36,099 nt of DNA from Candidatus Peregrinibacteria bacterium CG1_02_54_53 (GTDB lineage: Bacteria; Patescibacteriota; Gracilibacteria; Peribacterales; Peribacteraceae): positions 1 to 36,099 of the forward strand of contig MNWP01000013.1 in NCBI GenBank assembly GCA_001872575.1, given 5' to 3'. Both the position numbers and the translations under genes were made by a program. Positions 1-36,099 of this stretch are shown in pieces (position 1 is the stretch's first letter; every line of letters starts with the position of its first letter). The notes beneath the pieces were generated by a model, which saw only the letters and a program-made list of their open reading frames with translations, was not told where the DNA came from and did not search any database.

Positions 1-1
1 G

Positions 2-235
2 AATACGAGACACTGGCACTACACCCATCGCAGAATTCGGAGTGCCTACTACAGTGTGAAAAGGAATCTTCCATACCTGTTCACCTACCTGCGACATCCA
101 GAGTTGAACATTCCCAACACGAGCAATTCTCTGGAAGGAATATTCACACACATCAAGAAGAATATTCGTCTCCATGGCGGACTCCGCATCGATCAGAAAC
201 TACCCATGATTGAGGAGTTCCTACGAGCGAAGTGA
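2..235 (+). CDS. Transposase, C-terminal fragment (5' end outside window)
   Basis: An open frame enters from the left edge and stops at TGA 233-235, giving the last 77 residues of a protein. The segment INIPNTSNSLEG-like (seen as IPNTSNSLEGIFTHIKKNIR) followed by a Gly-Gly-Leu stretch and a Leu-rich end is what the C-terminal part of DDE transposases of the IS256/MULE-like group shows, where the last catalytic Glu lies in the NSLEG context. This is recognition by pattern, not by search. The gene continues beyond the window, so it cannot be said whether the element is intact. No terminal inverted repeat could be paired because only one end is visible. The sequence 236-315 after the stop holds AT-rich, partly repetitive sequence and no gene. 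Confidence 0.7.
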   Translation, partial: NTRHWHYTHRRIRSAYYSVKRNLPYLFTYLRHPELNIPNTSNSLEGIFTHIKKNIRLHGGLRIDQKLPMIEEFLRAK

Positions 236-315
236 GCAGTATTTCAGCCTGCAAAATTGTCCACTACGCCTATTTTCTCTATTTCACCAATTGCCAATTC
301 CCAAATCGCCAATAG

Positions 316-1083
316 TTATTTTTCAATCACCAGCACCCGTTTCGCTCCGGTTCGGATCTCTTCTTTCGCGCCCGTCCAGTCGTGTATCGCTTTCAGGAGG
401 GTATCAAAGCGATACTTGTATCCTTCCCCGCGTTTCGTGCCGACATCATTGGTGATGAAGAAGAATTCACCGTACCCCGTGAGCACCAGCATGTGGTACC
501 ACGGGCCATCGCCCGAGAAGTAGGGGTTGCCCAGATCGCGTCCTGCCGCAGGCACGATGATCGGGTGGCCTTCTGCCAGCTCGCGCTTCATATCCTCCTC
601 GGTCGGATTGGGAATGACGCGTGCATGGTAACCGAAATACTCTTCGGCAATCTTCCCAAGTTCCGCCACCGTCACGTCCTGCGGATAACCGTGTGCTTCT
701 TCCCATTCAACGAGAGCCAACAGTTCCGCTTCCGCTTGTTCACGCGTGATGTTTGTACCCTTCAGATAGTGATGCACGAGCAGCAGGCTCATCTCTTCAC
801 AGGTTTCTTCGTGGAGCTGATCCCAGTTGGCAAAGGGGGCCTGAGGAGAGAAGGGGACGGAGAGACGGACGGTGTAGGGGACAGGATTAGGATTAGGATT
901 AGGGTTAGGGTTAGGGGGTAGGGGGTAGGACGAAGCGAAAGATGAGGAAGCAAAAGAAGCAGAGGAAGTAGAGGAGGCCGAAGATGCCGAAACAGCGGGT
1001 GAGGGAGCTTTCTCCGGCGATGCGGAGCAGGCTGTAAGCAGCAAAAGCGCGATGTAAAACACTGTTCGTTTCACCACTCGCAT
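316..1083 (-). CDS. Secreted lipoprotein with C39-like cysteine peptidase domain
   Basis: The 255-residue product starts with a lipoprotein signal: basic n-region, hydrophobic core and lipobox LTAC with Cys19. A Ser/Ala-rich linker follows, then a Pro-Asn repeat (about residues 56-67) encoded by a telomere-like DNA repeat, then a globular domain. In that domain Cys95 in the helix HEETCEEMSLL, His197 in GPWYHMLVLTGY and the Asn212-Asp213 pair are in the order of the Cys-His-Asp/Asn triad of Peptidase_C39_2-type enzymes. The likely role is peptide-bond cleavage at the outer face of the membrane; the substrate is unknown. The domain could also be a non-proteolytic papain-like fold. No clear promoter is visible upstream. 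It is divergent from the small ORF at 1133. Confidence 0.8.
   Translation of the reverse strand: MRVVKRTVFYIALLLLTACSASPEKAPSPAVSASSASSTSSASFASSSFASSYPLPPNPNPNPNPNPVPYTVRLSVPFSPQAPFANWDQLHEETCEEMSLLLVHHYLKGTNITREQAEAELLALVEWEEAHGYPQDVTVAELGKIAEEYFGYHARVIPNPTEEDMKRELAEGHPIIVPAAGRDLGNPYFSGDGPWYHMLVLTGYGEFFFITNDVGTKRGEGYKYRFDTLLKAIHDWTGAKEEIRTGAKRVLVIEK
883..929. repeat. Telomere-like hexanucleotide array (AGGATT/AGGGTT)
   Basis: Three AGGATT units are followed by two AGGGTT units and two AGGGGGT units. Read on the minus strand inside the lipoprotein gene they encode alternating Pro-Asn. A 6-bp period keeps the frame, so length change by slippage would only lengthen or shorten the linker. A related array lies between pyrH and frr. 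Confidence 0.85.
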
Positions 1084-1132
1084 TGTGCAGGGACGGCTAC
1101 GAGCCTGTCACCCATTTCCTTCCCAAACTCCT

Positions 1133-1309
1133 ATGTCTCACGGTTCAAATTCCATTGGAGGTATTGGCGGTCCCGTCCCCCCGGCTGAAACGAACGAGTT
1201 CGACCCTGAGGGTGCCGTTGAAGTTCCTCTCGCTTCGCAGGAGGAGAGCGATGCTGTCGAAGCTCTCGTCACGCAGATGCGCGATGCGGTGCACGATCCG
1301 AGAGAATAA
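1133..1309 (+). CDS. Small acidic hypothetical protein
   Basis: The frame encodes 58 residues, starting MSHGSNSIGG and ending in an acidic, helix-prone stretch (about residues 25-58, rich in Glu/Asp/Val/Ala). There is no signal peptide and no membrane segment. It lies between the divergent lipoprotein gene and transaldolase. No ribosome binding site or -10 box is evident just upstream, and an earlier in-frame ATG exists at 1085, so the start is uncertain. The balanced composition and the GC-rich third positions speak for a real gene. I do not recognise the family. Confidence 0.45.
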   Translation: MSHGSNSIGGIGGPVPPAETNEFDPEGAVEVPLASQEESDAVEALVTQMRDAVHDPRE

Positions 1310-1341
1310 AGCTCTCTCTGGTGTAGTGCTCCAATGATTGG

Positions 1342-1347
1342 CATACT
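1342..1347 (+). promoter_or_regulatory. -10 box of a leaderless promoter before the truncated transaldolase start
   Basis: CATACT ends 8 nt before the ATG at 1355, the same spacing seen for several other genes here. The ATG it serves is a truncated duplicate of the transaldolase start, not the start used by the intact gene at 1439. Confidence 0.45.
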
Positions 1348-1354
1348 GCTTTCG

Positions 1355-1405
1355 ATGAAGCTTTTTCTCGATACCCTGCAGTACGCCTCAGCTACGCTTC
1401 GGTGA
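1355..1405 (+). pseudogene. Truncated duplicate of the transaldolase N-terminus
   Basis: A 16-codon frame begins MKLFLDT, identical in protein to the first seven residues of transaldolase at 1439, then runs into a short repeat element and stops at TGA 1403-1405. All six codons after ATG differ from the real gene, yet every change is synonymous. It has its own -10 box. It could be a relic of an insertion at the gene start or a functional upstream mini-ORF. Confidence 0.6.
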
Positions 1406-1438
1406 CTTCAGGGCAAGCCGCCTTGTTCCCCTTCTTCT

Positions 1439-2107
1439 ATGAAATTATTCCTAGACACAGCAAATGTAGAACATGTTGCCGAAGTTGCGGCATGGGGTGT
1501 GCTCGACGGAGTCACCACCAATCCGACCCTCGTGGCCAAGGAGGGAAAGGATGGTTCGCAAAGCTCACCACAAACTTTCAAAGAAACCGTTCTCAAGATG
1601 TGTGCGCTCGTTCCCTGCGTCAGCGCGCAGGTGACGGCCGCCGATACGGAGGGGATGCAGAAGCAAGCCATCGAGTACAGCAAGTGGCACAAACACGTCG
1701 TCGTGAAAGTTCCCATGACGATAGAAGGTCTGAAGACGTTGAAATTCTGTTCCCAGAAGGGGATCAAAACCAATACCACGCTTGTTTTCTCGTTGCCGCA
1801 GGCGATCCTTGCCGCCAAAGCCGGCGCGTCAATCATCAGCCCCTTCGTTGGTCGTATCGACGATATAGGAGAGAACGGTATGGAGCTCATCGGGCAGATT
1901 ATGGAGGCATGGGCGCACTACAAGTTTTCCACGGAGGTACTTGTGGCGTCCGTGCGTCATCCTGATCACGTCATCGAAGCGGCACGTCTTGGTGCGCACA
2001 TTTCCACGATTCCGTACGAGGTCTTCAAAAAGCTGCCTCTGCATCCGCTGACGGATACGGGGATCAAGCGCTTTATGGATGACTGGGAGAAGGTAAAAAA
2101 ATCCTAG
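1439..2107 (+). CDS. tal: Transaldolase / fructose-6-phosphate aldolase family protein
   Basis: The 222-residue product is the length of the short TalC/FSA class of class I aldolases. It begins MKLFLDTANVEHV and carries DGVTTNPTLVAKEG near residues 23-36, the family signature, and VVVKVPMT with the Schiff-base Lys. Further TIM-barrel landmarks are ISPFVGRIDDIG and the VLVASVRHPDHV segment. It should exchange a dihydroxyacetone unit between sugar phosphates in the non-oxidative pentose phosphate pathway, or cleave fructose-6-phosphate; sequence alone does not separate the two. Its last four bases overlap the convergent ROK gene. No -10 box sits at this ATG; the nearest promoter drives the truncated copy upstream. 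Confidence 0.92.
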   Translation: MKLFLDTANVEHVAEVAAWGVLDGVTTNPTLVAKEGKDGSQSSPQTFKETVLKMCALVPCVSAQVTAADTEGMQKQAIEYSKWHKHVVVKVPMTIEGLKTLKFCSQKGIKTNTTLVFSLPQAILAAKAGASIISPFVGRIDDIGENGMELIGQIMEAWAHYKFSTEVLVASVRHPDHVIEAARLGAHISTIPYEVFKKLPLHPLTDTGIKRFMDDWEKVKKS

Positions 2108-2967
2108 AGAGTTCGTGTCAGCAGTGCCGCCCCCAGAGTTCCTGCATTGTCGAGTTCGCCAATGACGAGCTTTGGAGGGTTGCTGTTGGGGAGCATCCAT
2201 TGTCTCAGTTCCTGTTCAATTTTTGGCAAATGAGGTTTCAGGGCTCGTCCGGCGCTTCCGCCGAAGACAATAGTGCCGGGGTCGATACAGTGAATCAGGC
2301 TTGTACACATCCAGGCAATTTCACGCATAACGGTGTCGTGTATGTGCATGCAGGCGGGGCCTGTCAGCGTATCTTCAGGGCGTTTCGCGGCAGGGCAGCG
2401 TTTGCGCAGTGCCGTACCCGAGAGGTACTCCTCAATTTCACCGCGTCCTCCGGTGAGTCCTTTCGGTGATATACCGGGCATGAGGAGCATGTGACCGAAC
2501 TCCGCAGCATAGCCGTGTTGGCCGTTGAAAATCGTTCCATCAACGATGATTCCTCCGCCTACACCTGTGCCCATTGTGATACCGACAACGACATGCTCGT
2601 CTTTCCCTGCTCCATGCAGTGCCTCCGCCAGAGCGAAGCACGCAGAATCATTTTCAATGACGACGGAAAGGCCGGTGCTCTTCTTCAGTCTTTCTGAGAG
2701 GGGGAACCCCTCACCCTCGGGAATATTGGGCGTGGTGTGAATGCGCCCCGAGCGTTCCACAAGGCCGGGCACGCCGATACCAATGGACTGCGTGTCTTCG
2801 GTGGTGAATTCCTGAATAAGAGAAAGGAGCTCTTCGGCAATCACGGGGAATGTCTTATCGGCCGTAGAGGTGACCCGAGCATCCTGTTGCTTCCATGAAG
2901 AAGTCTCGAATCGCGCAATGGCCAGTTTTGTCCCGCCAAGGTCAATGCCGAGCGTCGTTGAAGGCAT
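2104..2967 (-). CDS. ROK-family sugar kinase (glucokinase-like)
   Basis: The 287-residue protein has the ROK order. The N-terminal phosphate loop is GIDLGGTKLAIARFE, followed by GIGVPGLV, IENDSACFALAE with the catalytic Asp, GITMGTGVGGGIIVDG and the E-x-GH motif EFGHMLLMPG. The usual zinc-binding CxCGxxGC after the E-x-GH motif is absent; a Gly-rich segment (PKGLTGGRG) sits there instead, so this is a zinc-less variant. The likely activity is ATP-dependent phosphorylation of a hexose, feeding glycolysis next to the neighbouring transaldolase. The start is supported by a TGGTAGAGT extended -10 element placed exactly for a leaderless mRNA. It is convergent with tal. Confidence 0.88.
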   Translation of the reverse strand: MPSTTLGIDLGGTKLAIARFETSSWKQQDARVTSTADKTFPVIAEELLSLIQEFTTEDTQSIGIGVPGLVERSGRIHTTPNIPEGEGFPLSERLKKSTGLSVVIENDSACFALAEALHGAGKDEHVVVGITMGTGVGGGIIVDGTIFNGQHGYAAEFGHMLLMPGISPKGLTGGRGEIEEYLSGTALRKRCPAAKRPEDTLTGPACMHIHDTVMREIAWMCTSLIHCIDPGTIVFGGSAGRALKPHLPKIEQELRQWMLPNSNPPKLVIGELDNAGTLGAALLTRTL

Positions 2968-2973
2968 ACGGCC

Positions 2974-2982
2974 ACTCTACCA
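2974..2982 (-). promoter_or_regulatory. Extended -10 promoter, leaderless, for the ROK kinase
   Basis: On the minus strand the sequence reads TGGTAGAGT. The last base of the hexamer is 7 nt from the A of ATG at 2967, so transcription should begin on the start codon. Confidence 0.6.
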
Positions 2983-2999
2983 CACAGTTTCAAGAGATC

Positions 3000-3389
3000 T
3001 TACTCCGTCGTTTTTCCGTCGAAGTGCTCCTCCTTTGCATCCGCCTTGAGGGGATGCACGGTGCCATCGCGGTGCTCGGGAGGGGAGTAGATCGTATAGA
3101 GCCTCATGTCGTCCTTGCCGGTGTTGACGATGTTGTGTTGTGTCCCAGCCGGAATCACCACGGCCGATCCATCCTCCAGCGGGTACTCAACGCTATCCAA
3201 TACAGCTTTGCCTGTTCCACGCTCCACACGAATGAACTGGTCATGATCTCCGTGCACTTCCATGCCGATGTCTTCCCCGACAGGGATGCTCATGACGACG
3301 AGTTGAGTGCGTTTTGTCGTGTAGAGAACAGTGCGGAACGTGGTATTGTCCAACGAGGCCTTTTCGATGTTGGTGACGTAGCCTTTCAT
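3000..3389 (-). CDS. Single-domain cupin protein
   Basis: The 129-residue protein has the conserved double-stranded beta-helix pattern. The first cupin motif is EVHGDHDQFIRVERGTG, with metal-ligand type His, His and Glu-equivalent positions. The second is IPAGTQHNIVNTG, with the last His ligand. Small cupins of this kind bind a metal and act as sugar isomerases, dioxygenases or stress proteins; nothing here selects one. The C-terminal 25 residues are polar and probably flexible. It lies between the ROK kinase and tRNA-Ser on the same strand. Confidence 0.85.
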   Translation of the reverse strand: MKGYVTNIEKASLDNTTFRTVLYTTKRTQLVVMSIPVGEDIGMEVHGDHDQFIRVERGTGKAVLDSVEYPLEDGSAVVIPAGTQHNIVNTGKDDMRLYTIYSPPEHRDGTVHPLKADAKEEHFDGKTTE

Positions 3390-3502
3390 AGTTGTGGTTG
3401 GGAAAGATGCGATGAATGCCCCCTTCGCTATCGCTTCGGGGACACAGGATCTTCGGCTTCACACTTCGCCCTTCAGGCTCGTACTCAGCTCGAATTCACC
3501 TG

Positions 3503-3596
3503 TGGCGGAGAGGGAGGGATTCGAACCCTCGATACGGATTGAAGCCCGTATACCACATTAGCAGTGTGGCGCTTTCGACCACTCAGCCACCTCTCC
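3503..3596 (-). tRNA. tRNA-Ser (anticodon GCU)
   Basis: Minus-strand sequence folds with acceptor GGAGAGG/CCTCTCC, a long variable arm typical of class II tRNAs, the anticodon loop CTGCTAA giving GCU, and the T-loop GTTCGAATCC. The discriminator is G and CCA is encoded. A TATACT box at 3607-3612 lies 11 nt upstream. Bases 3421-3500 downstream contain the CTTCG-rich dispersed sequence seen next to the other tRNAs. Confidence 0.95.
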
Positions 3597-3606
3597 ACGC
3601 AAAAAA

Positions 3607-3612
3607 AGTATA
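3607..3612 (-). promoter_or_regulatory. -10 box for tRNA-Ser
   Basis: TATACT on the minus strand is followed by a T-rich discriminator. It ends 11 nt from the mature 5' end, a plausible short precursor leader. Confidence 0.55.
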
Positions 3613-3647
3613 AGAGGCTCATCCGTCAGGCGCCAGTGGAAAAGGGG

Positions 3648-4202
3648 TCACTCCTGCGGGGCAAAAGCGAGTGCTACAGGCTCCTCAATTCCGTACTTCG
3701 TGACAACGGAAATGTTTCCCTCGTTTACGGCGTATGTGAGATCGAGAATCTCCATGACATCTTTCTTCACGATGATGCAGCCCATACTCTTGTAACGGGG
3801 TTGATCGTCGAACATCCGGTCTTCGTACGCGAACTCGTGAAATCCGTAGGGAGTACTTTCACCATCCCAGTAGAGTCGCAAAAATCTTCCGCTTGGTCCG
3901 AAGGTGATGCGATCACCTTTAATATCCTTCGATCGTATCTCCCACGTGCGTTGAGGTGTTGTGGCGTTGTAGCAGCGGCCGATGTAGCACACACCGCGTC
4001 GCTGTCCCGTGGCAACGGGGAATTGCAGCGTCTGCCCGTCTCTGTGCATGAGAAATCCCTCGTTGGCTTGCGTATCGACTACGATGCGGTCGCCGATTTG
4101 GGCACGCCACTGAGTCTGTGGGACGAAGGTGAGAACCGGGGCCGATGGGGTTGGGCTCAACGCAAGAGAGATGCCCAGCACGATGGGGATGAGCGGAATC
4201 AA
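3648..4202 (-). CDS. Exported L,D-transpeptidase-like (YkuD) protein
   Basis: The 184-residue product opens with a hydrophobic signal segment (IPLIPIVLGISLALS). The C-terminal half matches the YkuD pattern: GFHEFAYEDRMF supplies the conserved His, and 16 residues later comes SMGCIIV with the nucleophilic Cys. The canonical motif is [S/T]HGC; the His directly before Gly-Cys is Met here. Such enzymes cross-link peptidoglycan stems through L,D bonds or attach proteins to the wall. The start codon is TTG at 4202, chosen because TACAAT on the minus strand (4215-4210) ends 8 nt before it. It is divergent from rsmH across an AT-rich interval. Confidence 0.8.
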   Translation of the reverse strand: MIPLIPIVLGISLALSPTPSAPVLTFVPQTQWRAQIGDRIVVDTQANEGFLMHRDGQTLQFPVATGQRRGVCYIGRCYNATTPQRTWEIRSKDIKGDRITFGPSGRFLRLYWDGESTPYGFHEFAYEDRMFDDQPRYKSMGCIIVKKDVMEILDLTYAVNEGNISVVTKYGIEEPVALAFAPQE

Positions 4203-4209
4203 GTGAAGT

Positions 4210-4215
4210 ATTGTA
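4210..4215 (-). promoter_or_regulatory. -10 box, leaderless, for the L,D-transpeptidase-like gene
   Basis: TACAAT on the minus strand lies 8 nt from the TTG start. The neighbouring 4216-4330 interval is the most AT-rich of the window (TATATATA-type runs). It contains no gene and could hold further upstream promoter contacts. Confidence 0.5.
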
Positions 4216-4379
4216 GATACATATATATATGTGTCAATTCTCCTTTATATACTGTTTTAAAGCCATATATCCTGTTTCAGAGAACCATTAAATACTCAGA
4301 ATCGTATAAATTTTGTATACATGAAACTCCTGTGCGGATACGCGCAAGATCAAACCGTTGAAACGTGCAGTGTCCTCAC

Positions 4380-4385
4380 TACACT
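4380..4385 (+). promoter_or_regulatory. -10 box, leaderless, for rsmH
   Basis: TACACT ends exactly 7 nt before GTG 4392. This supports 4392 rather than the upstream in-frame GTG at 4365 as the rsmH start. Confidence 0.55.
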
Positions 4386-4391
4386 TCGACT

Positions 4392-5300
4392 GTGTCCTTA
4401 CCGCATCACACACCGGTCCTGCTGCAGGAGGTGCTTACTATTCTCGATCCCCGGGCTGGCGAGACGGTGCTCGATGTGACACTCGGCTTAGGCGGTCATG
4501 CAGAGGCGTTTCTCAAACTCGTTGGCGTAAACGGTGTGCTCATCGGACTCGATGCCGATGTGCAGAATCTTCGATTGGCCGAGAGCAAACTACACGCTCT
4601 GTCCGGTCGCGCGGATTGTCGTCATGCGAATTTTTCGGCTATTGCCGATCTCGATCTTCCTCCCATCGATATTCTCTTTGCCGATTTGGGTTTGAGCTCT
4701 CCGCATGTGGATGATCCCGCGCGCGGATTCACTTTTCGTGAAGAGGTGCCGCTGGATCTTCGTTACGATCGTACGAACGGTGTTTCTGCTGCCGCGTGGT
4801 TGGCGCAGGTTCCCGAAGAAGAAGTGGCACGTTGCCTTCATGAGTTCGGTGAACTTCCTTCGTCCAAACGCTTTGCACGTGTTCTCAAAGAGCGCAAACC
4901 CACCACCACGACGGCAGTCGTCCTTGCGGCAGAGTCGGTGTATCGCTGGCGCGCCAAGGCGGTTCTTCCGCAGATTTTTCAGGCCTTGCGCATTGCGGTG
5001 AACGATGAACTTGGTGCGCTTGAAACGTTGTTGCATGAGGGGCCATCTCTTCTCAGGCCCGGAGGACGTATGGGGGTCATCAGCTACCACTCGCTTGAAG
5101 ATCGTCGCGTGAAGCAGACGTTTCGTGTTCTTTCGCAGGCGCCCAAGCATCCCGAAACCGGTCAGAATGTGCACCCACCATTCTTCACTCTCCTCACTCG
5201 CAAGGCGATTGTGCCATCGGAAGACGAAGTGACCCTTAATCCGCGTTCGCGCAGCGCAAAGTTACGTGCCATCATGCGAAGCGTCTCGACGCCATCGTGA
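4392..5300 (+). CDS. rsmH: 16S rRNA (cytosine1402-N4)-methyltransferase RsmH
   Basis: The 302-residue product has the family N-terminus HHTPVLLQEVL. The SAM-binding loop is LDVTLGLGGHAEAFL, followed by DADVQNLRLAE, then the core ADLGLSSPHVDDPARGF and FREEVPLDLRYD. Near the C-terminus are RPGGRMGVISYHSLEDR and the basic end SRSAKLRAI. These are standard RsmH motifs in order. The enzyme methylates N4 of C1402 in the ribosomal P site. The GTG start at 4392 removes nine poorly conserved residues and fits both the promoter spacing and the usual protein start. It is followed by an FtsL-like gene, as in the dcw cluster, but no other dcw gene is present. Confidence 0.96.
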   Translation: MSLPHHTPVLLQEVLTILDPRAGETVLDVTLGLGGHAEAFLKLVGVNGVLIGLDADVQNLRLAESKLHALSGRADCRHANFSAIADLDLPPIDILFADLGLSSPHVDDPARGFTFREEVPLDLRYDRTNGVSAAAWLAQVPEEEVARCLHEFGELPSSKRFARVLKERKPTTTTAVVLAAESVYRWRAKAVLPQIFQALRIAVNDELGALETLLHEGPSLLRPGGRMGVISYHSLEDRRVKQTFRVLSQAPKHPETGQNVHPPFFTLLTRKAIVPSEDEVTLNPRSRSAKLRAIMRSVSTPS

Positions 5301-5317
5301 TTCCTTCGCCTCTCTGT

Positions 5318-5323
5318 TACACT
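5318..5323 (+). promoter_or_regulatory. Extended -10 promoter for the FtsL-like gene
   Basis: TGTTACACT contains TGn plus TACACT and ends 12 nt before GTG 5335. The gene may therefore be transcribed separately from rsmH. Confidence 0.5.
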
Positions 5324-5334
5324 GCATTGTCAAC

Positions 5335-5694
5335 GTGCTCGATCGTACCGCCTCACTCTCGGCCCCGACATTCCGTGCCAGTCTCGGTCGCATGGTGAAC
5401 CAGAGCACGATTTTATTGATGGTATGTATCGGTTCGCTCATCCTGCTTCTCGCTCTCTTCATCCTTTTTCACCAGAATGCCACGGCGACCAAGGGCTACC
5501 AGCTGCGCAATCTGGAACGTGAGCGCTCACAGCTGCTGTTGGAGGAGGAGATTCTTAACATGCAGGTGGCCGAGTCGCAGGCACTTCACCAACTTTCCGA
5601 AGACCCCGTCGTACAGGCCATGGTTGCCCTCAAGCGGCCTTCCTACATTCAGGAGGACACAACAGTTGCCTCTCTTGAGAAAGAAGGCCAATAG
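5335..5694 (+). CDS. ftsL: FtsL-like septum protein (TM segment plus coiled coil)
   Basis: The protein has about 119 residues from GTG 5335; an ATG at 5392 is an alternative start. It has a short basic cytoplasmic part, one transmembrane helix (STILLMVCIGSLILLLALFI) and a heptad-like segment (YQLRNLERERSQLLLEEEIL), the layout of FtsL/DivIC bitopic division proteins. Sequence identity in that family is low, so the assignment rests on architecture and on position right after rsmH, where ftsL stands in most bacteria. The expected role is to link the divisome to septal peptidoglycan synthesis. The C-terminal 30 residues are extended and acidic. Confidence 0.7.
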   Translation: MLDRTASLSAPTFRASLGRMVNQSTILLMVCIGSLILLLALFILFHQNATATKGYQLRNLERERSQLLLEEEILNMQVAESQALHQLSEDPVVQAMVALKRPSYIQEDTTVASLEKEGQ

Positions 5695-5755
5695 TAATAA
5701 CAACATTACATGGATTAATTGCAATGATTGAGGGGATGAGGCATAGGCCGAAATG

Positions 5756-5764
5756 TGGTAGAAT
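5756..5764 (+). promoter_or_regulatory. Extended -10 promoter for DUF4215 protein 1
   Basis: TGGTAGAAT ends 11 nt before ATG 5775, leaving a leader of about 4 nt. Confidence 0.55.
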
Positions 5765-5774
5765 AGTCAGAAAC

Positions 5775-7760
5775 ATGAAAAGAAATACCAATGTACTGGC
5801 AGTACTGCTCTGCGCGGTGGGCCTCGTCGCCCTGATGTCGGCATTACGTACCGATTCGCAGGCGCAGGACCTTACGGATGAATGCATTGGTTTGCCGTAC
5901 GGATCGCCGGGTTGCCCGACGCGCTCGTCTTCATCCTCCGCGCAAAGTAAGCCTCCGCATTGCGGCGATAACTTCGTACAATCCGGAGAAGGAGAGCAGT
6001 GCGACCTTGGCCGATTCAATGGTTTGAGCTCCTGTTCGCTGCTGTGTACGGCCCTTTTCTGCGGAGATAACATCATTACGCCCTATCTTGGGGAGGAATG
6101 TGAACCTTCGATGCAGGAAGTCTACGTTCTCGATTCCAAAACGAATCTGCTGACGACAAAAATTCAGTATCTGGAAAATTCATGCGGTCGTACCTGTGCC
6201 GTACCAACTTGTGATGACCAAGGTCTGTGCGAAGGGGGTTGCCAATGGAAATTTAAGCCTCCTTGCCCCTCGTCTTCGAGTGCCGCGGCGGTTGTGCCCT
6301 CCGAATCATCTTCGCCCGTCGAGTCCGTGTCATCTTCAGTATCTTCGGATTCTTCCGTCTCTGGAGTCGATACGACAAGCAGCTCTATTTCATCTGAAGA
6401 GTTCCATCCGGCAGCCTCTTCTTCGTCTTCCTCTGCGCTGACTGCTCCGATCTGCGGCAACGGCGTCGTTGAAACAGGTGAGGAGTGCGACGATGGCAAT
6501 GGCGTGAACGAAGACAGCTGCTCTCATGCATGTACACGACCGCGTTGCGGCGATGCAATTGTGCAGGAGAACGAAGAGTGCGACGACGGCAATCGTGTGA
6601 ATGATGATGCGTGCAGTAACACGTGTAAGTCGGCACGCTGTGGCGATGGTGTGGTGCAGGTGACTGAGGAATGTGATGACGACAATCACAGTAATATTGA
6701 TGATTGCCCCAACGATTGTGAGCTATCTGTGTGTGGAGATGCCGTGATGGAGGGGCGTGAGCAGTGTGACGACGGAAACTTCAACAACTGGGATCCTTGT
6801 CCGAATAACTGTCGTCTGCCCGTGTGCGGCAACGGTATTCGTGAAGGTACTGAAGAGTGTGACGATGGCAATCGCAGCGATATCGATACCTGTTCAAACA
6901 GCTGCACGCTTCCTCTGTGTGGCGATGGAGTGACACAGCGCGGTGAAGAGTGTGACGACGGTAACCAGGTCAACGATGATGCGTGCACAAACGGATGTCA
7001 GAAAGCCCGCTGCGGTGATGCCGTTGTTCAGGCCGGCGAAGAGTGTGACGATGGGAATCGGTTGAACGATGATACGTGTAATAATTCATGCCAGAAGGCG
7101 CGTTGCGGTGACGGAGTGATGCAGCCGGGCGAGGAATGTGACGATGGCAATCGCAACTCCTTCGATGATTGCCCGAGCTCGTGTAAATTGCCGATCTGCG
7201 GCGATGGGTTGGTTGAGGGAAAGGAGCAATGCGACGATGGAAATCAGATGAATAATGACGATTGCCCCAATACCTGTCGGTACCCGACGTGCGGTAACAA
7301 AGTCCTTGAGGCGGGCGAGCGCTGTGATGATGGAAACACTGAAGACGGTGACGGTTGCAGTGCCGACTGTCGTCTCGAAAAGTGCGGTGACGGCGTACTG
7401 CAGACAGGAGAAGAGTGTGATGATGGTGTTTCCAATTCCGATACGCTCCCCAATGCCTGCAGAGTCGCATGCAGCAAGCCGTTCTGCGGCGATCACGTTG
7501 TCGATTCTTCTGAGGAGTGTGATGGCGGAAACAACTGTACGGAGGAATGCCTGCGTATTCCCTTCATTGAGCGATACGCAGCCGCGCTGAGCTCCGTCGG
7601 CATTGCGGTGACGGTTCTGCTCATGGTGGCCGGTGTATTGTTCCGTCGTCGCCTCGTCCATCTGCTCTCCTTCTCGCAGAAAACTTCTTTGGGCGCCGGT
7701 GTCTCACTCGACGACATTCCTCTCGATGAGCTGGAGATGCCGTGGCATAAGTGGAAATAG
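5775..7760 (+). CDS. Surface protein with about 14 DUF4215-type Cys-rich repeats
   Basis: The 661-residue product has an N-terminal signal or anchor ([14 protein letters not shown]), a Cys-rich N-terminal part, and a Ser-rich linker (about residues 165-220). An array of repeats of about 30 residues follows, with pattern [27 protein letters not shown]. Ten units are regular; two near the N-terminus and two at the C-terminus are variant. A transmembrane helix ([16 protein letters not shown]) and a basic then acidic cytoplasmic tail of about 40 residues close the protein. The repeats correspond to the Myxococcus Cys-rich/DUF4215 group, which is thought to be disulphide-rich and extracellular. 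Unlike the two other DUF4215 proteins here it lacks a TGPA tail and seems to be a true membrane anchor. ATG 5775 was preferred over 5724 because the signal and promoter fit it. Confidence 0.88.
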
Positions 7761-7765
7761 AAAGG

Positions 7766-7811
7766 CGTGGGATGGCCACCTGCGGTGTCCCTCCCACGAA
7801 CCCACCCTTCC
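7766..7811. repeat. GC-rich hairpin repeat, copy A (possible terminator)
   Basis: Six bases after the stop of the DUF4215 gene lies an imperfect inverted repeat (GGGATGGCCACC ... GGTGTCCCTCCC) followed by ACCCTTCC. Its minus strand aligns with copies at 13125-13174 and 33983-34030. Two of the three copies directly follow a surface-protein gene. There is no T-run, so it would be a non-canonical terminator or RNA 3' stabiliser. Confidence 0.65.
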
Positions 7812-7900
7812 CTAAGCGGATGCGCTCCAGGCAAGCGAAGCTCGCCTTCGCGCATTTGTTTCATTGGTGACGCGAGAGAGGAATGCGTAGACGCTATTTT

Positions 7901-9334
7901 TTATGTGATTTCGCGGACCTGGATGGTGCTCACGTTATGGTTCTTGGCGGGGGCGTCAGAGATCAGCACCACACGCATGCCTGCTGTGAGAAATCCTGCC
8001 TGTTTGGCGGTGGTGATGCCCGTTTCGATGGTCGCCTCGGTATCGTCGGTGAATGACGCCAGTACGGGCAGAATGCCGTAAATAAGTGAGAGCTTCTGGC
8101 GCACTGAAGAAGTTGCCGTGCAGCCGATGACAGGAATCATCGGACGGAATTTGGCCACCTCACGCGCCGTACGTCCGGACTTGGTGATCACGACAATGGC
8201 GTCGGCATCGGTGGAGTGAGCGAGTGTCACGGCAGCCTGCGCACGGGCCTCACGTTCGTTGTGAACGACTCCCTCAAAGCGATCTCGCAGACGTGCTTCA
8301 TGCCCCTCCGTTGCGCGCAAGATTCGATGCATCATATCGACGCACTTTACGGGGTGCTTACCCGTGGCGGTCTCTCCCGAGAGCATGGTGGCGTCGGCAC
8401 CCGTCATTGCGGCATGGGCGACATCGGTGACCTCCGCTCGAGTGGGGAGGGGATACGTGCTCATACTCTCGAGCATGTGCGTTGCCACGATGACGGGTTT
8501 GCCGGCATCACGGCATCGGACGACGATGCCGTCCTGAATGGCGGGGAGCTCCTCAATGGGAATGTCGGTTCCCAGATCTCCGCGTGCGATCATGATGCCG
8601 TCCGAGACGGCAATGATATCTGTGAGATTATCTTCTGCGGCGCGCTGCGTCTCGATTTTTGTAATGATCTGCATGTCGCTTTTCTTCTTCTTTAAGAAAG
8701 ATCGTACCTCCGATATTTCTTCTGCGTCTCGGATAAAGGAAAGTGCCACATAATCCACTCCCTGCTCTGCGCCGAATGCGATGTCGTCCCAGTCTTTCTT
8801 GGTGAGTGAGGGAAGATCAATATAAGCACCGGGCAGATTGATGTGCCTGCGCGATCCGATCAAGCCGGCATCCTGCGACTTCGCAACCACGGTTCCATCG
8901 GGTGCGATAGTGACGATCTTGAAAGAGATGGCCCCGTTATCGATGATGATTGCGTCTGTTTCACGCACATCGTTCGCAAATCCGTCGTAGTTCACTTCAA
9001 TGACGGTGCGACCAGCCGTATCCTCGTATTGAGGATTCGATGAGAAGACGATTTCCTGTCCGACTTCGATTGCAACGGGCTGAATAACCACTCCTGTGCG
9101 GATTTCTGCTCCACGCGTATCGAGAAGGCTCGCAACGCAATAGCCTGCCTCATTGAGTTTGCGGATTACGCCAATGGCTTTTGCATGATCGTCGCGCGAG
9201 CCGTGCGACAGGTTGATACGTGCGACGTTCATGCCTGCCTGAGCCAATTTCTTCAGTTGCTCGAGTGAATAGCTGGAAGGGCCGAGCGTACAGACGATTT
9301 TCGTCAGCTTGCGGATTTGTTCCCTGTTATTCAT
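7901..9334 (-). CDS. pyk: Pyruvate kinase
   Basis: The 477-residue length is normal for the family. Motifs occur in order: TKIVCTLGPSS, AGMNVARINLSHGS, LLDTRGAEIRTG, the active-site stretch QIITKIETQRAAEDNL with the catalytic Lys, IMIARGDLGTDIP, KPVIVATHMLESM, and TGADATMLSGETATGKHPV. The enzyme converts phosphoenolpyruvate and ADP to pyruvate and ATP, the last ATP-yielding step of glycolysis. The C-terminal regulatory domain (about residues 355-477) is present and no extra PEP-utiliser domain is fused. A strong extended -10 element (TGGTATAAT) upstream predicts a leader of about 41 nt. Confidence 0.98.
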   Translation of the reverse strand: MNNREQIRKLTKIVCTLGPSSYSLEQLKKLAQAGMNVARINLSHGSRDDHAKAIGVIRKLNEAGYCVASLLDTRGAEIRTGVVIQPVAIEVGQEIVFSSNPQYEDTAGRTVIEVNYDGFANDVRETDAIIIDNGAISFKIVTIAPDGTVVAKSQDAGLIGSRRHINLPGAYIDLPSLTKKDWDDIAFGAEQGVDYVALSFIRDAEEISEVRSFLKKKKSDMQIITKIETQRAAEDNLTDIIAVSDGIMIARGDLGTDIPIEELPAIQDGIVVRCRDAGKPVIVATHMLESMSTYPLPTRAEVTDVAHAAMTGADATMLSGETATGKHPVKCVDMMHRILRATEGHEARLRDRFEGVVHNEREARAQAAVTLAHSTDADAIVVITKSGRTAREVAKFRPMIPVIGCTATSSVRQKLSLIYGILPVLASFTDDTEATIETGITTAKQAGFLTAGMRVVLISDAPAKNHNVSTIQVREIT

Positions 9335-9381
9335 GTGTCTATGAATGGTAGCAAAACAGCCGGTAGAAAGCCCAATATGTA

Positions 9382-9390
9382 ATTATACCA
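9382..9390 (-). promoter_or_regulatory. Consensus extended -10 promoter for pyk
   Basis: The minus strand reads TGGTATAAT, the best match to the consensus in the window. The predicted start near 9375 leaves a leader of about 41 nt, one of the longer ones among these genes. Confidence 0.7.
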
Positions 9391-9417
9391 TATATCAGTA
9401 TTTCATTCAATCACGCG

Positions 9418-9451
9418 AAAACCCCACGCCGTTGCGAACAAAGGCATGGGG
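9418..9451 (-). terminator. Rho-independent terminator of the Tyr/Asn-rich protein gene
   Basis: On the minus strand CCCCATGCC pairs with GGCGTGGGG across a 12-nt loop, followed by TTTT. It starts 27 nt after the stop at 9478. Confidence 0.7.
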
Positions 9452-9477
9452 CAGTCGTTCCTCCTTAAAGATCTTCT

Positions 9478-9861
9478 TCAGTAGTAATAGGGGTAGCCGT
9501 ACTGGCGATCGTTGTAGTTCGGATAGTTGTAGTAATTCGGTTGCGTCGTGTACCGCCTGTAGTACCAGTCGTAGTCGTATCGGCTGTCGTAGTACGAGTC
9601 TGATGAATTCCAGTAGCGGGGGCGATACGTGTCGTTATATCCACAGTTGGTGCCGTAACGACCATCGCAAACGCGGTTGTTGTTGTAGTTGTAGTAAGAT
9701 CTGCGGCGGGTCTGATAGGCATCACAGGTGTATTCGCGGCAGGTTCCGCGCGGATCGGAATAGAGACAGAGACAGTCGTAGCTGTAGTCCTGTGCCTGAG
9801 CGCGGGGAGCGGTCAGCGCGAGGGGCAGCAGTGCGAGTGTGGAGAGAAGGAGTTTCTTCAT
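9478..9861 (-). CDS. Secreted Tyr/Asn/Arg-rich Cys-containing protein
   Basis: The protein has 127 residues with a clear Sec signal peptide (MKKLLLSTLALLPLALT, cleavage near APRAQAQ). The mature part has a Cys cluster (CLCLYSDPRGTCREYTCDAY, then two further Cys) and a low-complexity tail rich in Tyr, Asn, Arg and Asp that ends in Tyr-Tyr-Tyr. Tyr/Asn-rich secreted proteins can be adhesive, or can be cross-linked through Tyr, but nothing here proves that. It has its own terminator. I do not recognise a family. Confidence 0.7.
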   Translation of the reverse strand: MKKLLLSTLALLPLALTAPRAQAQDYSYDCLCLYSDPRGTCREYTCDAYQTRRRSYYNYNNNRVCDGRYGTNCGYNDTYRPRYWNSSDSYYDSRYDYDWYYRRYTTQPNYYNYPNYNDRQYGYPYYY

Positions 9862-9966
9862 AGGTAGAGAGGTGAAGTGAGGAGGAGTAGGATCCCTTTC
9901 TTGAATCTATGCGTCAAGGTAGACTGGTGGACTGGTCAAATTGATGTGTTTTAATGCTTTAAGGAT

Positions 9967-10485
9967 TCAGAGTGTTGGCATCTTTTGGCGTCTGAGCTGC
10001 AGTTCGTACTGCACAAGGGCGTTATCGTAATCCGTCAATTCCAGCTCTTTGTACTTCTTGAGCCGGCTCAGTTTCTTGCTGTGAACGGAAGAGGTGAGCG
10101 AGCGGATTTTCTGCAATCGTGAGAGCAGGTTTTTCTCGATCTGCGTCTGCTCCGCATTCTCTTTGTTCGAGCCCAGTTGTTCGATGCGCAGCTTGCGGTT
10201 GGCTTCTTCAATCTGCATCTTCAGATCGATATCTTTCCACGAAAAGGTTTCTTCGTTGATGGCCGCATCGTATCGGGCTTTTATCGATTCTTTGTTGCGA
10301 TCGATCATCATTTTGTACGAAGCCAGTTGCCGCTTGATGACATCCTCTTCTTCGTCGAAGAGGCACTTTTGGTAGGCGGCGCCACCGCTCTTCTGCTGCA
10401 CACCGGGGCAATCCTTCGTTGCTGCAAGTGCAGTGCCGCTCGTCAGCAGAAATACAAGGCCGATGCTCATGATGGCATTACGCAA
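9967..10485 (-). CDS. Exported coiled-coil protein
   Basis: The protein has about 172 residues. The chosen start is TTG at 10485 because an extended -10 (TGGTACAAC) lies 10 nt upstream and the product then begins with a well-formed signal peptide (RNAIMSIGLVFLLTSGTALA). A GTG at 10533 and an ATG at 10470 are alternatives. The mature protein holds two Cys near its N-terminus (DCPGVQQKSGGAAYQKC) and then about 130 residues of highly charged, Lys/Glu/Gln-rich helix, probably coiled coil. It may be periplasmic or surface-associated. I do not recognise a family. Confidence 0.65.
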   Translation of the reverse strand: MRNAIMSIGLVFLLTSGTALAATKDCPGVQQKSGGAAYQKCLFDEEEDVIKRQLASYKMMIDRNKESIKARYDAAINEETFSWKDIDLKMQIEEANRKLRIEQLGSNKENAEQTQIEKNLLSRLQKIRSLTSSVHSKKLSRLKKYKELELTDYDNALVQYELQLRRQKMPTL

Positions 10486-10494
10486 AGGAGCGAA

Positions 10495-10503
10495 GTTGTA
10501 CCA
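10495..10503 (-). promoter_or_regulatory. Extended -10 promoter for the exported coiled-coil protein
   Basis: The minus strand reads TGGTACAAC. Its hexamer ends 10 nt before TTG 10485 and helps choose that start. Confidence 0.4.
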
Positions 10504-10569
10504 TCTCTCATCCCCATTTGTGAAGTATCGCACGCTGACTAAGCGGCGTGGTTGTGTTCTGGTAAATCC

Positions 10570-11151
10570 CTACTCTGTAGCCGTCTTCCAGAGTGCGCCT
10601 TGCTGGCTGCTGATCACGGCGCGCGCCCGTTCACGCAAGTGCGTGAGTGCGGCGTAACGCTTATTGATTTTCGGCGTGAAGTGCACCCGCACGACTGTTT
10701 CTTGTGCCTGCAGGATAAGGGTGCCGTACCCGAAGAGATTCTGAACGATACCGTGCTGTCGTCTGTGAATATCCTGCAACACCCAAAGATCCGTCGATTC
10801 GTGGTCGTCCATGGTGAGCAGTGTCTTTTTGATGCGATGAATGCGCTTATCGGTCACGACGATGACGTAGAGCAGGTAATGATAGAACCGAGCGAGAAAC
10901 TCGAAGTGTGCCAGCAGAAAGAAAGCAGTGAGAATGATGAGAATGGTCTGGCGCGTGCGCGGTTCGGTGAACATATCTTCCGTTGCGATCGTCAGTGTCG
11001 CACCGATAATCAGCAGATTCCAAATGATTAAGCGAACGAGAGGCCAGAGAAGGCGGATCCAGTGTTGGTGAAAATAGAACTGAAAGATCTCGTCGCGATC
11101 TTTGGCCTGAAAGCTGAAGCCGACAGTGGCGGATTTCTCTGTCATGGCCAC
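10570..11151 (-). CDS. Membrane protein with bacterial PH-like domain
   Basis: The 193-residue protein has two closely spaced transmembrane helices (about residues 32-55 and 68-90). A cytoplasmic domain follows that begins VIVVTDKRIHRIKKTLLT and continues with the strand-rich DLWVLQDIHRRQHGIVQNLF and GYGTLILQAQ. A hydrophobic pair followed by V-x-T-(D/N)-x-R-(I/L) and L-x-x-I is the pattern of bPH2/DUF304 proteins. Function is unknown. It overlaps the upstream small membrane protein by 10 bp, so the two are translated from one mRNA. A second protein of this type is at 32241. Confidence 0.72.
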   Translation of the reverse strand: MAMTEKSATVGFSFQAKDRDEIFQFYFHQHWIRLLWPLVRLIIWNLLIIGATLTIATEDMFTEPRTRQTILIILTAFFLLAHFEFLARFYHYLLYVIVVTDKRIHRIKKTLLTMDDHESTDLWVLQDIHRRQHGIVQNLFGYGTLILQAQETVVRVHFTPKINKRYAALTHLRERARAVISSQQGALWKTATE

Positions 11152-11369
11152 AGGAAGAGGTGGACAATCATGACGCAGGTGAGCAGAACAATCGTGTGGA
11201 TGATGACGAACAGTCGCAACCGTCCCACCGTGAAGAAGTGGAAGAAAATCTCCTCACCCTGTACCGGCAAACAGATCTCTTTGAATTTTCGACTGAACAG
11301 AAACCACAGAAGCCCCTCGACAACGAGAATGAAGATGCACCAGCCGAGAAGGGGGGTCAGGGCTTCCAT
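11142..11369 (-). CDS. Small two-helix membrane protein
   Basis: The protein has 75 residues with two hydrophobic helices (LLGWCIFILVVEGLLWFLF and LFVIIHTIVLLTCVMIVHLF) separated by a short polar loop with Lys/Glu. It is probably an integral membrane protein that works with the bPH2-type protein, since the genes overlap by 10 bp. A TGCTAGAAT extended -10 ends 11 nt before ATG 11369. No family is recognised. Confidence 0.7.
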   Translation of the reverse strand: MEALTPLLGWCIFILVVEGLLWFLFSRKFKEICLPVQGEEIFFHFFTVGRLRLFVIIHTIVLLTCVMIVHLFLWP

Positions 11370-11379
11370 GCGAACTCCT

Positions 11380-11388
11380 ATTCTAGCA
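11380..11388 (-). promoter_or_regulatory. Extended -10 promoter of the two-gene membrane operon
   Basis: The minus strand reads TGCTAGAAT; the leader would be about 4 nt. Confidence 0.55.
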
Positions 11389-11422
11389 CAGTCGCTTGCG
11401 CAAGTGGATTCCTGTTTTGGAT

Positions 11423-11968
11423 TCAGACCGTCATCACCTCCTCCTCTTTCTTCTTGCGCAGCTCTTCAATGGATTGGTTGGTCTTGTCGACGAGTTTCTG
11501 CAGCTCATCCTGTTGTGTGTAGCGCACGTCTTCGTCTTTCTCTTCGTTCTTGATTTTGTCGAGGATCGCCTGCCGGTGCTGACGCACGGTGATCTTGGCT
11601 TCTTCTGCCAGTTTCTGAACCAACTTGGTGAGTTCCTTGCGTCGATCTTCGGTCATGAGGGGCAAACTGATACGAATCACCTGTCCATCATTCACCGGAG
11701 ACGAGCCAAGATCGGCGACCTGCAGCGCTTTCTCGATATTGGACATCACGCTGCGATCCCACGGCTGAATGACGATGGTACGTGCGTCCTGCACACTGAT
11801 GCCGGCGAGAGTACGCAGCTGCTGATGGTGGCCGTAAGCCTCCACATCAATATGTTCAACAAGTGCTGCCGATGCGCGGCCGGTTTGAAGCTTGCTGAAC
11901 TCGGTCTGCAGAAAATGGAGAACCTTTTCGGCTTCGGCATTGAAAACGGCGACGCGGGGGGAGGACAT
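11423..11968 (-). CDS. frr: Ribosome recycling factor
   Basis: The 181 residues match the standard family length of about 185. Typical landmarks are LQTGRASAALVEHIDVEAYG near the N-terminus, ISVQDARTIVIQPWD, NDGQVIRISLPLMTEDRRKEL, and the long C-terminal helix with the acidic stretch KNEEKDEDVRYTQQDELQKL. With EF-G it splits post-termination ribosomes. It lies 45 bp downstream of pyrH, the widespread pyrH-frr order, so it is probably cotranscribed. The spacer is a telomere-like repeat. Confidence 0.97.
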   Translation of the reverse strand: MSSPRVAVFNAEAEKVLHFLQTEFSKLQTGRASAALVEHIDVEAYGHHQQLRTLAGISVQDARTIVIQPWDRSVMSNIEKALQVADLGSSPVNDGQVIRISLPLMTEDRRKELTKLVQKLAEEAKITVRQHRQAILDKIKNEEKDEDVRYTQQDELQKLVDKTNQSIEELRKKKEEEVMTV

Positions 11969-11970
11969 AG

Positions 11971-12013
11971 ATAGGATTAGGGATAGGGTTAGAGGGTTAG
12001 GGATAGGGGGGTT
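11971..12013. repeat. Degenerate telomere-like repeat between pyrH and frr
   Basis: Units AGGATT, AGGGAT, AGGGTT, AGAGGGTT, AGGGAT and a G6 run fill the whole pyrH-frr spacer. The related array lies at 883-929. No other feature is visible in the spacer. Confidence 0.75.
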
Positions 12014-12721
12014 TCAGCGATGGACGAGAGTGCCGATTTTCTCACCTGAGGCAGCCTTGAGCAAGTTGCTCTCATTGTTGAAGTCAAAGACACGAATGGG
12101 AAGATCGGCATCGGCACAGAGCGAGAAGGCGGCCTGATCCATCACGTTGAGATGCTGCTCAATGGCCTGTTGGTAGGTGAGTTCGCTGTAGAGCTTGGCA
12201 TTCTTGGACTTGCGGGGATCCTTGTCGTACACGCCTTTTACATTCGTTCCCTTGAGCAGAATGTCGCAGTCGAGCTCGAGAGCACGCAGTGCCGCTGCGG
12301 AGTCCGTCGTGAAGTAGGGATTGCCCGTGCCGCCTGCACAAATGACGATGCGGCCTTTCTCGAGGTGCCGCACGGCGCGGCGGCGGATGTAGGGTTCGGC
12401 CAGTTGAGGGATATCTACGGCCGAGAGAACGCGCGTGTAGCACCCCTGCGTTTCGAGTGCCGATTGCAGAGCGACGGCGTTCATCACGGTGGCCAGCATG
12501 CCCATGGCGTCGCTTGAGGTACGCTCAATGCCGCTCTCTTTCGTGTCGCGGTAGCGCCAGATGTTGCCTCCGCCGATGACGACGGCGATTTCGATATCCT
12601 TCTTGGCGACCGCGCAGATGCGCTTGGAGATCTTTTGCAGGATTTTGTGGTCCACTCCGAAACCGTGGTCTCCGGCGAGTGCCTCGCCCGAAATCTTGAG
12701 CATGATTCTTTTATACTTCAT
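12014..12721 (-). CDS. pyrH: UMP kinase
   Basis: The protein has 235 residues from ATG 12721, which gives the canonical N-terminus KYKRIMLKISGEALAG; an upstream ATG at 12790 would add 23 atypical residues. Bacterial UMP kinase motifs follow: IAVVIGGGNIWR, DAMGMLATVMNAVALQSALE, GRIVICAGGTGNPYFTTDSAAALRA (in parts), LLKGTNVKGVYDKDP and the C-terminal VMDQAAFSLC. The enzyme phosphorylates UMP to UDP and belongs to the hexameric amino-acid-kinase fold. A TATACT box lies 11 nt upstream. Confidence 0.97.
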   Translation of the reverse strand: MKYKRIMLKISGEALAGDHGFGVDHKILQKISKRICAVAKKDIEIAVVIGGGNIWRYRDTKESGIERTSSDAMGMLATVMNAVALQSALETQGCYTRVLSAVDIPQLAEPYIRRRAVRHLEKGRIVICAGGTGNPYFTTDSAAALRALELDCDILLKGTNVKGVYDKDPRKSKNAKLYSELTYQQAIEQHLNVMDQAAFSLCADADLPIRVFDFNNESNLLKAASGEKIGTLVHR

Positions 12722-12731
12722 CTTGGGTGGC

Positions 12732-12737
12732 AGTATA
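12732..12737 (-). promoter_or_regulatory. -10 box for pyrH-frr
   Basis: TATACT on the minus strand ends 11 nt before ATG 12721, predicting a leader of about 4 nt. Confidence 0.55.
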
Positions 12738-12779
12738 GCGGGTGAGGGGGGGCTGAAGAAAGAGGGATTATGGAAAAAG

Positions 12780-12828
12780 TGGCTTGCCATGAGAAGGTGA
12801 AGCCGACGAATGGTACCCCCGGCAGGAC
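12780..12828 (-). repeat. Truncated duplicate of the tRNA-Arg 3' end plus flank
   Basis: These 49 bp match 12868-12916 with one mismatch. The copy includes the last 18 nt of tRNA-Arg (T-arm edge, acceptor 3' strand, CCA) and 31 nt beyond. The 39 bp between the two copies carry the dispersed element core CCTTCGTTAAGACTCAGGGC. Confidence 0.85.
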
Positions 12829-12867
12829 CCTTCGTTAAGACTCAGGGCAAGCTCGAACTGCAATCGA

Positions 12868-12916
12868 TGGCTTGCCATGAGGAGGTGAAGCCGACGAATG
12901 GTACCCCCGGCAGGAC
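12868..12916 (-). repeat. Genuine tRNA-Arg 3' end and flank, second copy of the 49-bp direct repeat
   Basis: The pair of 12780-12828, offset by 88 bp; it overlaps the intact tRNA gene. Confidence 0.85.
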
Positions 12917-12974
12917 TCGAACCTGCGGCCAACAGGTTAGAAACCTGCTGCTCTATCCACTGAGCTACGGGGGC
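12899..12974 (-). tRNA. tRNA-Arg (anticodon UCU)
   Basis: Minus strand: acceptor GCCCCCG pairs with CGGGGGT (first pair G-U), D-arm TAGCTCAGTGGATAGAGC, anticodon loop TTTCTAA giving UCU, T-loop GTTCGAGTCC. The discriminator is A and CCA is encoded. A TACACT box lies 10 nt upstream. Confidence 0.95.
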
Positions 12975-12983
12975 ACTGGATTT

Positions 12984-12989
12984 AGTGTA
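12984..12989 (-). promoter_or_regulatory. -10 box for tRNA-Arg
   Basis: TACACT on the minus strand ends 10 nt before the mature 5' end of the tRNA. Confidence 0.5.
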
Positions 12990-13124
12990 CCGAAGTGTTT
13001 GAAGTTGTTCGAGGGATCATTCCCTCGCAGATGAAGGTATGCATCTGTTTCTTCCGTCAGGGGGCTAGGGCACCTTGTTCGGTTCCCTAAGCCCCCCGAC
13101 ACCCCCTTTACCCTCCTAACCCAA

Positions 13125-13174
13125 GCTGGGAGGGAAACCCGCGGGTTTCCCTCCCTCCCATCCCACCCTTCCAA
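13125..13174. repeat. GC-rich hairpin repeat, copy C (perfect palindrome)
   Basis: Bases 13128-13155 form a perfect 28-bp palindrome (GGGAGGGAAACCC and its complement), followed by CCCATCCCACCCTTCC, the shared tail of copies A and B. It sits between tRNA-Arg and purQ. The rest of 12990-13236 holds G/C-tract sequence and no gene that I can support. Confidence 0.75.
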
Positions 13175-13236
13175 CCGGTTTTGTTTCTGTGTGTGTTTTT
13201 CTTCTCTCTGCTGTTTTTCGCATCAGGACGATTTAT

Positions 13237-13245
13237 TGATACACT
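13237..13245 (+). promoter_or_regulatory. Extended -10 promoter, leaderless, for purQ
   Basis: TGATACACT: the hexamer ends exactly 7 nt before ATG 13252, so the transcript should start on the A of the start codon. Confidence 0.6.
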
Positions 13246-13251
13246 GCATTC

Positions 13252-14544
13252 ATGCAGCCTCGTATCGCCGTCCTGTCCTTCCCCGGCAATAACTGCGAAG
13301 TCGAGAGTCTGCGTGCCATCAAACAGGCCGGCATGGAGGCGGTGTTCTTTCGCTGGAATGATTCGAAAGAGAAGCTGAAGGACATCGATGGCTACTTGGT
13401 TCCCGGAGGATTTTCGTACGAGGATCGTGGACGGTCGGGCATGGTGGCGGCGCGCGATCCATTACTCACTTTTCTGCATGAAGAGAATGAAAAGGGAAAA
13501 GTGATCATCGGTCATTGCAACGGCGCGCAGATCTTAGTCGAGAGCGGGCTCATCCCACTCGATCAGGGATTGAAGATGAGCCTCGCTCGCAACGCGCTTG
13601 GGCAGGAAGCTGTCGGCTTCATCAATGAGTGGGTGTGGATTACATCCACGTGCAAGCGCGATCGCTGCGCAACGTCCGACTGGGAAGGGGCTACTTGTGG
13701 TGAGCCCTTCGACGGCGCTCAGGGCAGGCGAAATCGAACCATGCATTTACCCATCGCGCACGGAGAGGGGAGATTCACAACGAAGGACAAAGATGTGTGG
13801 GAAAAACTCAAGAAAAATGATCAGATGGCCTTCTCATACTGTAATGCCGACGGCAAAGTTTCGGATGATCCGGAAACGACGCCAAACGGTTCCGTGTTTG
13901 CGATCGCGGGACTTTGCAACCCTGCCGGCAATGTGGTGGCCCTCATGCCGCATCCCGAGCGCACCCCCAATGGTGCGCCCTACTTCGCTTCGATGAAGCG
14001 GTGGATTGAAGGGAAGAGGTTGCAGAAGCTGGAGAAGTTAGGAAAGCCTGAGAGGTTGGCAGGAGGGGAGTGGGCTGTTCCTGCGCGGATCGTTCGTCCG
14101 GTAGAGATCTTCGTCGGCACGATTATTACGAACAACGAGGAGCGTACCGTGGAGCAGGCGGCGCACCGCAGTGTTCCCAGGCTTAAGCTGTTGCAGCTCA
14201 AGTACATCGCGCCCAAGCGCGCCAAACCTGAAGAGCTTCTGTCGCGGCTCTCGTTCTTTAATCCCAACAAAGAGACAGCCATGGTGCGGCAGAATGGCGC
14301 ATTCTACCGTTGGGACAGTGATGCAAAGCAGCTCCTCAAGAGTGAAAAATCACCGTTGGCAGATGCGACCGTGCTCCTGCGCAGAGACGAGCCTGATACG
14401 GGTGGCGCAGCATTAGGGAAGGGGAGTGAGACGGGTATTTGCTACGTCTGCCGTGGCGTTGCCGAGCAAGAGCTTCTTAAGCGTGAGGTGCTCGAAGTCT
14501 TCGCCAATCCGCATGCGAGCTCGTTAGAAAGATTGTCATCCTGA
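13252..14544 (+). CDS. purQ: PurQ-type glutamine amidotransferase with extra C-terminal domain
   Basis: Residues 1-250 are the PurQ glutaminase of phosphoribosylformylglycinamidine synthase, which supplies ammonia for step 4 of purine synthesis. The start is RIAVLSFPGNNCEVESLRA, then YLVPGGFSYEDRGRSG, the nucleophile Cys89 in IIGHCNGAQ, and His234/Glu236 in MPHPERTPNG. About residues 134-163 hold an insertion rich in Cys/Arg/Asp that contains EPFDGAQGR, the translation of a dispersed repeat element. Residues 280-430 form an additional domain (EIFVGTIITNNEERTVEQ ... GICYVCRGVAEQELL) that I do not recognise; free-standing PurQ is usually 220-260 aa. The TGA stop lies inside another repeat element. 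No purL or purS is in the window. Confidence 0.88.
   Translation: MQPRIAVLSFPGNNCEVESLRAIKQAGMEAVFFRWNDSKEKLKDIDGYLVPGGFSYEDRGRSGMVAARDPLLTFLHEENEKGKVIIGHCNGAQILVESGLIPLDQGLKMSLARNALGQEAVGFINEWVWITSTCKRDRCATSDWEGATCGEPFDGAQGRRNRTMHLPIAHGEGRFTTKDKDVWEKLKKNDQMAFSYCNADGKVSDDPETTPNGSVFAIAGLCNPAGNVVALMPHPERTPNGAPYFASMKRWIEGKRLQKLEKLGKPERLAGGEWAVPARIVRPVEIFVGTIITNNEERTVEQAAHRSVPRLKLLQLKYIAPKRAKPEELLSRLSFFNPNKETAMVRQNGAFYRWDSDAKQLLKSEKSPLADATVLLRRDEPDTGGAALGKGSETGICYVCRGVAEQELLKREVLEVFANPHASSLERLSS
13704..13729 (+). repeat. Dispersed CCTTCG/CTCAGGG element inserted in frame in purQ
   Basis: Core CCCTTCGACGGCGCTCAGGG lies within the purQ coding region and encodes PFDGAQG. It sits in the loop before the conserved LPIAHGEGRF strand, a place likely to tolerate extra residues. 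Confidence 0.7.
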
Positions 14545-14605
14545 GCGTAGTCGAAGGGTGACAATTCGATGTATGGTTCGTTCCTCGACTACGCTCGGAA
14601 TGACA
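14534..14605. repeat. Long inverted repeat of dispersed elements at the purQ 3' end
   Basis: Left arm 14534-14557 (TGTCATCCTGAGCGTAGTCG plus AAGG) pairs with right arm 14583-14605 with few mismatches, over a 25-nt loop. The purQ stop TGA (14542-14544) lies inside the left arm. It may also act as a transcription barrier between purQ and trmH, though no T-run follows. Confidence 0.75.
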
Positions 14606-14624
14606 TGCTCACCATAACAGTGCT

Positions 14625-15089
14625 ATGCCTTCCCAAAGAATCATCCTCCTCGCGCACAATGTTCGCTCCCTCTGGAACGTGGGATCGCTCTTTCGTACGA
14701 GCGATGCGTTTGCTGTCGAGAAAATCTACCTGACGGGTTACACGGCGGTTCCACCGAGGCGTGAGATCAGCAAGACAGCTCTCGGTGCCGAAGAGAGCGT
14801 TTCATGGGAACAGTGCGAGGATCCGAAGAATGCGATTCAGAAACTCAAAAAGCAGGGCTACGCAATCGTGGCGTTGGAGCAGGCGAGGGGAGCCGTGGAT
14901 CTCAAGAAATTTGCATCTCCTCCAAAAGTTTGCCTGATTGCCGGGCACGAAGTACTGGGCGTGCCGAAAGAGCTCCTCAAACTCTGCGATGCAATCGTGC
15001 ATATTCCCATGCACGGCAAAAAAGAATCCCTCAACGTGGCTGTTGCTGCGGGGATAGCGCTCCATCACTTACGGTCGTCATCATGTTGA
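14625..15089 (+). CDS. SpoU/TrmH-family RNA 2'-O-methyltransferase
   Basis: The 154-residue SPOUT domain has its three motifs in order: LAHNVRSLWNVGSLFRTSDA (motif 1, with Asn and Arg), VCLIAGHEVLGVPKELL (motif 2), and HIPMHGKKESLNVAVAAGIA (motif 3, the SAM-binding knot). The length equals that of single-domain TrmL/TrmH-like enzymes. It is expected to methylate a ribose 2'-OH in tRNA or rRNA; the target cannot be told. CATAAC ends 7 nt before the ATG and may be its -10 box. Confidence 0.93.
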   Translation: MPSQRIILLAHNVRSLWNVGSLFRTSDAFAVEKIYLTGYTAVPPRREISKTALGAEESVSWEQCEDPKNAIQKLKKQGYAIVALEQARGAVDLKKFASPPKVCLIAGHEVLGVPKELLKLCDAIVHIPMHGKKESLNVAVAAGIALHHLRSSSC

Positions 15090-15095
15090 TGGTTC

Positions 15096-15392
15096 CTAAG
15101 AAGGTCGAGATGGAAATCCTCCAAAGTGTTCGCGGTACGGTTCGGCATGCTCAGGGCGATCGCCGATTTCTTCAGCAACGGGAAGGTATGCAAGATCTGT
15201 CTGCATTGCCAAAAACATGTGATATCTCGCCTGTTCAATCGTGTCTCCTATCCCTCGGCAGCTCAGGGCCTTCGCTTCGAATTTGCTCCCTTCTTTCTTT
15301 GAGAAGCGGATGTCGAACGCCTTGATGACCGTGTGACCCGCCACGACTTGGCCGGGATTGATACGTTCAGAAGGGAGAGCTGTAGAGACCAT
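15096..15392 (-). CDS. Hypothetical 98-residue protein
   Basis: The protein has 98 residues from ATG 15392. The sequence is soluble and mixed alpha/beta (GQVVAGHTVIKAFDIRFSKK, then a helix TIEQARYHMFLAMQTDLAYL), with no signal or membrane segment. An extended -10 (TGGTACTAT, minus strand 15422-15414) lies upstream with a leader of about 15 nt, and a terminator separates it from the bactofilin-like gene. An open frame continues upstream across the neighbouring gene, but that part has shadow composition and was not used. The family is not recognised. Confidence 0.6.
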   Translation of the reverse strand: MVSTALPSERINPGQVVAGHTVIKAFDIRFSKKEGSKFEAKALSCRGIGDTIEQARYHMFLAMQTDLAYLPVAEEIGDRPEHAEPYREHFGGFPSRPS

Positions 15393-15429
15393 GGATAATT
15401 GAGAATGGGGCACATAGTACCAACGTATC

Positions 15430-15454
15430 AAGAAAAGGGCGGAGAAAACCGCCC
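15430..15454 (-). terminator. Rho-independent terminator of the bactofilin-like gene
   Basis: On the minus strand GGGCGG TTTTCT CCGCCC is followed by TTTTCTT, 21 nt after the stop at 15476. The other strand also has ATTTTT after the stem, so it may work in both directions. Confidence 0.8.
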
Positions 15455-15475
15455 ATTTTTCAGTGGAGCTATACA

Positions 15476-16693
15476 TCAGCGTACTTTCTGAATCTTGGAC
15501 CACTTGGTGGCCACCACCGCGCCGTAGGCGAACAGAATGGTTACAAGACAGACCATCCAGCCGACAATCGGAATGAGTGCAACGATTTTGAGTGCAACGT
15601 AGAAGAGCACGCTCACAAGCATGATCATGGGCTTGCCCCACTTGTATCCGCGCCGCAGTTCCAGTGTGCGCGTGAGCACGATGGCCGTGACGGGCTTGGC
15701 AAAGACGATCGCAAAGGAGTACATCGTAGAGATGAACAGCGCGACGGGAATGCCGATGATCGAGATCAGAAAGAGAAGGGCCGCAACGGGTGTAGCCGCA
15801 AAGAAGAGGAACCCGTAGAGGAAACTCGTCCACGTTTTCTTCGAAAGAAACTTGGCGGCATCCATGAAGAAGCTCTTCGTGAGCAGTACCAAAAGTACGA
15901 TCACGAGAGCAGCCGAGAAGAGTAAGAATCCTCCAATGCCGATAATCGTCGCCAGAATACCGGCGCCCGCCACTTTTCCTGCCCCGTCGAATTTCTTCTC
16001 TCGCAGGGGTTGCAAATCGGGATCGAAGGTCACTTTGCCGCGAATCTGCGTACCTGCATCGGCAAATTGTTTATCGCCCATCTGGCTCCAGTACTGCACG
16101 TCGCGCATGAGTTTGGCTCCCGGATCGAGCGTGATGGTCTTTGCCACGAGCAGCGCGGAGCCATCGACGGAGTTATTGATCGTGATGTTTTCCGCCTGAA
16201 TGTCGACATCGCCTTTCACCATGCTTCCCAGGCGTACCTGTCCGCCGCGTACCTGTACATTCCCGCCGACAGTGCCGCCAAGATTGATGTCTCCGCCTCC
16301 GACAATCAAATCACCCTTCACCGAAGACCCGTCGAGCAGTGTTACGGTTCCGCCCCCTGCCACGAGATCTCCGCCGATCGTGCCGTGCAGAACCAGGTTG
16401 CCTCCCGCGATACGCAGATCACCACCAATGTTTCCATCCACGAAGACCGTGCCGCCTGCCGCAAACAGGTCTTCTGCAATCGATGTCTTCACGAAAACAG
16501 TGCCGCCTGCCGTGATCAAATCTCCCTGAATCGGCTGATCAATGGTCACCTGACTGCCCACGATGTAAGCATTGTCATTGAGCGGGGCTGTGACCTTGAC
16601 CGTTTCGCCCGCCTTGAATGTTGCAGCAAGTGCGGGCAGCGTGAGCGTCGACAGCAGGGCCGTGAGGAAGAATGAAGAGAACAGTCGTTTCAT
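15476..16693 (-). CDS. Exported bactofilin-like repeat protein with membrane C-terminus
   Basis: The protein has 405 residues from ATG 16693; an earlier GTG/ATG context at 16750 would bury the signal peptide. Signal peptide MKRLFSSFFLTALLSTLTLP ends at ALAA. Residues about 35-190 are short repeats of the type GGDLxxAGGTVxxxGxIxGDL (for example GGDLVAGGGTVTLLDGSS), the right-handed beta-helix pattern of polymer-forming bactofilin-type domains. A C-terminal membrane part follows with about four helices (GILATIIGIGGFLLFSAALV, FLFFAATPVAALLFLISIIG, MIMLVSVLFYVALKIVALIP, WMVCLVTILFAYGAVVATK). The beta-helix probably lies outside the cell, anchored by the membrane part. The role may be envelope shape or a surface scaffold, by inference only. 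Confidence 0.8.
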   Translation of the reverse strand: MKRLFSSFFLTALLSTLTLPALAATFKAGETVKVTAPLNDNAYIVGSQVTIDQPIQGDLITAGGTVFVKTSIAEDLFAAGGTVFVDGNIGGDLRIAGGNLVLHGTIGGDLVAGGGTVTLLDGSSVKGDLIVGGGDINLGGTVGGNVQVRGGQVRLGSMVKGDVDIQAENITINNSVDGSALLVAKTITLDPGAKLMRDVQYWSQMGDKQFADAGTQIRGKVTFDPDLQPLREKKFDGAGKVAGAGILATIIGIGGFLLFSAALVIVLLVLLTKSFFMDAAKFLSKKTWTSFLYGFLFFAATPVAALLFLISIIGIPVALFISTMYSFAIVFAKPVTAIVLTRTLELRRGYKWGKPMIMLVSVLFYVALKIVALIPIVGWMVCLVTILFAYGAVVATKWSKIQKVR

Positions 16694-16851
16694 GTGAAGA
16701 GAGGGGAACGTATTGACTACGGATTGTACGATGCATTTCCGGAATGTCACTTGTGCTCAGAAATGAAACAAAGTGAAGTAGAGGAGCGTCGAAATGACTA
16801 TGCATGTTGCAGATACGGCGTGTGAAGCTTGTTTAGCGCGAGCGCTTTGCC

Positions 16852-16857
16852 TACACT
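16852..16857 (+). promoter_or_regulatory. -10 box for the gene at 16868
   Basis: TACACT ends 11 nt before ATG 16868. Confidence 0.5.
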
Positions 16858-16867
16858 TTCGGCGCCT

Positions 16868-17224
16868 ATGCCGATCGAACTTTCGAGCGCAGAGATCAGT
16901 CTTGCTGAGAAGCTTTCAGAGCACGCGCAAGATGCGTGTGCACTCGTGGATTTGAAGTGTCAGAAGTGCGATCCCAAACATTTCTATCTGACGGTGCATC
17001 GCTACTACGGTCGTGTGCAGGGGATGACCGCCGAGGTGGATCGCTGCATTGACTGGTGTATGAGCAAGGGGAAACTCATCTTCACTGCACAGCGGTTCAG
17101 CAACTGGTGCGCGAAGAAGGCGCAGTGGGACAGGCAGGAGCAGATCAATCGGTCGGAGAAGGAAAAACTGCAGTCGGGCACGGAGTATCAGAAGGCCGAT
17201 TATGAGCGGCGGTTTACGCGGTAG
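16868..17224 (+). CDS. Hypothetical protein with paired cysteines
   Basis: The protein has 118 residues from ATG 16868, chosen for the promoter spacing. It is mostly helical and charged, with a CxxC (LKCQKCDPKH) near residue 37, a second C-x-x-x-C pair (DRCIDWC) and one further Cys (NWCAKK). The C-terminus is a basic/acidic helix (QWDRQEQINRSEKEKLQ). The Cys set could bind zinc, but this is not shown. Its end overlaps the convergent hydrolase gene by 11 bp. No family is recognised. Confidence 0.65.
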   Translation: MPIELSSAEISLAEKLSEHAQDACALVDLKCQKCDPKHFYLTVHRYYGRVQGMTAEVDRCIDWCMSKGKLIFTAQRFSNWCAKKAQWDRQEQINRSEKEKLQSGTEYQKADYERRFTR

Positions 17225-17774
17225 CGGTGATTTGTTCCCGCAGGAACGGGAATGTTGTGAAGCCGGCGCCTGCATTGATGTGCCCTCCTCCTCGGACGAG
17301 CGTCACTCTGGTTTCGAGATGCCTGGCCAGTGCTTGTGCTTGCGACAGCTTAATGAAGGGATCGTTATCGGAATGAAGAACGGAAAAGTGTTTGGAGTTT
17401 TTTCGAATCGTCTTCCAATCGTAGGGAGGCACGGTGAATGTTTTCATTGGCGGATCAAATTGGTTGCCCATCACGCCCCACACCGAAGCGACGAGAAAAG
17501 AGGCACGTACCGGTTGCCGCACTTTTTCCAGCAACCGCAGAGCGAAGGCGCCGCCCAGGCTGTGACCGACGAGGATACTTTGATCGTTCAGTTGATCATT
17601 CCATTGCGAGAAATGTTCCATCCACTCGGTGAGGTCGGGATGATCGGAATGTGGAAAGTCAGGGACGATGACCCGAAAGCTCCGCGCCTTCAGTTGCTCC
17701 TTGAGCCACGGAAACCAGTTTTCCTGTGCGTTTCCGCCGACGCCGTGAAAGATGAATACTGTCGGAATCTTCAT
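17214..17774 (-). CDS. Alpha/beta hydrolase of the RBBP9/YdeN type
   Basis: The protein has 186 residues from ATG 17774. It begins TVFIFHGVGGNAQENWFPWL, with the HG oxyanion region, then VIVPDFPHSDHP. The nucleophile Ser is in ILVGHSLGGAFALRLL (GHSLGG), the acidic residue in HSDNDPFI and the catalytic His in RGGGHINAGAGF. This is the pattern of small serine hydrolases of the RBBP9/YdeN group. The substrate is unknown. TACACT at 17811-17806 (minus) predicts a leader of about 25 nt. It is convergent with the gene at 16868. Confidence 0.9.
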   Translation of the reverse strand: MKIPTVFIFHGVGGNAQENWFPWLKEQLKARSFRVIVPDFPHSDHPDLTEWMEHFSQWNDQLNDQSILVGHSLGGAFALRLLEKVRQPVRASFLVASVWGVMGNQFDPPMKTFTVPPYDWKTIRKNSKHFSVLHSDNDPFIKLSQAQALARHLETRVTLVRGGGHINAGAGFTTFPFLREQITATA

Positions 17775-17826
17775 GGGATGAATGCAGTGCAGTTCACTGT
17801 TTCCTAGTGTATCCTCAAAGTGCCTA

Positions 17827-17886
17827 CGGGGCGTAGCTCCCTCCTTCGCCCGCGTTCGCGGGACTTCGGAGAGCGGGCAGTTGGCT
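17827..17886 (+). pseudogene. Interrupted 5' fragment of tRNA-Pro
   Basis: Bases 17827-17839 (CGGGGCGTAGCTC) equal the first 13 nt of tRNA-Pro at 17977. After a 38-bp insert rich in CTTCG and CGCG, 17878-17886 (CAGTTGGCT) continues with the next bases of the same tRNA. The similarity then ends. The insert resembles the dispersed element family. Confidence 0.6.
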
Positions 17887-17976
17887 GTCGAGAATCGCGC
17901 ATGCGAGGCGAGCAAAAAAACCGCCATAACACTCTAGCCCACGACGGATGGTTTTGATGTATCCTGTCTATAAGTC

Positions 17977-18053
17977 CGGGGCGTAGCTCAGTTGGCTAGA
18001 GTGCCTGCTTTGGGAGCAGGAGGCCGCGCGTTCGAGTCGCGCCGCCCCGACCA
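17977..18053 (+). tRNA. tRNA-Pro (anticodon UGG)
   Basis: Acceptor CGGGGCG pairs with CGCCCCG, D-arm TAGCTCAGTTGGCTAGAG, anticodon loop TTTGGGA giving UGG, T-arm GCGCGTTCGAGTCGCGC. The discriminator is A and CCA is encoded. A TATCCT/TATAAG region at 17960-17974 may be its promoter. Confidence 0.96.
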
Positions 18054-18216
18054 TTCGACTCGCTTCGCTCGCTCATGGTCTTCGACCACCGTTCGAGTTG
18101 AGCTGGGTGAGCTCGACCATTCGATTCCGTTCCTCACGGAGCTACGTCGTGATAGGTTCCCCTGTGCAACTTCCATGAGGCGCGACGAGAAGTTTATCCC
18201 GAGCGCTGCCGAGGGA

Positions 18217-18238
18217 AGTCGCGCCGCCCCGACCATTC
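18217..18238 (+). repeat. Duplicate of the tRNA-Pro 3' end
   Basis: These 22 bp match 18035-18056 exactly: the T-stem edge, acceptor 3' strand, CCA and 3 nt of flank. The interval 18057-18216 contains CTTCG/CGCTC-rich repeat sequence and a third short CGACCATTCGA copy near 18113, but no gene. Confidence 0.85.
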
Positions 18239-18260
18239 AAACTTCATTTTCCGAATATTC

Positions 18261-18269
18261 TGCTATACT
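18261..18269 (+). promoter_or_regulatory. Extended -10 promoter for lemA
   Basis: TGCTATACT; the predicted start near 18276 leaves a leader of about 16 nt with no Shine-Dalgarno sequence. Confidence 0.6.
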
Positions 18270-18291
18270 TGGTTCGTTTTCCCCTAAAATC

Positions 18292-18858
18292 ATGATTAAG
18301 AAGCCATGGCTCATCGCACTTCTCGTTGTCATTGTCGTCGTGGTCGGCTGGGCGTGGTCCGGCTATAACGGCTTCGTCGGGCAAGAAGAAAACGTCAAGA
18401 ATTCGTGGGCCCAAGTCGAAACGACCTACCAACGTCGCATCGATCTCATTCCGAACCTTGTCAATACCGTCAAGGGCGCAGCGGATTTTGAACAGTCGAC
18501 CCTGACAGCAGTGACAGAGGCGCGCACGCAGTGGCAGAACGCCGGAACGCGTCAGGATAAGCTCGAAGCTGCCCAGGGTATGGAAGGCGCTCTCGCCAGG
18601 CTTCTGGTGACCGTTGAGGCGTATCCGCAGCTCAAGGCCACCGAGGCCTACCGTGACCTCATGACGCAGCTCGAAGGCACCGAAAATCGCATTTCTGTCG
18701 CCCGCAGGGACTACAATGACGCCGTTCGGCAGTACAACGTGGCGATTCGCCGGTTCCCGGCAATGCTGCTGGCACGGATCTTCGGTTTTGCTCAAGAGAC
18801 ACCTTTTGAGGCAGTTGAGGGTGCAGAAATAGCTCCCACCGTTGATTTCACGCTCTGA
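18292..18858 (+). CDS. lemA: LemA family protein
   Basis: The protein has 188 residues from ATG 18292. An N-terminal transmembrane helix (PWLIALLVVIVVVVGWAW) is followed by YNGFVGQEENVKNSWAQVET and the family signature YQRRIDLIPNLVNTVKG. The long helical LemA domain then ends with ENRISVARRDYNDAVRQYN and FPAMLLARIFGF. LemA proteins are membrane-tethered helical-bundle proteins of poorly known function, often linked to envelope stress. The stop codon overlaps the start of the TPM-domain gene by one base, the common lemA-TPM pair. An open frame continues upstream through tRNA-derived repeats and is ignored. Confidence 0.95.
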   Translation: MIKKPWLIALLVVIVVVVGWAWSGYNGFVGQEENVKNSWAQVETTYQRRIDLIPNLVNTVKGAADFEQSTLTAVTEARTQWQNAGTRQDKLEAAQGMEGALARLLVTVEAYPQLKATEAYRDLMTQLEGTENRISVARRDYNDAVRQYNVAIRRFPAMLLARIFGFAQETPFEAVEGAEIAPTVDFTL

Positions 18859-19742
18859 TGCGTTGTCGGCTTGTCCTTGCCGGCCTCACCGGTGTTATGG
18901 CGGTCTTCGGACTGGCACAAGGCGCTTCAGCATTGGATGTTCCTGCCAATGACGGATATGTAACGGATACGGCCGGCGTTCTCTCGGCTGCAGAGCAATC
19001 GGATCTGGAAGAAACACTTCGCGTGTATCAGCAGGAAACCAGTAACCAGATTGCCATTCTCATCGTCAATTCGCTCGAAGGTGAACCGATTGCGGATGCT
19101 GCCGTGCAGGTGGGACGCAAGTGGGGCGTGGGAACGAAAGAGAACGACAATGGCATTCTCATCCTCGTTGCCTACACGGATCGCGAAATCTTTCTCGCTA
19201 CGGGCTACGGGCTCGAGGGTGCCGTACCCGACATTGTGACCAAGGGCATTATCGAAGAAGAAATCCTGCCTGAGTTTCGCGATGGAGATTACGCCGGTGG
19301 CCTGAAGGCCGGTATTGCGGCACTTGAGAAGCATATTGGTGGAGAGTACACGGCAGACCGGTACGATTCCGGCAGCACGGGGCCGGGAGCTTTTGCAGGC
19401 TTTCTCTTCTTTGCCGGAATTCTTCTCTTGCAGTGGCTGATTGCGTTTCTTGGCCGCTCGAAATCGTGGTGGCTTGGCGGGGTGCTGGGTGCCGTATGCG
19501 GGCTTGGTTTGGTTGTGATCTTCTCGTGGTGGTGGAGCATTCCGTTGCTCTTTTTCCTGGGATTGCTGATCGATTCTATCGCTTCGAAAACCTATCGTAC
19601 GCGTTCTTCGCGACGGGGGCGTGGAGGAAAGTGGGGTGGGTGGGGATCGGGAGGATTCGGTTCCGGAGGAGGAGGCGGAGGGGGATTCGGAGGATTTGGA
19701 GGAGGCTCATTCGGCGGAGGGGGGGCAGGAGGAAGATGGTGA
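18858..19742 (+). CDS. TPM-domain membrane protein with Gly-rich tail (YgcG-like)
   Basis: The 294-residue protein has a signal peptide (LAGLTGVMAVFGLAQGASAL) and a TPM domain at about residues 28-160. Motifs are GYVTDTAGVLSAAEQSDLEE, NQIAILIVNSLEGEPI, RKWGVGTKENDNGILILVA and ATGYGLEGAVPD. Two transmembrane helices follow (AGFLFFAGILLLQWLIAFL and LGLVVIFSWWWSIPLLFFLG). The C-terminal tail is almost pure Gly/Phe/Ser. TPM_phosphatase domains occur in photosystem II repair proteins and in LemA partners. Translation is coupled to lemA by the TGATG overlap. The Gly-rich tail is common in this family and is probably disordered. Confidence 0.93.
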   Translation: MRCRLVLAGLTGVMAVFGLAQGASALDVPANDGYVTDTAGVLSAAEQSDLEETLRVYQQETSNQIAILIVNSLEGEPIADAAVQVGRKWGVGTKENDNGILILVAYTDREIFLATGYGLEGAVPDIVTKGIIEEEILPEFRDGDYAGGLKAGIAALEKHIGGEYTADRYDSGSTGPGAFAGFLFFAGILLLQWLIAFLGRSKSWWLGGVLGAVCGLGLVVIFSWWWSIPLLFFLGLLIDSIASKTYRTRSSRRGRGGKWGGWGSGGFGSGGGGGGGFGGFGGGSFGGGGAGGRW

Positions 19743-19797
19743 TTTTCATGAGAGACACACCTACGGATTACGAACGATATGACGAACGAGATATGTA

Positions 19798-21837
19798 TTA
19801 CGATCTTCGCTTTCGTCGTGCCCAAGCCAGCCCTGCTGCAGAACCCATGGCGACAATGCTTAAGGTGGCGGGACCAGTATCGTTGAGAGGACCGTACGGA
19901 ACGGATGTCTGCTGAGGGAAGTAGTATGACGAAATGGGCAGGGCAGAGCCTGTCGGTGCTCCTGTTATGGGATTCTCGGTGGGAAACGGAATCACTTGGG
20001 CATTTGCGGCATTTGTCGGAGCCGTGCCGCCGTCGACATAGACAGCGTAAGAACTGGATACGAACGCAGTGTTTGGAAGCGTGCGTGAGGGCTCATTCGA
20101 TGGGTTGAAGGTCGGGGCGCCTGCAGTGAATGATGAAGTTTGAGCGAGTTCCGTCGTATGTATTGACGAAACGCTCGAACCTGCAGCAGGACGTAGCGGA
20201 GGGCGATTCACCGGAACAATCGTTCCACTCATCATGCTGAGCGGTGAAACGGATGTGCCTACCTCCCGCTGGCACAAACGGCTGCAGCCGTCTCCGCTGA
20301 TCAGGTTGCCGTCGTCGCATTCTTCACCCATCTCACGAAGCCCATCGCCACAGAATTCGCTGAAGCAATTCATCGTACAGCCGTCACCGTCTGTGTGGTT
20401 GCGGTCATCACACTGTTCACTCGTATCTTTGATGCCGTCACCGCAAATGGGAAAACGACAATTAAAACGACAGTGATCGGGAATGTTGGCGTTGCCGGTG
20501 CCGGCATCGCACTCTTCGCCTTCATCGATGATTTGATTGCCGCAGACATACGTGAGTGAAAGGGCCAGTTCGCGGGTGCACTGTGCGGAACAACCGTCGT
20601 CGTTGGCCATATTGCCATCGTCACATTCTTCTCCGGCATCTTTGATATTGTCCCCGCAGCGCGGGAACACACAGTTTTGTCGGCACTGGTTGGGGATATT
20701 CGCATTATCAGCCCCGTTGTCACACTGTTCGCCGGCCTCCAGCAGGCCGTTGCCGCACCACGTGGCTGGCGGCGCAAAAGAGCTGGCCTGTTGTCGTTGC
20801 TCCGATTGGCAGTAGAAGGAGCAGCCGTCATTGTCTGCACGATTGCCGTCATCACATTCTTCGGCAGAGTCCTTTACGCCATCGCCGCAGTGGGGCGCCT
20901 GACAGACGGTGCGACAGCGATTGGCTTCGGTATCGGAATTCTGGTCGCCGGAATCACAAGATTCACCGTAGAGAGAATCAATAATGCTGTCACCGCATAT
21001 CGGGAGTTTGCAGTCGATGCGACAGTGATTCGGCTGATTGCCGTTGAAATTGCCGTCGTCACATTCCTCACCCAGCTGACGATCAATGACACTGTCGCCG
21101 CAGCTCGGGAATGTGCAGTCCGATCGGCAGGCATCGGGGGTTTCGTCGGAATTTCGCGGCCCGTCGTCACATTTCTCATCCGCTTCCACCACACTGTTGC
21201 CGCAGATGTGATCCTGAGAGCACACGTCGCAGGGAATCTGGTTTCCGCAAAGATTCGTCCAGCCGTATTTTTTATGAATGCTGCCGTCGTACGGGGATTC
21301 GAAAATGGGCGTCGCCTCCGCAGCCGATAATGTTTCGAGTCGCTGAAGAACCGACATGAATGCTTCAAATTCCTGTTGAGCTGCCTCCTTCTGATAGATG
21401 AAGCCCTCGTCTAAGCAGCAGTAGACCAGTTTCTTGCCTGTTTCGGGATCGGGTTTCACTTGTGCACAGAGGCCGGCTTCCAGCCCGATCACTCCGCCCG
21501 GACCGACAGATCGCGCCGAGGAGCTCTGCTGAATGACGGCGGCCGATGAAGAGGATGAGGATTGCACGACGATAACGGAGGAAGACTGCTCGGTTGCAGA
21601 TGAAGAACTCGTCGCGGCCGGCAGCGGTGATGCTACAGACGAGCTGGATGATGTGATGAGAACGGCGCCCGTGGAAGAGAGTGATGATGAAATTGAGCCC
21701 GTTCCGCTTGAAACCGAGCTCGTGAGCTGCCCTTGCAAACGAGGAGCCTGCGGGGGTTCCCACGTGAGAATGCCAATAAGCACTCCCAGCACGATGGTCG
21801 GAATGAATACGCGCCGGAGGAAAGAGGATGTCGTCAT
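19798..21837 (-). CDS. Surface protein with nine DUF4215-type repeats and TGPA tail
   Basis: The 679-residue protein has a signal peptide (about residues 7-26), then a Ser-rich region (about 35-115) and a Cys-bearing unique domain (about 120-205). Nine repeats follow (about 210-525) of two flavours: the short CGDGIKDxxEECDDGN-type with DGC, and a longer one with DNANIPNxCRxxC. A Ser/Thr/Pro-rich stalk comes next. The end is LNDTGPATLSIVAMGSAAGL followed by AWARRKRRS, a short hydrophobic stretch and basic stop like a sortase-type sorting signal. A nearly identical ending is found in the upstream 1913-residue protein, 28 bp away on the same strand, so the two form an operon. It is probably displayed on the cell surface; binding partners are unknown. 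Confidence 0.88.
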   Translation of the reverse strand: MTTSSFLRRVFIPTIVLGVLIGILTWEPPQAPRLQGQLTSSVSSGTGSISSSLSSTGAVLITSSSSSVASPLPAATSSSSATEQSSSVIVVQSSSSSSAAVIQQSSSARSVGPGGVIGLEAGLCAQVKPDPETGKKLVYCCLDEGFIYQKEAAQQEFEAFMSVLQRLETLSAAEATPIFESPYDGSIHKKYGWTNLCGNQIPCDVCSQDHICGNSVVEADEKCDDGPRNSDETPDACRSDCTFPSCGDSVIDRQLGEECDDGNFNGNQPNHCRIDCKLPICGDSIIDSLYGESCDSGDQNSDTEANRCRTVCQAPHCGDGVKDSAEECDDGNRADNDGCSFYCQSEQRQQASSFAPPATWCGNGLLEAGEQCDNGADNANIPNQCRQNCVFPRCGDNIKDAGEECDDGNMANDDGCSAQCTRELALSLTYVCGNQIIDEGEECDAGTGNANIPDHCRFNCRFPICGDGIKDTSEQCDDRNHTDGDGCTMNCFSEFCGDGLREMGEECDDGNLISGDGCSRLCQREVGTSVSPLSMMSGTIVPVNRPPLRPAAGSSVSSIHTTELAQTSSFTAGAPTFNPSNEPSRTLPNTAFVSSSYAVYVDGGTAPTNAANAQVIPFPTENPITGAPTGSALPISSYYFPQQTSVPYGPLNDTGPATLSIVAMGSAAGLAWARRKRRS

Positions 21838-21865
21838 GGTGAAACAGATCAGGGTACCTGGTCAC

Positions 21866-24800
21866 TCACCGCTTTCGCCTGCGACGCATCCAAGAGAATC
21901 CTGCCGCTGCGCCTGCTGCCATCACGGCAACAGCGGCCGGCCCGGTTTGCCCTGGAATCGATTGCGAACGCGATGTGGCGAGTGAATAGGCACGGAGAAT
22001 CGCGAATTGCGAGGCCGGAGAAGACAAACCGCCACCCGTTGTTTCTCCCGGTTGCTCTGGTAGGCCAGGTTGCCCTGGAGTGAGGCCGCCGATGAGCGAA
22101 CCGCCACCGGGAATTTCGAGCAGACAGTCGGCAGAGCAGCCGTCGCCACTTACGCGGTTGCCGTCGTCGCAGGCTTCCTGACAGCCTTTGATGCCGTCTC
22201 CACAGATGAAGTTCGTGGGAACGCAGGGAGGCTCTTTGCGGCATGAGCTATTGCATCCATCGCCAATCGTGCGATTTCCGTCGTCACACTCCTCTCCGGC
22301 TTCCAGGCGACCGTTGCCACAGACATTTCCGGTAGACGGAGCGCCGCCTTCGCGCAGACAGAATCGGTCACAGCCGTCACCATTCGCTGCGTTGCCATCG
22401 TCACACTGCTCGCCGCTATCCACTATCCGGTCTCCGCACTTCGGACGAGAGCAATCGATGCGACAGAGCGCATCAGGAGCGTTGCTGTTGAGTCGTGATC
22501 CTGCATCGCACTCTTCGCCCGGATCGAGAAGACCATTACCGCAGAAATTCAGGGTAAAGCGGCAGTTGGGGCCGCAGCCGTACGGAATGGATTGGTCGGG
22601 CTCACGCGAGAGCGAAGGCTCGCACTGCTCTCCAAGCGCTTGCTGAACGATGCCGTCACCACATGAGCCTTTTTCAAGGAAACACGTTGCAGAGCAGCCA
22701 TCAAAGTCACGTCGGTTGCCGTCGTCACACTCCTCACCCGAATTGAGGAAGCCGTTGCCGCAGTCTTTCGTTCCGGTGATGATCGTAGATTCGAGGCGAC
22801 ATGCCGGATCGCATCCGTCACCGGACTGCTGATTGCCATCGTCGCACTGTTCATAGATTTCCTTCAGGCCGTTGCCGCACTCGGGCAGGCCCGTAGAAGG
22901 CTCTCTGCGGCACGAAGCGTTGCAGCCGTCTCCAATCATCTGGTTTCCGTCATCACATTCTTCGCCGGGTTCGAGGATGTTGTTCCCGCACACGTATGAT
23001 CCCGGAACGTAACCCTGACTGCTGGAGCTCCATCCCCATGGGCGTTCGATCCTGCATGAGCTCGAACAGCCATCGCCATCCGTGGTATTGAGATCATCAC
23101 ACTCTTCAGAGTATTCGATGATGCCGTTTCCGCAGAACGCGATGGTCTGCTCTCTCGTGCAGGATGGGGAACATCCATCACCGGCAGTGCGATTACCATC
23201 GTCGCATTCCTCCGGAGACTCCACACGGTTGTTGCCGCAGACACGCGGAACTTCAATATTGCAGAATCGATCGCAGCCATCGCCATCCCACAGGTTGCCG
23301 TCGTCGCACTGCTCTCCGGAGTTCAACACACCATTGCCGCAGAAGGGAGAAGTGCTACTAGAAGAGTAGGAGTAGGAATAAGAATAAGAATAAGACGATG
23401 CCGATGACTGTATGTGCGTGGAGGAACGGGAGGAACTAGTGATCCTCTTACATTGCAGAGAACACGTGGGATCGGAGGCCGAGTCGAACACGCACTGATA
23501 TTCCTCGTAGCAGTTGAAGTCGGCTGAGCAGAATACCGCCGGCTTGGCGGAACACACACCCGCGACGCATGGACCGCGGAAGGCCGTACAGTCACTGTTG
23601 CCACTGCAACGATTTCCTGCAAAGTCTCCTGCGCCACAGATACTGCCGTTGTCGCAATCCTCGCCGATTTCAAGCAGGCCGTTGCCGCACTGGCGTGAGT
23701 GGCTGGCTGAAGAGGAGCGGGACGAACGACTACTGCTGTAGCAGGCATCGCAATTTCGACACCGGCCATCGGGTAGCAACTCACCGTCGCGGCAGAAGTA
23801 CTCTCCTGTTTCTTCGTTGTAGACAGAATTTTCAAACTTACAGCATTCCGTCTGACTACTGCGACTGCTCCGGCTGCTGCTGTAACAGGCATCGCAATTG
23901 CGGCAGCGACCATCGGGTTGCAGTGTGCCGTCTCTGCAGAAGATTTCACCCGTTTCACCGTTGAGGATGGGGGTGGAGTATTTGCAGCAATCTCCCAGAC
24001 TGCTTCCTCCGCTTCCCCCGGATCCACCACTCGATTGGCTGCCACCGCTGGATTGCACACTGACACCGCTTGATTGACTGCTCATTCGCGACGAAGACTG
24101 CGAGCTTCGCTTGCATCTGTTGGAGCACGAAGGATCGGCGAGAGTGTTGTAGACACACTGGAAGAGGTCGACGCAGTCCCAATCGCTGAAGCAGGGGAGT
24201 CCGTCGCTGCACCAGCCCGACTGACACTCTCCTTGAGGTTCAAAACAATCGGCATTCGAGTAACAGGCCTGGAACTGACGGGGGCCCGCCTGGCACATGC
24301 CGCCATTGTCACAGTCTTCGCCCATATCAATGCGGCCGTTGCCACAGCTGGCGGAGCGGGAGGATGCAGAGCTGCGTGAACATAGGGAACCGCAGGAGCT
24401 CTGTCCTGATCCTCCACTTCCACCAGAGCCACCACTACTTCTGCTACTACTGCTGTAGCAAGAGCTGCAGTCACGGCAACGTCCGTCATTTTGGAGCTCG
24501 CCTTTCTTGCAGTACCAATCATCGGTTTCTGCGTTGTACACGGAGTTCTCGTACTTACAACATTCATTGATGCTACTGCTTCGGCTGCTGCTGTAGCAGG
24601 CGCTGCAGTCACGGCAACGCCCGTCATCCTGCAGCGTACCGGCCTTGCAGGAAAGGTCACCGGTTTCGGCATTGAAGATGGGTGCTTGGTACTTGCAGCA
24701 CTCGCCGTAGCTGCTGCTTCCACCCGATCCTCCCGAACCACCACTGCCACCGGATCCACCACTGCCGCCTGATCCTCCTGAGCCGCCGCTACCACCCGAT

Positions 24801-27607
24801 CCTCCCGAACCACCACTGCCACCGGAGCCGCTACTGCTCTTACTCGATCCTCCTGAGCTCTTGCTACTTCGGCTACTACTACTCTTTGACGAAGAACTTC
24901 GTGAGCTGCGTTTGAAACTACTCACGCTGCTTCCGCCCCCGCTTTCTTTACTTCTAGCACTCTTTGACAAAGAACTTCGTGAGCTGCTTTTGGAACTACT
25001 CTTTTTGCTGCCTGCTCCTCCGCCACTACTGCTACTTTTTATACTGGATGAACGACCAGGTGTGCTGATTCGGCTGCTCGATACACGACTGACACTCGCT
25101 CTACTGGCGCTCTGCGAGCCTCCACTGCCCCCACTGCCTCCGCTACCACCACTTCCGCCACTTCCGCCACCGCCACCGCCGCCACCTGCGCTGCCGCCAC
25201 TTCCTCCGCCTCCACCAGGGTCACCGCCTCCTCCTCCGGGCATTCCGCCACCGGGCATGCCTCCTATACCTCCCGATGGGAAGGGTGTGTCGTCAGAGAG
25301 GTCACCGGTCCGGGGTTCGCGAACCGGATAGGTTTTACAGTGGCCATCTACACACCACATTTGGTTGCCTACATTCTCGGGAGGATCGGTGCCGAGCGGG
25401 CCGGGGGCAGCTTCTTTCTTACCGCACACCTGCGTGTTGTGGTAGGTACGTGTTGTAGCACACTGCCCAGCGCTGAATGCACAATTGGGGTCGGGGTCTA
25501 AAGGAGTACCAGGAGGGACTCCTTCCGGTCTCACGGCTACACACGGCTTTTTATGACCCAGTGCGTCAAAGTAATAGCATGTGCCGCTCTTACAGTCTCC
25601 ACTTATGCTGCACCTCCCAGCGGGAATGCCGTTAGCTTTGGCTGCTTCGGTGGTTCCATCCGCTTCTACGCATTGTCGCAGTCCGCATTCAGCACCCTCT
25701 TCCGTTACAGCAGGATGATCCTGCGCTGCCCATACGTCAGGAGCTATGCAGCCGGCAGGGCCGGGATTATTTACTATGACTTGCGCTAGCAGAAGTGAGG
25801 CGAGCAGGGGTGAGAGAACATCATCGGGTCCTTGAGCGGTCAAATTTCCGTCTTCATCGTACGGTCCATTCTCAATGGGAAAGTTGATGTCTTGCCCGCC
25901 GCCGACTCTGAACTGCGGGTAGTCGGTATCGCGACCGATCTGCAGCGGGCAGGCCGCAAACTGATGCTCCGCATTGTCCAGAGTGGGAGATTCTCCGGGG
26001 GCAACCCCTGCTTTCGGAATGAGATATTTCAAGCCGAAGATCGTCTGTTTCGTCATGGGTTCGCAAACGTGCCCGGCCCCCCCGCCACCACCTCCGACTT
26101 GTGCGGTGAGTACGGAGGCAACGAGGGTGGTCGTAGCACGCACAACTCCTCCTCCCCCTCCTGTGGTTTGGAGCTTGAGGCAACCGTTTGCAGCCAGCAT
26201 GGCTGCTTCTTCTTTCCTGATAGTACTGCATTTTGTAATCTTACAGTCGGCGCGACAGCTGCTTCCATCCACCTGCTTATCCCATGCCTTGCTCCACGGA
26301 ATTGGCTTAAAATCCAGTTTTCGAGCATTGGTTATACTACGCGGAATATTTACAAGACCGTTGCCGCACATCTCTCCTGTACAGCCGGGAGCCTCATCGA
26401 CGGATTGTGCTTGAGGGTCATCTGTATTTGCTTTGCCCTCGTCGCATTCCTCTCCTAGTTCTGCCTCGACCGCACCATTACCACAGGTGCCTGCGCAGGC
26501 CATTGGCGAGCCGCTCTCGTCGGTTCCTCCACCTTCGCTCTCGCAACGAGCTTTTACGCCCTCGGTTAGCTGCTGCACTTCGGCGAGGTACCAGTTGCCC
26601 GGGGTCCTGTCCGGAAGGCCGTAACACGTATCGGCGCTTACAAGAGCGTCACATCTCATGCCGCCCTTCGAGTCTGTGGCGACACAGCAGTATCCTTTGG
26701 GATCGATTTTGTCACAGATGACGTAGTAGGCGTTGCTCGACGAAGAGGATGAGTCGCTGCTGTCGGAACTGTCGGAGCTCTGCCCGTCTGACGATCCGCC
26801 GCCGCTACTTTGCGAAGAATCCTCGCTACTGTCGGAAGAACCTTCACTGCTCTCAGATCCCCCTGATGAGGAGCCATCATTCGCACTGGAACTTCCGCCG
26901 ACAACCGATGCTCCACCGCCACTGCTTGCCGAACTCTCTCTAGAAGATTCACTCGATTTTCCTGAAGACTCACTTGAGTCGGAGGATTGGCTTGTATCAG
27001 ATGATTCGCTCCCGCCGCTGCTTGCGCTGGCACTCGGGGCCGAACCTCCCCCGCCACCCGATGCCCTACTTCCGCTTGAGCCGGTGCTGCCGCCTGAGCC
27101 CTCACTTCCCTCACTTCCTCCACCTGTACTGCCCGTACTGTCAGCCGATGAGCCGGCGCTTCCGCCTCCCGTGATGAGGTCGATGTATTTATTACACTCA
27201 TTACAGCTTATTTCGGTGCAGTTGGATTGAAGCCAACCTTCGAGATCGCCTCCCTTCGCTGCGTCGTAACCTTGCAGCAATGACATAAGGCCCTCGTATG
27301 CGGCATTGGCTTCGTTGGGGTCGGTCGATTTCATTTGCTCCAAGAAATCGGCCTCCTCTTTTGCACAGCAGTACACATTTTTATTGCCTGCTTCTTCGGG
27401 CGAGATTTCTTCTTTCGCTGCAATCGCTGATGCATCGCATTTACAGTGGAAGACGTGTGTCCCGGGTGGACACTCTGTCACGTTCACCAGTTCGGCGAAG
27501 AGATTATCGTTTCTTTTGGCGTTTTGCGTGACATTCTGCTGCAGTACGAGAACCAGCACGATACCGAGTGCGATTCCGACGGTGATGCGTCCCAACAGTT
27601 GTCGCAT
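21866..27607 (-). CDS. Giant Cys-rich surface protein, DUF4215 repeats and Ser/Gly linkers
   Basis: The protein has 1913 residues. An N-terminal hydrophobic segment ([17 protein letters not shown]) starts export. A Cys-rich domain (about 40-145), a Ser/Gly/Asp linker (about 150-290), further Cys-rich domains (about 290-780) and Gly/Ser linkers (about 785-965) follow. At about 967-1395 a two-fold duplicated block consists of two related CCKY modules, Ser linkers and one variant CGNG..GEDCDNG domain. A Tyr-Ser repeat precedes eleven DUF4215-type repeats (about 1420-1830). The tail is [18 protein letters not shown] with SWMRRRRKR. By rough count there are well over 100 cysteines, so it should be heavily disulphide-bonded outside the cell. 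An extended -10 (TGGTAGTCT) lies 12 nt upstream. It is presumably a stalked adhesin or surface-layer component. Confidence 0.88.
24720..24826. repeat. Minisatellite in the Gly-Ser linker of the giant protein
   Basis: An identical 35-bp segment occurs at 24720-24754 and 24792-24826, a 72-bp period, within a longer stretch coding for Gly-Gly-Ser units. The period is a multiple of three, so copy-number change keeps the frame. Confidence 0.8.
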
Positions 27608-27618
27608 GATTATGCGTA

Positions 27619-27627
27619 AGACTACCA
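27619..27627 (-). promoter_or_regulatory. Extended -10 promoter of the two-gene surface-protein operon
   Basis: The minus strand reads TGGTAGTCT; the hexamer ends 12 nt before ATG 27607. Confidence 0.55.
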
Positions 27628-27781
27628 GTGCTCTGCTGCACTACGCACATGAGTTTCCTTGCATTGGTTGCATTCGATTGCGTATTGATTTTCTTATGTC
27701 CTCGTTGGATGTGAATGTTATTCATCGACAGGTTTCTCTGCAGTCAAGCTATGGGGACTAGGCGAGTTCATCAAGTTCTCG

Positions 27782-27787
27782 TAGTCT
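27782..27787 (+). promoter_or_regulatory. -10 box for the DsbA-fold gene
   Basis: TAGTCT ends 10 nt before ATG 27797. It is arranged divergently from the surface-protein operon promoter about 160 bp away. The interval 27628-27780 has no gene. Confidence 0.4.
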
Positions 27788-27796
27788 TGCCCGCGT

Positions 27797-28588
27797 ATGA
27801 TGGAATCTCAGGATCGGTCGAAGGTCTGGTTCATCGTTGCACTCTGCCTGCTTACGCTGGTGGGAGGCTATTTCTTCGCCGAATGGTTGATCGGCGGGCG
27901 AGAGCAGTTTCGCGGCGCTGCGCCCGAGCAACCACCCGTTCCGCTCATCGCTCCCATCGCACAACCTCCGTTAAAGGAGTACGAAGACATTGCGCAGTAC
28001 ACGGGTGGCAAACCCTTACCGACCGAGCCGGATCTTTTGCTCTTTCTCACGGATGTAGAGTCAGATGAGCACATTCTGGGTGACACCCGGACGAAGATCA
28101 CCGTGGTGGAATACGCGGCACTGACCAGTCTTTACACACAGCTCATCCATCAGAAGATGCACGAGTTTTTCGATGCCAACAGTGACCGTATTCACTGGGT
28201 GTTCCGTCACTATCCTGCCACCAATAACGAGAACGATTATCGTTCGGGCATCGCGACGGAATGCGTTGCCGAGCAGCTGGGGAATGATGCTTTCTGGTCG
28301 TACCTCGACCTGCTCATGAAGGAGCGCGGCAGCCTGCTGCCATTCGATTTGCTGGTCTCGCGCGGAGGGCAGGTCGGGGCGGACGAAACGCAACTGCGTA
28401 CGTGTATTGAGGCAAGAGAACTCTACGATCTCGTGATCGACGACAAGAGGTACGCAGAAGTCGACACGCAGATCTATGTTTCTCCTTCATTCGTCTTTCT
28501 CAATAATGAGACACAGTCGATGCGCATCGTCGAAGGCATCAATACGCTGGAGTACATGCAGGCGGTGCTCGATGACGTTGCAAAATAG
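27797..28588 (+). CDS. Membrane-anchored DsbA-fold protein lacking the CXXC motif
   Basis: The 263-residue protein has one N-terminal transmembrane helix (VWFIVALCLLTLVGGYFFAEW), a Pro-rich linker, then a thioredoxin-like domain of the DsbA/Thioredoxin_4 type. The family strand and helix start appear as KITVVEYAALTSLYTQLIHQ, where active members read V-x-E-(F/Y)-x-D-F-x-C-P-x-C; both Cys are missing. Other family features remain: WVFRHYPATNNEND (cf. FRxFPL), the ATECVAEQLGNDAFWSYLDLL helix and the cis-Pro region IYVSPSFVFLNN. It can hardly be a dithiol oxidase and may be a chaperone or scaffold. It stands divergently from the Cys-rich giant protein. ATG 27800 is an equally good start. Confidence 0.82.
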   Translation: MMESQDRSKVWFIVALCLLTLVGGYFFAEWLIGGREQFRGAAPEQPPVPLIAPIAQPPLKEYEDIAQYTGGKPLPTEPDLLLFLTDVESDEHILGDTRTKITVVEYAALTSLYTQLIHQKMHEFFDANSDRIHWVFRHYPATNNENDYRSGIATECVAEQLGNDAFWSYLDLLMKERGSLLPFDLLVSRGGQVGADETQLRTCIEARELYDLVIDDKRYAEVDTQIYVSPSFVFLNNETQSMRIVEGINTLEYMQAVLDDVAK

Positions 28589-28601
28589 TCGCACAAAAAA
28601 A

Positions 28602-28681
28602 CCTCGGAAAGTGGATTTTGCAGGGGCAGTAGCTGCTCCAGGCTCCTATCGATTTTCGATTGAGCCAACCACTTTCCGAGG
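28602..28681 (-). terminator. Three-way-junction RNA element ending in a terminator
   Basis: Outer arms 28602-28614 (CCTCGGAAAGTGG) and 28669-28681 are perfectly complementary (13 bp). Inside are two further stems: GGGGCAG/CTGCTCC with a 3-nt loop, and GGCTC/GAGCC extended by ATCG/CGAT. On the minus strand the outer stem is followed by TTTTTTT (28601-28595), a strong intrinsic terminator. It lies between two convergent genes and may serve both. Confidence 0.75.
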
Positions 28682-28731
28682 CCCCGATCAGAGAAGAGGA
28701 GAGAGAACGAGAGAGCAGAACGTGCATCTCG

Positions 28732-28905
28732 TCAGATTCCGCGGCGGCAGAATCCACCATGATGGGTGAGCCCGCTCATCGATCCCTTCCGAGTCCGGAA
28801 GGCTCTTCTCCGTAATTCGTGCAGACGCGCCATCGCTGTCTGCTCAGGCGAAGCATCCTCAATCCGCCGACAATCGTCAACGGATCGGCTGACCTTTTCG
28901 CTCAT
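28732..28905 (-). CDS. Small basic hypothetical protein
   Basis: A 57-codon frame begins MSEKVSRSVDDCRRIEDASP and continues with a basic helix (ARLHELRRRAFRTRK), a His-His-Gly-Gly turn and a Cys-Arg-Arg end. An in-frame stop precedes the ATG. It is followed on the same strand by the 80-bp structured terminator, which makes a transcript here likely. No convincing -10 box is seen and it is divergent, 18 bp apart, from the mini-ORF before murJ. The protein may be real, or the region may instead be a non-coding RNA. No family is recognised. Confidence 0.4.
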   Translation of the reverse strand: MSEKVSRSVDDCRRIEDASPEQTAMARLHELRRRAFRTRKGSMSGLTHHGGFCRRGI

Positions 28906-28911
28906 TCTTGC

Positions 28912-28917
28912 TAATCT
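28912..28917 (+). promoter_or_regulatory. -10 box, leaderless, for the mini-ORF before murJ
   Basis: TAATCT ends exactly 7 nt before ATG 28924, the start of a truncated frame and not of murJ itself. Confidence 0.45.
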
Positions 28918-28923
28918 GTCCCT

Positions 28924-29034
28924 ATGCGCTTCAGCGCCCTGCGTTCACAGCATCGTATTCTGGCCCTTCGGCTCACTCCGCTTCGCTCCGTTCGCTCAGG
29001 GCGACAATGGGTTTCTTCCCCCCTCAGCACATGA
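28924..29034 (+). pseudogene. Truncated possible duplicate of the MurJ N-terminus
   Basis: A 36-codon frame begins MRFSALRSQHRIL, similar to the murJ start MRCRFSGILSQRRIV (seven identities over eleven aligned residues). It then runs through a CCCTTCGG...CGCTCAGGG element and ends in TGA overlapping the murJ ATG. It has its own -10 box. The interval 28682-29030 has nothing else besides the small minus-strand frame and a 7-bp hairpin at 28785-28802. Confidence 0.45.
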
Positions 29035-30356
29035 TGCGCTGTCGCTTCTCCGGCATTCTCTCGCAGAGACGCATTGTCGGGGGGGCGGCCGTGCTCGCCG
29101 TTACCCAGTTTTCGGCGTCGTTCGCCGGCCTTGTCCGCGACAACCTGCTCAATCGCACTTTTCCCGGGCTTTCGGTGGTGGATGTGTACGTTTCGGCATT
29201 TCGGCCAAGTGATCTCATTTTTCAGATGACGATCATGGCGGGGTTCTCGGTGGCGCTGGTGCCTTTGCTTGCGCGCTACGAAGCACAGAAGGATCGTCAC
29301 GCGATGTCGAAGCTGCTCAACGGTGTGGTAACGGTTGCAGCAATCGTCTTCGGCCTTCTCGCGTTGCTGTTGGCAGTAGTGTTCCCGTGGGTCGCACCAG
29401 TGTTCACGCAGTTCGAAGGAGAAACTCTCGCGCTTTACATCAATTTTGCACGCATCGCCCTGCTCACGAATTTTCTCTTCGTCTTCGGCAACGCGTTCGG
29501 CCAGTACCTCAACACCATCCAGCGGTTCTGGATGTACGGCCTCACGCCGGTGCTCTTTACGCTCGGCACCATCGCCGGAACGGTTTGGCTTACGCCCGTC
29601 ATCGGATCGTATGGCCCCATTGTCGGCACGCTCGGCGGTGCTTTGCTGTACACACTGGTGCGATTTGCGGCGATTGTGCGTGCGGGATACAGATTTGCCA
29701 TCACCTGGTGGCACCCCGATCTTACGGAAATGGGTTTGCTGATGCTTCCGCGCATGCTGGCGCTGGGCGCACTGCAGGGAGAACTGCTCATGTTCGACCG
29801 TATCGCCTCGGGCCTCGGTATCGGTTCCATCGCGGTGAACGCCTATGCGCGAAACTTTCAGGCGGTGGTGGTGGGCGTGACCGGTATGGCACTGGCACTC
29901 TCACTCTTCTCACCTTTGAGTCAGGCTGCCGCCCGTAACGAGTGGGCCAGGTACAGACAGTATTTAAAGCGTGGAATTCTGTGGATGCTCCTGCTCACCA
30001 TCCCCGGTGCGATTGCTCTCGTGTTTCTCACACCTATGGCCGTGTGGCTTATTCACCTGAAGGCGACGTTCGTGCCGGTGTTCTTTACGTGTCTCGCCCT
30101 CTACGCACTCAGTATTCCATTCGAAGGCTTAAACCACCTCCTGACGCGGGCGTTCTACGCCACGAAGCACACCACGATTCCCGCAGTGCTCACAGTGATC
30201 AACGGCGTGATCGCCATTGTTCTTTCATGGACGCTTGCTCCGCGTTTGGGGGTTTTCAGTCTGGCACTCGGTTACTGCGTGGGGCACATCGTTGAAATGG
30301 CGGGATTACTCGTGCTCTTCCCTCGTGAAGTGCAGAGTGTGCGTGAGGAATTTTGA
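29031..30356 (+). CDS. murJ: Lipid II flippase MurJ (MviN family)
   Basis: The protein has 441 residues from ATG 29031. The family N-terminus is RRIVGGAAVLAVTQFSASFA, then GLVRDNLLNRTFPG, and VYVSAFRPSDLIFQMTIMAG leads into about twelve transmembrane helices. MurJ-type motifs include VALVPLLARYEAQ, GYRFAITWWHPDLTEMGLLM with LPRMLALGALQGEL, and the late LTRAFYATKHTTIPAVLTVI. It flips lipid-linked peptidoglycan precursors across the membrane. ATG 29034 is equivalent and ATG 29007 in the same frame would add eight residues derived from the repeat element. The family is shared with O-antigen flippases, so the substrate is inferred. Confidence 0.88.
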   Translation: MMRCRFSGILSQRRIVGGAAVLAVTQFSASFAGLVRDNLLNRTFPGLSVVDVYVSAFRPSDLIFQMTIMAGFSVALVPLLARYEAQKDRHAMSKLLNGVVTVAAIVFGLLALLLAVVFPWVAPVFTQFEGETLALYINFARIALLTNFLFVFGNAFGQYLNTIQRFWMYGLTPVLFTLGTIAGTVWLTPVIGSYGPIVGTLGGALLYTLVRFAAIVRAGYRFAITWWHPDLTEMGLLMLPRMLALGALQGELLMFDRIASGLGIGSIAVNAYARNFQAVVVGVTGMALALSLFSPLSQAAARNEWARYRQYLKRGILWMLLLTIPGAIALVFLTPMAVWLIHLKATFVPVFFTCLALYALSIPFEGLNHLLTRAFYATKHTTIPAVLTVINGVIAIVLSWTLAPRLGVFSLALGYCVGHIVEMAGLLVLFPREVQSVREEF

Positions 30357-30363
30357 TGTGTCT

Positions 30364-30633
30364 TCACATCTGAATCGTGAAACTTTTCTGGTAATCTTCC
30401 GGTTCATCTTTTGCCAAAACCTCCTCCACGCGAGCGCCATTCGGTCCGCGTTGGCACCACTGTTCAAATTTCTGCAGTGCGGGCGCCGTGCCTTCGATGT
30501 GCATCTCCAGCGTGCCGTCGCTGTTATTGCGTGCCCATCCGACCAGATGCAGATCCTTTGCCTTGGCCTGTGCTTCGGCACGAAAACACACACCCTGCAC
30601 AAGCCCGGTTATGAGAAGGTGACGAGCGGGCAA
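30364..30633 (-). CDS. acyP: Acylphosphatase
   Basis: The 89-residue protein is family-typical. The catalytic Arg is in LITGLVQGVCFRAEAQAKA and the catalytic Asn in LVGWARNNSDGTLEMHIEG. The ferredoxin-like fold ends at SFTIQM. It hydrolyses acyl phosphates such as acetyl phosphate or carbamoyl phosphate. It is 19 bp downstream of nusG on the same strand and is probably cotranscribed with secE-nusG. It converges with murJ, with 7 bp between the ends. Confidence 0.95.
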   Translation of the reverse strand: MPARHLLITGLVQGVCFRAEAQAKAKDLHLVGWARNNSDGTLEMHIEGTAPALQKFEQWCQRGPNGARVEEVLAKDEPEDYQKSFTIQM

Positions 30634-30652
30634 TCGTAGAGTGGAACAGAAA

Positions 30653-31198
30653 TTACTTTTTCTTCACCTGTGTGAAGTCCAGTTCGACGGGAGTTTCGCG
30701 ATCGAAGATCAGCACCATGACGGTGAGTTTGCCCTTGTTGACGTCCACGGCCGAAACGGTGGCCTCGTAGTTCTTGAAGGGCCCATCGATGATCACCACC
30801 AAATCGCCGATCTGGAAGTCGGATTTGTACTTCGCCTCCTGTTCACCGACTCGGCGTTCGATCACGCCGAATTCCTCGGGCGTGACGGATACCGGAATGT
30901 TGCCCGAGCCCACGAAGCCCGTCACATTGGGAGTATTGCGTACGAGATACCAACTCTCGTCGGTTACCGTCATGTCGACGAGCACGTAGCCCGGAAACAG
31001 TTTGCGTTCTTCTTCCACGGGTTCACCTTTCTTAAAGGTCAATTGTTTCTCTTTGGGCACGCGAACATCGAAGACGTAGTTCTGCATGCCAAAGGACTCG
31101 ACGCGCTGCAAAATGGCCTGGCGAACGGCATCTTCGTAGCCTGCGTAGGTATGCACAACGTACCAGTTTCGACCAGCGTTGGGATCCTGTTTGCCCAT
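30653..31198 (-). CDS. nusG: Transcription termination/antitermination protein NusG
   Basis: The 181-residue protein has an NGN domain beginning NWYVVHTYAGYEDAVRQAI, with RKLFPGYVLVDM and RNTPNVTGFVG. The C-terminal KOW domain reads QIGDLVVIIDGPFKNYEATV. NusG binds the RNA polymerase clamp helices, suppresses pausing and links polymerase to Rho or the ribosome. It is 6 bp downstream of secE, the usual secE-nusG pair, but acyP follows here instead of rplK. Confidence 0.98.
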   Translation of the reverse strand: MGKQDPNAGRNWYVVHTYAGYEDAVRQAILQRVESFGMQNYVFDVRVPKEKQLTFKKGEPVEEERKLFPGYVLVDMTVTDESWYLVRNTPNVTGFVGSGNIPVSVTPEEFGVIERRVGEQEAKYKSDFQIGDLVVIIDGPFKNYEATVSAVDVNKGKLTVMVLIFDRETPVELDFTQVKKK

Positions 31199-31204
31199 AG
31201 GGAT

Positions 31205-31396
31205 TTACGTAAAAGAGAGAAGGAGCGTCACGACGCGCGAGAGCGCGAAGTCAACGACGCCGAAAATAATCGCCGTTACCATGACGAATACCATGACGAT
31301 CAGTGACAGACGGACGGCCTGCTGGCGGGTGGGCCAGCGGACATGATGGAGCTCTTCGAGAGCGCCACGGATGTATGCAGAAGTCTTCTGGAACAT
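31205..31396 (-). CDS. secE: Preprotein translocase subunit SecE
   Basis: The 63-residue product is the one-helix bacterial SecE. The amphipathic segment is ALEELHHVRWPTRQQAVRLS, with the conserved W-P-(S/T)-R, then one transmembrane helix (LIVMVFVMVTAIIFGVVDFA). SecE clamps SecY in the translocon. It is followed 6 bp later by nusG. Upstream lie a TATACT box (31442-31437) and a short hairpin with a T-run. Confidence 0.96.
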   Translation of the reverse strand: MFQKTSAYIRGALEELHHVRWPTRQQAVRLSLIVMVFVMVTAIIFGVVDFALSRVVTLLLSFT

Positions 31397-31410
31397 TGCG
31401 TTGCTTAGAA

Positions 31411-31428
31411 GAAAAAACCCCGGAGGGG
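31411..31428 (-). terminator. Short GC hairpin with T6, lepB terminator or secE leader attenuator
   Basis: On the minus strand CCCC TCC GGGG is followed by TTTTTT. It starts about 40 nt after the lepB stop and lies only a few nt inside the transcript predicted from a TATACT box at 31442-31437. The stem is just 4 bp, so efficiency is uncertain. Confidence 0.5.
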
Positions 31429-31436
31429 ACAGGCAC

Positions 31437-31442
31437 AGTATA
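31437..31442 (-). promoter_or_regulatory. -10 box upstream of secE-nusG-acyP
   Basis: TATACT on the minus strand; the predicted leader of about 34 nt would contain the 31411-31428 hairpin. Confidence 0.45.
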
Positions 31443-31468
31443 GCGGCATTGAAGGGCTGTGCAAGCGA

Positions 31469-32089
31469 TTAGAAGCCATATTCGTGGGGTTCCATTGCGT
31501 GGGCTTTGCCGAGGGGGAGAGCGACGAACCACACGCGTCCCTTGATATCCTGCTTGGGAACGTACGGAGTGGGCTCGTTGAGTGTGTTGCGGAAGGAGCG
31601 TGAATCGAGACTGCCCAGACGGTTATCGCCCAGGAGAAAGAATTGCTCTTCGGGAACGGTGTAACGTTTTTCGTCGCCGCTTCCTGCGGCGCCCACGAAG
31701 GTGTGGTTCTGGTTGCGATCATTGAGGTAGGGCTCATCGAGCTTGTGGGCGTCTCCGCTGCGATCGACACGTACGAAGACCTCACCGTTGCGAATAAGAA
31801 TTTCGTCGCCCGGGAGTCCGATGATGCGCTTCACGTAGTATTTGCTGTGATCCGCATTGGGCGGGCGAAATACCACAACGTCGCCTCGTTCGGGGGTGTG
31901 AATAAAGTACACAAGTTTGTTGATAACGATGTACTGGCGATTCTCGAGCGTATCGATCATGGAGTTACCTTCCACCTGAAACGGCGAGACGAGAAACGTA
32001 CGAATGGCGGCGACCACGGCCACGATAATGACGATGTTCAGCAGAACGTCGAAGAAGTGGAACCACAGAGTGACGGGCTTCTTACTCAT
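31469..32089 (-). CDS. lepB: Signal peptidase I
   Basis: The 206-residue protein has one N-terminal transmembrane helix (LLNIVIIVAVVAAIRTFLV). The catalytic Ser43 is in FQVEGNSMIDTL, followed by RGDVVVFRPP, catalytic Lys87 in KYYVKRIIGLPGD, and the C-terminal box FFLLGDNRLGSLDSR with GRVWF. It cleaves Sec and Tat signal peptides at the outer membrane face and would process the many exported proteins of this window. TATACT on the minus strand ends 8 nt before ATG 32089, so the mRNA is probably leaderless. Confidence 0.97.
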   Translation of the reverse strand: MSKKPVTLWFHFFDVLLNIVIIVAVVAAIRTFLVSPFQVEGNSMIDTLENRQYIVINKLVYFIHTPERGDVVVFRPPNADHSKYYVKRIIGLPGDEILIRNGEVFVRVDRSGDAHKLDEPYLNDRNQNHTFVGAAGSGDEKRYTVPEEQFFLLGDNRLGSLDSRSFRNTLNEPTPYVPKQDIKGRVWFVALPLGKAHAMEPHEYGF

Positions 32090-32096
32090 CTGGCGC

Positions 32097-32102
32097 AGTA
32101 TA
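32097..32102 (-). promoter_or_regulatory. -10 box, leaderless, for lepB
   Basis: TATACT on the minus strand, 8 nt from the start codon. Confidence 0.6.
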
Positions 32103-32225
32103 GATCAGCTCTGTGCGTTTGTGTAGGCGTTTGGAGGGGGAGAACCGAAGATACCGACGAAACCGACGAAGTATTGCATGTGTTCTGCTCCTTGGCATCC
32201 TCGGTTTCTTCGGCTTCTTCACGTC

Positions 32226-32234
32226 TGCTACACT
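32226..32234 (+). promoter_or_regulatory. Extended -10 promoter, leaderless, for the bPH2 protein
   Basis: TGCTACACT ends exactly 7 nt before GTG 32241 and decides that start. Confidence 0.6.
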
Positions 32235-32240
32235 GCGGCC

Positions 32241-32861
32241 GTGCAGTCCCTCGTTGCCACACTCAATCGTTGGTTCTTCCAGAAGCATCTGGAAGACGAT
32301 GAGGAAGTACGCGAGTACGTGCACACGCACTGGCGTCTGGGACTCAAGCACTTATTCTGGCCCACCGCCGCATTCATTTGTTCCTGGGCTTTTCTGGTGA
32401 TCGCTCCGTTTCTCATGATCTTCTACGTTGTGGCGGTGACCGGCACACTCTCGTTGATCTGGTGGGCGCGCAATTTTCTGGATTACTTTCTCGATGCCTG
32501 GCTGATCACCGATCAGGCCATTATCGATGTGAAGTGGCATGGGTGGTTCCATCGCACTGCTACGAAGATTCTCTTCAGTGACATTCAGGGTGTCAGTTAC
32601 GAGATCAAGGGCATTTCCGGTACGTTGTTGCGATACGGCACCATCACCGTGGAGAAAGTCTCGACCGGCGGCACGATATCTCTCGATAACGTGTCGCGAC
32701 CTCGACTCGTTGCGGCGGCGATTCTGCGCACGATGGAGGAGTACCTTCACAGCAAGAACATCAAGGATGCGAAACATATTCAAGAGATTCTCTCGGGCGT
32801 GGTCAGTCGCGAAATCTCACTTGGAGAACTCAAATCGCGTAAAATCACCGTCAAACCATGA
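32241..32861 (+). CDS. Membrane protein with bacterial PH domain (bPH2)
   Basis: The protein has 206 residues from GTG 32241. A charged N-terminus (QKHLEDDEEVREYVHTHWRL) is followed by two transmembrane helices (about residues 40-80), then the PH-like domain. The domain begins DAWLITDQAIIDVKWHGWFH and contains FSDIQGVSYEIKGISGTLLR, YGTITVEKVSTGGTISLDNV. The W-L-I-T-(D/N) and I-x-F-x-D-I-x-x-V patterns are typical of bPH2. Function is unknown; such proteins occur widely in CPR genomes. The stop overlaps the start of the next gene by 4 bp (ATGA), so translation is coupled. Confidence 0.82.
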   Translation: MQSLVATLNRWFFQKHLEDDEEVREYVHTHWRLGLKHLFWPTAAFICSWAFLVIAPFLMIFYVVAVTGTLSLIWWARNFLDYFLDAWLITDQAIIDVKWHGWFHRTATKILFSDIQGVSYEIKGISGTLLRYGTITVEKVSTGGTISLDNVSRPRLVAAAILRTMEEYLHSKNIKDAKHIQEILSGVVSREISLGELKSRKITVKP

Positions 32862-33259
32862 GTGGTACGTACGGACTCCTCTTGCTGGCTGCATTCGCAT
32901 TGCTGAGCCTTTCGTACGTCGTGTGGATGATGCGTCGTCGCAGTACCAAGATCCCGCAGAAGCAGAAAGAGCCTTTGCGAACAGCGTGGAACGAGGCCAT
33001 CAAGCGGCGTGATTCGGCCCGCAGAGTGCTTGAGGGCGAGAATGTCTGTGATGCCGTGCTCAAGGCGTTGGGTTACTCGGGCACGTTTGCCGAGAAGCTT
33101 CAGCAGGCAGGGCCCCGGCTCGATCGCGTCGATGACATTTGGAACGCCCACCGACTGCGCAATCGCATTGCACACGAAGTGAATATTCGTGTTTCGGCTG
33201 CACAGAGCGATCGCGCACTGCAGGCATTCGCGAGGATTGTTCATCGTTTTCTCGGCTGA
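32858..33259 (+). CDS. Membrane-anchored HEPN-like protein
   Basis: The 133-residue protein has an N-terminal transmembrane helix (YGLLLLAAFALLSLSYVVWM), a basic linker, and a helical domain. The domain's last part, IWNAHRLRNRIAHEVNIRVS, contains the R-x4-H signature (RNRIAH) of HEPN-type ribonuclease or nucleotidyl-binding domains. Helices before it (AWNEAIKRRDSARRVL, AVLKALGY) fit the four-helix layout. HEPN domains often act as RNases in toxin or defence systems, but a membrane-bound form coupled to a bPH2 protein suggests a housekeeping or signalling role. The start overlaps the upstream stop by 4 bp. Confidence 0.7.
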   Translation: MSGTYGLLLLAAFALLSLSYVVWMMRRRSTKIPQKQKEPLRTAWNEAIKRRDSARRVLEGENVCDAVLKALGYSGTFAEKLQQAGPRLDRVDDIWNAHRLRNRIAHEVNIRVSAAQSDRALQAFARIVHRFLG

Positions 33260-33290
33260 GTGCCGCTTGTGTGGGCTTTGCCGATTCCGC

Positions 33291-33299
33291 TGCTACACT
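33291..33299 (+). promoter_or_regulatory. Extended -10 promoter, leaderless, for pth
   Basis: TGCTACACT; the hexamer ends 8 nt before ATG 33307. Confidence 0.6.
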
Positions 33300-33306
33300 C
33301 TCGCCC

Positions 33307-33861
33307 ATGAAGCCTTCTCTCGTCATCGTCGGCCTCGGCAATCCCGGCGGTACCTATGAGCAGACACGGCACAACGCGGGTTTTCGCGCGCTCGATATTT
33401 TACGGCAGACGTATGGAGGAGGGGAGTGGAAGGAGCGTGCCAAGGCGCTCTCTGCCGTGTCAGAGATCCATATCGGCGAAGTGCCGGTTTTACTGGCAAA
33501 GCCAACCACGTTCATGAACCGGTCCGGCGAGGGTGTGCAGAAGCTCGTGAGTTTCTATAAACTCGATCCCAGCTTTCAATTGCTCGTGCTCAGCGATGAC
33601 TGTGATTTACCACTGGGCGAGCTTCGGTTTCGCAATCAGGGAGGGCCCGGTTCGCACAACGGACTCAAATCCGTCGTGGAATACGTGGGGGAAGGATTCC
33701 CGCGTATTCGCATCGGTTTAGGGTCGTCGCCTGCCGGCGAGGATCTGGCCCAGTGGGTGCTCAGTGTTCCGCCAGAAGAAGAGCGTAAAACACTGAATAC
33801 TGCTTTTCAACAGGAGCTCCCTAAACAAGTGGAGGAGTTTGTCATCGGGCCTTCTCACTAG
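33307..33861 (+). CDS. pth: Peptidyl-tRNA hydrolase
   Basis: The 184-residue protein is family-typical. It begins LVIVGLGNPGGTYEQTRHNA with Asn12 and the catalytic His22. KPTTFMNRSGEGVQKL, LVLSDDCDLPLGELRFR (with the catalytic Asp) and GGPGSHNGLKSVVEYVGE follow. It frees tRNA from peptidyl-tRNA dropped by ribosomes, complementing ribosome recycling factor found elsewhere in the window. Start 33307 is set by the GLGNPG motif and the promoter. Confidence 0.98.
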   Translation: MKPSLVIVGLGNPGGTYEQTRHNAGFRALDILRQTYGGGEWKERAKALSAVSEIHIGEVPVLLAKPTTFMNRSGEGVQKLVSFYKLDPSFQLLVLSDDCDLPLGELRFRNQGGPGSHNGLKSVVEYVGEGFPRIRIGLGSSPAGEDLAQWVLSVPPEEERKTLNTAFQQELPKQVEEFVIGPSH

Positions 33862-33937
33862 AGGCCGAGCGTTATACTGGCCCAAACATGCAGCTCTGTT
33901 GTAGATTCGAAAATATATCATTGGAAATATGCGCGAA

Positions 33938-33963
33938 GCAGCGGGGCCCGCGGACCCCGCTGC
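33938..33963. terminator. GC-rich hairpin downstream of pth
   Basis: GCAGCGGGG pairs with CCCCGCTGC across an 8-nt loop that is itself partly self-complementary, 77 nt after the pth stop. There is no T-run, so the terminator role is tentative. Confidence 0.45.
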
Positions 33964-33982
33964 TGAAGCGCAACAATTGAAG

Positions 33983-34030
33983 GGAAGGGTGGAACGTTGG
34001 AGGGAAACCGCTTAGGTTGCCCTCCCACGA
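33983..34030. repeat. GC-rich hairpin repeat, copy B (possible terminator)
   Basis: GGAAGGGTGG, then GGAGGGAAACC paired with GGTTGCCCTCC, then CACGA. It matches copies A (minus strand) and C and begins 5 nt after the stop of the DUF11-repeat gene. Confidence 0.65.
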
Positions 34031-34034
34031 TTCT

Positions 34035-36099
34035 CTAGAATCCGAGGAGAAGTTTCCTGCCCAGCAGTCCTCCGCCGCTGAGTCCTGTTGAGAGGAGGAT
34101 AAGCCACGTGAGAGCGGGAATGCCGGCATCAGCTTCGCGCTTCTTGGGTGTGACCGGCTGCAGGTATGCGGACGTATCGGCCGGCGCAGTCATGAACCGG
34201 CTGAGCAGACCCGTCTGCGGGAAGTAGCGAATGATGTGCACCTGCTCGGTATCCGTTGCGTTGCCGTTGAGAATCTGCACCGAGTTGCTCACGGTCTGAC
34301 CGTGCTGCAGCGCATCACTCAGTCGAACGCGGTAATGAATCAATCGTGTGGCATTGGCACCCAGAGTTCCCAGATCCCATCGAATGGATCCGCCGCTCAC
34401 CGAGCCGCCATCGGCGTACTCAACGGTCATGTCACCGGATGAGAAGGTATCTTCAACGGTCACCGGACCAACCGCCACGTCACTCTGATTCCGTACGGCG
34501 ATGGTGTAGGCGATGATACTGCCTGCCTGCGCCTCACTGCGATCGGCCTGCTTATCGATAGTGAGGTAGCCGCCCGAAGGTGGGGGAGGCGGTGGAGGCG
34601 GGGGAACATCGCCGCCGTTTACGTACGTGTTCTCGCTGTCCTGCGTGCTGCAGGCGAAGGCATTGGACCGAATGGTCACGCCTTCACTGCCGTAGCGAAC
34701 GCGCACCGAAGTCGTGAATGTAGAAGTGGAGTACCCGCCGATGGAGATGTCGTTCCAGCGGATGGTGTTACCGGCGTCACTATTACCGCCGCTCGTGGTC
34801 GAGAGCACGTCGACATTGCTGTCGAGCGTCTGCGTCAGATCCACGTCGTTCACCGTCGTACCGTTGTTATTGCGCACTTCGATGGTGTACGTATAGACGT
34901 CTTCGGGATCGACGGGATCTTTCGAGTCCGTGAGCGTGATGCTCAGGTTGCATGTGCTGCTGCTGGAACTCGAGCTGCTCGAGGAGGAGCCCCCTGTATT
35001 TACTGTCGTCGTATCTTGTGCTGTGGCGGAGCCGGCGATGGCGATATTCGTGAGGATGGTACCGTCACTCGTCGTGGAAGATACGGTCACGATGACGATA
35101 ATGGTCTTACTCACGCCTGCACCGAGGCTGGGGATCGTCCACAGCACCGTTGCACCGTTGAGCGTGCCGCCATCAGAGGAGGTCACGTAGGTCACTCCGC
35201 CGGGCAGAGCATCGGTCACCTGTACGTTCGTTGCCGTATAGGCCGAGGTATTTGTCACCGTAATCTGGTACGTCAGCGATTCACCCGGCAATACCGTCGT
35301 GCGACCATCGGTCTTTGAAATGGTGAATGTCGGCTGGGAACACTGCACGGTCGTGCTCACGGTTTGGCTCGTGTTATTCGCGCTGTTGGAATCGTTGGAG
35401 CTCGCAATCGTCGCTGTATTCGCGTACGTCGAGCTGCAGACCGCGCCTGCCGGAACCGTAAAGACGATCGTAAAGGACTTGGTCTGCCCTGCCGCGAGAG
35501 AAGAAATTCCGCAGAGCACCGATGTGCCACCGCCGTTTAAGGTGCATCCCGACGACGAAGCGGCATTGAAGGTGAGCCCTGCCGGAATCACATCCGTCAC
35601 CGTCGCATTCTGCGCGGTTGCAGGACCGTTGTTGATGACGTTCACGGAATAGCTGATCGTTCCGCCCGGCAGCGTTGTGCTGGGGCCGGATTTCGTGATT
35701 GAGAGATCTGCACTCTGCGTGGTTGTCTGCACCGTCGTCGTATCCTGCGCAGAGATACCGGCAACCTGTGCACTGTTCGTCAGCACGGTTCCGTTCGCGG
35801 CACTGTCGCTCACTTGGGTCTGTACGACCAGTGTCTTCGTCGCTCCTGCGGCAATCGAGAGGCCGCTCCATGTCACGACACCGCTTGTGTGTACTCCGCC
35901 GTCCGTGGCACTGAGGAATGTTACGAGACCGGGCAGCGTATCCGTCACCGTGACGTTCGTCGCGGCAACCTGCGAGGTGTTGGTGACCGAGAGCAGATAG
36001 GTCAGGGTCGCACCGGGTACGGTGGTCGTCTGGTTATCGGTCTTGGTGATGGTGAAGGAAGCTGCCGGACACTGCACGGTCGTGCTCACGGCCTGACTC
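34035..36099 (-). CDS. DUF11-repeat surface protein, N-terminus beyond window
   Basis: At least 688 residues run to the right edge without a start that must be used. The protein is built of about five Ig-like DUF11/conserved-repeat domains of 110-130 residues, with motifs like LTYLLSVTNTSQVAATNVTV and DTLPGLVTFLSA. A poly-Ser linker and a poly-Pro linker separate the later ones. Strongly similar modules flank a shared VSTTVQC joint, so part of the array arose by internal duplication. Near the C-terminus is RYFPQTGLLSRF, an LPxTG-like motif, followed by about 30 polar residues, a hydrophobic helix (IPALTWLILLSTGLSGGG) and a short end with Arg-Lys. It is probably a cell-surface stalk or adhesin. 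GTG 36089 is inside the array and is not the true start. Confidence 0.88.
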   Translation of the reverse strand, partial: SQAVSTTVQCPAASFTITKTDNQTTTVPGATLTYLLSVTNTSQVAATNVTVTDTLPGLVTFLSATDGGVHTSGVVTWSGLSIAAGATKTLVVQTQVSDSAANGTVLTNSAQVAGISAQDTTTVQTTTQSADLSITKSGPSTTLPGGTISYSVNVINNGPATAQNATVTDVIPAGLTFNAASSSGCTLNGGGTSVLCGISSLAAGQTKSFTIVFTVPAGAVCSSTYANTATIASSNDSNSANNTSQTVSTTVQCSQPTFTISKTDGRTTVLPGESLTYQITVTNTSAYTATNVQVTDALPGGVTYVTSSDGGTLNGATVLWTIPSLGAGVSKTIIVIVTVSSTTSDGTILTNIAIAGSATAQDTTTVNTGGSSSSSSSSSSSTCNLSITLTDSKDPVDPEDVYTYTIEVRNNNGTTVNDVDLTQTLDSNVDVLSTTSGGNSDAGNTIRWNDISIGGYSTSTFTTSVRVRYGSEGVTIRSNAFACSTQDSENTYVNGGDVPPPPPPPPPSGGYLTIDKQADRSEAQAGSIIAYTIAVRNQSDVAVGPVTVEDTFSSGDMTVEYADGGSVSGGSIRWDLGTLGANATRLIHYRVRLSDALQHGQTVSNSVQILNGNATDTEQVHIIRYFPQTGLLSRFMTAPADTSAYLQPVTPKKREADAGIPALTWLILLSTGLSGGGLLGRKLLLGF

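Follow-up and report, generated by a model that had tools for sequence, protein, structure and literature searches.

The window analysed here is a stretch of 36,099 nucleotides that forms one of the 42 contigs of the 1.37-Mb genome of Candidatus Peregrinibacteria bacterium CG1_02_54_53 (G000). It carries one intact copy of the tRNA-Pro(TGG) gene, which lies among partial copies of itself and a series of hairpins, and a second instance of such a copy beside tRNA-Arg(TCT), given in the last line below.

17810-17815 (+): -10-like TATCCT, 11 bp ahead of the 5' fragment and belonging to the older (outer) leader, a putative promoter element
17827-17839 (+): 5' fragment, tRNA-Pro nt 1-13, 13/13 identical
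17840-17877 (+): REP-like palindrome of 38 bp, CCTCCTTCGCCCGCG..CGGGACTTCGG.., between nt 13 and 14 of the fragment
17878-17886 (+): 5' fragment resumed, tRNA nt 13-21 (CAGTTGGCT), C13 being counted on both sides
17887-17913 (+): second hairpin (GTCGAG..CGAGC) at the D-loop end of the 5' fragment, a module that recurs at other Peribacteria loci
17930-17942 (+): inverse copy of the 3' side of the tRNA D-arm (CACTCTAGCCCAC, against 17991-18003), covarying with the tRNA across Peribacteria
17960-17965 (+): -10-like TATCCT of the inner leader, putative in its role
17977-18053 (+): intact tRNA-Pro(TGG), found by ARAGORN and Rfam
18051-18080 (+): hairpin beginning at the CCA end (CCATTCGACTCG..CTCGCTCATGGTC), of a class that also follows the CCA of about 19 further tRNAs in the four genomes
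18114-18132 (+): decayed second copy of the CCA-tail (CGACCATTCGATTCCGTTC), 84% identical to 18048-18066
18179-18189 (+): 5' strand of the T-stem of the 3' fragment (GGCGCGACGAG), predicted to pair with GTCGCGCC in the 3' copy
18190-18216 (+): REP-like hairpin AAGTTTATCCCGAGCG..CGAGGGA, occupying the T-loop of the 3' fragment
18217-18238 (+): 3' fragment, the final 19 nt of tRNA-Pro (CCA included) followed by TTC, 22/22 identical to 18035-18056
12811-12828 (-): 3' copy of tRNA-Arg(TCT) nt 59-76 (GTCCTGCCGGGGGTACCA), 18/18 identical, 70 bp downstream of its gene (12899-12974, -)

An earlier note on this DNA had described the tRNA-Pro gene as bracketed by its own partial copies, with a 38-bp insert between the two upstream pieces, and our analysis bears out both statements, the insert being the palindrome at 17840-17877. 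The downstream match of 22 nt is likewise perfect, although the copy had been taken for the last 22 nt of the gene and in fact consists of the last 19 nt followed by TTC from beyond the CCA. To these pieces we add the 5' strand of the T-stem, the T-loop hairpin, the inverse D-arm, the hairpin at the CCA end and the decayed copy of the tail. The type of T-loop hairpin seen at 18190-18216 also occurs in T-loop copies of tRNA-Gly(gcc) in G000 and of tRNA-Pro in G010 and G020, and the 3' copy of tRNA-Pro is kept exactly in more than one genus. At the second locus of the window, tRNA-Arg(TCT) is followed by an 88-bp unit (12811-12898, -) that contains a CCA-tail hairpin, a REP in a T-loop copy and the 3' copy, and the start of this unit repeats again. 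As a separate observation, the tRNA-Pro gene appears to be inverted in G003 and G002 (L011 and L014) relative to G004 (L020), between genes that by eye are hydrolase-like and glycosylase-like.

A scan for partial tRNA copies, as the earlier note had proposed, was run on the flanks of all tRNA genes found in four congeneric genomes, G000 and three others (181 genes), and it shows the window locus to be one case of a genome-wide pattern. The scan covered the stretches around tRNA genes, and a copy was defined as an exact match of at least 9 nt, a 5' copy having to start at nt 1 within 300 bp upstream; the control was a set of 7646 mismatched-isotype pairs from the same genomes, with shared ancestry among the four congeners ignored. 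An upstream copy that starts exactly at nt 1 was found at 26 of the 181 tRNA genes compared with 6 of the 7646 control pairs, and a downstream copy that ends exactly at the 3' terminal base at 19 of 181 compared with 15 of 7646. Within G000 alone, 15 of 45 tRNA genes have a 5' copy and 7 of 45 a 3' copy. The test of chance expectation that had been put forward gave the same picture for longer matches, since prefix matches of at least 13 nt lie upstream of 22/181 tRNAs and in 0/7646 mismatched-isotype flanks, and suffix matches of at least 18 nt lie downstream in 7/181 and 1/7646, respectively. These mismatched-isotype controls rule out chance matches as the source of the copies. The polarity that had been claimed, a 5' copy upstream and a 3' copy downstream, is also confirmed, with the 3' end present in none of the 181 upstream flanks and the 5' end in one of the 181 downstream flanks. 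Upstream copies mostly end at nt 13 or at nt 16-22, several 3' copies begin in the T-loop, and the units that bear the fragments measure 80-265 bp. Most of the genomes compared are MAGs, and an assembly artefact is unlikely because the pattern is found in independent MAGs of several genera and in the closed, single-contig congener G003.

The distribution of the pattern is narrow. The locus pattern (CTCTAGCC together with tRNA-Pro) gave 18 matching stretches among 84,980 GTDB genomes, most of them titled Candidatus Peribacteria or Peregrinibacteria, two titled less specifically (Patescibacteria group bacterium and 'bacterium') and none from another lineage. The nt-13/14 hairpin pattern, TAGCTC-palindrome-AGTTGG, was present in 10 of 288 genomes of a class-wide sample, all from the same family as the window, and its reversed form in none of the 288. 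The idea of a class-wide property is rejected by this confinement. Two genomes of other families have 5' copies at 0/36 tRNA genes and 3' copies at 2/36, and 3' copies alone may therefore be more widespread than the window's family.

Orthologous loci among the congeners allow the order of events to be followed. Empty sites with the same outer leader are present in G004 for Pro, Arg(gcg) and Asp and in G003 for Gly(ccc) and Lys(ttt), and at the Pro locus the leader that directly precedes the intact tRNA in G004 is the outer leader of the window. The tRNA-Gln locus has gone through one round in G003 and two in G000, the newer round lying nearer the gene. For the 5' fragments, which the leader comparison covers, the inner leader is more similar to the outer leader of the same gene than to leaders in mismatched pairs (mean 14.75 versus about 11.9 with two near-exact cases removed; 0 of 20,000 permutations), and the leader pairs of Ile, Val(cac) and Lys(ctt) show no clear similarity. 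Because inner leaders resemble the outer leaders of the same gene, the leader appears to have been duplicated together with the gene's 5' part. The tandem units are exact at Arg(tcg) and near-exact at Pro in several genera, where they look like the ordinary expansion of a repeat of about 100 bp. In G001 and G003 the Pro fragment runs through nt 1-21 without a break, whereas the window copy has the palindrome at nt 13/14; since both orthologous fragments lack the hairpin, the window's palindrome probably entered a pre-existing fragment and not a working gene. A precise loss of the palindrome in G001 and G003 is possible and less economical than its entry in the window. At most loci the order of hairpin entry is a presumed one.

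These results bear on the scheme in which elements inserted into the tRNA and an intact gene was restored each time, as the earlier note had suggested. Much of it stands, since one intact gene always remains, hairpin elements lie within the copies, rounds have been repeated and empty orthologous sites exist (G004 for Pro). The step in which an element inserts into the tRNA gene itself fares less well, because the restored part is not simply element-borne, the inner leader being a diverged copy of the outer one, and because the nt-13/14 hairpin is missing from the orthologous Pro fragment in G001 and G003; simple element-borne restoration is weakened by both.

The palindromes occupy positions that correspond to loops or junctions of the tRNA, namely nt 8 (Asn), nt 13/14 (Pro, His, Met, Gly, Val, Ile, Ala, Arg), nt 17-22 (Lys, Thr, Arg, Pro, Asp, His), the anticodon region (Asp and a pseudogene in G157) and the T-loop (Val, Arg, Met, Pro, Gly). 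The pseudogene in G157 is near full-length, lies downstream and has insertions at the D-loop, the anticodon region and the T-loop. A perfect stem of at least 6 bp follows within 50 nt of 13 of the 26 5' copies compared with 51 of 896 control windows, and larger loops are seen in several of the others. The palindrome family CCNCCTTCG..TWCGG..GGGCARGC is present in 0-10 copies per genome with an inner stem that differs in nearly every copy. About half of its examined copies fall within tRNA copies; their usual site is nt 13/14, where the orientation is the same every time. Another class of hairpin, TTCGACTCG-variable-CTCGCTCATGGT or TTCGTCG-variable-CTCCTCATGGCAAGCCA, is joined exactly to the 3' end of about 20 tRNA genes in the four congeners, including 18051-18080 of the window, and CATGG occurs in the first 60 nt after the tRNA 3' end in 26/181 cases versus 7/181 further away. 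In G000, a tRNA-Asn that the tRNA searches do not list (L269, contig C5, 1059-1363, minus strand) apparently carries a group I intron within it (Rfam RF00028, 78.4 bits) and is preceded by a hairpin-riddled 5' fragment. The tRNA-Val units of G015 are two in tandem, with identical leaders and different hairpins. In the same genome, a tRNA-Val(tac) locus with two hairpin units (L274, contig C8, about 398500-399180) is doubled as a large inverted repeat, so that two intact genes face each other.

Taken together, we lean towards the explanation that both pieces are truncated duplicates, the upstream one of the leader and the 5' part of the gene and the downstream one of the gene's 3' part, and that they arose by tandem duplication, with palindromes lodged in the fragments. 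One breakpoint of such a duplication would lie inside the tRNA, in the D-loop or the T-loop, and the other outside, which would leave exactly one intact gene with a 5' fragment upstream or, as we extend the mechanism by inference, a 3' fragment downstream. Once a fragment existed, repeats of about 100 bp would multiply by ordinary slippage or unequal exchange, and short REP-like palindromes at the breakpoints would accumulate at the loop positions of fragments that are dispensable and presumably without function, and on which elements with a preference for tRNA loop sequence would land. A duplication should copy non-gene sequence along with the fragment, and this is what we find for the 5' fragments, the leaders of which are homologous and at Arg(tcg) exact. 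The exact 3' copy of tRNA-Pro in more than one genus looks as if it were constrained, which counts against duplication with inert fragments.

Nearly every fragment has a palindrome at its breakpoint, and the breakpoints cluster in the D-loop and T-loop. This regularity exceeds what duplication at random would give, so that the palindrome may itself bring the duplication about; it suggests either that palindromes promote breaks or that elements insert and duplicate their surroundings. That the tandem Val units of G015 share leaders and not hairpins suggests in turn that hairpin and duplication arise together. It is possible, though we regard it as unlikely, that a palindromic mini-element inserts into the D-loop or T-loop and that the insertion itself makes a long target duplication (the leader with the 5' part, or the 3' part), restoring the gene at once. 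Such an element would account for the single palindrome per unit at a fixed site and in a fixed orientation, for the different hairpins in the two otherwise identical Val units, for hairpins directly at the fragment ends and for the share of about half of one palindrome family that lies within tRNA fragments. It is opposed by the orthologous Pro fragment of G001 and G003, which lacks the nt-13/14 hairpin, and by the closed genome of G003, which has fragments and hairpins and yet no Y1 transposase genes. Genes of this type are present in four of the five congeners searched, and palindromes of the tRNA-fragment type were seen beside none of the six Y1 loci examined, which speaks against a mini-element of this kind and rules against RAYT-driven REPs. 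A fuller version, that palindromic mini-elements of Peribacteria target tRNA loops and with each insertion copy the neighbouring end of the gene, and that the tRNA-Pro module became a covarying leader pairing with the D-arm, is in our opinion more doubtful; if true, mini-elements could spread into essential single-copy tRNA genes and leave the host alive.

We consider it improbable that the upstream module is functional, as a conserved leader made of the inverse D-arm and the 5' fragment through which tRNA-Pro transcripts starting upstream would be misfolded or regulated. The strongest pointer to a possible function for part of the module is sequence covariation of the inverse D-arm with the tRNA in Peribacteria, read beyond the eight bases fixed by the search pattern: relatedness ignored, the permutation p value is 0.0005 for 14 unique pairs, and the covariation is 0.146 compared with 0.085 for shuffled and at most 0.083 for slid pairs. 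The first position read beyond those eight bases is A-U in 10, G-C in 7 and G-U in 2 of 19 sequences and broken in none, the consensus fold uses the arm, and the fold predicted for 17827-18053 has the outer acceptor strand base-paired to the 3' strand of the tRNA. That fold is not unusually stable (z -1.4), and DNA-level correction of inverted repeats can also give covariation. The inner -10-like element lies downstream of the inverse D-arm, which places the arm outside a transcript from the inner promoter; with this element between the two arms, pairing would occur only in transcripts starting further upstream, or in DNA. Clear inverse copies are found mainly for Pro tRNAs, and inverse copies as a rule for all tRNAs are rejected.

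It is very improbable that the fragments are attL/attR scars of tyrosine-recombinase elements that target and restore tRNA genes and have lost their bodies. In favour of such scars, the copies end exactly at gene boundaries beside a restored intact gene, as in tRNA-targeting integration, and 5'-half attB sites are known for archaeal pTN3-like integrases according to the available text of PMC8371274. Against them, no integrase-bearing element lies between the two copies, the units measuring 80-265 bp, and genes of the phage-integrase family number only 0-2 in each genome searched (one in closed G003) and offer no candidate. In addition, as many as a third of the tRNA genes have such copies, the leaders are homologous, and palindromes, not element ends, separate the copies. 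Neither the integrase-family genes searched per genome nor the Y1 genes of the four congeners that have them, with six loci examined, could be tied to fragment formation.

It is unusual that about a third of the tRNA genes of one bacterial genome lie beside their own partial copy. Such inserts could displace or duplicate the promoters of tRNA genes, provide the transcripts of these genes with extra hairpins and take up space between genes in a genome that is reduced. With clean empty and filled sites among congeners, Peribacteria offer a testable system for the origin of palindromes and tandem duplications around essential single-copy genes.

Palindromes in the tRNA loops of truncated self-copies were not described in the literature searched, which covered few subscription journals, and the accessible text of the Peribacteria genome paper, on complete genomes, counts 46 tRNA genes and does not mention the self-copy pattern. 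Several known systems are comparable. REP palindromes, in the excerpted text of PMC3733652, are short imperfect repeats tagged with GTAG or CGTC, with conserved ends and variable stems, mostly intergenic and in some cases inside larger palindromes. The Peribacteria palindromes resemble those of REP/RAYT systems in being short, imperfect and multi-copy with variable stems, and differ from them, as portrayed there, in their fixed loop positions in tRNA fragments, in their 0-10 copies per genome and in the Y1 genes checked, which are not flanked by the same repeats. As to the tags, a GCGTC end is seen on some hairpins and the adjoining tRNA D-arm contains GTAG, and the main palindrome family has no constant tag. 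Tyrosine-recombinase integration, including the 5'-half attB of pTN3-like elements, which the same portion of PMC8371274 calls rare, is alike in having a partial tRNA copy on one side, the intact gene on the other and exact boundaries. Unlike the integration described there, the units reported here have no element body or integrase, affect both gene ends and many tRNA genes, and duplicate the leader too. In Pseudomonas fluorescens, a large-scale tandem duplication gave rise to a new tRNA gene, as summarised in PMC7661048. That case shares with ours tandem duplication as a means of changing tRNA copy number, whereas here the duplications are short and partial and leave fragments. As far as the consulted portions of these sources describe them, REP palindromes, tRNA-targeted integration and tandem tRNA duplication each share one face of the Peribacteria pattern.
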